Shown: positions 1-64,000 of the stretch, piece by piece
How positions within the stretch are numbered: the first letter of the stretch is position 1
How the letters are laid out: every line of letters begins with the position of its first letter
Assembly: GCA_034440615.1 (NCBI GenBank)
Contig: JAOTOM010004149.1
Location: forward strand, 167,489-231,488
Reading direction: 5' to 3'
Source of the DNA: Ashinkailepas kermadecensis
Lineage: Eukaryota > Arthropoda > Thecostraca > Neolepadidae
Length of the DNA stretch: 64,000 bases
Made by a program: the position numbers and the translations under genes
Notes under the pieces: model-generated
Database searches by the model: none
What the model was told of the DNA's origin: nothing
What the model saw: the letters and a program-made list of their open reading frames with translations, nothing else

Positions 1-393
1 CTGGGGGCATGTACCCATATAAATTTGTGCTCCTCTGGCCAGCAAACGCCACCCATCTGGGAAGACTCGATGCACTCCATATAATTTGTCAGTCAAACAC
101 ACTCCTTTGAGAAGAAAAGGTGCCCTTTCAGTGTGCTTGAGTACACCCCTTATGCAATTATTTAGCTAGATGTACCCCTTGGAAAGAAAAGGCACTGAAA
201 AGGTACCTCTGCAGTGTGATTGAGTGCACCCTTCCTCAAATTCATTTTTTTCAGCCAGACATCCATTGGAATGAAAAGGTACCCCTCCAGGAGGCTTGAG
301 TGCACCCACTCAAGCCAGAGGCACCCTCTGAAGAAATGGCGTCCCACAAGGCATGACAATTGACACATGACAGTTTATGGATCTGCCCCTTAT
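1..393. mobile_element. hAT-like MITE fragment, left end outside window
   Basis: The stretch is built of imperfect modules of about 75-80 bp, each with GAAAAGGT, then a CC-rich block, then TTGAGTGCACCC or a variant (near 113, 190 and 273). It ends in GAAGAAATGGC and then TATGGATCTGCCCC. The element at 52977-53215 has the same module, the same GAAGAAATGGC block and a GGATCC-type terminus, and it is flanked by a perfect 8-bp target duplication. That makes this a relative whose left terminus lies outside the window. The 68-codon open frame here on the - strand is part of the element and not a gene. Confidence 0.55.
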
Positions 394-1530
394 ATTACCC
401 CACCCCTAGCTACTGTTCCCCCACACTTTTCCAATATTTTGTCCATTCATCTGTAAAATTCATCTGTAATGTCAAATATGTTTTTGTCTGGTGTTTTGCA
501 ATGGTATTTGAATGAATTTGATGTTCTTTTCTTGGTTAATTATTACTTATTGAGACACAAGGTATTCAACTCAAATTGCTTATATCTTGAAAAAGCTTTA
601 ATTTCACTAAGAAATCTGAATTATATGCATTCAAATAACATCAGAAAAAAGAAACATGTTTTTGACCAAAAATTGGACTAGGATTGATATGGGAGGAATA
701 TGGATAATTATCATCCATATTATTCAGAGCACCTTATTGTGTCTAGGTGTGTCGGCTTGCTGTGTGTGATTCCATTTTGAATTGTTCATTGTTTTTGTAC
801 CCTTGGCTTTGGTTTCTACTTCTCTGATTGATGCCCTGGTATGAGCATAGGTTACTTGGATGAATGGATGGATAGATCGATAGATAGATAGGCAAGAGTG
901 GGTATGGCTTTGTCATTCTATAATTTTAACTTTGATTGGGTAGCTAATTGTGCTAGGAGCCATAAGTTTACAGCAGGTGTTACCCTATCTCAACCTGGTG
1001 GTCACATGTACATGGCCAGTAAATTGGACATTTGTATGCAGTTTGGTGGTAGAGGACTTCAAGTGCTAAGTCTATAAAGTGTGGTAATTTTGACTAGATC
1101 TAGTTGATGCTCCCTAGATGTACACCCTGACAGGTGTGCACCAAGGCCAGGTTTGGTGAACCAATCAGTGTGATGGTGCAATTTGCACTGATACTCCAGT
1201 GCACATTCTGGTGCACTGGTGCATGAAAAAGGAACAAAAGCAATATATAGTAAGCAAACAAGGCCATTGTCAACAAATGTGTCTAATGTGCCATATTTGT
1301 CTCACGTCATTCACTGCAGTGTGAAGTTTGTGCTGTCATAATTGCTGGCATATGAAGGAACATTTTGTTACAGACTTACAGCCCACTCCAATGAATATAT
1401 ACTAAATGAATATTTTGGTTTCGTACTAAAAAGTTCACAAGGCTTCCCATATGGGCTTTCTAAAGGCAGGGATTTCTTCATGAAATGTCATGATATGAAG
1501 AAGAATACACACTCGGCTTGTCTATTTCGC
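394..1530. other. No gene recognised; short GATA/GGAT microsatellite
   Basis: AT-rich intergenic DNA without a convincing coding region. Positions 857-892 hold a short interrupted run of GGAT/GATA tetranucleotides. Two small open frames (469-681, 1342-1584) show no family signature. Confidence 0.5.
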
Positions 1531-3065
1531 AATCAATCAATCAATCAATCATATATTGAGGTCTCCATAGTCCAGGCAATGTAGAAACAAGGCATGTACG
1601 TCATGGCTTTTCAGCCCTCTCGTCAAATCACAGTTGAAGATATAAGATAAAATGCCTACTGACCGTCTCCTGATTTAAAATCTAACAATAATAAAGCACA
1701 TTTGAGATGAGCGTATGCAGCACTATATCACGGGTGGCCAGCATCCTTCCTCAACTTCTCATTCCAAGCCGCGATTGCCCTGTATGGGAAGTTGTGTCTG
1801 GTGAATTCAGTCCTAATCCTAGGTAGCTCGAGCATATCTGCGTCTGTACCTCGTGTCCGCCTACTGGAGACTTCGTCACGACGGGTGAGACACTCTGCCA
1901 AGCTAGGAGGGACAGATGTAGACAAGAGCCTCTCGACCATGGCCATATCCCGCTCTTCGACCATCCTCTCGACCCCCGGCCAGCCCAGCGCCTCAAGGGT
2001 GGGCGTTATGTGTTCTCGTCTGCGCTGGCCGGAAACGATACGAGCGCCGAAATTTATGATCTTTTGAATTCTGTATTTCTGCGATTTGTTACAACCTCCC
2101 CAAACTGTCAAACAATACTGAAGGTGTGGGAAAACGAGAGCGTGAACAAGAAGTTTCTTTGTCTCACGCGGAATTTTGTGACGTAATTTTGAAAGCCCGA
2201 CGAGAACAAAATAACACCGCCGAGTGACCTGCGATACTTGCTTTTCCCATGTAAGAGCCGAATCCACGAATACCCCTAGAATCTTAGCGTGAGGCGAAGC
2301 CTCAATTTTGTTGCTTCCGAACTGGATGCTGAACGGGGCTGACTTTTTGCGCAGGGGTTTAATGATCAAGAGCTCAGTTTTGCTTGGGTTAATTTTGAGT
2401 CGACTCTGAGTGAACCAATTTTGGGCGACGCTGAGTGTGTCTTCGACACGCTGTATAAGCCTGGAAATATCCGAATCAGAGTCCAAAAATTGAATGTCAT
2501 CTGCATATGAAACTTGCTTACCACAATTTAGATGTGAGACCAGATCATTAGTGAAAATCAAAAATAATTTTGGTCCCAGCTGGGACCCCTGGACGACGCC
2601 GTGCGTCACCGGCAGGGGTCCAGCGGAACTGTCCTTTATTCTTTGGGTGCGGTCACTCAGCCAGTCCCTGAACCAGTGGTCACTGATCCCGTACCAACCG
2701 AGTTTGTCCAGAAGACGGTCGTGCTCCACCGAATCAAAGGCACGGGACGTATCAGCGGTCAACAAGACGGAAATCTGACCACGATCGCGGTTTGACGTCA
2801 AGTACGACATTGTCTCCAACATGGCGGTTTCGGTCGAGTGGCCGGAGCGAAAGCCGTGTTGGTTTCTAACAAATACATGATTTCTATCCAAATAAGCCGA
2901 CAACTGCAAATTTACCAGTTTTTCACATAGTTTGCCAACGACATTGAGAATTGAAATGGGCCTAAAGTTAGCTGGGTCAGTGCGATCTCCTTTTTTGTGC
3001 AAAGGTAACACAATCGCTTCCTTCCACTCAGCCGGCACCTCTCCAGATCTTGCCCGCACACACCA
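1531..3065 (-). mobile_element. 5'-truncated non-LTR retrotransposon (CR1/L2/jockey-like LINE) with ORF2 C-terminal half
   Basis: The - strand carries an uninterrupted reading frame from 3065 to the stop at 1728, followed by a roughly 200-bp 3' UTR ending in five ATTG/AATC tetranucleotide repeats (1531-1550). A short tandem tail of this kind is typical of CR1/L2-like LINEs. The 3' UTR also holds a small hairpin-prone GGGCTGAAAAGCC element near 1610. In-frame similarity stops abruptly at about 3065 in the middle of a conserved pre-RT motif, which fits 5' truncation during target-primed reverse transcription. No clear target-site duplication was found. Confidence 0.88.
1728..3065 (-). CDS. LINE reverse transcriptase, C-terminal portion of ORF2
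   Basis: About 445 codons without a stop. In order: GEVPAEWKEA and LPLHKKGD (conserved entry to the non-LTR RT domain), NFRPISIL, QHGFRSGHSTETA, the first catalytic Asp region DTSRAFDSVEHDRLL, VVQGSQLGPKLF, and the catalytic box YADD in SYADDIQFL. A C-terminal part then ends near FPYRAIAAWNEKL, usual for CR1/L2-like elements. The endonuclease domain and the start of ORF2 are missing, so the first codon here is arbitrary. The enzyme would copy element RNA at nicked target DNA. The lack of stops over so long a stretch suggests a young copy, but the truncation makes it non-autonomous. Confidence 0.9.
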   Translation of the reverse strand, partial: WCVRARSGEVPAEWKEAIVLPLHKKGDRTDPANFRPISILNVVGKLCEKLVNLQLSAYLDRNHVFVRNQHGFRSGHSTETAMLETMSYLTSNRDRGQISVLLTADTSRAFDSVEHDRLLDKLGWYGISDHWFRDWLSDRTQRIKDSSAGPLPVTHGVVQGSQLGPKLFLIFTNDLVSHLNCGKQVSYADDIQFLDSDSDISRLIQRVEDTLSVAQNWFTQSRLKINPSKTELLIIKPLRKKSAPFSIQFGSNKIEASPHAKILGVFVDSALTWEKQVSQVTRRCYFVLVGLSKLRHKIPRETKKLLVHALVFPHLQYCLTVWGGCNKSQKYRIQKIINFGARIVSGQRRREHITPTLEALGWPGVERMVEERDMAMVERLLSTSVPPSLAECLTRRDEVSSRRTRGTDADMLELPRIRTEFTRHNFPYRAIAAWNEKLRKDAGHP

Positions 3066-3178
3066 TTGTTCTATTTATGTACCTTTTGGTGAATTCAAAT
3101 GCAACAGGTTGTGGGGTGAAAGCTGGTGTGCATTTTACCTGTGCATGTTTTGTATCTTGTGTTCTGACTGCATGCTTG

Positions 3179-3319
3179 GTTGGTTATTGGTTTTCACGAC
3201 ACGTTGACCGTTGAGTCATATAGCGTCGCCAATCTCTCACGCCGATTGGTCGCGGGCGAAGAGTAGCGACAACCTTTCGATTGTGAGACGAGCATCTTAC
3301 CCCTAGACCACTCGACCCC
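3179..3319 (-). mobile_element. tRNA-derived SINE, family A, with 15-bp target duplication
   Basis: Read on the - strand, it begins with a tRNA-like head containing an A-box-like TGGTCTAGGGGTAA and ends in a tail with GTCGTGAAAACCAATAA. It is flanked by perfect direct repeats CTGACTGCATGCTTG at 3164-3178 and 3320-3334, the hallmark of LINE-mediated insertion. Compared with the copy at 19033-19195 it lacks about 20 bp that contain the B box, so this copy should not be transcribable by RNA polymerase III. Confidence 0.85.
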
Positions 3320-3334
3320 CTGACTGCATGCTTG

Positions 3335-4068
3335 TTTCCTGTCATTCTGTCCTTTGCCTTACTTTAAGTAGGAGGGATTGTACTACTTGTCAAAAGCCCT
3401 GTTCCAGTCAGATAAAATAATTCCCATTTGATGTAGGCTTTCATGATTCCATAATTCCAAGTAGGTAGGGAATTAAGCTGCCAATTCTTTATTCTTCATC
3501 CTGTAAGTGTTTTATTTTGGGTTGTCCTTTTGCTCCTTCCATGTCTGAAATGTGTTAAACTACACAAATTCATGTAAGGTGCCCTATTTGGCCGATAAAT
3601 ACAGGTAGAGATACTGAAATATAGAGGTTGTCTTTAGCTGTGCACTTGAATTACCTTCAATCCTGGGTGCACTCAGCATTTTCTTCAGTTGGGAGGGGAG
3701 TGGAGAAAGGTCAGTGAAGCTGATGGATTTTTTTCACGAGTAGGAAGAGGAGAGTTCATGTCTATTTTCAGGGAAAAAATCCTTGGAAAGAGAAATGGCT
3801 GGTTCAGCCCCTAGTGCCCCCTCCCCCTCTTCAGTGTTGTGATGCCTTCAACTTCAATTTATTTGTCCTCTTAGACGTCAGCTGTTTGCCTTAAATACTA
3901 ATATGATGTCATTTACGTCGATGATGTACTCAGTGAAGTTGACATGAGGAAACTTTGGGATTGTAATGGTAACTGATTCATTTTAGTTGAGATTCAGAAT
4001 CATAATTGCTTCTCGTCCTAAAAGAACATCGGATCGAAGCCTATTCCAGCATAACCAGTAAGCATGCT
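3335..4068. other. No gene recognised
   Basis: Intergenic DNA without a recognisable coding segment, RNA gene or clear repeat. Confidence 0.4.
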
Positions 4069-4081
4069 TGTCAAAGCACTC

Positions 4082-4319
4082 ATTTAGTGTTTCACGACGC
4101 ATTGTATGGCGCTGTATAACCTATGCAGTTGATGCGCCCCTAAACCCAAATAACAACAACAACGACACATTTTATGCATGATCACGGCTAAAGGTGCCGC
4201 CCACACTGTTTCGCCGGTGGGCCGCAGGATTGGGAGATGTCCTGAGTGGTGCGAGTGTTGAACCCGGGACCTTTGGTACCTAGATCTCAACACCTTAACC
4301 ATTCGGCCATCCCCGCCCC
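4082..4319 (-). mobile_element. tRNA-derived SINE, family B, with 13-bp target duplication
   Basis: The - strand starts with a tRNA-Ser/Leu-like head (GATGGCCGAATGGTTAAGG as A box, GGTTCAACACTC as degenerate B box). It continues with a unique body, a GTTGTTGTTGTT stretch and a 3' part ending GCGTCGTGAAAC. Perfect 13-bp direct repeats TGTCAAAGCACTC flank it at 4069-4081 and 4320-4332. The terminal GTCGTGAAAAC-like tail resembles that of family A, which suggests both are mobilised by the same LINE. It is not a functional tRNA gene because no acceptor stem closes. Confidence 0.85.
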
Positions 4320-4568
4320 TGTCAAAGCACTCGGATATCAATCATGTGCAAACCTTCTAAAGATCTGTGGAGCCTTATTAACTCTAGTTAGCTTTTTGGT
4401 GGGCCCCTGGTAGGCCTACTGGTGTGGTGACCTCTATGATGATACATTCGTGACCTTACCTCTTGCACATCGTGTTTGGTGGCTACTAGCCACGTATGTA
4501 CTTGCTTACAGATATTCATGTTCCTGGCAGTGCGACTACTATGCACTGAAATTGCTGCTCCCCTGCAG

Positions 4569-4670
4569 GTTCACTGCTGACCCAAGACCCGGTGTGGAGC
4601 TGTGACCTCGCTACGAACTGGTGACCCGGTGTTGGCCTGTGACCTCGCTGCGAACCTGTTACCCGGCGTG
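4569..4670 (+). promoter_or_regulatory. MRPS18B: Possible 3' splice site and 5' leader of MRPS18B with tandem duplication
   Basis: A plausible acceptor (pyrimidine-rich, CTGCAG ending at 4568) precedes the coding region. The leader between it and the start codon is made of roughly 37-bp tandem units starting with GACCCGGTG at 4586 and 4622, with a partial third unit from 4661. Each full unit carries CTGTGACCTCGCT or a close variant. An in-frame ATG at 4602 also exists in the first unit. I prefer the ATG at 4671 because it begins a mitochondrial targeting peptide, while the residues before it come from the repeat. Confidence 0.5.
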
Positions 4671-5258
4671 ATGCTGTGCGTACGGAGGATCGCAGGCATG
4701 CTGTTGCTGCCTGGTTCACGCTTAGTACCGGCGCTGTTGAACAGCGGCGGCGCTGTTCGGATTATGCACAGCGGCACCGACAGCAGCAGTGGCGTGGCCA
4801 GCGTGGACGAGCCCTCGCCGCGACCCATCAACAAGGACCGCAGCAACCCGGTGCCGGTGGAGACGAGCATGGCCTACCTAGAGAGCGCCGCTTACCGCGC
4901 CACATACGGCGACGAGCCGGTCTGGCGTAGCTATCGGCGCAACCACAAGGGCCACATCCCGCCGCGCAAGACGCGTCGCACGTGCGTGCGCGGCGGCCAG
5001 CTGGCTACCGGCAGCGCGTGCCCCATCTGCCGCGACGAGTTCCTGGTGCTCCACTACCAGAACACGGCGCTGCTGCGTCAGTTCGTGTCGGAGTTCAACG
5101 GTGCCGTGCTGGACTTCTCTCGGACGGGCCTGTGCCAGGTGCAGCACCGGCAACTGCTGGCCGCCATGCACAAGGCAAAGGAGTACGGCACCATGTCGTT
5201 CGACGTCCCCTTCCGTGTGTACGACTATGATGAGTACGCGCCGGTGGCCTCCGAGTAA
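4671..5258 (+). CDS. MRPS18B: Mitochondrial small-subunit ribosomal protein S18B (mS40)
   Basis: A 195-residue protein of the bS18 family, a component of the mitochondrial small ribosomal subunit. Residues 1-34 form a basic, hydrophobic targeting peptide (MLCVRRIAG, then leucine-rich) with arginines and almost no acidic residues. The conserved core follows: AYLESAAYRATYGDEPVW (68-85), YRRNHKGHIPPRKTRRTC (88-105), ACPICRDE (116-123) and RTGLCQVQHRQL (151-162). The cysteines at 105, 117, 120 and 155 match those conserved in S18B-type proteins. The pattern YRRNHKG...PP..TR.TC and the CPICRD box separate it from S18A and S18C. The coding region is unbroken here, whereas vertebrate orthologues are split into several exons. 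It is shorter at the C terminus than human MRPS18B. It lies tail-to-tail with the claudin-like gene (stop at 7878 on the - strand). Confidence 0.92.
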   Translation: MLCVRRIAGMLLLPGSRLVPALLNSGGAVRIMHSGTDSSSGVASVDEPSPRPINKDRSNPVPVETSMAYLESAAYRATYGDEPVWRSYRRNHKGHIPPRKTRRTCVRGGQLATGSACPICRDEFLVLHYQNTALLRQFVSEFNGAVLDFSRTGLCQVQHRQLLAAMHKAKEYGTMSFDVPFRVYDYDEYAPVASE

Positions 5259-5263
5259 AGGCG

Positions 5264-5388
<125 letters not shown>

Positions 5389-7877
5389 ATTATGATGCGA
5401 TCATGGGTACTTTGCACCTGAACTAAGACATGCAGGGCAAAAAGCAAATTGGGTATGACCGGTTAGAGTACCCCCTCCCCCACGCCTTCATCTAAATGAA
5501 AACTTCTTGTCGGGCGTGATTAATTGGGACGCTGTAAGATTACGGGATAGAGCTTTGAAGTCAGGTTATTACCGTGAAGCTATCGGACGAACAACTACGG
5601 AGCCATCCCGGCTACTCACTGAGAGTACATATTCCTGATCAGGTGCTTAATATACGTTTGTATCAGAGCATATGTTGTACGCATCACTTTTCCTTCCGAC
5701 AAAACAATGCGAAGATGGAAGAGGATCCTTCTGTTTATCTCCCGTGCAATGCCCCATGATGTAGGCTAAAATGTTGCCCGACTTTTTGGCAATGTTTCCT
5801 TTCCGTGGGGTCACATGCTGTGTACTGCGTTAGGAATTATAATAGTACACGTTTTCTCGGCTGGTAGAAGTCTGACTAGTCATGTCAGGCTTTGGCCATG
5901 CCAGTGTCGGAAACTGGTCATAGCAATTGGTATCTGGCTAAGCTGGACTATAACTGACAGAGACCTAAGACTCTGAATTGCTGAAGTCCCTTCGGTTTTT
6001 ACGCAACTTCGCAAGGAAGGAAGCGCACCAATAATCAGTCTTAAAAAAATATTGTGAATATCTGTCCAGCCAAGCATAACATTTGAGCAGGATTAAAGTG
6101 TTATGCCAACTGCAGGCCTGGTTTTCAGGTGATGCTTTATCTACCCCTCATGGTAAGCATGAATTGTAAAAATAGGTAGTTTTAGCACTGAAGCCGTACG
6201 CACACACACAGCTCCGTTGATATTCAAATATCGGAATTTGTTTAATAGGTTAAAGATACATGGATGTCTCAACCTGGCGCATTTGGCAAGCTTCGAGCCA
6301 TGAGCATCGCGTCGAATTTTGAACCAGGAGACTGGTGAGGCTAGAGGGCTGTTAGATCTATTTTTTCCCCAACCGCATGGGTGCAACGTTAAATTTCGCT
6401 ATGTTTGTAGGACGAGTCCCCCCGTTCGCAACGTTGTGATACTCACTCTTAGACCCCTGTGAGCCCCAGTATTAAGTTTCGAGGAAGCTAAAATAGTCAA
6501 CCTAATGTCACAATATTGCAATTTGACCTGATGATACCTCATGTAGCTGCTCATCCAAAACAAATGTGACGATATCGATTCGATGTATTGTCCTCGGCAT
6601 TCACGAGTATCGCAGGCACAATGAACGGTTGTCTAGCCAATGTTATGGACAAACATCACATTTGCTGGGGCGCTGTCGATGGACTCGCCATACTCACGGT
6701 CATTCAGCACACTAAATGTCGCCCGATGAAGCGATAGAACCCTGTATAGGTGGCATCACTTTCAGCCGGCGAGTCCTGGCGCAGTCTTCTCAACAGGCAC
6801 GCCCGACGCAGAAACCGCACCGCTGAATGTGGTATCGGGAGCAGCACCGGGAGCCTCGAATCCCGACCGAAAACGCGACAACTCCGAGCTGCACATTTCA
6901 CACAACATACGACATTTCGGCACATTTGTGACACACAACCATTCTGCCACCAATCAATCCATAAGCACAGCAGCTCGCATGCCCGTTATAGACAATATTT
7001 ACAGTGGGCCTAGCTGTATCTGGCAGCCATAATCGGGAGGCGTGCACGTGAGATGCAGCGACGCCGCTCGGCGTCCGGCCGCCCATCCCAATTCTGCAGG
7101 GACTGAGTCCTCGTCTGGCTGCGCAAGGAGTGGTGGATGTCGATACCCGATAGCTACGATGTAGTCTACCATCAGCAGTCCACCGGGCCGAGCGCGGGGC
7201 ATTAATTCGATCCATAACTCATTTCTACCATGGCTATTTGATCCAAAGTTCATTTCTTGCTTCGATAAATGGCTATTACCAATTAACTGCCAATAAGTTC
7301 AACCTTGGGATTCGGCTATATCTTCGAAGGATGAAGGCGGAGTGATTGGTTACGCTGGGTTGGCAATACTCAACGCAGGGTAACATTATCTGTGAATCGA
7401 CTGACCTGCGGTGGAATTGAGCTGTAGATCGAATGACAGAGCGGACCAGGCGTCTGACGTAAAATTACGCATTGTCGCCGCGGACGTGATCGATGTGACC
7501 CCAGCGCGACCGCGTACCGGTCGGTCGCGCACGCGTACCACGGAGGCAATGCCCTATAAGGGCAAGATTGAGCTCGGTGACGTCTAGGAGATGGGTGGTG
7601 ATTACAGACCAAACGGTAAAATGGTTAAGCGAGCAGGTCTCAAGATGAGGTTTGTGTTCGACGTGGTTGACCACAAATAGTAGAAAAAGTAACGCGTTTT
7701 AAAAGTTGTAAAAGCAACATCCAGAGAACACCATCTATAAACACTTCGGAAGATGCATGGTATCGTTCGGAGTGTGATGTCCAAATGCAGCCGTCGAGGG
7801 AATGCTGAGAATACGGCCACGGCGGGCCAGGAAGACTCTGGTGCGGTACAGCCACGCTAGGTGGCGCTAGTGTAAGT
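5389..7877. other. Unassigned DNA between two convergent genes
   Basis: This contains the presumed 3' UTRs of MRPS18B (+) and of the claudin-like gene (-). I found no AATAAA in the expected position for either, and no conserved coding segment. Several open frames of 60-120 codons have no family signature. The 6700-7700 part is GC-richer and CpG-containing but otherwise unremarkable. Confidence 0.4.
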
Positions 7878-7990
7878 CTAGTAGTTGTACGGTCCGTACT
7901 GCGAGTTGTAGTAGGGGCCGGGCTGGGCATACTGCTGCGGGTATGCGTACGCAGGACCGTAGCCACCGTTCGAGGACTTCGTTGGGTACA
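7878..7990 (-). CDS. Claudin-like gene, terminal exon 7 (cytoplasmic tail)
   Basis: Acceptor TGTGTTCCAG, entry in phase 1, and 36 codons to the stop TAG. It encodes YPTKSSNGGYGPAYAY and then QQYAQPGPYYNSQYGPYNY, a low-complexity tail rich in Tyr, Pro, Gly and Gln, typical of cytoplasmic tails in this superfamily. The first two bases complete a Val codon with the last base of either exon 6 version. The Tyr-containing C terminus could be a PDZ ligand, but YNY is not a classical class I motif. Confidence 0.82.
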
Positions 7991-8477
7991 CTGGAACACA
8001 GGGATGACACATTATCATCACACGCACGGCCGACGGCCAAAACACTTGCTTGCAAGAGGCGTGGGAGAATTTTGCGCCACCTTCCAGCACATTATCCTCA
8101 CCTCTGGTCGTTTGAATCGAGTAACGTGTGCGGGAAGATTAGCCGGATCGTGCAGGCTGCGTGTACAATTTTCACCCCGTGGGCCATTTATACTGCCCGG
8201 AGGAAGCGTGTGCCTCGGCCCTCTCACACGACGGTTCCCGCACCAGCAGGCAGCAAACCAACATCAATCAGCACAGACCGCGTATAGACCACACCTCTTC
8301 CTTTGTGGCTGGCGCCATCGACTGCGCTCGCTGCGCCTAACTGGTCAGAGGAGCGAGTGGACCGTAACCTCGGCCTACCATGACAGTACCCCGCTAGCAT
8401 TGCAACCGGAAACCGGGGGCAACAAAGCAACGATCGGCCAACATGATACAAGGCTCCAGAAATCTGGATATTGTATG
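7991..8477 (-). other. Intron 6, proximal part
   Basis: Intronic; no further exon or repeat recognised. A 159-codon open frame on the + strand (8004-8483) has no family signature. Confidence 0.45.
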
Positions 8478-8677
8478 CAGTGACGCAGCCAGGATTTTCT
8501 TAACAGGGTCCTAGCAAAATAAACGTGAAGAAAGCGAGAACGCTTCTGGCGCGCGAGGCGCGCCGATTTTTGTTTGTTTTGCACTGAAAATCTCAAAATT
8601 TCTTATTTGATCTAGTTAATTTTGTATGGCTAAGGGAAGGTGCCGTGCATCCCGGGTCCCCCTTCACTGCGTCTCTG
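8478..8677. mobile_element. hAT-type MITE, family 1 (CAGNGNCGCAGCC), 200 bp
   Basis: The left end CAGTGACGCAGCCAGGA and the inverted right end CAGAGACGCAG form terminal inverted repeats. The element is flanked by ATTGTATG (8470-8477) and ATTGTATA (8678-8685), an 8-bp target duplication with one mismatch, as made by hAT transposases. It has no coding capacity. Related copies lie at 17033-17227 and 16250-16405. Confidence 0.85.
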
Positions 8678-10114
8678 ATTGTATACACAATTATGGGCTG
8701 ATGTTGCCATTGTAACCCGATTTGATCGGGAATTATTTGTCAACATGTACGGAAACATTCCAATCTCGAACTGTACTACTGGGACTTAAAGCGCAGAAAG
8801 AATGCGACCATAATACAAAAACACACTCTGAAGGTGAACTCGGGGTATTTTACAAAGCCGGAACATCACACAGCATGGGTACCGTCTAATAATCAGCGCT
8901 GACGGTCCACGCGCGTCAGAGCGGTGATGATCAGCAAAAAGAAGACGTGGGTAATCTCTTTTGATCTAGGAGTGAAAACCTTCAGCGCAGTCGACCTCCA
9001 AAATTCCCCAATGATCAGCGATTTAGTATTTGAATGCAGACGGTTAGTCCCCAAGCACATCCGCACGGTCACGCGATATAAGCATGACTTTGGTCTAGCC
9101 ACCGTTGTAAGAACACCCCTCTGGTGTGTCGTTTGCAACAGCGACCGCCGCTCAGATCACCCACATGGGAGCTGTTTTGATCAGTTGATATGCCAATCAT
9201 AGAAAGATCGAAGCACGTCTCTAGGCACGACATAATACCCCGGGAACATAACTGCCATTAATCTTACAGACATGATAAACAGGACTATCTGCATGGAATC
9301 ACAGTAGGCAGCAGCAGACGACAGCCAGATGTCAGCAGGAAATCAGTGCACAGCGATAGTCAGATCAATTATTGAGCACGCAACACATATCCGGACATAT
9401 CGGACACATAGGGCAAAAGGTGCAGATGGATATGTATACGGTACATTCGTGTGGTCCGAAATGCAAAGTTTCTTCGATTCAGCGGAGCCGTGTTTTTCCA
9501 TTGGTCTTTGTGAGAGGATTCCAAAATGGTGCAGCGATCGATACTTTGAAACTCACCTTGCCCCAAATTAATTGAAGCTTTGCAAAATACAGCCAAAATC
9601 TGATATTCGACTAAGTATTTGCTAATGTTTATAGCCAGCGTTTTTAATTTCCTGTGGGCTGATCGGGTTAACCGTTTCTGCTCAGGAAAACATCCATAAA
9701 TGCATTGCAAATTATACTGGCGCCCAATGCTATGGGCAAACGGCATCACATCACATGCCATCGCATAGGCATCACATGACAGCCTGGGCAGGGAGTGACC
9801 ACACTGTGCTAGTGCAAATGTACATTACGCACCGAACCTGGGGCATATAACTTGGGGGTAAGCGTTCTTTTCCTGAATTCGGGGAACTTCTGCCTGTGCA
9901 GCTCCATCCTCTGCAGGAGGAACTGCCTCATCTTCTCATCCTTGGTCAGAGTCTCCACGTAACCAGTGATGAGATCGGGATGACAAGGACTCCGAGGACG
10001 TCAAGGGCATCTTGTCAGAACTGGACACTGGTCCTGACGCTCCATATAAGAAACTGGCGTTACGGTCGCCCTTGCAGCTGGATATGAGAGACAAAGGTGT
10101 AAGATCTGACGAAG
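8678..10114. other. Intron 6, middle part
   Basis: No exon, RNA gene or clear repeat recognised. The last 200 bp may belong to the degenerate element that follows, but the frame cannot be followed there. Confidence 0.4.
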
Positions 10115-10775
10115 GTGCTGAGCGGGCACAACAGTCAGGTCCTGCTCAGGGACGACAACGACGAACTGGTCATGCCCTCACTGACAGTGTTGGGCGAGAT
10201 CCCACCTGGTGGGATCAAGTGGATGAAGCCTGAAGCCATTCACAAGGCCCGCTACATGACCCACGGGATCTATGACAACAAATGCTCGCCTTTCACATGG
10301 CCTTGAGCTACGACAGGGTCGCCCGTCACCGCCCTGCGTAGGTTTGTGCAGTTCAACTGCCTGTTATACGTCCTTCACTTCCTGCAGATGCTACAGTGAA
10401 CGATCTGCACTTCATCAAGCGGCTGTTGCGGTACAGAACAGTGGAACGCGACATGGTCGAGACAGCGCTGACGGTTATGCGGAGGCACAGCTGGCGCCTG
10501 ACCCAGGAGGTGGTGGTATTCGCCCTCTTCAGCGGCAGACTGAACGAAGACCAGAAGTCCCGGCTGGCAGCTAGACTCCTCACCTTCCCTATCCCGGAGG
10601 TCTTACAGCTCGGAGTCCCCGATTTCCCCGACGTGGAGCACACTCATCTGGTGGACCTGCTCGAACCCAACAGCTGGGCCCAGTTCAGGATCCTCAACGT
10701 CGGGTTCAACTGGCTGCAGAGCAGCCCCGAGACGTGGTCAGAGGAATCGGAGTGGAATACGCCACTGATAGAGAA
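10115..10775 (+). pseudogene. Degenerate copy of an uncharacterised, probably element-borne protein, antisense in intron 6
   Basis: Three pieces in different frames read as one protein: RDDNDELVMPSLTVLGEIPP with WMKPEAIHKARYMTHGIY (10115-10290); LRRFVQFNCLLYVLHFLQM (near 10338-10395); and NDLHFIKRLLRYRTVERDM through RRHSWRLTQEVVVFALFSG to PNSWAQFRILNVGFNWLQ (10398-10760). The motif order (KP.A.HKARWM, then ND...K.L..YR, then RRHxWYLT...FxLFS, then SW..F..L....WL) matches a family of uncharacterised proteins I recall as recurrent in invertebrate genomes and probably linked to mobile elements. I cannot give it a function. Frameshifts and loss of both ends make it a pseudogene. Its right edge runs straight into a duplicated splice-donor unit of exon 6a. 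Confidence 0.6.
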
Positions 10776-10889
10776 TGCCACACTAAGCTACTTACTGGGC
10801 ATGATGTAGGGCACGTCAGACTGAACCACTTACCGGGCTTGATGTTCGACATGCCACATTCAGCCACCTACCAGGCATGATGTAGGGCA
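10776..10889 (-). repeat. Triplicated donor region of exon 6a
   Basis: Three units of about 36-39 bp on the - strand each carry a candidate 5' splice site: ATGCCTG|GTAGGT (exon-proximal, 10872), CAAGCCCG|GTAAGT and ATCATGCCCA|GTAAGT. The outer two are nearly identical (TGCCCTACATCATGCC, then GTARGTRGCT), the middle one is diverged. The outer unit lies at 10776-10814. Confidence 0.75.
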
Positions 10890-11037
10890 GGCTGCGACGT
10901 TTGTCGCTGTACAGTTCTCGCTTCAGGCACACGGAGGCGCCAACGAACAGCAGTGCCGAGATGAGCACCCAGCCGACGCCGACCCACGCGATAAAATACG
11001 ACCAATCAAAGACGGCCACGCTGCGCTGCTGCAACAG
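10872..11037 (-). CDS. Claudin-like gene, exon 6a (alternative TM4 exon)
   Basis: Acceptor GTGGCTTCCAG, donor G|GTAGGT, 166 nt, in phase 0 and out phase 1. It encodes LLQQRSVAVFDWSYFIAWVG, then a hydrophobic TM4, then a basic juxtamembrane part CLKRELYSDKRRSLPYIMP. It has the same phases, position and motif order as exon 6b, 377 bp upstream in the transcript. Including both would shift the frame (166 and 169 are each 1 mod 3), as would skipping both, so the two are mutually exclusive by frame. Confidence 0.85.
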
Positions 11038-11414
11038 CTGGAAGCCACCGCGGCCGGTGTTAGTGTAGCACAGGGGTCAGACTCCAGGGGTCGGCACGGC
11101 AGCGCGATCGACGCTCTACCGGGTCGGCATGGCGACTTCTGCGAGCTTCGGGACGGGTGCGCTGGTGTCGGTCGGAATCTAGGAGAAGTGCCTGCCAGTC
11201 CTCGGGATGGTAACTTAGGGAAGAGATGTCAGGCCACCTCCAGGATAGGATGTCCCCTGGACACCGGAAGAGACATAGCAACGGTGGAGTCGCTGCAGGA
11301 ATGCCGTGCAGGGTGTTGTGAGTCATGCCACCCTCCACCAGCGGGCCAGGCCGGCCAGCGGAGCCGCGCCCCCTTCCACCACAGCCCACCGCCATGATCT
11401 GACAGCGCCATTAC
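11038..11414 (-). other. Short intron between alternative exons 6b and 6a
   Basis: 377 bp, GC-rich, with no obvious exon. It is short enough that docking or selector RNA structures controlling mutually exclusive splicing could lie here, but I did not identify a clear complementary pair. Confidence 0.6.
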
Positions 11415-11583
11415 CTGGCATCACCAGCTGCGAGTGCGACGACTCCGCCTGTTTCCTGCGCTCGCGCCGCAGGCAGACCGAGGCGATAGCTAGAAACAGG
11501 AAACTGAAGAACGCGCAACCTACGCCGACCCACGCGACGAAATAGCTCCAATCGAATGTGGCGTGACTGTGCCGTCGGGCCAG
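11415..11583 (-). CDS. Claudin-like gene, exon 6b (alternative TM4 exon)
   Basis: Acceptor CTCCTTTCTAG, donor CCAG|GTAATG, 169 nt, in phase 0 and out phase 1. It encodes LARRHSHATFDWSYFVAWVG, a hydrophobic TM4 and ASVCLRRERRKQAESSHSQL followed by VMP. FDWSYF(I/V)AWVGVG and ASVCL(K/R)RE are shared with exon 6a, while the first ten residues and the juxtamembrane part differ. The two forms would therefore differ in the loop before TM4 and in the cytoplasmic segment after it. The acceptor is multiplied in the adjacent 80-bp array. Confidence 0.85.
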
Positions 11584-11896
11584 CTAGAAAGGAGTGTCGA
11601 CAAGCGGTGGTCAGAAGTCTTCACCGAAGGTGGTCAACAGACGGTACAGATCACGGGCCAGCTAGAAAGGACAGTGTCGACAAGCGGTGGTCAGAAGTGT
11701 TCACCGAAGGTGGTCAACAGACGGTACAGATCACGGGCCAGCTAGAAAGGACAGTGTCGACAAGCGGTGGTCAGAAGTCTTCACCGAAGGTGGTCAACAG
11801 ACGGTACAGATCACGGGCCAGCTAGAAAGGACAGTGTCGACAAGCGGTGGTCAGAAGTCTTCACCGAAGGTGGTCAACAGACGGTACAGATCACGG
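11584..11896 (-). repeat. 80-bp tandem array multiplying the exon 6b acceptor
   Basis: Four nearly identical units start with + strand CTAGAAAGGA at 11584, 11662, 11742 and 11822. On the - strand each ends CCTTTCTAG|CTGGCCCG, which is the exon 6b 3' splice site plus the first eight exon bases. Only the copy at 11583/11584 leads into the real exon. The upstream copies would read into a stop within about 17 codons. Confidence 0.9.
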
Positions 11897-12622
11897 ACAC
11901 GGACTGTGCTCTGCGAAAATGGGAAACAGATATACAGCATAAGAAGCAAGCTGCATGTGATGAAGGATGCACAGATGATCGAAACTGAACTGTTCTACGC
12001 ATCAAAGACACGAAGATGAGCAGGCAAAGCCGGCTACGAATCCGCAGTGCGTCTCAGTCTGGGTACTACAGTGTGATATTTGGCATACATGCGCTGGAAA
12101 ACCGACAAGTTGAAGGGACAGAAATGCTGAGAAGTGTAATTGAAAATGTGCTGTCCATGCTCAAGGAAATACACAACAGACATGCACAGATGCTACAAGT
12201 TGTGTCCTGATGTTATCAATGACAGGTTGAAAGTAAGTTTTATAGGGCTCCATGGTGCCCATTATATTTATTAATCGACACAAGCCATGGCATGACTGGT
12301 AAAATAGCAACCAAGCTCCATACTTAATGGTCCAGATGACGTTATACAATCGACAGAACACACCACTAATATGATCCTCAATTCTGATATAGCGTATCAA
12401 ACTATGCATAGACCACAATAAACTACCTTCTTACCGCAACATTTTTTTCTGATAGTTGCTGGGCGTTCATGAGTTAATTGGTCGCCTAGTAGGTAGGCGT
12501 GGGGCACCAAATTGAATGACCTGGTATATTACACATATAGTTCACTTGATTGGGGTCTGGGTGAGTATGCAGCACATGCTACCGAACAAAATACTTCCCA
12601 AAGGGAGTGGCAGTTGCGAGGA
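11897..12622 (-). other. Intron 5, middle part
   Basis: AT-richer intronic DNA without a recognised exon or repeat. Confidence 0.4.
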
Positions 12623-13090
12623 TGACATGGCCCGGGTATGACACAGAAGACCTAAAACACGCTGTATTTATTTATCCGACTACCCGACAGGACATAGTCC
12701 GGGTATGACAGAGAAGATCTAAAACACGCTGCATTTCATTACCCGACTACCCAACAGGTAACGGTCCGGGTATGACACAGAAGATCTAAAACACGCTGTA
12801 CTTCATTACCTGACTACCCGACGGGGCATGGTTCGGGTATGATAGAGAACATCTAAAACACGCTGTACTTCATTACCTGACTACCCGACAGGGCATGGTT
12901 CGGGTATGATAGAGAACATCTAAAACACGCTGTACTTCATTACCTGACTACCCGACAGGGCATGGTTCGGGTATGATAGAGAACATCTAAAACACGCTGT
13001 ACTTCATTACCTGACTACCCGACGGGGCATGGTTCGGGTATGATAGAGAACATCTAAAACACGCTATATTTCATGACCTGACTACTCGAT
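12623..13090. repeat. 67-bp minisatellite, about 7 copies
   Basis: Units share CGGGTATGA, ATCTAAAACACGCTG, TTCATTACCTGACTACCCGA. The four central units are almost identical and the outer ones diverged. It is intronic (intron 5) and no splice-site match was seen in the unit. Confidence 0.95.
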
Positions 13091-13439
13091 ATGCAAGCTC
13101 AATGGCTACAGTTTATCGCCACCATAATAAACTGAGCACTTCCGGTCAACGAGTTCTTCAGCATGAGATCACAGTAGGCGGCGCTGGCACTCCTAGTTCG
13201 AATCTTAACACGAGCGTTGAACCATTACAAACCCTACCACAACAGCGCACCATCATGTACATGGGTGAGGGTTCTACCAGCCTCCCGACATCAAGTGATC
13301 CAGATGTTGCCTGCCACTTTTCTCGTGCCCAGAGCTTGTCGGCAAAACATGCATCTTACTTGACCAATCAAAATGTATCATATGTGATCTGATGGTGGGG
13401 ACGGGATAAAATATCAGTCACTGTGCAGGAAACTGGGAG

Positions 13440-13756
13440 TTTATCCAGTCTCTAGATGGGAGGTCTGTGAAGCATTATCTACCAGACAGCAAGTCGGTGG
13501 AGCATTAACCACCGTATAGGAGGCTGGTGAAGTCTCAGTCACGGAACAAGAGGCCGATGGAGTAGCAGTCACTGGACAAAGGGCCGATGGAGTAGCAGTC
13601 ACTGGACAAAGGGCCAATGGAGTAGCAGTCACTGGACAAAGGGCCGATGGAGTAGCAGTCACTGGACAAAGAGCCGATGGAGTAGCAGTCACTGGACAAA
13701 GGGCCAGTGGAGCAGCAGTCATCGGGTACGATACCTATGGAGCATGAGCCACGTAC
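13440..13756 (-). repeat. 30-bp minisatellite abutting the exon 5 donor
   Basis: About ten units on the - strand (GGCCCTTTGTCCAGTGACTG, then CTACTCCAT). Five between 13557 and 13710 are nearly identical and the distal ones degenerate. The array starts at the exon 5 donor itself: the exon end TGGCCTGAG, donor GTACGT and following GCTCATGCTCCAT align loosely with a unit. Confidence 0.85.
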
Positions 13757-13854
13757 CTCAGGCCAGCTGAGGAAGAAGGGCTCCTCGTTGAGCTTTTTCT
13801 GCTCATAGTACTGCACGCCGTGCCACAGGCCCATGGAACCGGCCGAAAACAGAC
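13757..13854 (-). CDS. Claudin-like gene, exon 5 (second half of TM3 and loop 2)
   Basis: Acceptor GACCCCACAG, donor CCTGAG|GTACGT, 98 nt, in phase 1 and out phase 0. It encodes LFSAGSMGLWHGVQYYEQKK and LNEEPFFLSWPE. The leading hydrophobic part continues TM3 from exon 4, and the rest is the short second extracellular loop. Confidence 0.85.
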
Positions 13855-15046
13855 CTGTGGGGTCAGGCCAAAGCACTGTCGGTTAGAACGTCTGGCGACG
13901 TCAAGTCGGCCGGATTAGACTCACTCGATAACATACCTGTGGTGTCATGTTGTATTGGGTTATAACTGCATATTATGACAATGTCGTATATTTGTACAGA
14001 CTTCCCGCGAACTCGGGAAGTCAGAACGTGCGTGGCTTAGCTCTGGGTATGTCTCTGGTTTACTGGGGTTATATATCTGATACATGAGTCACAGGACCTG
14101 AGCATCTATGTCGGAGCGCTACAGTCAGACATGTGTGGATAGATCTGGCGGGAGAGTGCCGCGCCAGTTTGAGAGCATAATGATAATTTTAGCGATGTAC
14201 GGTGTTCTCTTGGTGGAACGCCAAGACACTGATGCGAAGTGGTAAGAATTTAGCTGCACGTCAATCTGTGTGTCTGTATGAACTTTTCACATCATCACGA
14301 ATGCAATTCTAGTTTTTCTGAACAATAGTAAGCAATCTACCTAAACGGTCACCGCAGAACACAGAGGCAGATCCAGGAATTATCATGGGAAGGGGCACAT
14401 TTCCTCGGATGGGCGCCTTCGGCAAAAAAAATCGACTTTTCGTCTCAATGGGTGTCTTTTCCTTTAAAATCGGCGACTTTAGCTGAAAAGAAATACATTG
14501 AGGGGTAAGAAGTGCATCCGAGCATCCTAAAGGGCCGCTTTACCGGCCGGAAGGGCAACACCCTTTCATGGGGGACACATGCCTCCAGTGCTCCCCTACT
14601 GTATTTGCCCCTGGCAGAATAGGAGCAGCTCGACTGCACTTCCCAAACTTTGACTTCTTCGGTCGCATGCATCAGCATTGAAGACAATTAAATGCCATCC
14701 CATGTGATACCGCACGTTTCGTACCAGTTACAGCGTCCTCGTAGTCATCGGAAGTCCATGCTTCACACAAATGCCATCTAGATATTTATATCCTCTTTTT
14801 CACAATTGTAGCACCACAGGAACGCCAGAAGTGAATCATATGCAATAACACAATAGAAGCGTACCAAAAAAACGAACACGAAAACCCAATATTATGCTAC
14901 TGTCAAGGTGTAGTTTGTTCTTAGCTGTAGAAGGCCCTTAGCTGTATTAGGTGTTAAGGTGCGTCGACGAAATGTCATAATTCACCGTATGTTGTGTTTA
15001 ACTTCGATATATACTGTAAGGAAACACCAATGTCCAAAACTGTGGG
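13855..15046 (-). other. Intron 4, with a possible MITE end at 14362
   Basis: No exon recognised. CAGAGGCAGATCCAGGA at 14362 resembles the terminus of the hAT-like family at 52977-53215, but no matching right end or target duplication could be found. Confidence 0.4.
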
Positions 15047-15663
15047 TGATGACAAGAGAGCAGCATGAGGGTGGCAGTGGGTACTGACACGAGAGTACTG
15101 GCATACGAGAGAGTACTGACACAGTGGGTACTGACACACGAGAGCAGTATGGGGGCGGCAGTGGGTACTGACACGAGAGCAGCATGAGAGCGGCGGTGGG
15201 TACTGGCACGAGAGCAGCATGAGGGCGGTAGTGGGTACTGACACGAGAGCAGCATGAGGGCTACAGTGGGTACTGACACGAGAGCAGCATGAGGGCTACA
15301 GTTGGGTACTGACACGAGAGCAGCATGAGGGCTACAGTGGGTACTGACACGAGAGCAGCATGAGAGCGGCAGTGGGTACTGACACGAGAGCAGCATGAGA
15401 GCGGCGGTGGGTACTGGCACGAGAGCAGCATGAGGGCGGTAGTGGGTACTGACACGAGAGCAGCATGAGGGCTACAGTGGGTACTGACACGAGAGCAGCA
15501 TGAGAGCGGCAGTGGGTACTCACACGAGAGCAGCATGAGGGCGGTAGTGGGTACTGACACGAGAGCAGTATTAGGGAGGCAGGGGGTACGGACACGAGAG
15601 CAGTATTAGGGAGGCAGGGGGTACTGACACGAGAGCAGTATTAGGGAGGCAGTGGGTACTGAC
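15047..15663 (-). repeat. 35-bp minisatellite made of the exon 4 end and its splice donor, about 18 copies
   Basis: On the - strand each unit reads CTCATGCTGCTCTCGT|GTCAGTACC followed by CACTGCCGC or a variant. This is the last bases of exon 4 plus its donor. The exon itself (15664-15698) is the first, exon-encoded unit. Most copies keep GTCAGT, and the one with its donor at 15523 has the stronger GTGAGT. Reading past the true donor gives a stop codon within about eight codons. Lack of stops in many distal units creates spurious frames of up to 140 codons. Confidence 0.93.
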
Positions 15664-15801
15664 ACGAGAGCAGCATGAGGGCGGCGGTGGTTCCGATGTT
15701 TCCCGGAGAGCGTCTCCAGCAGCCGGCAACACCCGTCCAGAACGCCACGAACACGAAGAAGAACGCGGCGATGAAGAGCGCTATCATGGAGCGGGCCATG
15801 T
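15664..15801 (-). CDS. Claudin-like gene, exon 4 (TM2 and start of TM3)
   Basis: Acceptor CCCTCTTGCAG, donor CTCTCGT|GTCAGT, 138 nt, phase 1 on both sides. It encodes MARSMIALFIAAFFFVFVAF and WTGVAGCWRRSPGNIG, then TTAALMLLS. TM2 is followed by a short basic cytoplasmic loop and the start of TM3, as in claudin-superfamily proteins. The first codon completes His and the last base joins GT of exon 5 to give Cys. Confidence 0.87.
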
Positions 15802-16249
15802 CTGCAAGAGGGCGCAGTCGGGATCAGAACACGTCAGCTGGTTGAGACAGGGCTTTGTGTACTCTATATAGCCATCTTATGGTCTGGCTGTTCGTCCATA
15901 CAAGCACCCAATCATCAAACTGCTTCCTTTCAGCAGACACTAATGGGTGGTCCATTTTCAGATGGATGAATAATGCCTGGGAATGGGCTCACGTGATGGC
16001 GGTGAATCTAATTATCGGAAAACAATGGCGACATGCAGGGTGGTGCCTATAAAAAAAATGAATTGAGTGGGAAATACATTTTTGTCATGCCATTATTTCC
16101 AGCCAAGTCCATAGCTCCCAAGCTAAAACTCCGAAACATTGGGAGGGGACAAGTGGTCCCCTAAAAGCATCGAAAGGGTACGTGGCCTAAGTGGCGCAAG
16201 GAAGATTTTCCTACGGGTCCAGAGAAAAGAAATGTGATGAAATGAAAAA
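15802..16249 (-). other. Intron 3, proximal part
   Basis: No exon or clear repeat recognised. Confidence 0.4.
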
Positions 16250-16405
16250 GCGTTCAGCGTGCGAAGCTTCCGATGCGTGAGAAGGCTTACGGCGCAAGAA
16301 GCGCAGCGAAAAATTTATGGTTTTGCGTGGGGAAAACTGTAAAATTTATCATTTCATCTAATATATTTTTGGATGCTAGGGGGGGGGGCGTTGGCTGCAC
16401 CCCTG
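16250..16405. mobile_element. Partial MITE, family 1
   Basis: The right end GGCTGCACCCCTG is the inverted terminus of family 1. The inner part (a GCGC-rich block followed by AAAATTTATCATTTCATCTA and GGATGCTA) matches the same positions of the 8478-8677 element. The left terminus is uncertain and no target duplication was confirmed. Confidence 0.55.
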
Positions 16406-17032
16406 CATGACCTTATCGGATAACCCTTTAATTTTTCCCATTTCACGAAACTTTAACGGAGCTCAATCGCCTTGAAGATCAGTTCGGAAACCGCAAATAT
16501 GATATTGCGGGCTGGTCAACATATGAGAAGATGAGGATGTAGTGCTAAATAAAATGCGTTACTGTCTTCATATTTGTAACCTGGGTTGAGCCATGAGGAG
16601 ATGGTTTTGTCCAAGATCGACACACATAAATATATATTTTTGGATGGGAAGACTAATGTTTTTAGCTGTCACCAGTTCGCTCACTGAGATACGACAGTAA
16701 GATAATGATACAGGTAGGTATTATAGATAGAGCAATGAGATCAAGCTTCTCACAGATTGGCTGGTATGTTGGCTTTTGATGATACATACCCCACCCCACC
16801 CAGGTCACTTCAAGTCATGGCAGGGAGTATTGAGTGTGAAAAGAAGAAAACTGCAGAATAACTTATCGAATCATTTAACTATTAACCTCAGACGTACTTC
16901 CGTATTTTGCCGCTTTCGGCAACACCGGGGAGGGGGCGTAAGAACCCCTGGTGATACTGAACTATGCTAGCTACAGAAGTGAAACAAAAACCAGCGTATT
17001 TCCTACTATGAGGTCTCGGGATTAACAGCACT

Positions 17033-17227
17033 CAGAGACGCAGCCAGGGAGGGTCCGGGGGCCCGCCCCGAGCAACTAAAAATACACTGGCTCAAACAAG
17101 AACTTTCGAGATTTTCACCACGCAATAACAGAAATTGTCGGCGTGCTTTGCGCACCGAAAGCGGTCTCTGTTTCTGATATATTTCTTTTGGTCCGGCACC
17201 CTTTCGAAAATCCTGGCTGCGCCCCTG
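17033..17227. mobile_element. hAT-type MITE, family 1, 195 bp
   Basis: Termini are CAGAGACGCAGCCAGG (left) and CAGGGGCGCAGCCAGG (right, inverted). Flanks are ACAGCACT (17025-17032) and ACAGCAAG (17228-17235), a probable 8-bp target duplication with two mismatches. It is non-coding and lies in intron 3. Confidence 0.8.
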
Positions 17228-19032
17228 ACAGCAAGCGTGACTCCGTAGGATCATTGGTTGACCCCAAGAGTGAGGTCGAAGGTAAAGTCGCCGGAAAATG
17301 GAAACATTTCGCGACTTTCTGCATGGTTTGACAAATCCGTTGTCCAAGTTCCCAACCAGGAAATTTGACTAAAGTACTCTATTTGATCTAATAATCGTAG
17401 CGATGGATGGCAAGCTGCCTGTTGTTGCACAGCGAAGATGCTGGGTCAGTTCAAGTGCATGACCCTACTTTCGAATTGTCCGAAAACTTGTGGAACGTGT
17501 CCAATTTTCAGTTTTCTATAACAAAAAAGGCACTGAATTTGAATTCGGTGCCACAACAAATACACTAGAGTAGATCCATTCCAAATCTGCAAATATCACC
17601 CGAGGTCATCTTGGGTTGCTGACCTTGGTTAAACTTCAATAGCGAGCGACTTATGTTTTCCTTCCCGGGGTAAAGTTGACGCTGAAATCAATTCAGTGGG
17701 AAAATATGCAAGGCCGGAAAAGCAGCAAGGTTGACGGCGGTTGACGGTATCACGTCCCTGACGTGACCTGGCCGTTAACCTTGACAGTATCAAGGTTGAC
17801 GGCCGGGCGGTATCACAGCGGTTGACTGATAACCTTGACCTTCATTTAATTGGCACGCTCATCAATGCATCACGAATGCATGACCAAGGTGCGAATTAAT
17901 ATATAACAGAACGCAGGTACAGATAAAGCATTGATTTTCAATAACAAATCGTCGGTGTAGTCATTATTTTGCTCAGCTATGACCTGAACAATGGCATAAG
18001 TCGGTGACCTGAAATGACACATATTTGAAATTTCGGACAATGTGCAAAAGGTTCACAAATAGCTATTGTAAATTTCATCAAAATCGGTCGCCGCGATTAA
18101 ACGTTAGACTCCGAAAAACCATTAACCCCATTCCTCGTGTGACGGCGACGGTTAATCCTATAGCCTTCCAAGGCAATAATCAACTTAAAAAGTTGCCTTG
18201 ACCACTCTACTTTCCTTCGGATGCTCCCATGCTCGTGACAGAGGAGGAGGACAAGTGCAGTAAACAGTCTGAAAGGCTAGGAACATGTCAAGCCAGGGAC
18301 ACGACTGGAGCCAATATATTGCCGGATTTTGTCACTAACGTGGTACCGAATAATGGCAATTGTGTTACTAGCGTGGCACCGAATAATGGCAATAGTGTCA
18401 CGCCAGTGACACCATTGATAAAGCCCGGGGCTCTCCCGCCTCCTCCGTAGAAAACGAAAGTGCGATCTTGACCCTTGACCTATGCTGATGAGCTGAGCGG
18501 TCGGAGTGGGTCACGAATGGTGCACAACAGAGCTCACCAGTCTGTCTGGCAGCCGGCTGGGCGGCATGGCTGACCGCTCCATCAACAGGCACCTAATCAG
18601 TGTCAGGCGTGCATGCTGTTGAATAGCCAACTGTCTCAAGCGAGGCGAGGAAGGGCCATTGTGCGAGACAGCGTAAAATTTGCTTCGCCAAGCACCAACA
18701 CATGGTTGTGATCTGCGAGCATAACCGCCGCATACTCTGTTAGTGTAATCTGATGACGGTCAATATTAACATATAGGTAACTACAGACCACTCACAGCAC
18801 CAAACAAAGGTATTCGACGAATCTGAGCACAGCCGTTGTCTGAAATATCTTGTTGTTAGTGGAAAATGACGCACCAATGAAAGCAATTTCTCATTCTTCC
18901 TTCTAATATCACAGACGATCTTCTACTTCCAGATATAAATTTTCAATCCGTGCAAATTATGTCTGATTGCAAAAAGCATTGCACCAAGAGAAAGAATCAC
19001 AAAGTGATGTATTTGAAGCTTGCGTGATCATG
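17228..19032 (-). other. Intron 3, distal part
   Basis: A two-copy 33-bp tandem repeat (GCACCGAATAATGGCAAT core) lies near 18331-18400. Around 17720-17840 the words TTGACGG and GGTATCAC recur several times. No exon recognised. Confidence 0.45.
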
Positions 19033-19195
19033 GTTATTGGTTTTTACGACACGTCGACGATTGAGTCACGCAGCGTCACCAATCTCTCACGCCAATTGGT
19101 CGCGGGCGAAAAGTACCGACAGGTGAGACTCGAACCCACAATCTTTCGATTGTGAGACGGGCAATTTACCCCTAGACTACTCGTCCCCTCTCTGG
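19033..19195 (-). mobile_element. tRNA-derived SINE, family A, fuller copy
   Basis: The - strand starts GGGGACGAGTAGTCTAGGGG (A box) and has GTGGGTTCGAGTCTCACC as an intact B box and T arm. It ends with ACGTGTCGTAAAAACCAATA. It is about 85% like the 3179-3319 copy but retains the B box. No clear target duplication was seen. Confidence 0.8.
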
Positions 19196-19390
19196 TTTTA
19201 TCAACTTTGTCCACACTTTCACTGCATCCCCAACAGTAGCTTTGAACTGTCAACATCCTGGCTTAAAATGCATTTTGGTGACCTACCTACGATCGCATAG
19301 CATTCCCACGAAAATGTTGGTTCTCTGTTATTGCTGCAGTCACGGGAACAAGATCAAAGCACGTAGCCAAGTCATGCGCTTCAGTGGGCT

Positions 19391-19548
19391 CGCGCGGCAG
19401 TCATGCGCTGCACTCCGTTACGCGGCAGAGCCATGTGCCCCACTCATAGTCACGCGGCAGAGCCATGTGCCCCACTCATAGTCGCGCAGCAGATCCTTGC
19501 ATCACACTCTAGTCGCGCAGCAGAGCCATGCACCCCATATATACTCAC
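19391..19548 (-). repeat. 32-bp minisatellite made of the exon 3 end and its splice donor, 5 copies
   Basis: Units on the - strand follow CATGGCTCTGCYGC|GYGACTA, copies of the exon 3 end CATGGCTCGACTGC|GTGAGTA. The donor GT is changed to GC in the two copies nearest the exon and kept as GT in the two after them. The outermost unit is degenerate. Confidence 0.85.
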
Positions 19549-19659
19549 GCAGTCGAGCCATGCGCTCCACAGAGAAAGCCTTAGTGAGGTTCTCTTCATC
19601 CGGAATGTAGTAGTCGATGTTTTCGCAGTAGGTTTCCACAGGACTGAGATAGAGTTCCA
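19549..19659 (-). CDS. Claudin-like gene, exon 3 (extracellular loop 1, second half)
   Basis: Acceptor TTATATTTCAG, donor GACTGC|GTGAGT, 111 nt, phase 1 on both sides. It encodes ELYLSPVETYCENIDYYIPD, then EENLTKAFSVERMARL. It carries the second loop Cys, a predicted N-glycosylation sequon (NLT) and the segment leading into TM2. IP..(N)LTK resembles the same region of TMEM178. Confidence 0.85.
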
Positions 19660-20093
19660 CTGAAATATAAAGGGGGACGTGATGAGTGGTGCTGCGGGCT
19701 CACCGCGTTCACCTTTGGAACCGTTCATTCCAACAGCTGCTGACAACCTACCAAAAGCAGGTATGTACTTCAAAGTTCACTGCGCGATGTAGTTCATTCT
19801 GAGCACGATGTAGAAATAGACCGGCTACGATGCTTGTTCAATGCCGGATTGCTACATCTCCACGCTCCTGTCCATGTCCTCGCCGCTGGGCACATGTTAC
19901 GCATTCGTATTCCGCAACAAACTTTGAATAGGTGGCAGTGGAGATGTCGCTTATCTCTCGATGCACGCCTGGTATGTGCATACTTTTAAGTTGATAATGG
20001 TATGAACAGCTGAGCAGCACTAGGTGGGTAAATTTGTTCAGCCATATCACGTATGTCGGAGGAAGTGAGGAGATACCCGGCAGTTGTTGCGCT

Positions 20094-20405
20094 GATGCAT
20101 GTCGCGCTAGTTAATGTGGCGCTGGTGGATTTAGCGCTAATGGATGTGGTGCTAGTTCATATGGCGCTGGTTGTGTTGCCGGTTGATGTGGCGCTAGTTG
20201 ATGCGGCGCTGGCGGATGTGGCGCTGGCTGATGTGGCACTGGTGGATGTGGCGCTGGTTGATGTGGCGCTGGTGGATGTGGCGCTGGTTGATGCGGCGCT
20301 GGTTGATGTGGCGCTGGTGGATGTGGCGCTGGTTGATGTGGCACTGGTTGATGTGGCGCTGGTGGATGTGGCGCTGGCTGACGTGGCGCTGGCTGACGTG
20401 GCGCT
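20094..20405. repeat. 15-bp minisatellite next to a LINE 3' end
   Basis: About 20 units of GATGTGGCGCTGGTT and variants, often paired as 30-bp dimers. The array starts exactly where the 3' tail (TCATCATCATCACC on the - strand) of the adjacent LINE remnant ends, so the tail probably seeded it. Frames of ALVDV and HQPAP repeats are artefacts. Confidence 0.93.
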
Positions 20406-21350
20406 GGTGATGATGATGAATTGGAGTTTAGGGGTGCGTCGACTACCAGGGTCATTTTGCGCCCAGAGCTGTATCATAAACAATCTACGATGCTGCTATA
20501 ATAGCTTGTTCACGGCTGACGGTATATCACCTCAAAGCGTGCTTGTCAAAGGAAGGTAAAAATATACCCAGACGTCACGACCTCAGAGTCGTTCCCTATT
20601 AGCGTACGTAAAGAAGTGTCGTCGTTCAGCCGTCATGAAATCTGGCGTCGTGAAGGTTCCAACAGTACACAACCCACTCAAACATGATACACAGTAAGCA
20701 GGCTAGAACAGCGTAGGCATAAAGGCCGGTCATCACCGATCAGCATGCAACTGTGTGTCGCGAAGGTGTGACCTATCCTCAATCGGCAGAGCATTTATTT
20801 CTCCCGTCGTTGGGTTTGGTGTGAGGATCGCCACTGTTCTAGTTTCGGCTTTAAAACCCTCAGCTTACTACACTTTGAGTTTCAGCCTCGTTGCCATTCT
20901 GACCGTTTACTTAACAATAAGATATAGGTCTCTTGGAGGGAGCCGTAGATGAACATCACGGCCATTGCTGATAGCGTGTTTGGCAGTTATGTCAGCAGCT
21001 TCTTTTCCAGCGAGTCCGACATGACTGGGAATCCAGCAGAACACGATATTTCTGCCGATGTCATGCAGGGATTTAACGACTCTGATAATCCTACTGACAA
21101 GTATGGTATCCTGGTTGAAGGCTTTCAATGCGAGGAGACTGCTCAGGGTGTCTGTGAAAACCACGCGCTTTGTGGACCGGTCTTCCTGTTTAAAATAGAG
21201 GGCTTGCAGAATGGCACACAACTCGGCAGTAAAAATCGATGTGTGTATCGGTAAACAAAAAGACAGAACACCTTGTCGACTGACGCAAGCACATCCAACA
21301 CCGGAAACGGACTTGGAACCGTCGGTGTAAATCCGCGAGAAGTCGTTATA
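20406..21350 (-). mobile_element. Degenerate jockey-like LINE, RNase H to 3' end
   Basis: On the - strand an RNase H domain starts IYTDGSKSVSGVGCACVS (first catalytic Asp in TDGS). It continues with FTAELCAILQAL (Glu), VVFTDTLSSLLALKAF (Asp) and IVFCWIPSHVGLAGKEAADI, and ends at a stop near 20907. In other frames the usual sequel is visible: LKPKLEQWRSSHQTQRRE, CRLRIGHTFATHSCMLIGDD, LCLRCSSLLTVYHV. The tail is TCATCATCATCA near 20412. A stop just before the RNase H domain and several frameshifts make it a fossil. It lies in intron 2, in the sense orientation of the host gene. Confidence 0.88.
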
Positions 21351-22169
21351 TTAATTGATTGTTTTTCCTAATGGCAATGTGCGGGGTTCCTCTGGGTTTA
21401 GTATGTCCTTTCTTTGAACAGGACAAAGTCAAGTCAACGGACAAGTTTCATGTCGGGACAGACCGTATTTTTTTCCAAGTTACGCTAGTGATCTTTAATT
21501 TTAAAGACGATGGTGACATTTGCTTGCTAAATCCTCGAATTACATAAATAATTCAATGAAGTGCCTCAGAATTCCTCGCTTTGTGATTGGTCAAAATATC
21601 TGTGACTGGAGTTCAGCGATGTTTCACTGCCGCCCATTATATCTTCAATTTGGGACACCGCCAGTTCGTAATAATCGCGATAGTTTTAGCTTGGATTACA
21701 TCCGATCGTCAGGGGCAAATGGGTCGTAGAAAACGGCGCTATTATTTTTGCTTGTGCCGAGATATACAAATGCAACTGTAAGTAAGCCAGAAGCAATGTT
21801 CATCGGCCTCCTGACGGCCGACAAGATGAGGAAGCTGTCGAGTTGTCCGCCACCGAGACAGTCCGCTGATCTCTGCCAGTGGCCCCACTTGCTGCAACGA
21901 ACATTCATATGTGCATGTACCACTGCTAGACGGGGTACGAGTATTTTGATAGAGGTGGGTACGCCTTAGGATGAGGGGAGGCTGGAACCGGAGTACTTTC
22001 TTCAGAAGTGTAAAAATTGAAGAGTTTTTCACATCAAGGTTTTGGCTTGAAAACGGTGACATTATCTTCCATTTTGTGAAAATACCTACAAAATAGAAGT
22101 ATATCTTTTACAAAGATGGGAACTGACATGTTAGCATCAAACTCCTGCGAATATATGGAAACATAGCAT
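21351..22169 (-). other. Intron 2, part
   Basis: Intronic DNA without a recognised exon or repeat. Confidence 0.4.
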
Positions 22170-22680
22170 CCATCTCCTGGCCGCCACTACCGTGGTTCCC
22201 GCCACCTCTGCCATGGCTCCCGCCGCCGCTGTCATGGCTCCCGCCGCCTCTGCCGTGGCTTCCGCCGCCGCTGCCGTGGCTCCCGCCGCCACTACCGTGG
22301 TTCATGCCGCCACTACCGTGGCCCCTGTCACCTCTGCCATGACTCCCGCCACCTCTGCTATGGCTCCCGCCACCTCTACCATAGCTCCCAGCACCTCTAC
22401 CGTGGCCCCTGTCACCTCTGCCATGACTCCCGCCACCTCTGCTATGGCTCCCGCCGCCTCTGCCGTGGCTTCCGCCGCCGCTGCCGTGGCTCCTGCCGCC
22501 TCTACCGTGGCTCCCGCCGCCTCTGCCATGACTCCCGCCACCTCTACCATAGCTCCCACCACCTCTGCCGTGGCTCCCACCACCTCTACCATACCTCCCA
22601 CCACCTCTGCCGTGGCTCCTGCCGCCTCTACCGTGGCTCCCGCCGCCTCTGCCATGGCTGCCGCCACTACTGCTGGCCGG
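22170..22680. repeat. 24-bp GC-rich minisatellite, about 20 copies
   Basis: The unit is like GTGGCTCCCGCCGCCTCTGCC plus three bases. A multiple of three leaves both strands open, giving a - strand frame of GSHGRGGG repeats (208 codons from 22734) and a + strand frame of TSAMAPAA repeats. No splice signals or homology support expression, though a GGSHGRGG protein cannot be excluded. Confidence 0.9.
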
Positions 22681-22990
22681 GACCGTTCGCTCTGACCGAT
22701 ATCCGACCGGCTCGCAGCGCTGACCGCCCCTCATGGTGACGTCACAGCTGAGGTATGCCGGCGCGGCGGAGCGTCGCGGCCGGGCCGGGTCGGGCCCGGA
22801 GGAGAGCCCGCTGCCCGGCCGAGTATAACGGCGTCGTCAGTGTCACTGAGACACAGCCAGGACACCGTTGAGCGTTCCAGTTGGACGACCAGAGGCGGAT
22901 GCCATCACCACGAGAGGTGTGTTTGGCAGATCCTCCAACCCGCTCTCGAGCACAACTCGACTCTTTTACCCGGCACCGAACTGACATATA
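22681..22990. other. CpG-rich segment in intron 2
   Basis: High GC with many CpG, a TATAA at about 22823 and a TCAGT initiator-like word about 12 bp later. That spacing is too short for a standard TATA/Inr pair. It might be an internal promoter, but there is no coding exon to link it to. Confidence 0.25.
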
Positions 22991-23187
22991 GGACATAGAC
23001 TTACGTAATCAATTCCGAACCAATTACCAGATAACGTCGATGGCATCTGCACGTCCACACATTACATGCGACGGCATCGGACACAAATCGACAAAAGTAC
23101 TAAGCTTCAATACATGCACTCGATGCATACAGTGAGATGGCCGCCCCGCCGCACCACCTGCGCGCCTGCACGCCTGGCGGCGGCGCC

Positions 23188-23448
23188 GGCCTAAGTACTC
23201 CCTGACGTCCGCCACTGGTGTTTGTCCGCCGCGTATGGGACTGGTGGAGTCGGCCTAGGTACTCCCTAATGGCCGCCCACTGGTGTTTGTCCGCCGTGTA
23301 CGGGGGCTGGTGGAGTCGGCCTAGGTACTCCCTAACGGCCGCCACTGGTGTTTGTCCGGCGTGACGGGGGCTGGTGGAGGCGGCCTAGGTACTCGCTAAC
23401 AACCGCCACTGGTGTTTGTCCGTCGTGTATAAGAGCTGGTGGAGTCGG
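23188..23448. repeat. 65-bp minisatellite, 4 copies
   Basis: Units carry CGGCCTAGGTACTCCCTAA, GCCACTGGTGTTTGTCCG and GGGCTGGTGGAGTC. Divergence between copies is about 10%. It lies in intron 2. Confidence 0.93.
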
Positions 23449-23980
23449 TGGCATGCCCGCAGCAGTCTTCCCGACGCACAACAGCGGCGACCCAGTTCCA
23501 AGGCGAACGGCGACACGGCCGGATGCGATTGTCGCCGACCAGAACGATCGACACGGAGAGCGGTGCGTGCGTCTCCCCGATGACCGCCCACGCCAACCCA
23601 TGCCACGCCTCGCTCAATCCCGCGTCAATCTTAGTTACTCCGTCTGGATTCTTTCATATGCACCATGCTTGTGAATGCTTATATGCTAGCTCCACTAGCC
23701 AGTCAACAGATTTGCTGAAAGCACACCCCCGGGGCGCTATTCTATGAAGTGGCGGCATACATGGCATCCAGGTTACCAACTCTGTTCATGTCGGAACATG
23801 TCGTTCATGTCTGACTTCCGCATGTCACCTGCTACGAAGGTGAATACAGAAGTGATTGAGCTTGCTGCTCACGGGCTTTTTGCAGCTGGCTGACAGTTAT
23901 TCGCCGTGCGCTTGTGCAGAACTCCTAGTCCTAGTCGGAACATATTGAGAGACTGGAAGAGACTAGTGACCGAGTCCGCG

Positions 23981-24155
23981 GCATCCCAGTGTCCGGCACC
24001 ACCAGCTGAGCCGCTGTTAGCGGGTGACCGACTGACCGGTCGGTTCACATGGCACGGCAGGCGTCCCAGTGTCCGGAGCCACCAGCTGAGCCGCTGTTAG
24101 CGGGTGACCGACTGACCGGTCGGCTTACATGGCACGGTGGGCGTCCCGGTGTCCA
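23981..24155. repeat. 80-bp tandem repeat, 2 copies plus partial third
   Basis: Units start with GCRTCCCAGTGTCCGG at 23981, 24061 and 24141 and contain GACCGACTGACCGGTCGG. The two full copies are about 95% identical. Confidence 0.93.
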
Positions 24156-24237
24156 CTAGACGCCAGTGACGAGGCCAGCAGTCGGCGGACCGGTCGTCCG
24201 GCCGGACAGACACGGTCAGGCGCTGCGCACCATCTGA

Positions 24238-24276
24238 CGCCGGCATCAGCTGACTGCCAGTCAGCTGATGCCGGCG
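24238..24276. repeat. Perfect 39-bp palindrome
   Basis: CGCCGGCATCAGCTGACTG, a single central C, then its exact reverse complement. It would form a 19-bp stem with a one-base centre (in practice a short loop). It includes two CAGCTG E-box motifs. Confidence 0.95.
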
Positions 24277-26420
24277 CTGAGCGCCGACGGCTCAGGCCGC
24301 CACCGCGCAGTCCGGTTTACGGCGTTCAGGGCCAGATTTCTGACTTCCAGGAGAAGGTGAGTCTGTGGCCTGACCGACTGCCAGACCAGCCCGTCTCTTC
24401 ACCGAAGCAGCGCCGTGTCGGATGTGCCCCTCGGGCCTGAGCTCCGAGGTGTATCCAGTCATTCTGGTCCCCGAGACAGTTGGATCCAGTCTCCGAGACA
24501 AGTTCCGAATTTCGGCCCGGCATCCGAGAAACATGCTGGATTTCGCTGTTTCCTCATAAACAATGTCATGTCGGCCGCGGTCGCGCAGCCGTTTTCACGT
24601 TACCCATGCTTTCAAATAAACGCTCAGTGCCCAGGACAAAATATTAGGATAATTCGTTCCTTGTAGCCCCCGATAAGCATCCGGGCTTCCGCCAGGCCCA
24701 CGTCAGCGTCGACACAAGTCGAAATGCTTCAGAGACGCCCAGATCTTGGTTGAACTTGGGAGGAGTTCGATACAGGCCCACAGATCCCAAAAGAGAAGTC
24801 CGGTGTAGACAATCCATATACAAGTCAATGTGAGCCCATTAACGCGACCTGTGATCTCATGTCAACTTTAGAGAACGTCAAGTCTGGGGTGAGCTGGAGG
24901 GGCGTCCTCCTCCAAAGAAGACTTAGCGTTAGGCAAAATACAATTATATGAAAGGTGCTTAGCATTTAGTTAAGCACCTTTTATTGAGGTAATATTGGTT
25001 GAAACCATCCTTATTCAGGAATCGCTGGAAAATGAAGGTGTTCCGACTTGAATATCTGTATTTTTGTTCGAATAAATCACTTCTTCCCTCCTCGCATCAG
25101 ATAGCCGGCCATTTCGACAAAAACTGGAGAACATGATCAGCGCTCTTAAGAGGTTCTGGTGATATAGCCAAGGATGGCATTTTTCCATACTTTTGGGGAT
25201 GGCGTTCAGCATTCTGTTTCAGCACCACATTCTGTTCAGCTCGAACCCGATTACGTTATCGCTCTTTTATAACTAAATCCGTATGGGGGACAGAGTCCGA
25301 CCCCCCGCCCTCCCCTAAGATCTCGAAATATATTGGGCTGATTTAAAAACTGGTGGGCTCAAGCGAGTTCTATTGCTCTCACCTGTACCTTTAGAATGCC
25401 TAAATTTGAAAACGTTCCGAGTGGTGAAGTTAGGGGGAAGAAAGGGGGAAATACATCGAGACCTTTGGGATATCAAATGAGACCTGTGGGTTTCCATTTT
25501 GCACCGGCAAAATGGCGCATGGCTTGGTATGAATAATTTTGACTGGTCCAAAGCACCACTTGGTGTCCATACATGCACATGTAAAGCAGCCAATCGTGGC
25601 TACGCCTCCGGCTGGAAATGTAAGGGGGTGGGTCACACTCGAGCGTCGTGGAGGGTCGTGTTTTTCAGTCAGCCAGTCAGAGTGGAGCCGCATCTTCAAG
25701 TATGAGGAGGGATGCATGACCCTCTGCTTCCTCTCCTTGGATCCGTCTTTATCTGGAACTGCTAGTGACTGCACCAAAAACAAATACCAATACCAATTTC
25801 AGACCACAATTATTCATGCATAGTCAGCCACCTGGACACCTGGGCAATGGATCAAGGGCGCAAGTACATCGGAGAGTGCCCACTCATCAACTTTGGACGA
25901 GCTTTTCATTGATCATATTGGTATTGCATGAAAGGAATCGACTTTAAAATGTCTCCCCTCCAAACATTGAACATCCCGACAAGCAATGTCCCGCCGGATC
26001 AGTCGCTGATGTGTCAATGTTAATGGCAATGTGATTTGTCTTGACGCTAATGTGTCAAGGCCAATAGGCGGAGTCTGTTGGGTTTGCGCAAAGCGTCCAG
26101 TGAACGCACCCGCCTATCCCCTAACGGATAGTCTGGTGAGAGTTGGGCAAGCCTGGGTGACCCGCTGAGGGTCAGTGCGAGCCTGAATGATCTACAAAGT
26201 ATCACGGCGAGCCTGGATGACCTGTCGAGTCTCACCGCCAGCCTGGGCAGCCTACAGACTGCCCGAGTGAGCAGCGGGCGACATGGCCCGGCGGCAGCAG
26301 CAAGATTTTCCGTCACGTGTCGCAAGTCGGCGGGTGCACTGCTGTGAAGTGACGGCAACCATGCGAACTCATGCGTGACGATCCGGCCACAGCGCCCACG
26401 TCGGCCACCAGCGGCTGCAT
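24277..26420 (-). other. Intron 2, part
   Basis: No exon or clear repeat recognised. A short imperfect inverted repeat around TTAGCATTTAGTTAAGC and AAGGTGCTT lies near 24950-24980. Confidence 0.4.
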
Positions 26421-26620
26421 TGTCTGACTGCAGTGTCTGACTGCAGCGTCTGACTGCAGTGTCTGACTGCAGTGCCTGACTGCAGTGTCTGACTGCAGTG
26501 TCTGACTGCAGTGTCTGACTGCAGTGTCTGACTGCAGTGTCTGACTGCAGTGCCTGACTGCAGTGTCTGACTGCAGTGCCTGACTGCAGTGTCTGACTGC
26601 AGTGTCTGACTGCAGTGTCC
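26421..26620. repeat. 13-bp minisatellite, about 15 copies
   Basis: The unit is TGTCTGACTGCAG with rare single changes. The - strand is open in all frames, producing a spurious SQTLQSDTAVRHC protein. Confidence 0.97.
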
Positions 26621-26832
26621 GACCACCAGCTGTCGACGACACTGCCCGTCACAAGCGGGCCCCTCGGCCTGCAGACAGATGTGACAGATATGGACAACCC
26701 GATTAGGACCAACCATTAGTAATGCTTGTGAGCGGTTGCCGAGGGTCGCCCTAGCCTGTCGACATCGACGCGAGCCGGAGCATTCACATGAGGACTGCTG
26801 GCCGGCTCTATCCGGACGGGCCAGCTCGTCAC

Positions 26833-27370
26833 CAGCCGCCTCGTCACACGGTACAGCCGGGAGCGAGTCGCACCACCGTCGGTGGGCACACCACGGGACG
26901 CGGTGAAGCGTGACACCACCAGTCACAGCCGCCTCGTCACACGGTACTGCCGGGAGCGAGTCGCACCACCGTCGGTGGGCACACCACGTGACGTGGTGAA
27001 GCGTGACACCACCAGTCACACGGTACTGCCGGGAGCGAGTCGCACCACCGTCGGTGGGCACACCACGGGACGTGGTGAAGCGTGACACCACCAGTCACAG
27101 CCGCCTCGTCACACGGTACTGCCGGGAGCGAGTCGCACCACCGTCGGTGGGCACACCACGGGACGCGGTGAAGCGTGACACCACCAGTCACACGGTACTG
27201 CCGGGAGCGAGTCGCACCACCGTCGGTGGGCACACCACGGGACGCGGTGAAGCGTGACACCACCAGTCACAGCCGCCTCGTCACACGGTACTGCCGGGAG
27301 CGAGTCGCACCACCATCGGTGGGCACACCACGGGACGCGGTGAAGCGTGACACCACCAGTCACAGCCGCC
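26833..27370. repeat. 93/79-bp minisatellite, 6 copies of two lengths
   Basis: Units contain CGGGAGCGAGTCGCACCACC, GTCGGTGGGCACACCACG and GGTGAAGCGTGACACCACCA. Long units have a 14-bp AGCCGCCTCGTCAC segment that short ones lack. The segment is bounded by GTCAC direct repeats, so short units probably arose by slippage deletion. Long and short units alternate along the array. Confidence 0.9.
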
Positions 27371-28559
27371 TCAGCCTACGCGCCGCCGGCAACGGCCAGA
27401 TTGAAGGAAGTCGTTCTCATCCGGTTCGGTTAGTGCTCCTGGTACCCTTGTGTACATCCAGCGGAGCTCAGGAGCAACGGTATTTGCAGATGAAATATGC
27501 AGACCACAAAACCCGCTCCTCCTCTTTGCTGCTGTCTCGTGTTGCTCCAGGTGTACTCAATTCCTCGTAACTCGGTCTTCTCCGTAACTGTGTCTTCCTT
27601 GTAATTCATTCATCTTTGTCAAGTGTTAGTCATTGGCTCTGGGACTTCTGTACCAGCCACGTCAAGGATGCTGCTTCCCGTTGGCTAGCGACTGAGCTCT
27701 CTGTGCTGCAACAAAGGGAGGACGTGTGCCTATTAACTTCTGGTCCAGATGCATTCGCTCTGACTGGTCCCGTACCACTCGGGTAAGCACTCGCGTCGCT
27801 ATGCCTACTGGAGGTGATGCAATGTTCCACTGTTGCCTGCAGTGAAACGCGATGAGGAAAACAAATAATGGAGCAGCTGATTAAGACTCTTTGCTCAATT
27901 GTTTGCCTTTTTACGAATCGTCGTGACGGGTCCCCAAAAATTAGTGGGGCATGCAATCGGCAGACAATGAAGAAGATCAGTGATGATTGGTGGCTCGCTA
28001 GGCGGTGAAATGCAGCTGGATTCATCAGGCACAAGTAGGTAGTGCTCCACCACTCCATCGGTATGCATAGAAGTCAGGGTAACCGTGTCAGTTAAAATGC
28101 GTGAAGCGGTCATTATTCGGAGAATCCAGTTGGAGCTGCAGCCAACACCGCATTACGACACCGTGGCACGCGCATGAAGCACAGCATCCTTCACTTTCTC
28201 AATCCTAAGGACTATTGTAAGGTCCGTGCTGACAGCCTCGATAACGAGACATACGTCTCACACATTCTACCCTCTCTCTACAGACTGAATCACAGGGTGT
28301 GTCTGATGCCCAAGGCTCGCTACCTGCAGCGGGGTGGGGAGTGGGCCGCGGTCAGTGGCGATGCAGGCCCTGTAATGAGGGCCGGACCGGCCGCCGCCGG
28401 CAGCGCCGTCTCTCCAGGACTTTCTCTGACCTGTCCACGGCCGAATCTGCAGCTGGTCCCGCCGCCGACCGGCTCACAGCGCATGCCAGCCCACTCTCCT
28501 CCAGTCCGTACCAACAAATTCACCCTCTACGTCTGCATCATACACCCTCCCAGTATCCA
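27371..28559 (-). other. Intron 2, part
   Basis: No exon or clear repeat recognised. A 142-codon open frame on the - strand (27630-28058) has no family signature. Confidence 0.4.
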
Positions 28560-29000
28560 TCTCACACCCTAACGTCCTTCGTCCCACACCATCTCAGACT
28601 ATATCACACACCCTCCCGTCCTTCATCCCACACACCCCAGACTCCATCCCATACCCCCCCCCTCCTCCCGGACTCCATCCCACACCATCTCTGATCCTAT
28701 CCCACACATTCCCGGCCTCCATCCCACACCCTCCCGTCCTCCTTCCCACACCACCTCCGACTATATGCCACACCCTCCCGTCCTCCATCCCACACCACCT
28801 CCGACTCTATGCCACACCCTCCCGGCCTCCATCTCACACTCCACTGTCCTCCATCCCACAGCATCTCCGACTCCGACTCTATCCCGCACCATCCCACAGA
28901 ACTGACATTCACCACTGGCATTCTACACCATCCCCGACTATATCCCACACCCACGAACTCCATCCCACACCATCTCCGACTCTGTTTCACATCCTCACGG
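28560..29000. repeat. Degenerate C-rich minisatellite
   Basis: Irregular 20-30-bp units such as CTCCATCCCACACCATCTCC and CACCCTCCCGTCC. Too diverged for a firm unit length. Confidence 0.75.
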
Positions 29001-29219
29001 ACGCCTCCCAGTAGTCACACCCTAAATGCGCGAGTACGTCGAGTGCAAGGCCAATCATGAGCCACCAAGGCCACTACTGCCAAGGTCGTCTCGTCCATGC
29101 CTCCACTGACCACCACACGGTGTCCGGAGCCTGTGCGCACGTGCAGGCACGTATGCCCTCGTCAACCGCTCACCACCGGGTGCAGGCGGTTCCAGGACGC
29201 TGGGTGCGGTAAGTACAGC

Positions 29220-29900
29220 ACCCCGACCAAGGGAAGTTCTGCTCCCTGGATCCTGGACAGTTCCGAACCACCGACACCAATGGCAGTCTCGTACCACCGA
29301 ACCGAAGCATGTCTGGGGTCGATGATACGAAACCGTTCCGGGTCGATGGTACGAAACTGCCCTAGATTGGTGGTACAAGCTGTCCGAGATTGGTGGTACG
29401 AAACTATCTAGGATCGATTGCATGGAATTAATAGAGTTCCGTGGTATGAAACTGTCCATGGTTAATGGAATGGAGCTGTCTGGATTCCTTGGCACGGAGC
29501 TGTCGGGGTCGGTGATACGAAACTTCCCGGGGTCGATGGTACGGAACTGTTCAGGATCGATGATGCGGAAATGCTTGTGCATTGTTCTTGTGCTGGAAAT
29601 GTATCATCGACTCCGGACAGTTCCGTACCACCGACCATCGACAGTTCCGTACCACCGACCTTGGACGGTTCCGTACCGCCGCCCTTGGACAGTTCCGTAC
29701 CACCGACCTTGGACGGTTACGTACCACCGACCTTGGACAGTTACGTACCACCGACCTTGGACAGTTACGTACCACCGACCTTGGACAGTTCCGTACCACC
29801 GACCTTGGACAGTTCCATATCGCCGACTCTGGACAGTTCCATATCGCCGACTCTGGACAGTTCCATATCGCCGACGCTGGACAGTTCCATACCATGAAGC
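29220..29900. repeat. 24-bp minisatellite that reverses strand
   Basis: From about 29600 to 29890 about 12 units run as TTGGACAGTTCCGTACCACC plus GACC on the + strand. From about 29320 to 29570 diverged units run in the opposite orientation (GGTCGATGGTACGAAACTG). Two units near 29255-29300 are again in the first orientation. The switch near 29585 makes an imperfect palindrome about 500 bp long. Confidence 0.85.
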
Positions 29901-30195
29901 ACAGGACGCGACAGCGCGATGGCAGCACACGACTGCCTGGCTGCTCACGTTACATGTTGTCCACGTCACAGCTCGACATTTCGCGTCCCTACAACATACA
30001 ACTTCACCGCCAAATATGGGTCAAGTACCTTGGTGTGAAGTCAAAAGCAGCGTGTACAGATTGTACTAACCTTCAGTGGTCTTGTTTCACGGGTGTGCCC
30101 AGATCGATAATTTGCCCGTTAGCCATACCTTTTTGCAAGTCAACATTTGAAGCGAGATACACTCCGGTCGACTCCAGCTTGCGAGTGAGTCTCAC

Positions 30196-30325
30196 CTCCT
30201 TTGGGTTTCGTCTCGGGATAGCAGACCCTGAAGAGGCCTTGTGTGCGTGACCGGAACAGCCCGGACGACTCGAACCTTTCCTGGTCGACGGCAGACAGCG
30301 TGCCCAGGCCGCTGGCCATGTCCTC
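30196..30325 (-). CDS. Claudin-like gene, exon 2 (extracellular loop 1, first half)
   Basis: Acceptor GGTGCCATTGCAG, donor AAAGGAG|GTGAGA, 130 nt, in phase 0 and out phase 1. It encodes EDMASGLGTLSAVDQERFES, then SGLFRSRTQGLFRVCYPETK and PKG. GLFRVC corresponds to the GLW..C signature of loop 1. Neither splice site is duplicated, unlike exons 3-6. Confidence 0.85.
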
Positions 30326-33300
30326 CTGCAATGGCACCGGAATCACGTCAGTCCTCACACGGGGCGGCGACTCCACGCCCTCCCACTGCCTCCGGGCAGA
30401 CACAGATCCCTGCATCATCACGAGACTGGACAGGGAGCCACCAATCATATATACGTCAGGAAGTGACTCATCAAGCAACAGAAAGGCAGCAGGTGATATG
30501 CTAAGTAGCTGGCAGTGGTGATGGTGGTGGATTTGTGTCTCAGGGTGCGTCGGCTGCATAAGTAGCTGGCAGCCCAGGAGTGTGCAATGAATCACAAGGC
30601 TTGGTAAGTACATGCGACCGAGAATATCGTTCCGCCTTGCTGTCACAGAAAAGCTAGGTGAAATCGCAAGACTGCTCTACTGTACTGTAGAGTACTGTAG
30701 ATAACGGACTGAAACTGATTATCGTGCCCGCAGCTGTGGAGCAAGAGCGTGCAACTCATGCCTGAAACCGGTAAAATACCGTCGGCCATGGAAGCGTATG
30801 AGAGCTAAGTGAACAGTCAGCAACATGCTAATGTTGGACTAAGTAAGCCTACAGCAGCCATACTAACACTGTCGGCCATCCAGAGGCCAGCATCAGCAGT
30901 ACTTGCTCACACAGCCACAGGGGCTGCTTGCGCGGCCATTCACAGACAAAAATACACACGGCCTCCTGTCCGAGGCGTTGGATCAGAAGGGCATGTCGAA
31001 ATTCCACCCCTACGCCTTCTTCCAAAAACTGCGCCTTGAGCATCGCTCTGATGCACGCTATATGAACCGAATCGACTTGAGAAACCAGCTGACAATGTGT
31101 TCGACATTCTTGCGGTTTTGCCGCCTGCACCGTACCAGGCTTGTCCGCGGCACCAGCTTACAATATGAGACCACTTTGTAAAAGTGCTGCGGCGGCGCGA
31201 TATTTCGACGGCCAGTTGCACGCGTGAATATGGCAATGAATTGGCTGCTGTGAGCTGACTGGGCCGAATTCGAAAACATTTGGCACCAATCTACGCGTCT
31301 CCTGGATGCGGTTGGCATAGGCGTGGTTACAAAGTGCTTAAATGTATATTAAGCACGTTTTCTACGTTTACATTTTCTCAAAAACCCCATTGACTTAACG
31401 TGGCGATCGCACTTTTCCTCTTCTGCCAAAAGGTCCGAATCACCGCCGCACAGCTCCTCTGCCAATGCACCGATCGACACAAAACCAACGCCACGGTGTA
31501 GCCCCGTTCGTGTCCTATACGTACGGTGCAAAAATTTCCCACCCACGTGGCGCGAGTTAAAACAAAAGTTAATTTTGTTCGCCCCTTTTCACGATCGCCT
31601 CTGCCACCGCCAAACTGTTGGACTTTTGACAGCGGCAATGCTTGCATAACCCGGCTCCACGTACCGGCCACGTTTGCCCAATTGACACGTGCCTCCTGCC
31701 GTGGAAACTGCACCCGTAAATCGCTGCAGTCAGTGCACTCGCACACGCGTGAAATCGGCCGCCATTCCCACGCCATTAACCCCCTGTAAGTGTAGATTTC
31801 CAACTTAAATGTGGCACACGCGTGTAGCCGCGTGTCTTGCGATGCCTACGGTATCGCGCAATTTTCGCCAACCCAAATACTTTGGCCGTGATCGCCGATG
31901 CCCTGAACCATTGTAAAGTGCCATTTTTGGGGCCGAATTAGAAAAATTTGGCCAAGTTGGGGAAACCACTTCTGTAGAGTGGCGGCTACTCGCGTCGCAT
32001 GCTGGCTGAATGTGCACAATGCCACCGCTGCACGATTCAGCACAGCTCTGTTAAATTAAGCCATTTATTGTAAGGGCACGATGTGCTCGTTATCTACAGG
32101 TGCAGCGTCGGAACGTCGACAGCGCCAGTGCTACCGACACATTGCACACACAATGATGGTCTGCTGCAAGCTACAATCACGACAAACAGGTGCAGTGATT
32201 AACGAGTGCATAGGCGCACCCAGATATTTTCTAAGGAAGTTGGAATATCACATTCTGAACGTTAACTGAATGGAACTAATTGTAGGTCAAGCAGCTGAGA
32301 ACTATTCTTGTGTTCAATATATTTGGAAAACTGAAAGGCCTCAAATGTCAAATAATATTTTTAAATGTCAAAATACTTCAAAAGAAATGCATCGTGAGGG
32401 AATCGAGAAACATGGCAACACGAAATGTTTTGAAACTCCTCATCGTATAATATCTCCAGCTTGCGAATGCTCAATGTGGCTAATGCCATCAATACCGATC
32501 AGTCATAACCATCAGCTACTCCATGGAATTTCCCAAGACTCCCGCGTCCCAACCTGAAGCCGGACTCAGATCGGGTTTGCACGACCTGTTATTTTAAAGC
32601 ATTTCGTTCTTCGAATTTGGTGCATTGTTGCCAGCCACTTCCAGAACAAGTATACATTTCTTTATGCATAACAACTACCCTATTTTGTCCGAAATGACCA
32701 GGAGCTGGAAACAAGTGCTCCTCCACTGAGCAGCAGCTGCATAAGTGGAAGACACCCACCTTTGGTAAAGCCCTCCAAAAAACTCACGGATGTCTTCCAC
32801 AGGCACGTAACTGAAGCGGGCGTCTCTGAACATATCCTGAGCTCATATTGCATTGAGGCCAAAATAGGTATCAGAGCCGTGTTAAAAGCTGAAGCCAACA
32901 CAATGCTTCGACTCTTGCCCGCTATTCTTAGTTTGTTTGCCCAAGAGCCTTGAATATCGATGAAAAGCAGTTGTTATTTATCTTTGTTTATAATTTGTTG
33001 CCTTCACACGGATAATGGGAACCATGGAAGTCCCCGTGGCCCAGTACTTGGACCTATGCGCCCCCGCCACTGTGGAAAATCCTGTGTCTGGCGGCATTTC
33101 CGTGTCTGGCGGCGGTCGGCTGAAGGCTGGGATGGAACGGTTTCAGTGGGAGCGTCACAGTCGGTGTCGCAGTCTAGTCGTGCTGTCGACAGAGTGCCTC
33201 GTCACGAGCACGTGACGCTCCCGGCCGGCGGCGGGCCTCTCCAGATGTGGGCCAGTGCGCCGGAAGCCGGCCCGGCAGCGTGTCCGTGCCGCGCGTGTCC

Positions 33301-33462
33301 GGCCGGGACGTGGCTCCATTGCTGCCGTGTGGCGCCGGCCGGAGGTGCCGGCCGGAGGTGCTGGCGCCACGTCTCGCTCACCACCGCCCAGCGTGTCTGC
33401 CTCTGGTGACGACGCGCTGTCATTGGTGCGGGGCTGGTGGGAGTTCAGTGGTGCATGGAAGG
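30326..33462 (-). other. Intron 1, 3' part
   Basis: No further exon recognised. Two segments at about 31256-31290 and 31925-31960 share GGGCCGAATT.GAAAA.ATTTGGC, and their GC-rich surroundings look like parts of a degenerate mobile element. The 33010-33460 portion is GC-rich. Confidence 0.4.
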
Positions 33463-34336
33463 GTTGGGTGGAGGGGTGACGATCAGGATGGTCAATCCGC
33501 CGCCCCGTGTCCACTTGGCAGGGTGGAGGGGTGACGGTTAGGATTACCAACCCGCCGCCCCGTGTCCACTTGGCAGGGTGGAGGGGTGACGGTCAGGATT
33601 ACCAACCCGCCGCCCCGTGACCACTTGGCAGGGTGGAGGGGTGACGGTCAGGATTACCAACCCACCTCCGACCACTTGGCAGGGTGGAGGGGGGACGGTT
33701 AGGATTACCAACCCGCCGCCCCGTGACCACTTGGCAGGGTGGAGGGGTGACGGTCAGGATTACCAACCCGCCTCCCCGTGACCACTTGGCAGGGTGGAGG
33801 GGTGACGGTTAGGATTACCAACCCGCCGCCCCGTGACCACTTGGCAGGGTGGAGGGGTGACGGTCAGGAAACCCGCCTCCCCGTGACCACTTGGCAGGGT
33901 GGAGGGGTGACGGTCAGGATTACCAACCCGCCTCCCCGTGACCACTTGGCAGGGTGGAGGGGTGACGGTTAGGATTACCAACCCGCCGCCCCGTGACCAC
34001 TTGGCAGGGTGGAGGGGTGACGGTCAGGATTACCAACCCGCCTCCCCGTGACCACTTGGCAGGGTGGAGGGGTGACGGTCAGGATTACCAACCCGCCGCT
34101 CCCCATCCACTTGGCAGGGTGGAGGGGTGACGGTCAGGATTACCAACCCACCGCCCCGTGTCCACTTGGCAGGGTGGAGGGGTGACGGTCAGGATTACCA
34201 ACCCACCGCCCCGTGACCACTTGGCAGGATGGAGGGGTGACGGTCAGGATTACCAACCCACCGCCCCGTGACCACTTGGCAGGATGGAGGGGTGACGGTC
34301 AGGATTACCAACCCGCCGCTCCCTGCCCCCTTGGCA
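33463..34336. repeat. 55-bp minisatellite, about 16 copies
   Basis: Units contain CCACTTGGCAGGGTGGAGGG, GTGACGGTCAGGATTACCAA and CCCGCCGCCCCGTG. Some are shortened, for example near 33667 and 33869. Intron 1. Confidence 0.95.
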
Positions 34337-37108
34337 GAGGAATGTCTTCCCGCACTAATCCCACGCTGTGGAGGTGGCAAGACGCCAAAATTCCCGAACC
34401 CCGATCTCGTATCACCCTCGACCTCTTACACTACAGTTATCGGAGCACTACACAAATCGCAGTGGAGACTGCGACAATAACACCGGAGACTGCGACAATA
34501 ACACCAGAGACTGCAACGGAAAATATGCACCACTCGGAATTAGCGGCCGGTGACTTCCGCAGTTTGCTCGCTTTCCGGTCCGAGAAAGTGCGCGTCAGCC
34601 GGAGGCGATCTAGCTAGCCGACTGTGAAACTACTACCACCTTGGCTGGGGCGTTTCCGCTCCTCGTGCTCGAAAACAGAGACGAGAAAAGGTGGCACCCG
34701 GCATCAAACTAAGGAGTGCGTGTGCGTATGCGTGTGTGTGTGTGTGTGTTTGAGATAGAACCGGCGGATAGATGTCAACACTTCGGTCTGAATAAGAGTC
34801 AGGGTTGTTGGCAGTTTTTAGTGGCCAAATAACATAAATGTGGGTCTCCTGGTTGGCCTATAACCCTGAATGGGCGATCAAACATGAACAAGGTGTCCAC
34901 TACACTTCAGGCTTTCTTTGAATTGCAAGTTTCGTGAAATGACTCGAAATTTATTTTATCTTGTATATAATCGTGAATGTTGTTTACACGTTTTCAGACC
35001 AATATCTGCTAATGTAGCATGGACGAACCATAAAACAATGTCATTCCAATCAGAGACTCATTCTACATATTACTTATGTCGCATAACCAACTTGAACATG
35101 TTGCCGGTCAGTCACATACAGGTGCCTGATAGCTAATATCTATCTGGATATCTATTTCGAGCCGCAGATTACAAATAATATTACATTGTGGGCCCTAAGC
35201 AGACTGCAAGTAATGTTGTGCTTAAGCTTGCCATCGCGTGGCTCGCAACTACAACGTCACTGTAGAGTAGAGCTATAGATAGCACCACAGACCTTCGCTG
35301 GCTTACCCCGCGAAAATGGAAGGCTATATAGCGTGTCAGGCGATAACCATACCTGCTTACTTCTGGGATGTTCGATCAGATCACCCACTGCTTAGGTCCA
35401 TCACACAGAGTCCATAACAAGCACACTCGCCACAAGTCGCGGCACATGTTTCGGGAAGTGGCGCTGACAGTTGGCAAACCGATACCACATAGAGCCACAT
35501 TTCTCAGACCTTCGCTGTACTGTAGAGCCACATTTCTCAGACCTTCGCTAACAAGACGATCCACTGGGTACAGTGTTAAATTATTAGTGAAATAGGGTGG
35601 AATATACCACTTTATGAACACTGAATCGACATCCTTCCCAAAGAAGAATCGACATCGTGCTTCTTGATGAGTTTTCATGAGGTTTTCAAATCGAACTTCT
35701 AACAGTATCTCGTTGACAAGTATCATGCCTGTGCTCACCATGGTGAATCGCGATACACGAGCATCTCTTAACACAACTCCAGGTAAGAGGATTACCTTCG
35801 ATCGGGTCTGTTATGCAGCATCAGTTGATAAGTGCAGGTATTTTGTATCGTAATCATTAAAATAGGTGTCCCCAAATTAGGCATCTGAAGGCAAACGAAA
35901 AAGGTACAGGTACCAGTATGCTGTTGGAACAAAATTGTGTTGGAAAAGCATATAAGTTATGCTAAGCGATATCGTTTCCATGAAGAAATTCGACATACGA
36001 CAGTACTCTTTTTGACATCTCACACCTAAAAAAGCCATTTTAACACTGACCGGTTAAGATCCCTGGCTAGATTTAAGCCTTTACAGAACATGTTGGGTGC
36101 AGAATACCTATGTACGCCATTAGGTCTAATGCTAAATTTGCTTCGAACGGCAAGCCTAGAGCCCCAAACCGTTAGAACATCCGCCCATGATATGAGCACT
36201 GATACTCCTGCTGTGTCAAACGCCGCTCAACAGATCTTTATTGGGAAAGGTGCCCAACAGTAGCGGAACTCCATGCTTTTGATTGATATTGGGATGCACA
36301 CCAGCAACTGCAGCCTTCTGTTGCACACATATTTTGTTGAGTGTAGATGGAGATGTAGGTCGAAAATCAGTGGTAGCAGCATACGACAAATTGACATTTC
36401 CAAACTAATATGTAGTTTCTTAAACACTCAAACTGCACTCATCGACGTGATTATACGCCGTGCAGGGGTTTGAGGCGCCGACAATGGATTACTAGCGCGA
36501 CGGCTCCAGGCGACTTCCGCACCAGATCACATGATGCAACCTCATACATCCTGGGGGCATTCAGTTTGGTGTTGACTGCTGGGCTCGGACAACACGAATG
36601 AATATGTTCAATGTCACGGAAAACTGCCGAGCTCTTCTGGTGTCAAATGCTTTATTGATGCACGCCAAATAGAGGAAACAGCGGCGCCTATTCCATCAAA
36701 CGGTCGTGGAGTCTGCTGAGATCAGCACCGCACAGGAGCGCCTACCGCCAAATAACACCCGGTGAGCTGTTATGGATCAGTAGTTGTCCTCCTGGTAGCG
36801 CGGCGCTGCAGCAGCTGAGAGAATCGGCCACGTCATATACTAGCTGAGCGACGTCATGGTGCGAGGCACACATATTAACGGACAAGAAGAAACTGAGGTC
36901 CGAAGACCGAAACCTAGAGACCCTGTTTCAACTCCTGATACAGGTGCTATTCAGCTGCCAAAAAAAAACAACAACAAAACGCTGGTCAATACGGTTTCGT
37001 CACCATTTGCCAATGCCTGCGTACAGACAGCGAGGCTGGTTTTCACTCTTCTTGCATGAACCATCACGGAAAGCAGTCACACAAGCGTGGGCTGTGCACA
37101 ATAGCTCC
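34337..37108 (-). other. Intron 1, part
   Basis: No exon recognised. A short CAATAACACCGGAGACTG-like direct repeat lies near 34470-34510. A 25-bp word around AGCCACATTTCTCAGACC occurs twice near 35495 and 35525. Confidence 0.4.
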
Positions 37109-37388
37109 GCTCGTGTCTTCAGCTTCCTGTCGGTCACAGCCGGCAGCCGCTCGTGTCTTCAGCTTCCTGTCGGTCACAGCCGGCAGCCGCTCGTGTCTTC
37201 AGCTTCCTGTCGGTCACAGCCGCAAGCCGCTCGTGTCTTCAGCTTCCTGTCGGTCACAGCCGGCAGCCGCTCGTGTCTTCAGCTTCCTGTCGGTCACAGC
37301 CGGCAGCCGCTCGTGTCTTCAGCTTCCTGTCGGTCACAGCCGGCAGCCGCTCGTGTCTTCAGCTTCCTGTCGGTCACAGCCGGCAGGC
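37109..37388. repeat. 40-bp minisatellite, 7 copies
   Basis: Exactly 280 bp. The unit has GCTCGTGTCTTCAGCTTCCT and GTCGGTCACAGCCGGCAGCC and varies little (one copy has CGCAAGCC). It is joined to the 44-bp satellite through a 13-bp linker. Confidence 0.97.
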
Positions 37389-37399
37389 CGACCAGGCCG

Positions 37400-40300
37400 G
37401 AGCGACACCACACTGAGGTGCAGTGGAACTGACAGTGAAGCCGTGGCGACACCACACTGAGGTGCAGTGGAACTGACAGTGAAGCCGTGGCGACACCACA
37501 CTGAGGTGCAGTGGAACTGACAGTGAAGCCGTGGCGACACCACACTGAGGTGCAGTGGAACTGACAGTGAAGCCGTGGCGACACCACACTGAGGTGCAGT
37601 GGAACTGACAGTGAAGCCGTGGCGACACTACACTGAGGTGCAGTGGAACTGACAGTGAAGCCGTGGCGACACCACACTGAGGTGCAGTGGAACTGACAGT
37701 GAAGCCGTGGCGACACCACACTGAGGTGCAGTGGAACTGACAGTGAAGCCGTGGCGACACCACACTGAGGTGCAGTGGAACTGACAGTGAAGCCGTGGCG
37801 ACACCACACTGAGGTGCAGTGGAACTGACAGTGAAGCCGTGGCGACACCACACTGAGGTGCAGTGGAACTGACAGTGAAGCCGTGGCGACACCACACTGA
37901 GGTGCAGTGGAACTGACAGTGAAGCCGTGGCGACACCACACTGAGGTGCAGTGGAACTGACAGTGAAGCCGTGGCGACACCACACTGAGGTGCAGTGGAA
38001 CTGACAGTGAAGCCGTGGCGACACACGACAGCTGGAGGTGCAGTGGAACTGACAGTGAAGCCGTGGCGACACCACACTGAGGTGCAGTGGAACTGACAGT
38101 GAAGCCGTGGCGACACACACTGGGGGGGGGGGGAAAAGGGGAGTGGCGACACCACACTGAGGTGCAGTGGAACTGACAGTGAAGCCGTGGCGACACCACA
38201 CTGAGGTGCAGTGGAACTGACAGTGAAGCCGTGGCGACACCACACTGAGGGTGGAACTGACAGTGAAGCCGTGCGAACACTGAGGTGCAGTGGAACTGAC
38301 AGTGAAGCCGTGGCGACACCACACTGAGGTGCAGTGGAACTGACAGTGAAGCCGTGGCGACACCACACTGAGGTGCAGTGGAACTGACAGTGAAGCCGTG
38401 GCGACACCACACTGAGGTGCAGTGGAACTGACAGTGAAGCCGTGGCGACACCACACTGAGGTGCAGTGGAACTGACAGTGAAGCCGTGGCGACACCACAC
38501 TGAGGTGCAGTGGAACTGACAGTGAAGCCGTGGCGACACCACACTGAGGTGCAGTGGAACTGACAGTGAAGCCGTGGCGACACCACACTGAGGTGCAGTG
38601 GAACTGACAGTGAAGCCGTGGCGACACCACACTGAGGTGCAGTGGAACTGACAGTGAAGCCGTGGCGACACCACACTGAGGTGCAGTGGAACTGACAGTG
38701 AAGCCGTGGCGACACCACACTGAGGTGCAGTGGAACTGACAGTGAAGCCGTGGCGACACTACACTGAGGTGCAGTGGAACTGACAGTGAAGCCGTGGCGA
38801 CACCACACTGAGGTGCAGTGGAACTGACAGTGAAGCCGTGGCGACACCACACTGAGGTGCAGTGGAACTGACAGTGAAGCCGTGGCGACACCACACTGAG
38901 GTGCAGTGGAACTGACAGTGAAGCCGTGGCGACACCACACTGAGGTGCAGTGGAACTGACAGTGAAGCCGTGGCGACACCACACTGAGGTGCAGTGGAAC
39001 TGACAGTGAAGCCGTGGCGACACCACACTGAGGTGCAGTGGAACTGACAGTGAAGCCGTGGCGACACCACACTGAGGTGCAGTGGAACTGACAGTGAAGC
39101 CGTGGCGACACCACACTGAGGTGCAGTGGAACTGACAGTGAAGCCGTGGCGACACCACACTGAGGTGCAGTGGAACTGACAGTGAAGCCGTGGCGACACC
39201 ACACTGAGGTGCAGTGGAACTGACAGTGAAGCCGTGGCGACACCACACTGAGGCAGTGGAACTGAAGTGAAGCCGTGGCGACACCACACTGAGGTGCAGT
39301 GGAACTGACAGTGAAGCCGTGGCGACACCACACTGAGGTGCAGTGGAACTGACAGTGAAGCCGTGGCGACACCACACTGAGGTGCAGTGGAACTGACAGT
39401 GAAGCCGTGGCGACACCACACTGAGGTGCAGTGGAACTGACAGTGAAGCCGTGGCGACACCACACTGAGGTGCAGTGGAACTGACAGTGAAGCCGTGGCG
39501 ACACCACACTGAGGTGCAGTGGAACTGACAGTGAAGCCGTGGCGACACCACACTGAGGTGCAGTGGAACTGACAGTGAAGCCGTGGCGACACCACATCAG
39601 TGGAACTGACAGTGAAGCCGTGGCGACACCTACACTGAGGTGCAGTGGAACTGACAGTGAAGCCGTGGCGACACCACACTGAGGTGCAGTGGAACTGACA
39701 GTGAAGCCGTGGCGACACCACACTGAGGTGCAGTGGAACTGACAGTGAAGCCGTGGCGACACCACACTGAGGTGCAGTGGAACTGACAGTGAAGCCGTGG
39801 CGACACCACACTGAGGTGCAGTGGAACTGACAGTGAAGCCGTGGCGACACCACACTGAGGTGCAGTGGAACTGACAGTGAAGCCGTGGCGACACCACACT
39901 GAGGTACAGTGGAACTGACAGTGAAGCCGTGGCGACACCACACTGAGGTGCAGTGGAACTGACAGTGAAGCCGTGGCGACCCACCACTTATGGGCAGTGG
40001 AACTGACAGTGAAGCCGTGGCGACACCACACTGAGGTGCAGTGGAACTGACAGTGAAGCCGTGGCGACACCACACTGAGGTGCAGTGGAACTGACAGTGA
40101 AGCCGTGGCGACACCACACTGAGGTGCAGTGGAACTGACAGTGAAGCCGTGGCGACACCACACTGAGGTGCAGTGGAACTGACAGTGAAGCCGTGGCGAC
40201 ACCACACTGAGGTGCAGTGGAACTGACAGTGAAGCCGTGGCGACACCACACTGAGGTGCAGTGGAACTGACAGTGAAGCCGTGGCGACACCACACTGAGG

Positions 40301-41868
40301 TGCAGTGGAACTGACAGTGAAGCCGTGGCGACACCACACTGAGGTGCAGTGGAACTGACAGTGAAGCCGTGGCGACACCACACTGAGGTGCAGTGGAACT
40401 GACAGTGAAGCCGTGGCGACACCACACTGAGGTGCAGTGGAACTGACAGTGAAGCCGTGGCGACACCACACTGAGGTGCAGTGGAACTGACAGTGAAGCC
40501 GTGGCGACACCACACTGAGGTGCAGTGGAACTGACAGTGAAGCCGTGGCGACACCACACTGAGGTGCAGTGGAACTGACAGTGAAGCCGTGGCGACACCA
40601 CACTGAGGTGCAGTGGAACTGACAGTGAAGCCGTGGCGACACCACACTGAGGAGTGGAACTGACAGTGAAGCCGTGGCGACACCACACTGAGGTGCAGTG
40701 GAACTGACAGTGAAGCCGTGGCGACACCACACTGAGGTGCAGTGGAACTGACAGTGAAGCCGTGGCGACACCACACTGAGGTGCAGTGGAACTGACAGTG
40801 AAGCCGTGGCGACACCACACTGAGGTGCAGTGGAACTGACAGTGAAGCCGTGGCGACACCACACTGAGGTGCAGTGGAACTGACAGTGAAGCCGTGGCGA
40901 CACCACACTGAGGTGCAGTGGAACTGACAGTGAAGCCGTGGCGACACCACACTGAGGTGCAGTGGAACTGACAGTGAAGCCGTGGCGACACCACACTGAG
41001 GTACAGTGGAACTGACAGTGAAGCCGTGGCGACACCACACTGAGGTGCAGTGGAACTGACAGTGAAGCCGTGGCGACACCACACTGAGGTACAGTGGAAC
41101 TGACAGTGAAGCCGTGGCGACACCACACTGAGGTACAGTGGAACTGACAGTGAAGCCGTGGCGACACCACACTGAGGTACAGTGGAACTGACAGTGAAGC
41201 CGTGGCGACACCACACTGAGGTACAGTGGAACTGACAGTGAAGCCGTGGTCACACTACACTGAGGTACAGTGGAACTGACAGTGAAGCCGTGGCGACACC
41301 ACACTGAGGTACAGTGGAACTGACAGTGAAGCCGTGGCCACACTACACTGAGGTGCAGTGGAACTGACAGTGAAGCCGTGGCGACACCACACTGAGGTAC
41401 AGTGGAACTGACAGTGAAGCCGTGGCGACACTACACTGAGGCGCAGTGGAACTGACAGTGAAGCCGTGGCGACACTACACTGAGGTACAGTGGAACTGAC
41501 AGTGAAGCCGTGGCGACACTACACTGAGGTGCAGTGGAACTGACAGTGAAGCCGTGGCGACACTACACTGAGGCGCAGTGGAACTGACAGTGAAGCCGTG
41601 GCGACACTACACTGAGGTGCAGTGGAACTGACAGTGAAGCCGTGGCGACACCACACTGAGGTGCAGTGGAACTGACAGTGAAGCCGTGGCGACACTACAC
41701 TGAGGTGCAGTGGAACTGACAGTGAAGCCGTGGCGACACTCACACTGAGGTGCAGTGGAACTGACAGTGAAGCCGTGGCCACACCACACTGAGGTGCAGT
41801 GGAACTGACAGTGAAGCCGTGGCGACGCCACACTGAGACACAGTGAAACTGACGGTGAAGTCGAAGCA
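37400..41868. repeat. 44-bp satellite, about 100 copies
   Basis: The unit has GTGGCGACACCACACTGAGG and TGCAGTGGAACTGACAGTGA plus AGCC. The core is almost invariant. Variants with GGTACAG instead of GGTGCAG, and CACTACAC instead of CACCACAC, cluster at the right end (40980-41840), as expected when unequal exchange homogenises the middle. Short disturbed stretches occur at 38025-38040, 38116-38150, 38245-38280, 39250, 39595 and 39985. None of the three - strand frames has a stop in the unit, which explains frames of up to 897 codons. Confidence 0.98.
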
Positions 41869-42180
41869 GATCGTTGGGTGACCCCTGAGTGACCACTGGG
41901 TGGCTGCCGGGTAGCCTCTGAGTCCCCAATGAGTGACCGATGAGTGACTGCTGAACAGCCGCTGAGTGAACGCTGGGTGGCTGCTGAGTGTCCGCTAATG
42001 GATCGCTGAATGGCCACGCTGAGTGGTCGCTGAGAGAACGCCGAGCGACGGCTGAGTGACTGTTGAGCAGTCGCTGAGTGACGGCTCGGTGGCTGCTGAG
42101 TGTCCGCTAAGCGATCGCTGAATGGCAGCGCTGAGTGGTCGCTGAGAGGCCGCCGAGAGACCACTGAGTGGCCGTCATGG
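41869..42180. repeat. Degenerate CTGAGTG-rich repeat
   Basis: Irregular 12-20-bp units around CGCTGAGTGG and GACTGCTGAG. An approximate 125-bp duplication (TGGCTGCTGAGTGTCCGCTA at about 41970 and 42090) is visible. Confidence 0.75.
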
Positions 42181-42332
42181 TCGGTAGCCTCAATCGCTAC
42201 CTGTTACTCAGCTCAGGTGCTACGGTGCTCAGCCCTGATCAGTGATTCCGATCAGTAACGGTGACGGCCACCAACCCAGTTCCGCAGTATCACAGACGCA
42301 GCCGTGGCGGCAGCGGCAGCTTTCACGCTACT

Positions 42333-42658
42333 GCCGACACGGTCACCGTATCACTGACACGGTCACCGTATCACTGACATGGTCACCGTATCACCGACAT
42401 GGTCACCGTATCACTGACACGGTCACCGTATCACCGACATGGTCACCGTATCACCGACATGGTCACCGTATCACCGACACGGTCACCGTATCACCGACAC
42501 GGTCACCGTATCACCGACACGGCCACCGTATCACCGACACGGCCACCGTATCACCGACACGGCCACCGTATCACCGACACGGTCACCGTATCACCGACAC
42601 GGTAACCGTATTACCGTGACGATCACCGTATCACCGACACGGTCACTGTATCACTGAA
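42333..42658. repeat. 20-bp minisatellite, about 16 copies
   Basis: The unit is CGACACGGTCACCGTATCAC with T/C and A/G alternations. The palindromic core GGTCACCG-like recurs every 20 bp. Confidence 0.96.
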
Positions 42659-43737
42659 CTACCAGCTACGGCTGCGGCGTCGTTGCACACAACGGCCTCG
42701 ATATGCCCAACACGAACCACAACTGAATCACCGGCAATTCATTTCCGAAGCCGTTTTGACCAACTGTCGAAGGCTGTACGAACGCTTACCATCCACAGAT
42801 CTTGAAGCTACAATTGAAGTGAGTTACACCTGTGCATGATGTATCGTGAGCTGTGCAGTGTGTGTTGCCATAGATTCCACCAGTTTTCTCACGCCGAGCG
42901 CTCACCGACGAGTAGATATTTTAAGTATCTAGCGAGGTTAAAACCAGCGACGACACAGTTAGAGTGCCGTTTCCCAACCTCTATCGCGGGGCTAATTGAC
43001 TGCTCAAAGCATGGAGCTCTCCGTTTCTAGGGAGGAACATTCCATCTATAAACCTTCGTATGGCAGATGAGAAGCCTACGGTGGCACCTGGCCAGTAGTG
43101 CATTTGCCTGAGAGAGGGGCCTGGCTACGTTCGTGACGGAGGGTTGGCTGCGTCACGGGCGGCTGAACACCACCGGCAGACAACATCTACCGACAGGCTG
43201 GTCCGCACCGGGACCGTCTCTGACGTCATGCAGTCAGCTGGCCAACCGGTGGCTCAGCAGGCGCAAGGCTGTTGACCCCTGGCGACCCGTGGGAGGCCGC
43301 TGCAGACACGGCTGTGTCCCCGGCCAGGAAGAACTACCTGTAGCCTCCGGCAAGAAGAGGCAGTGACCCGGCCACGCGCCTTTCACGCCTTTTACCCATC
43401 TCTACTGGGCATGTTCTACGATAAAGTGCGACAGTTCCCGGTAACTATGCTGGAATATCTACAGTAGATGCCTCGCCTGACCGAACGGCATCTACTGCCC
43501 TTCTCTATCGAGGTGGTACGGCAGATACTCAACCGGACAGTGCTGAAACTGCTGTGAAACAGCGTTTCAGATACAAGAAACACGAAGAACAAAGGGGCAC
43601 CAGACAAAACTCTGAAGCAGGCCTGTTCTGTGGAATAATTTGGCGGTCCTCTTCAAAAGGTCCTGGGTTTTTACGGAACAATTTGCTCGATATAGCGTCG
43701 ACAGCCCCTCGCGCCGGTTGGCCACTGGTGGACTCAA
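42659..43737 (-). other. Intron 1, part
   Basis: No exon recognised. The 43500-43737 part may be the body of the tRNA-derived SINE that follows, but its 3' end is not defined. Confidence 0.4.
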
Positions 43738-43825
43738 TAATCCCGCCGATTGTGGGATTCGAGCCCACGGTCCTACGATCAAGATCGGAATATTTTTACC
43801 GAATGCGCTAACGCGCCCCCCGGCG
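43738..43825 (-). mobile_element. tRNA-derived SINE head, family C
   Basis: The - strand holds TTAGCGCATTCGGTAA (A box) and GTGGGCTCGAATCCCAC, a perfect T arm with B box. Five or six acceptor-stem pairs (CGCCG with CGGCG) can form, but the D arm is too long for a tRNA. It continues downstream into a body of unknown end (towards about 43500). Confidence 0.65.
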
Positions 43826-44399
43826 ATGCTCTGCAAGGTTGTTGGTGTATGATATTCGCACTGAAAAGTGGCACATGAGCACAACTCTATCAGTGCAGTT
43901 GTACGAGATACTTAGTAGCAAGTGAGGCTAAAATAACTGATGAAACATGACCGTTATAGCTTTACTGAATACCAGGCTGCCAGCCTGCACCGGGAACGTG
44001 GTCGTACATTGCTCAAACGGCGCAAAGGCTAGCGATGTTCCTTTGGCATACTATGGAGAGTCTCAAGTCTTAACAATAAGTAGCGGCAGTCAGATTTCGG
44101 TTCCTAGTATCTAGTACTCACATCTTATATGTTGCTAGGGCCAATGACACGAACTTTCAAATTAGATGGAAGACCAGGAACGTGTTCTGAACGATGATGA
44201 AAGATTCGCTGCGTCAATCCGGGTAATGGGGTAAGTTGATACAATGAAGGCTAAATAAAATATAGGAGGTATAGGCGGCATTAGTTTACGCCATCTGAAA
44301 GGTCTATATTTCATGCTTACAGTGATACTACTGGTTTGAGTCCTGGCTAATCATAGCTCATGGTATATGCAATTTATGGGATGTGCAAACATCCATTCC

Positions 44400-45558
44400 G
44401 TAGCTGCACCTTTTCCTTCGTTCAGTCTTTTCCATCTCGTGAGAAATGCCGGTAGACATATTTAATAAGATTATCTTGAGGTCGTCTTAGCAACCACCTT
44501 AATAACAATAGGTAATTATGTGATTATAATATTTCATTACCAGTCGACAAAACGTTCATACAGACTAATGTTGATACAGGCTGGTTAAGTTGATGCAGGC
44601 TGTACCAATTTACCCCGCAGGTCTTCGGATGCAGGCTGTAACAAGTTATGCAACATTGCGAGTACAGTGTAGCGGCAAACGACAAAAACATTTCGCCGTT
44701 GCAAAGCTGAGAGAACATGGTAATGATCACGAACACCTGAAAACTTAGCAAGAGGGCGACAAATTATAAATTAAGGGCGAAACACAGACATCGGAAATTT
44801 TACTTTTGCAAAAAAATATACCATATTGTCACCATTCTGCAGCCCCGGGTCGAAAGGACTTGCGCTTGTTTTTGCCGTGTGAAGAGGGTGCCAGAAACAA
44901 CATGTGTGGTAGCCATGAAAACCGGCTTTTTACCTTTGGAGAAAATGCTGTTGTATCAACCATCCTGTGTATAGATGTAGCCAAAACAAGTTAATACATG
45001 GGATGGTTGATACAACAGCATTTTCTCCAAAGGAAAAGTCGGTTTTCATGGCTACCACACATGTTGTTTCTGGCACCCTCTTCTCACGGCAAAAACAAGC
45101 GCAAGTCCTTTCGACCCGTGACTGCAGAATGGTGACAAAATGGTATATTTTTTAACAAAAGTAAAAGTTCCGATGTCTGTGTTTCGCCCTTAATTTCTAA
45201 GTTGTCGCTCTCTTGCTAACTTTTTAGGTGTTTGGGATCATTACCATGAGCTTTGCAACGGCGAAATGTTTTTTGTCGTTTGCCGTTACACTGTACTCGC
45301 AATGTTGCATAACTTGTTACAGCCTGCACCAGAAGACCTGCGGGGTAAATTGGTACAGCCTGCATCAACTTAACCAGCCTGTATCAACATTAGCCTGTAT
45401 CAACGCTTTGTCGACTGGTAATGAAATATTATAACCACATCATTACATGTTTTTATTAAGTTGGTTGCTAAGACTGCCTCAAGATAATCTTATTAAATAT
45501 GTCTACCGGCATTTCTCAGGAGATGGAAAAGACTGAACGAAGGAAAAGGTGCAGCTAC
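44400..45558. mobile_element. Foldback element: two arms of about 570 bp around a short centre
   Basis: GTAGCTGCACCTTTTCCTTC at the left is the exact inverse of the right end. The arms stay about 90% identical inwards to about 44970 and 44998, separated by a loop of about 30 bp (TGTATAGATGTAGCC region). No transposase, and no target duplication that I could define. The matching 75-codon frames on each arm are just the same sequence read from each side. Confidence 0.9.
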
Positions 45559-49169
<3,611 letters not shown>

Positions 49170-49276
49170 CACACGCACAAGCACACACACATACATGCAC
49201 ACACACACACACATACGTACACATACTTACACAGACACATACATACACACGTATACACATATGAAGATGTACTTAC

Positions 49277-49323
<47 letters not shown>
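49170..49323. repeat. (CA)n with variants followed by (TA)n
   Basis: Interrupted CA/CATA repeats from 49170 to 49270, then uninterrupted TA from about 49279 to 49323. Confidence 0.97.
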
Positions 49324-49324
<1 letters not shown>

Positions 49325-49849
49325 CTTGTGCGTGTGCGTGCAGCATCGGTTGTGGCACAGCTTTGAAATTTCGTGTTGATATACATCTTTATAGCACCTT
49401 TAGGTGGCTTAAAGCATTGATACTCGTCACAGAATAGTCCTGAAAGGCACATAAACACCAACCACAAGAGATTGCACATTATTCTGAAGAATTCAAGTTT
49501 TGGTGCTGGCGGCAAATGGCAGTCTTTGCTGCGAGGTAAGAGCTTGAACAGAACTCATTCTGAAGTACCTTCCCAGGTAGTTTTTGATATGCCCAAGGAG
49601 GCGAAGGGGCTATGTCTTCAAACAGCTATAGAGTCCCAAAAACATGCCTATCCTATGTCAAAGAGATTGAATTTCAAAACGACAGAGCCCTTATCATGAA
49701 GCTTGATAATCAGGCTTCAAGGTGAGAGGTATGCATGAGCTTTCTTCCATAGTGGTTTATGTGGCAGCAGGATTAACATGCAGACCAATACACATCATGC
49801 ATGCGGTTGAGACAACCAGTCTCAAACAAATGCTTTCTCAATTTTCAAA

Positions 49850-50110
49850 GTTTAAAACCTAACCTCACCTAGCCCATGCTGTTTTTGAAGCACATTTGGA
49901 AAGAAAAAATAAAAAGCACCCAACTTGTTCACATTTTTTAAAGAAAAAAACTAACTTACCCTAACCAAACCAAGCCTAACCCCTTTGTTTGCTTTACGGC
50001 AGCAAAATGTCTGTAAGACTTGTCTCGTGGAAACCTTAAGCCATCATAATATCAGGTTGTGTTAGGCTTATTTCTGATATGCTACATTATCCTTCAATAT
50101 ATACCTTGCT
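49850..50110. repeat. AT-rich CTAACC-containing element, copy 1
   Basis: Contains AAACCTAACCTCACCTAGCC and AAAAACTAACTTACCCTAAC, followed by a GTAAGACTTGTCTCGTGGAA block. The same order of blocks, diverged, recurs at 55480-55700, so this is an interspersed repeat of unknown class. Confidence 0.55.
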
Positions 50111-50925
50111 CAAAGGCTTTTTTTTAAATAATATCGAATTCAGCACATGCACTGCCCAATGTAATAGTGATGAATGGTGTTCTTCACCCAATGAAAGGCA
50201 ATAATTTACAATGGAGATGAGTGGTCACATCAAACCTTCCTACTGCAGAAGGTGATCATGTTTTCAGGTTTCTGAACATTCTTCTTTGACCCCTGCCTCT
50301 TGATCAATCAAACAGTGGTACGAACTGCACGCAGGTCAAATGCAATCTCCTTGGATGCCTCAATCTCCATCACTTAAATTTGGAGAACAGAGTTGTGTGA
50401 TTGCCTGCAGTGGTGGGCAATCCGGTTTGTTTGCTACAGAACACAACAATTCATTAATGGCCACTGCCATTTTGATATCCCGAGTAGAAATGGATACGTC
50501 AGTTACAAATGCAATCTCCTTCACAAATGCAATCTCTCGTGCCTTTGTAGGGAAAGGGGCCATGTCTCCGAACAGTCCTAATGTTCGGAATTGTTGCCGT
50601 TTTGTGTGAAGGAGATCGCATTCTTCAGTAATAAAATCATAAAGTGATGGGCTTAATAAAAGCTACAGGAGCCCATCTGAGTTGGGCCTATAAAGAAGGG
50701 ATGTCATAAAAAAGACAATAACATATCAACAACAACACATTAATAACCCCTCCAACACCTTTGGCAGGTACTGAGCAATACTCCTGTGAGGACATGGGTG
50801 TGAGACAAGCTGGACGTGGAACCTGGTCTGGAGACGTGGCTTTTTGAGGCTGAAATCAAGTAACTCAGTTCATCGCATAGTAAATCAGAATGAGTCTAAC
50901 CAATGGACGAGTCAGTGACGCAAGC

Positions 50926-50927
<2 letters not shown>
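50111..50927 (-). other. Intron 1, part
   Basis: Two short direct repeats of GTTACAAATGCAATCTCCTT type occur near 50500-50535. No exon recognised. Confidence 0.4.

Positions 50928-51004
<77 letters not shown>
50928..51004. repeat. (TA)n microsatellite, about 38 units
   Basis: Uninterrupted AT/TA dinucleotides. Confidence 0.99.
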
Positions 51005-51007
<3 letters not shown>

Positions 51008-52729
51008 ACAACTGGACTATGTTCGCTTGTAATCACTTGCTTATGTTCAGTTCCGGAACCAATCAGAAGCTTGTCGGTAAGCTGGGATGCCAGGTACCGG
51101 CGCGGAATCGTCAGCACTGGTAGTTCAGACGGTGTCTGTAGCCGACCACAGTGGCCTAAATGGACGGTGCCACCGTACATGGGTGGTGGTCAGGGTCGTG
51201 CTCATTCCCAGCCGTGAGCAGCCACATTCTCACGCATCGTCGGCAAAATGGAGCACGAGAATCGGCGTACAGCCCGCATCCGGACGACTCCGCAGCGAAT
51301 CATCACCGGTGCAGACACCTGACATGCGGATTCTGCGCATTGTTTCGGCGTGCGAATGGTCCAGGTGGCGAACCAATTGGATTCGAGAGCTGAAACACAC
51401 GGCGACTGGGGAGCCATCGTCGATGGTGAAATGCCGATGGAAGCACCCGTAGTTCCCACACGAACAGGATAAACCACCATTACAGAGGAGTGAGGATGAT
51501 GTCATGGCAGGCCGACTATGATAAATTTTGTTGTAATAATCATGCAGTTATGCAACCACAAGAAGTTGTAGAAGATAAGATATGACAGATGCTGCAATTT
51601 TTATGCGGACACGTGCATTTCATGATATGTGCAAGTTGTCAGCAATTGTGTCGAGGATAGGGTACGGTGGAGAAATCGTCCACAATCTCGTCACAATGCT
51701 ATTACATATTTACACACGGAGCAGACCGGGGACCGGATGATGCAGTGTGAAATGTCATGGGAAGGTGCATTGGAAGCGGAAAGCATCGCCACAAAACATT
51801 GTCAAAAATATATTGCAGTACCTCACCGGGAAAATTGGAATGATGAATGGTACACCAAACAAAGTTAATGCGCAGGCATGCGTCGAAGTGAAGGAAGCAT
51901 ATCACACAAGCACCCCTCCCCCCCCCCCAATAATTTCAACTGTTAACATGGGGCCCTATGGAATGTGCCCCCAATACGTCTAGGCCCACCCATTGCCTTC
52001 ATGTATTTTGGTCCCCCCCCCCCTCTCAGTAATTTTCGGAAATAAACGCCCGTACTTACGATGAGGAAGACAAAGACGAATGTTCATTGATTTTCCCTGT
52101 ACTTATTAAGAACACAGAATATGATCTAGCATCGTCTCTGAGGTCATTGGTTGGGTGACCTGCGTCGATGTCCGTGTCCAACACTTTCAAACTTTGGCTG
52201 AAAATACATAATTTGTAGCTTCCGAGATAAAAACTGGCGCTGAATTCGATTTCAGCACTTAACATTACTGGGTAGCGGTCCTTCACTGCAGCCACTTGAA
52301 AGACACAATTTCGCATCGTATATAGGCATAGCGCGATATATAGCGTGGCATAGCTAGGATGAATGTTGGGAACTCTCGGGCTATGTACAAGACCATGCGA
52401 TCACATATTTTCTTATTTAGCCTATCATTTGACTGCAAGCATGCATCGCGTAGACCAGGTGTATGCATGTGTATGTAGGGACCTCACATGACCTTCGCCT
52501 AGCAAGCGCGATAGGCGATGGCCATTATGCAAAATGTGTCCTGGAGCAGATGATTTCAAGGACCCTCCTGCCCATGCGTGTGGAAACGCTTGCGAAACGT
52601 GGAGGGATCAGCGCCATTTTGTCCCATAGGAAGAAAATAATAGTCAATGCTGCTAATAGCCAGCCTCCGATAGTCAAGATCGCAAAAATCCTTGCATTCC
52701 TACGCCTATCCCTTAGTGAAAATATCCTA
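51005..52729 (-). other. Intron 1, part
   Basis: The 51040-51500 segment is less AT-rich than its surroundings and has open frames, but no family signature that I trust. Confidence 0.4.
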
Positions 52730-52935
52730 CAGGATCCTCAGAACCCCCCCCCCACAATCCTACAGGATCCTGTAGAATTCCACAGCCACTCCTGCACAGA
52801 CACGCGATCCTGCAGGACAATCCTGCAGGATTTAATACATATTGAAAATCGTCCTACAAGATTGTAATGTTATGCAGGACTGTCCTGCAGGATTCTAATG
52901 GCATGAATGGCTGTCCTGCAGGATTTTACATGTAT
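52730..52935. repeat. CCTGCAGGA-type palindromic repeat, locus 1
   Basis: Several copies of (A)TCCTGCAGGA(T) or TCCTACAGGATCCT, spaced 10-35 bp, for example GGACAATCCTGCAGGATTT and GACTGTCCTGCAGGATT. The same motif family fills 57716-58185. Confidence 0.85.
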
Positions 52936-52976
52936 CTATTCAGGCCTGTCTTGAAGGTTTGATGTGCTACAATCAC

Positions 52977-53215
52977 CAGTGGAAGATCCGGGGGGGGGGG
53001 AGGAAACTGGCGGTGTGTGCTCCCCGCCCCCATGGAAGCTGGCGCCCCTCCGGCCGGGGAAAGGCGCCCCTCCGAGAAGGTTCGAGTGCACCCCCTTCAA
53101 TTTTTTTTTCAGCCAGAGGCGCCCCTCCAGATACTTTCGCAACGACGCCCCTCTGAAGAAATGGCACCTCTTAGACAAGTCGCCCCCCCCGATGACATGC
53201 CTGGATCCGTTCCTG
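52977..53215. mobile_element. hAT-type MITE, family 2, 239 bp, perfect 8-bp target duplication
   Basis: The left end CAGTGGAAGATCCGGGGG and inverted right end CAGGAACGGATCCAGGCAT form imperfect terminal repeats. ACAATCAC flanks both sides exactly (52969-52976, 53216-53223). Inside are modules with GCGCCCCTCC and CGAGTGCACCC and a CAGCCAGAGGCGCCCCTCC block, shared with the fragment at the window start. Confidence 0.9.
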
Positions 53216-54290
53216 ACAATCACCCATTATGTATTCCTAGCTCCGAATTTAGAGATAACAAGGTGAGCCTGATGTGACCAAGTTCCTCATCGTATAACGG
53301 TAAATGGGCGGGCTCGTTTAGAACTAGATATCTATGGGGCATATTCTGCCTTAACCCTCGCGCGTTCCCGACACTTTGCCACCTTCACCAGTGCACTGGT
53401 GGGCCGGGGTTGTTAAGACCTCCTTAGCATTTAAAAATGAAGAATTAGCGACATGCTGCATGCTTATTGTGGTGTTGCCTGTGTGACACTATGTGCGACG
53501 TATGAACATTTATAAAAATACCTTTATGAAAACTGTGGTTGCACTCCTGATTCATATTCTGTGGCCGTGCGAAACTAATCTTTTCCCCATTGCTAATCGG
53601 CGCTTTGGCATTATAGTAGTCTCATCCCTTTGAGCTTGAACCGTAGGGCGCCATGAACGCACAAAAGGCGCCGTTTTCAAGAAGCCGGACGCCGGATACT
53701 TTCTTAAGGCCCAGCTGTCATCAATTAGAGGTTTGTGAGCTCTGTCATTGATTAAGTACCTATGTGAGGTGTTAAATTAAAATATCTAAGACTTTTTCAT
53801 TCAACCAATCCACCAATTTGGATTCATTGGGCAGAAATTTTGGTAACCATAGAACCAGGTTTAAAAAAATGGGCCCTTCCTGAATGTTTGACATTCACAA
53901 CATCCACCAGAAAATTATTGTTTTTTCTCCTTTTGACGTTGAATGGCAGTGGATTAATGTTTGACAATAAATTGATCGGTGATCAAGTGCACAACATTCC
54001 CTGGAAAGTGCTAATTGAGATTCTGATGTCACAAGTTTTGAAGAACAATATCCTCTATGTTGATTATCCAAAACATTTCAATTTCCTCTACGTCCGGGAC
54101 TACAAAGTAAAAATCCAACCGTTGCTATGTGCTATAGCTCATCCATATTTATACCTGGTGTCTCTGATATAATACAAAGAAACTAAACACTCCTCACAGC
54201 CAATTCAACACTCCTTCATGCATGGATGTTGACTTCTGGAACTTATGACAGATTAGTTCCTATCCTGTTTGGTAAGCTTATGCTTTAACA
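53216..54290 (-). other. Intron 1, part
   Basis: AT-rich. A 110-codon open frame (53840-54172, +) shows no recognised family. Confidence 0.4.
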
Positions 54291-55168
54291 CGCGCATTGG
54301 AGGGGAGGGGGCGAAATCCGCCCACCCCTCCGGTTTTTCGTACAAACTCCAGATTTTACCAGTCGATATACGCCATTATTTTGCGTACCTGCTTAGAAAT
54401 GACCGGCGCGTCGTTTAAAGCAAGAAAAATGGAAATCGACCGAAAAACATTTCGAGTTAGTAAAAAAAATTCGTACCGCCAGACCACAAAAATCGGCGCT
54501 GATGCGCTTCCCGTATATCCGCAAAAGGGAAGTGTTCTTGGCAACACTAGCGACTTGTTTGATGTATATTGATATGCTATATAGTTTCAAGGTCATGTTA
54601 GGTCACCGAGGTCAAGCCAGGTCAAGTTCATGACAGGTTAATGGAAACAAACTTGGTCAACTGGAATGTTGTCATAAATGCACTACTGTTTGTCATTGTG
54701 TACCTAAGCGTTTCCATACTTTATTCATGTACTTCACTCCTTTTTTCGCAAAGCCGAGCGCCGAGCTGCCCAACGGAGCAGTCGGGCGGGCGCCCCGGTT
54801 CCGGTAACTGGAACAGGTAACTGACCTGATAAAGTGCTGCTATATAGTTGACCTGAGGTCAAATATCGGGTCTAGCATCTGTATTGCATCATTAGTAATG
54901 TCCGAAACATCATCGATGCCCAGTTTGGAGCATTTAAACACAATCAGAGCGATCCATAACAATGACAAGCCAAGCCACGCAAAACAATAAAATTCTGACA
55001 AATGTGACCTCATTTGACCCTGAAGATATTGACCTAAGGTCATGAAATTTGCGCACAATAGATTCACTACCGTACCCATCCACCCTGCGAGTTTCGTTCC
55101 TCCAGCTTTAATAGGAGCCGAGATCTTAGGGGGGGGGGGGGCGGAATCCGTCCCCCCTCCAGTGCGCG
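54291..55168. mobile_element. Probable DNA transposon derivative, about 880 bp, with terminal inverted repeats
   Basis: The left end CGCGCATTGGAGGGGAGGGG and the inverted right end CGCGCACTGGAGGGGGG are similar, each followed by a GCGGATT/GCGAAATCCGCCC-type block. The interior is rich in AGGTCA words (AGGTCATGTTAGGTCACC, CCTGAGGTCAAATATCGG). No transposase frame is present and the target duplication is unclear. Confidence 0.6.
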
Positions 55169-57715
55169 TAATTTTCAGAGGCCCTCCAGGGCGAGTGTTA
55201 AGGCAATTTTTGGTTTCTTGGAATTTCTTTTTCCCATGCATTGTTTATGAATGTGGTTAAGATGATGTGACCACCCATTCCCTTTGCAAATGTGTACTTT
55301 TCAGTTGGAAAGTAAAATAACACCAATCAAGGGCTTTTGGTTGGATAATATAGCATCAGAAACAATGCTTTACAAAATGAAAAAGGTATCATAATGTAAC
55401 ATATCCAACAGTATCAGAAAAAAATATGTAAAACATTTCATAAAAAAAGATCATAATGCTTTTTCACCAAATTTTTGCAACAAAAAAAACATCACTTGAC
55501 CCAACCTACATTAACCTGTTTTTGAAGGAGAAAAATGAGTTCAAAATCGAAATTTTTGCGAATTGCAAAAAAAAACTAACCTAATCTGACAACCAAATAT
55601 AACCCATTTGCTTCCTTCATGGAGGTAACATGTGTAAAACCTGTCTTGGGAAACACGTAACGTCATCTAATCTAATCTAACCAGTATTGTTGTTGTGTTC
55701 ATGAGACTAGTTTTGCACACATTCCTCCATGAGGGGAACAAAGTGGTTTGGCTTGATTTGGTTAGGTTAGTTTTTGTATTTGTTTTTTAAATTAAACAAA
55801 AATACATTTTTTACTTTATAAACAGCATAGTTGAATAAATTTGACAAATTTTGGGAGCACAATGTTTTAACAAAATGTTTCCATTTTCTTTCTTAAAAAT
55901 TGTTTTTCTTACATGGAAGGTTGGGCTAGGTCAGGTTGGGTTATGTTACTTTAAATAAAAATGTACGCTATATTAGCAAATTCCAAGCCTCTTTTTGTTG
56001 TTATTTTGCCTGCCAGCAGAAAAGTATGCATTTGCAGAGGAAATAAGTGGTCACATGTTAACTATATTTATAAACATGGGATCGGAAAATAAATTCCAAC
56101 AATTCAAAATTACCTTAAAGCACAAATTTACTATCTAACCTAGCGTAACTTAAACTATGTCAATGTAATACATAAATAGTATAAATAAACATGGTTGGGT
56201 TTGTGGGGTAATCACAAATGTAGAGGATTTTTTATTCAAACCTGTGACAGAATGGCAACTTGCACTTTTCAGTGAATCTGGAACACTAACATGGAGCAGT
56301 TAATTGTTAAACATCACCATTCGGCCCCAAAATTATTTTGTTTAAATGATAAAGTTCTGGATGTCAACAATTCAGTAACAGCCTATTTGTCCAACGTTTT
56401 ACACAAAACTAATCTGAAGCATGAAGAGTTTCAAGAGCTAAATCGGATAATAGCACATCAATAGAAAAACTTAACCTAATGAAACCAGAACAAGCAATAT
56501 AACCCTCATCAGATAATTAAGCTGTTCTGTGCCATTTCCTGTATGCTTTACGACTTTTGTAAATGATACGTACTGTGATTTTGTTGTGAAAGTGAGATGG
56601 TGAATTTAACTCGTTTCTTCAAGTGTGCATAGCCATTCAACCAACCTCGTGTGACTAACGTGTGGAAAGTGGTGAAAGGGCTTCAGCCTAAATCTGACGG
56701 TTTTGCGATTTTCGGTGCCGGTGAAGAAGAATCCCAGGACTGGTGAGAGCACTATTCGAGACGTAGATGTTGCATTCGTGATTCCTGCAAGGTTCGAGGG
56801 ATTGCGATCCGGCTACCGGAGCGTGCACAACGACCGCCAAGCACCGCAGGCCAAGCGCCACACTCCGGAACCTACTACCGGGACAGCTGAGGTCGAGGAT
56901 TCACCTCGGGCCGAGGAAGGGAGTCCGATGACCCTGCAGCCAGCATTCAATGCTATTTAGATCTGAGAAAGGTACAACATTGTGTGATGCCAATAACTAC
57001 ATATATTTTACGTTATTCAAGGCATCTAAAAATCGGTGACAGCTGCAAGCGAACCGCACTTATCGGAGAAATCGTCCAAGGTGATCAACACAGAACGTGA
57101 TAGCAAATGTTGAATGAAGGGTAATATTGTAATAGTATTGTAATGATTTTATTATTACAATAAAAATGTATCTATACTGTGTGAATACATGCAAAACTTT
57201 TTTGGGATCGGTTGCATTGTGCAATCAAGGATGTTGGTTAACAGAGACGTCTAATTTCCTGAAGAATATCGTGTACAGCTCACCACGTCACTATTACCCT
57301 GAAGTACTCGATTCTTCAACTGAATTCAATAAGTGACAACACGCAGCATATGTATAAGCTGGCCGGTGCCACAACCACTAGTGGTGTGCACGTTTGATTG
57401 GAGATGCGGTGGCAGTCGATCGGACGCGGCCCCCCGTACCGGATGGAATACCCAGGTGCGCCCAGCCCCGGCCCTGCTCGGTGCCCACTTAACGCCCGGC
57501 CCGAGCCCAGCCGGTGCCCAGTCCATGCCTGGCCTGGGCACCGTGCGCGCCCAGTCCATGCCAAGCTTGTGCTCGGCGTAGAACCTTATGCCCAATTGTT
57601 GCCCAGCTATGCCCCTGTAAGAAAACCGGCCGCGGCCACGTCGGGCCGCAGCGAGTATAAGTTGCATGGCCAAACTGGGGCCTGGTTAAAATCCTGGCTG
57701 GGGTTGGTTATTGTG
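55169..57715 (-). other. Intron 1, part, with AT-rich CTAACC element copy 2
   Basis: The 55480-55960 part repeats the block order of 49850-50110 (AAAAAAACTAACCTAATCTG, then a GTAAAACCTGTCTTGGGAAA block). The 57440-57600 part is GC-rich with irregular GCCCAGTCCATGCC units. No exon recognised. Confidence 0.5.
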
Positions 57716-58185
57716 CAGGATCCTGCAGGAGAATCATGCAAGATTCTTCAAAGTAAACATGCAGAGTCCTGTGCAATTCAGTTGCAGGATACTATGTGGT
57801 TCACATGCAGAATCCAGTAGGATTTATATGCAGGGCCACACAGGATCCTGCAGGATCATTCACAGGGGTCCAGTAGTGTCCTGCAGGATCCCATACAATT
57901 TTCATGCAGGATCCTGCAGGACAGTCCTGCATCCGACAGGATTTTTGTGAAGGATCCTGCAGGACAGTCCTGGATCGTACAGGATTTATGTGAAGGATCC
58001 TGCAGGACAGTCCTGGAGCCTACAGGATTTATGTGAAGGATCCGACACGATTTATGTGAAGGACCCTGCAGGATCTATGTGCAGGATCCTGTAGTATCCT
58101 TGTATCAATTTCACACACAGAATCCTGCAGGATCCCTCAAGACCGTGTCATGCATAATTCTGCGGGACAATCCTGTGGGATTTTG
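57716..58185. repeat. CCTGCAGGA-type palindromic repeat, locus 2
   Basis: More than 15 copies of GGATCCTGCAGGA or decayed forms, alternating with GATTTATGTG and AGTCCTG. A tandem period of about 45 bp is seen at 57945-58060 (TGTGAAGGATCCTGCAGGAC). Confidence 0.92.
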
Positions 58186-58497
58186 CCACTAGGGATGTTC
58201 GAAATCATCGGAGCATTCACTCATGCATTTCACAGTGACCGCCGTTGGCATAGTGCCAACAGTTGTCGATCAGAGGGCTCAGCGTCCCTGTGTGGAACAT
58301 CATGGGTTCCAGCGCCCCTGACACAGACCCTTCCACTTCACGCAGCCAAGCCATCGCCTCAGGCGCGGGGGAGGGTTAAGGAGTGGGCCGGCTCGCGCCT
58401 GGCTGCCTCGCGTGCGAGCCGGCGGCGCCTGGCCAGTCAAGCATAGCGGTCAACATTCCTCTGGTCGTCCACCCCTGTGCGCATGCGCACCACTCAC

Positions 58498-58623
58498 CTG
58501 GATCAGCTTCCTGTCGACGCGTATGTACATCCAGTTGTCGGTGCCGAACGCGATGCCGAGGAGCGCCACCGAGACCACCCCGGCCACGGTGGCCAGGGAG
58601 AGCGTTATAGCGGAGCAGACCAT
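58498..58623 (-). CDS. Claudin-like gene, exon 1 (start codon and TM1)
   Basis: The ATG at 58623-58621 is in GCGAGCGATGG, a fair initiation context. The 42 codons end at donor ATCCAG|GTGAGT in phase 0. It encodes MVCSAITLSLATVAGVVSVA, then LLGIAFGTDNWMYIRVDRKL and IQ. A single hydrophobic segment (4-28) is followed by GTDNW, close to the GTDYW of stargazin-type gamma subunits, at the start of extracellular loop 1. Upstream in-frame codons have no other ATG close by. Assignment to the same gene as exons 2-7 rests on phase and domain order. Confidence 0.82.
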
Positions 58624-58900
58624 CGCTCGGGTCAAGTCGGGCCGCCCGTCTGTCCAGTGTACACGGTCCGTCCCAGCGCCAACCAGCCGTCCCGACTCCG
58701 TCCGCCTGACTGTCGCGGCGCGCGGCTCAGGTGCGCCGCCAGCGCCGCCGCCGCCGCTCCAAACAAGATGGCGGCCGACGCCCGCGGCGCGGCGGCCGAG
58801 ACATCGGCTGATGGCACGGCGCCTCAGCCGGATACGTCAGCTGACACCGGGCAGCGGGGACATGCGTGGACAAGGTGGCTGTGCGGGTGCCGTAGCTGCA
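58624..58900 (-). promoter_or_regulatory. GC/CpG-rich promoter region of the claudin-like gene
   Basis: Just upstream of exon 1, GC content and CpG density rise sharply. A perfect YY1-type word AAGATGGCGGC lies at about 58765 (on the + strand), and TACGTCAGCTGA, a CRE-like site overlapping an E-box, lies near 58835. No TATA box at a usual distance. YY1-type sites often mark transcription starts of TATA-less genes. The start site itself cannot be placed. Confidence 0.45.
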
Positions 58901-59462
58901 ATGTCGGCTTTCGTGCAACACGAACACATACATTATAAATTGGCATTGCCTTGCCCTTCAATGGTACCCTTCAAGATCGGATACACCCACCATTTGCGGA
59001 TAAAGATGTACGCACCTTATCCTGGCCATGGGGCTTCGCATCAAGAGTAAACCCGTTGTGCGATGATAGAACAATCCTCTCTACACGTATAAGTGCAACC
59101 CTTTCTCGGATGTTCAAAAATGGTGGTGGGCATGGGTACTCGTTAATACCGGCTAAACCCGCTGTTCGCGAATAATTTTTTTTTCAGTGCTGACCACCAC
59201 TATGTCCATTGTGCGTTCCCTTCGCACCAGCAAAGGACGCGTCGCTAACCTGGGGGCAGGGGGGCAGTCGCCCCCTGCCGTCAAACAAGGGGGCGCCGCC
59301 CCCCCTGAAATTTGAGGAGGCCCCTATCCGGAAATGCACAGGAAAAAAGTGAGCAATGAGGCCGACGAGACACGAGAGGAGGCCTCCAAGACGTGAGAGG
59401 AGGCCCCTAATTTGAAGAAGGAGTCACCTAGGAGAGGATAGGAGGCCCCAGAAATCACGAGA
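58901..59462. other. Upstream flank, with a G/C-run segment at 59245-59310
   Basis: No gene recognised. GGGGGCAGGGGGGCAG and GGGGGCGCCGCCCCCC near 59250-59310 resemble termini of degenerate MITEs. Confidence 0.35.
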
Positions 59463-61350
59463 GTGCCAACAATTAGCACGGAGGCCCCTAGGAATGCAAA
59501 GGATGCCCCCAGGATTGCAAAGGAGGCCCCCAGGATTGCAAAGGAGGCCTCCAGGATTACAAAGGAGGCCCCCAGGATTGAAAAGGAGGCCCCCAGGATT
59601 GCAAAGGAGGCCCCCAGGATTGCAAAGGAGGCCCCCAGGTTTGCAAAGGAGGGCTCAAGGATTGCAAAGGAGGCCCCCAGGAATGCAAAGGAGGCCCCCA
59701 GGATTGCAAAGGAGGCCTCCAGGATTACAAAGGAGGCCCACAGGATTGCAAAGGAGGCCCCCAGGATTGCAAAGGAGGCCTCCATGATTACAAAGGAGGC
59801 CCCCATGATTGAAAATGAGGCCCCCAAGATTGCAAAGGAGGCCCCCAGGATTGCAAAGGTGGCCTCCATGATTACAAAGGAGTCCTCCATGATTACAAAG
59901 GAGGCCCCCTGGATTGAAAAGGAGGCCCCCAGGATTGCAAAGGAGGCCCCCAGGATTGCAAAGGAGGCCCCCAGGTTTGCAAAGGAGGACTCCAGGATTG
60001 CAAAGAAGACCCCCAGGAATGCAAAAGAGGCCCTCACGATTGCAAAGGAGGCCTCCAGAATTGCAAAGGAGGCCCTCACGATTGCAAAGGAGGCCTCCAA
60101 GATTGCAAAGGAGGCCCCCAGGATTGCAAAGGAGGCCCCAAGATTGCAAAGGAGGCCCCAGGATTGCAAAAGAGGCTCCCAGGATTGCAAAGGAGACCAC
60201 CAGGATTTCAAAGGAGGACTCCAGGATTGCAAAGGAGGCCCACAGGATTGCAAAGGAGGCCCCAGGATTGCAAAGGAGGCCCCAGGATTACAAAGGAGGC
60301 CACCAGGATTACAAAGGAGGACTCCAGGATTGCAAAGGAGGCCCCCGGGAATGCAAAGGAGGCCCCCGGGAATGCAAAGGAGGCCCCCAGGATTGCAAAG
60401 GAGGCCCCATGATTGCAAAGTAGGCCCCCAGGATTGCAAAGGAGGCCCCCAGGATTGCAAAGGAGGCCCCCAGGTTTCAAAGGAGGACTCCAGGATTGCA
60501 AAGAAGACCCCCAGGAATGCAAAGGAGGCCCTCACAATTGCAAAGGAGGCCTCCACGATTGCAAAGGAGGCCCTCACGATTGCAAAGGAGGCCTCCAGGA
60601 TTGCAAAGGAGGCCCCCAGGATTGCAAAGGAGGCCCCCAAGATTGCAAAGGAGGCCCCAGGATTGCAAAAGAGGCTCCCAGGATTGCAAAGGAGACCACC
60701 AGGATTTCAAAGGAGGACTCCAGGATTGCAAAGGAGGCCCCCAGGATTGCAAAGGAGCCCCCAGGATTGCAAAGGACGCCCCAGGATTACAAAGGAGGCC
60801 ACCAGGATTACAAAGGAGGACTCCAGGATTGCAAAGGAGGCCCCCGGGAATGCAAAGGAGGCCCCCAGGATTGCAAAGGAGGCCCCAGGATTGCAAAGTA
60901 GGCCCCCAGGATTGCAAAGGAGGCCCCCAGGATTGCAAAGGAGGCCTCCAGGATTACAAAGGAGGCCCCCAGGATTACAAAGGAGGCCCCCATGATTGAA
61001 AAGGAGGCCCCATGATTGCAAAGGAGGCCCCAGGATTGCAAAGGAGGCCCCCGGATTGCAAAGGATGCCCCAGGATTGCAAAGGAGACCCCCAGGATTGC
61101 AAAAGGAAGCCTCCAGGATTGCAAATGAGGCCCCAGGATTGCACAGGAGGCCCCTAGGATTGTAAAGGAGGCCCTCAGAATTGCGAAGGAAGCCCACAGT
61201 ATTGTAAAGGAGGCCCTGAGGATTGCAAAGGAGACCCCCATGATTGCAAAGGAGGCACCCATGATTACAAAGGAGGCCCCCAGGATTGCAAAGGAGGCCC
61301 TCAGGATTGCAAAGGAGGCCCCCAGGATTGCAAAGGAGGCCCCAATACGG
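59463..61350. repeat. 21-bp satellite, about 90 copies, with a higher-order period near 500 bp
   Basis: The unit is AGGATTGCAAAGGAGGCCCCC; single-base loss gives 20-bp units. The + strand reads as KEAPRIA heptads for 510 codons and the - strand as LGASFAI for 438 codons. Variant groups recur about 500 bp apart: GGACTCCAGGATTGCAAAGA near 59985 and 60485, GAGACCACCAGGATTTCAAA near 60193 and 60693, and GGCCACCAGGATTACAAAGG near 60297 and 60797. Confidence 0.96.
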
Positions 61351-62320
61351 GAAGGGAGATCTCAGAAAATGAGAGAAGGCCCTAAGACGGAAGGGAAACC
61401 AGTGGATATGAGATGAGGTTTCGGAGACGTAAAAGCAGTCCCCGAAACGGGTAAGGTTCCACCAAGATAGAAAAGGATAATCCAGAAAAGTGGCAGGAAG
61501 CACCTAATTCGGAAGAGGACGATATAAGATTGGAAAGAGACCCTATGATGCACGAGGAAGCCCCTAAAATAGGAGAGAATGGCCATTAGACAAGAGGGAT
61601 GGCTCCCAGGCGAGAAAGAAGGCTTCAAGACGGGCAAGAAGGTCCCCAGGAAATGACAAGGTAACTGAGATAGGAAAGGTTGCGTGTAATTTGGAAGAGG
61701 AGCCACCTAAGAGAGAACAGGAGTCCACCAGGAGATAAGAGGCCAACCTTAAAATGGGAAAAGATAGAATCAAAACGCGGAACAGGAGGCCCCGGAGACG
61801 TGAGAGAAGGCCCCTAATTTGAAAAAGAAAGCCTCAAAAAGAAAAAAGGAGGCCCCTGCCGGACTCGAGAGGAGTCCCTCGGGATGGAGTAGGAGGTCTC
61901 CAGGGCCGAATGAGGCCCCGACGACCGGAAGGAATTCCCAGGAAATGAGAGAAGGCCCTTAAAATTGGAGTGGTAGGTAGCAGGTATGGAAGGAGGCGAG
62001 GTTTCCAAAATTGAAGATCCCCTCAAGACGGGTAAGCTTTGCGAGGACAAAGGAGGGGGCCCACGAGGCGTGGCAGGAGGCTCCTAATTTGGCAGAGGAT
62101 GCCCCTGGAACATGCGAGGAAGTCCCATGCCATGTTAAAGGGGCCCCAGGATGTGGGAGGAGGTCCTCCAAAACGGGAGAGGAGGACCATTGAATATGGA
62201 GGAGGGTAGGACGGACGAGAAGACGTCCAAAACCGGTAAAGAAGCTCCAGGAATTGAGACGAGACCCCTAAGACGCGAGAGGAGGTCTATGATTTTCTAG
62301 AAGCGTCTGAAATGGCAGGA
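61351..62320. repeat. Degenerate continuation of the GGAGGCCCC satellite
   Basis: GAGAGGAGGCCCCTAA-like words recur every 20-30 bp with heavy decay (61380-62300). The flank 59320-59462 is alike, so the homogeneous 21-bp block sits inside an older, diverged array. Confidence 0.75.
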
Positions 62321-63930
62321 GTCGTGCCGGGGTACTTGAAAATCACGACATGGGCCCAAAAAGATCCGGCCGGGGCCCCTGAAAATCTCGCTGAGCCTAT
62401 GGGTACCAAAAATTCACGCCCGGATCATGAAAATCACGCTTGGGGCACGATAAGTCGTACCGTTCCCCAACAGTATCATTTGGACACAAATGAAGCCGGG
62501 ACAACGAAAAACAATCCGGACATGGATAATCACTCTTGGGCCCCAACAATGACACCAAAAGCATCCAAAACGTATTGGACACCCACAAAGTGTCGAGGTC
62601 GCTAAAACTCGCGCTAGGGATCCAAGCAAATGACGTCGGGACACAAAAGATTACATTGGACTAAAAGAGTCGCGTCGCAGCCTTCGAAAATCTCACTGGG
62701 GACCAAAAAAGTCGCGCCTGGACCCCAAAGGTTGCTGCTGCCCCAAAAAATCAATTATCAACCGGAATGTCACTCTGCGCCCAAAAAATCGGGTTAAAGT
62801 CCCCGCAAAACCCGTTGGGCACTGGAAAAAAACGTGTCAGGGCACCGAAAAAAATCGCACCTGGAGACCGAAGAATCGTACCAGGACCCAAAATATCACA
62901 TAAGGACCTATAGAAAAAATAGAACTCCTTCAGTGGCCGCAGTGACATATCAAAGGGGCAAATGGCCCCTCCCTCCTAAGAGGGATATGCTCCCAAGAAT
63001 CGAGCCGAGGCCCCCAAAAGTCGCGCTGGGACCACAACAATTCGCGTCGGTCCACCAGAATTCGCGTAGGGGCTCAAAGTAAATACGTCGGGCCCCAGAA
63101 AACTCGCTCCGAGGCACGAAAATCTGCAACAGGAACCGCCAAGATCGCATTGGGGTCACAGCTAAGTACAACGCGCCCCACAAACTCGAACCGGTCCCAC
63201 CAAATTTCGCGCTCGGACCCACAATTCGGTAGTACCAAAAATTTCGCGCTCGGACCCACAATTCGGTAGTACCAAAAATTTCGCGCTCGGACCCATCGGT
63301 AGTACCAAAAATTTGGTCTGGGCATCAAAAATTAACGTCGGGCTGCCAACAATTGTCGTCTATGGCCCCACATAGGCACCGTGTGACCCCCAAAGTCCCA
63401 TTGGTATCCGAAAAATAAAGCCGGAGCCCTCCAAAATCAGGAGGGATTGCAAAAAAGTCCGGGTCAGGACAATGGTTCTGGAGCACCGAACATGTCATCA
63501 GATGCCTTGACAAATCGCGTACGGCATCGAAAAACATACCGGAGCTCGAAGAAAATCGAGGTGAGATACAAAAACATGGCACCAGGGACTCGAAAAATCA
63601 GGGCGGGATTCGGAAGTTAAAGAAAATTCAGAAGAGATCCACAAAAATCGCGTTGAGCCCAGATAACTGGCGTTGGGTCCCGGAACCACGCGCCTGGGCG
63701 CGATAAGTCGCGCTGGGACCCAGAAAAATCGCACCGAAACCACAAAATCGTACTGGGGCCCCACAAATGTGCGTCAGAAGCCCCAAATAAACACAGCGGG
63801 ACCCTAAGAGCACAACGGGGACCGAAAATGCGACTGGCCCTTCAAAGCGCAGTCTCGTAAGAAGCGGCATGGTCCGAAAACATGCGTTGTAGCCATAACT
63901 ACATATATATACCGGGAACACTAAAAAAAC
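62321..63930. repeat. Degenerate satellite of another phase (GGGCCCCAAAAATCGCGCT)
   Basis: Units of about 22-30 bp around GGACCCCAAAAAATCGCG run to the end of the window. A 34-bp unit is precisely repeated at 63205-63310 (ACCAAAAATTTCGCGCTCGG, two and a half copies). Not coding. Confidence 0.75.
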
Positions 63931-64000
63931 AAAAAAAAAAAAACCGGAAGCTCTCAAGGCACATAGGGCCACATGACCGCACAAGGGCCTGAAAAGAGGC

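Follow-up and report, generated by a model that had tools for sequence, protein, structure and literature searches.

Minisatellites spanning splice junctions in a claudin-like gene of a barnacle

Results

The window analysed here (the whole stretch of 64,000 nucleotides) is barnacle DNA and holds on its minus strand a claudin-like tetraspan gene, in which minisatellite arrays called by Tandem Repeats Finder (TRF) enclose four out of 14 splice sites: the donors of exons 3, 4 and 6b and the acceptor of exon 6a. The unit of each spanning array is a copy of its own exon edge, splice signal included. Probably, these arrays are minisatellites of the type called mirages, derived from ordinary tandem duplication in a minisatellite-rich barnacle genome.

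The limits of the eight coding exons, all on the minus strand, were set from homology and splice phase. Coding exon 1 (58498..58623, ATG at 58623), placed by homology to P0001 and splice phase, has a clean donor, exon 2 (30196..30325) has two clean junctions with the nearest array 301 bp away, and exon 7 (7880..7990), the last coding one, has a clean acceptor. The junctions of these three exons are free of arrays, as had been claimed for exons 1 and 2 in an earlier, sequence-only reading of this DNA. Between them lie exons 3 (19549..19659), 4 (15664..15801) and 5 (13757..13854) and the alternative exons 6a (11415..11583) and 6b (10872..11037), which were placed by the isoforms among Pollicipes and Amphibalanus proteins and, for 6a, also by phase. 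The 6a and 6b isoforms each translate into a full barnacle-like protein.

TRF recovered, likewise on the minus strand, each of the arrays noted in that reading, with units of 32, 35, 30, 36–39 (38 bp, at exon 6b) and 80 bp. The exon 3 donor is spanned by 4.8 copies of the 32-bp unit (19420..19570, 22 exon bp inside), the exon 4 donor by 16.2 copies of 35 bp (15122..15690, 27 exon bp inside), the exon 6a acceptor by 4.0 copies of 80 bp (11576..11896, 8 exon bp inside) and the exon 6b donor by 3.0 copies of 38 bp (10777..10889, 18 exon bp inside). Four, perhaps five, boundaries had been described as expanded; those of exons 3, 4, 6a and 6b do lie inside arrays, but the exon 5 donor was rejected as a fifth, because the 30-bp array (6.2 copies, 13536..13721) is located 35 bp downstream of it and the likeness between unit and junction gave P values of 0.06 and 0.09. 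The exon 5 acceptor has an old displaced copy (13926..13947, minus strand, 19 of 22 bases) in the intron, 82 bp upstream, which was missed by TRF. A copy test that does not depend on TRF detects junction copies at five of the 14 splice sites. Two further arrays in the same 9 kb (12626-13089 and 18326-18401) are off any junction.

The exon ends within the first units encode residues common to the claudin-like gene, Pollicipes and Amphibalanus, which points to the exon as the source of the units. In the spanning arrays such barnacle-conserved exon-coding bases reappear within the intron, in agreement with the earlier view that the units were seeded from the junctions. When stretches of the 35-bp and the 80-bp array were searched against the genome, with very common words skipped, no other locus matched either of them. 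A rule that unit lengths are never divisible by 3 fits the spanning arrays of this gene (32, 35, 38, 80) but was abandoned, as units at the CCT chaperonin genes described below include 30, 57 and 66.

In a copy-by-copy list, GT is present in two of the five downstream exon 3 copies and absent from three, and GTGAGT occurs in none. Among 16 exon 4 copies, 14 have GT in register and ten the unchanged donor CGT|GTCAGT. At exon 6b the real donor is GTAGGT and both extra donors are GTAAGT, with consensus matches of 8 and 7 out of 9 for the surplus donors vs 7 for the real one. At exon 6a there are four identical acceptors CTTTCTAG|CTGGCCCG, the AG being kept in all three surplus copies. A frame shift is predicted for 18 out of 23 surplus donor copies in register (exons 3, 4 and 6b), and read-through from exon 4 would meet a stop codon inside the second unit; thus, use of the first site appears to be the viable outcome.

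Under a naive coverage null the four spanned junctions compare with 2.9 expected (P=0.34), under a collapsed null, in which every array is reduced to one founding unit, with 0.41 expected (P=0.0006). The exon 6a donor was placed one base off in this test, with no effect on the counts. We think that the founding-unit count is the right null for a junction test; naive coverage treats multiplied copies as targets and is only reported alongside. The value of P=0.0006 is optimistic, because the gene was chosen for its eye-catching pattern. An exon-masked test retains only two of its 14 junctions. In 13 stretches of 10 kb from the 908-Mb genome, placed by contig number at our own choice and not by random draw, 76 arrays were found (5.8 per 10 kb, 17% minisatellite). 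The density in the window, with 35 merged arrays and 21% coverage, is near that of the sampled stretches, so that the window appears typical of the genome.

A paralog has the same eight coding exons, the 6a/6b pair included, but none of its 14 junctions is spanned by an array. None of the 14 reached P<=0.01 in the copy test either (lowest P 0.033 and 0.043 in two runs; two further runs likewise gave 0 of 14; the exon 5 end is possibly one base off). The judgement that independent chance births at so many junctions are unlikely had overlooked the density of arrays in the sampled stretches, and it is weakened further by the paralog. The two genes share their exon plan, and no new intron was seen in this comparison, which is with the paralog only.

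As an independent set, not picked for arrays, the CCT chaperonin genes were used, with eight contig loci counted as eight genes. From 52 matches, five were dropped (the single long open frames C3743 and C4636 and the apparent second-allele contigs C3901, twice, and C1409), which left 47 exons with 86 junctions, set automatically by a GT/AG score near the ends of the profile match. Three calls are doubtful: L076 is overlapped by the match of the prior exon, L045 has an uncertain exon end, and the array of L078 stops 6 bp before the junction. The counts below are reported both ways, doubtful calls included or excluded, and the exclusions were chosen after the hits were known. TRF arrays span 9 of the 86 junctions vs 2.8 expected (P=0.002), or strictly, with one doubtful call out, 8 (P=0.007), in four of the eight genes. 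Exon-masked arrays abut 10 junctions vs 2.0 expected (P=3e-5; strict 7 of 86, P=0.004). The junction-copy test gives 11 of 86 vs 5.5 (P=0.021), or 10 of 86 without the doubtful one (P=0.048), and 11 of 100 when pooled with the paralog (P=0.055). All these junction P values are too small, since junctions of the same gene are not independent. CCT arrays less than 60 bp from a junction and not crossing it number 6 vs 6.2 expected; therefore the surplus is located at the junction itself. One spanning array is also present on a second, apparently allelic contig, both with 7.3 copies of 40 bp and the units arranged differently, which argues against a slip in the assembly of a single contig. The proposed excess of arrays at junctions, checked here in part, is thus seen in the strict CCT counts, about 2- to 3.5-fold over the collapsed null, but is only two-fold in the junction-copy test.

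Discussion

The arrays extend from the exon toward the intron, and junction arrays recur in unrelated genes. According to the explanation favoured here, a duplication straddling the exon-intron border would leave the protein intact; the exon-adjacent copy would retain reading frame and splice site, and all further copies would be intronic, where they could multiply or decay freely. Exonic births would be purged, intronic births would be neutral, and births across the border would persist one-sidedly. The modest excess at junctions may at least partly reflect slower decay of the exon-side copy and not targeting. We infer that the surplus copies are neutral and that the exon-proximal splice site is used; a genuine, modest junction preference is possible. 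The strict CCT counts (8 of 86 vs 2.8; exon-masked 7 of 86 vs 2.0) nevertheless exceed what purely uniform births would give, and the bias from slower decay should not affect the exon-masked counts. Furthermore, the surplus donors of exon 6b match the consensus at least as well as the real one, so that a simple rule by which the first site wins is insufficient.

These same CCT counts, strict or not, would be expected if junctions were preferred birth sites, through transcription-coupled breaks, R-loops or splicing-linked repair, and gained arrays several times faster than elsewhere. The expected number of arrays near but not across CCT junctions and the five junction copies in the claudin-like gene alone point in this direction as well. 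However, the CCT copy test is weaker and loses further when pooled with the paralog, the paralog has no spanned junction, exon masking leaves two of 14 in the claudin-like gene, and the P values suffer from the dependence among junctions of one gene. A constrained exon copy also decays slower, by which old duplications stay detectable longer there. We therefore regard preferred birth as fairly unlikely. The wider proposition that barnacle junctions are birth hot spots of minisatellites, several-fold over other DNA and convergent with amphioxus, with an array at about one in ten junctions, is tentative, and we lean against it.

The location of arrays at the 6a acceptor and the 6b donor, the four identical 6a acceptors and the ten unchanged exon 4 donors could suggest functional splice-site ladders or regulators of the choice between 6a and 6b. 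This is very improbable: the paralog has the same pair without a junction array, three of five exon 3 copies lack GT, and junctions are spanned in CCT genes too, none of which to our knowledge is part of an alternative exon pair. Upkeep of the copies is inconsistent, which speaks against the selection for ladders considered in the sequence-only reading, even if excerpts of one report describe a C. elegans minisatellite as over-represented close to alternative splicing regions (PMC4039745). Insertion at the junctions, be it of dispersed intron-invading (introner-like) elements or of a satellite family, is in our view an extremely unlikely origin. Several junctions of one gene are alike in layout, but each unit is specific to its array and derived from its own exon edge, and the 35-bp and 80-bp units match their own locus only, which contradicts such an origin for these two out of the four junction-spanning arrays in the gene.

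Mirage reports found so far come from amphioxus only. If about one in ten barnacle junctions carries a mirage, as our small sample suggests, the cause may be the birth rate of minisatellites and not one lineage. Such junctions would then provide numerous natural experiments on the choice that the spliceosome makes among identical neighbouring splice sites, and on intron gain and evolution by tandem duplication.

The comparison with known systems draws on excerpts of the reports cited. Intron gain through tandem genomic duplication, for instance in potato RdRp (PMC4974935), resembles the present case in that a tandem duplication within a gene is tied to splicing, and differs from it as no new intron is seen relative to the paralog, the only comparison. 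The CeRep25B minisatellite of C. elegans also occurs near alternative splicing regions (PMC4039745), but it is a named repeat in many genes, whereas the barnacle units are each derived locally. The sequence-only reading had named no described system, but junction-spanning minisatellites are not an undescribed kind. Their precedent are the amphioxus mirages, tandem repeats across exon-intron boundaries in Adh3, the globins BflGb6 and BflGb9 and troponin C (PMC3087553), with similar repeats in PGBD5 of amphioxus (PMC3902484). For the mirages, RT-PCR found normal mRNA splicing undisturbed (PMC3087553); the barnacle arrays are described here at the level of DNA. Among the matches listed in our literature search, in which subscription journals were mostly not covered, no junction-spanning minisatellites were found for barnacles or other arthropods, and the claudin-like gene is the first arthropod mirage case found in the literature searched. 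Like the mirages, as far as these excerpts describe them, the barnacle arrays cross the exon-intron boundary at the 5' or 3' side, occur in several genes, have unit lengths of similar order and carry splice signals in many, not all, copies; unlike them, they reside in a barnacle and not in a cephalochordate, and affect four to five boundaries in one gene.

The claudin-like gene and its surroundings

The assembly totals 907.7 Mb in 4689 contigs, and the window, C3652:167489-231488, comprises the final 64 kb of a 231-kb contig. Its claudin-like gene, whose coding exons were placed by homology from 58623 to 7880 on the minus strand, belongs to the PMP22/claudin-type tetraspans (PF13903; two composites scored E 1.9e-19 and 9.5e-21). 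Its best protein matches, at 77% identity to an uncharacterized protein of Pollicipes pollicipes and at 67% and 62% to proteins of Amphibalanus amphitrite, identify the DNA as that of a barnacle. Exons 6a and 6b are, judged by homology, alternatives, since the Pollicipes isoform P0001 has a 6a-type and the Amphibalanus isoform P0002 a 6b-type stretch; translation of either window isoform gives no stop codon.

The intron separating exons 1 and 2 holds about 102 copies of a 44-bp unit (4.5 kb, 37402–41860). An S18-type ribosomal protein gene, presumably mitochondrial S18B, forms a single open coding stretch at 4671–5255 (+; PF01084); about 12 bases past its stop codon lies the beginning of a (GTGC)n run (5270–5386), and a 37-bp array (4586–4678) overlaps the start region of this gene. 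Open frames for reverse transcriptase (PF00078) and RNase H (PF00075) at 1728–3074 (-) and 20907–21350 (-) are probably retrotransposon remains.

Arrays spanning splice junctions

The sequence-only reading had at least four, perhaps five, exon boundaries of this gene expanded. Four of its 14 splice sites indeed lie inside TRF arrays: the donors of exon 3 (32-bp unit, its first copy including 22 exon bases), exon 4 (35-bp unit, 27 exon bases) and exon 6b (38-bp unit, 18 exon bases), and the exon 6a acceptor (80-bp unit, 8 exon bases). A TRF-free copy test, comparing a 32-bp junction probe with the adjoining intron, recovers the same four and adds the exon 5 acceptor, for which a copy matching at 19 of 22 bases lies 82 bp upstream; comparison of unit and junction did not demonstrate that the nearby exon 5 donor gave rise to the 30-bp array. 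With exons masked, TRF leaves an abutting array at two of the 14 junctions, the donor of exon 4 and the acceptor of exon 6a; the arrays at exons 3 and 6b are short, and their TRF detection relies on the exon copy. On the opposite strand, a 155-codon open frame (10342–10809, +) overlaps the edge of the exon 6b array and matches nothing in Pfam at E up to 0.1.

At the exon 6a acceptor CTTTCTAG/CTGGCCCG occurs four times, all identical, with the real site among them. Downstream of exon 3, GT is found in two of five copies and GTGAGT in none, the fifth copy sitting just outside the TRF array. The 16 in-register downstream copies of exon 4 show CGT/GTCAGT in 10, GT in 14 and GTGAGT in one. Both exon 6b copies read GTAAGT, the real donor GTAGGT; they score 8 and 7 against the nine-base consensus, the real donor 7. 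Because a frame shift is predicted for 18 of 23 surplus donor positions (exons 3, 4 and 6b), and read-through from exon 4 meets a stop inside the second unit, splicing at the surplus donors would in most cases ruin the protein.

Among genome matches to the claudin exons no allelic-looking second contig was found, and the window arrays rest on one assembly. In the eight CCT chaperonin genes, an acceptor array (locus L044, C4646:270287-271139) recurs on contig C3901 (L086), apparently the other allele, with the same total of 7.3 copies of 40 bp and with variant units arranged differently; the array near the CCT exon L045 is almost identical on both contigs. This recurrence argues against a one-off assembly error at the L044 array.

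Comparison with chance expectation

Thirteen 10-kb background stretches on other contigs, their sites picked by contig number and not drawn at random, contain 76 arrays after merging, or 5.8 per 10 kb, which cover 17% of the sequence; the window holds 35 (21% coverage). With junctions placed on the expanded sequence, 2.9 spanned junctions are expected versus four seen (P = 0.34; by rotation 0.38), and four are ordinary. Since tandem duplication inserts sequence rather than overwriting it, each array should be counted as one founding unit; then 0.41 are expected (P = 0.0006, an optimistic value as the gene was selected by eye).

The CCT genes, not chosen for arrays, gave 86 junctions from 47 of 52 exons matching the PF00118 profile (strict counts, without doubtful matches, in brackets). 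TRF arrays span 9 (8) junctions versus 2.8 expected from the background stretches (P = 0.002; 0.007), exon-masked arrays abut 10 (7) versus 2.0 expected from 82 of 3529 random points, or 2.3% (P = 3e-5; 0.004), and the copy test finds 11 (10) versus 5.5 expected from 1082 of 16907 collapsed random positions, or 6.4% (P = 0.021; 0.048); these P values are too small, because spanned junctions cluster by gene (strict TRF matches fall in four of eight genes, as 3, 2, 2 and 1) while the tests assume independence. Copy-probe matches occur at 14 of 887 positions in exon interiors. Very clear acceptor-spanning copies are seen at L042 (C4646:266903-267698) and L082 (C3687:168390-168875), where exon coding sequence recurs in the upstream intron.

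An ancient whole-genome duplication has been reported for barnacles (PMC11331182). A paralogous claudin-like gene (C3687:176001-236000; L020-L025 at C3687:180800-234429) has the same exon plan, 6a and 6b included, and 60 minisatellites in 60 kb (27% coverage); none of its 14 junctions is array-spanned, and the copy tests also gave no match there. A neighbouring CCT gene on C3687 has three spanned junctions. The comparison of TRF arrays with splice sites that had been proposed genome-wide yields, on this sample, an excess in the CCT genes and none in the paralog. The copy test, whose background within the window and paralog stretches is 5.3% and 7.6%, gives 11/100 for CCT genes and paralog (P = 0.055) and 16/114 with the window added (P = 0.0025). 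If the CCT copy-test rate of 12.8% is taken as the expectation, P is 0.025 for five of 14 junctions and 0.15 for zero of 14, which makes the claudin gene a rich case, though no astonishing one.

Origin of the arrays

We consider it probable that frequent tandem duplication, with persistence of those births that cross an exon border, best explains the arrays. In a genome where short tandem duplications are very frequent, a duplication across an exon border would persist, as it leaves one exon edge intact, splice site included, and everything else is intron. The exon end is the source of the units, because its codons specify residues that other barnacles conserve; a genome search with two units, which skips very common words, returned no locus beyond their own. 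That splice junctions are instead preferred for array birth appears unlikely. The surplus is two- to three-fold relative to uniform births; on this sample, either real targeting or a slower loss of the copy under exon constraint may account for it. In the CCT genes it survives the exon-masked test, which should remove a bias from slow decay, and it is located at the junction itself and not beside it (6 arrays within 60 bp without crossing versus 6.2 expected); both observations favour targeting. It is likewise doubtful that barnacle junctions are minisatellite birth hot spots, several-fold over other DNA and convergent with amphioxus, with about one junction in ten carrying an array.

Comparison with amphioxus mirages

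Among the papers listed by the literature searches, none reported mirage-type, junction-spanning minisatellites for barnacles or other arthropods. The sequence-only reading knew of no described system of this kind; the same structure is, however, described as mirages in amphioxus (excerpts of PMC3087553 and PMC3902484). There, units measure 10–72 bp (Adh3) or about 150–160 bp (globins), and AG/GT is present in many copies, though not in all; RT-PCR pointed to normal splicing, array length is reported to be unstable, and the authors propose a route to intron gain. The barnacle arrays fit the structural definition of amphioxus mirages.
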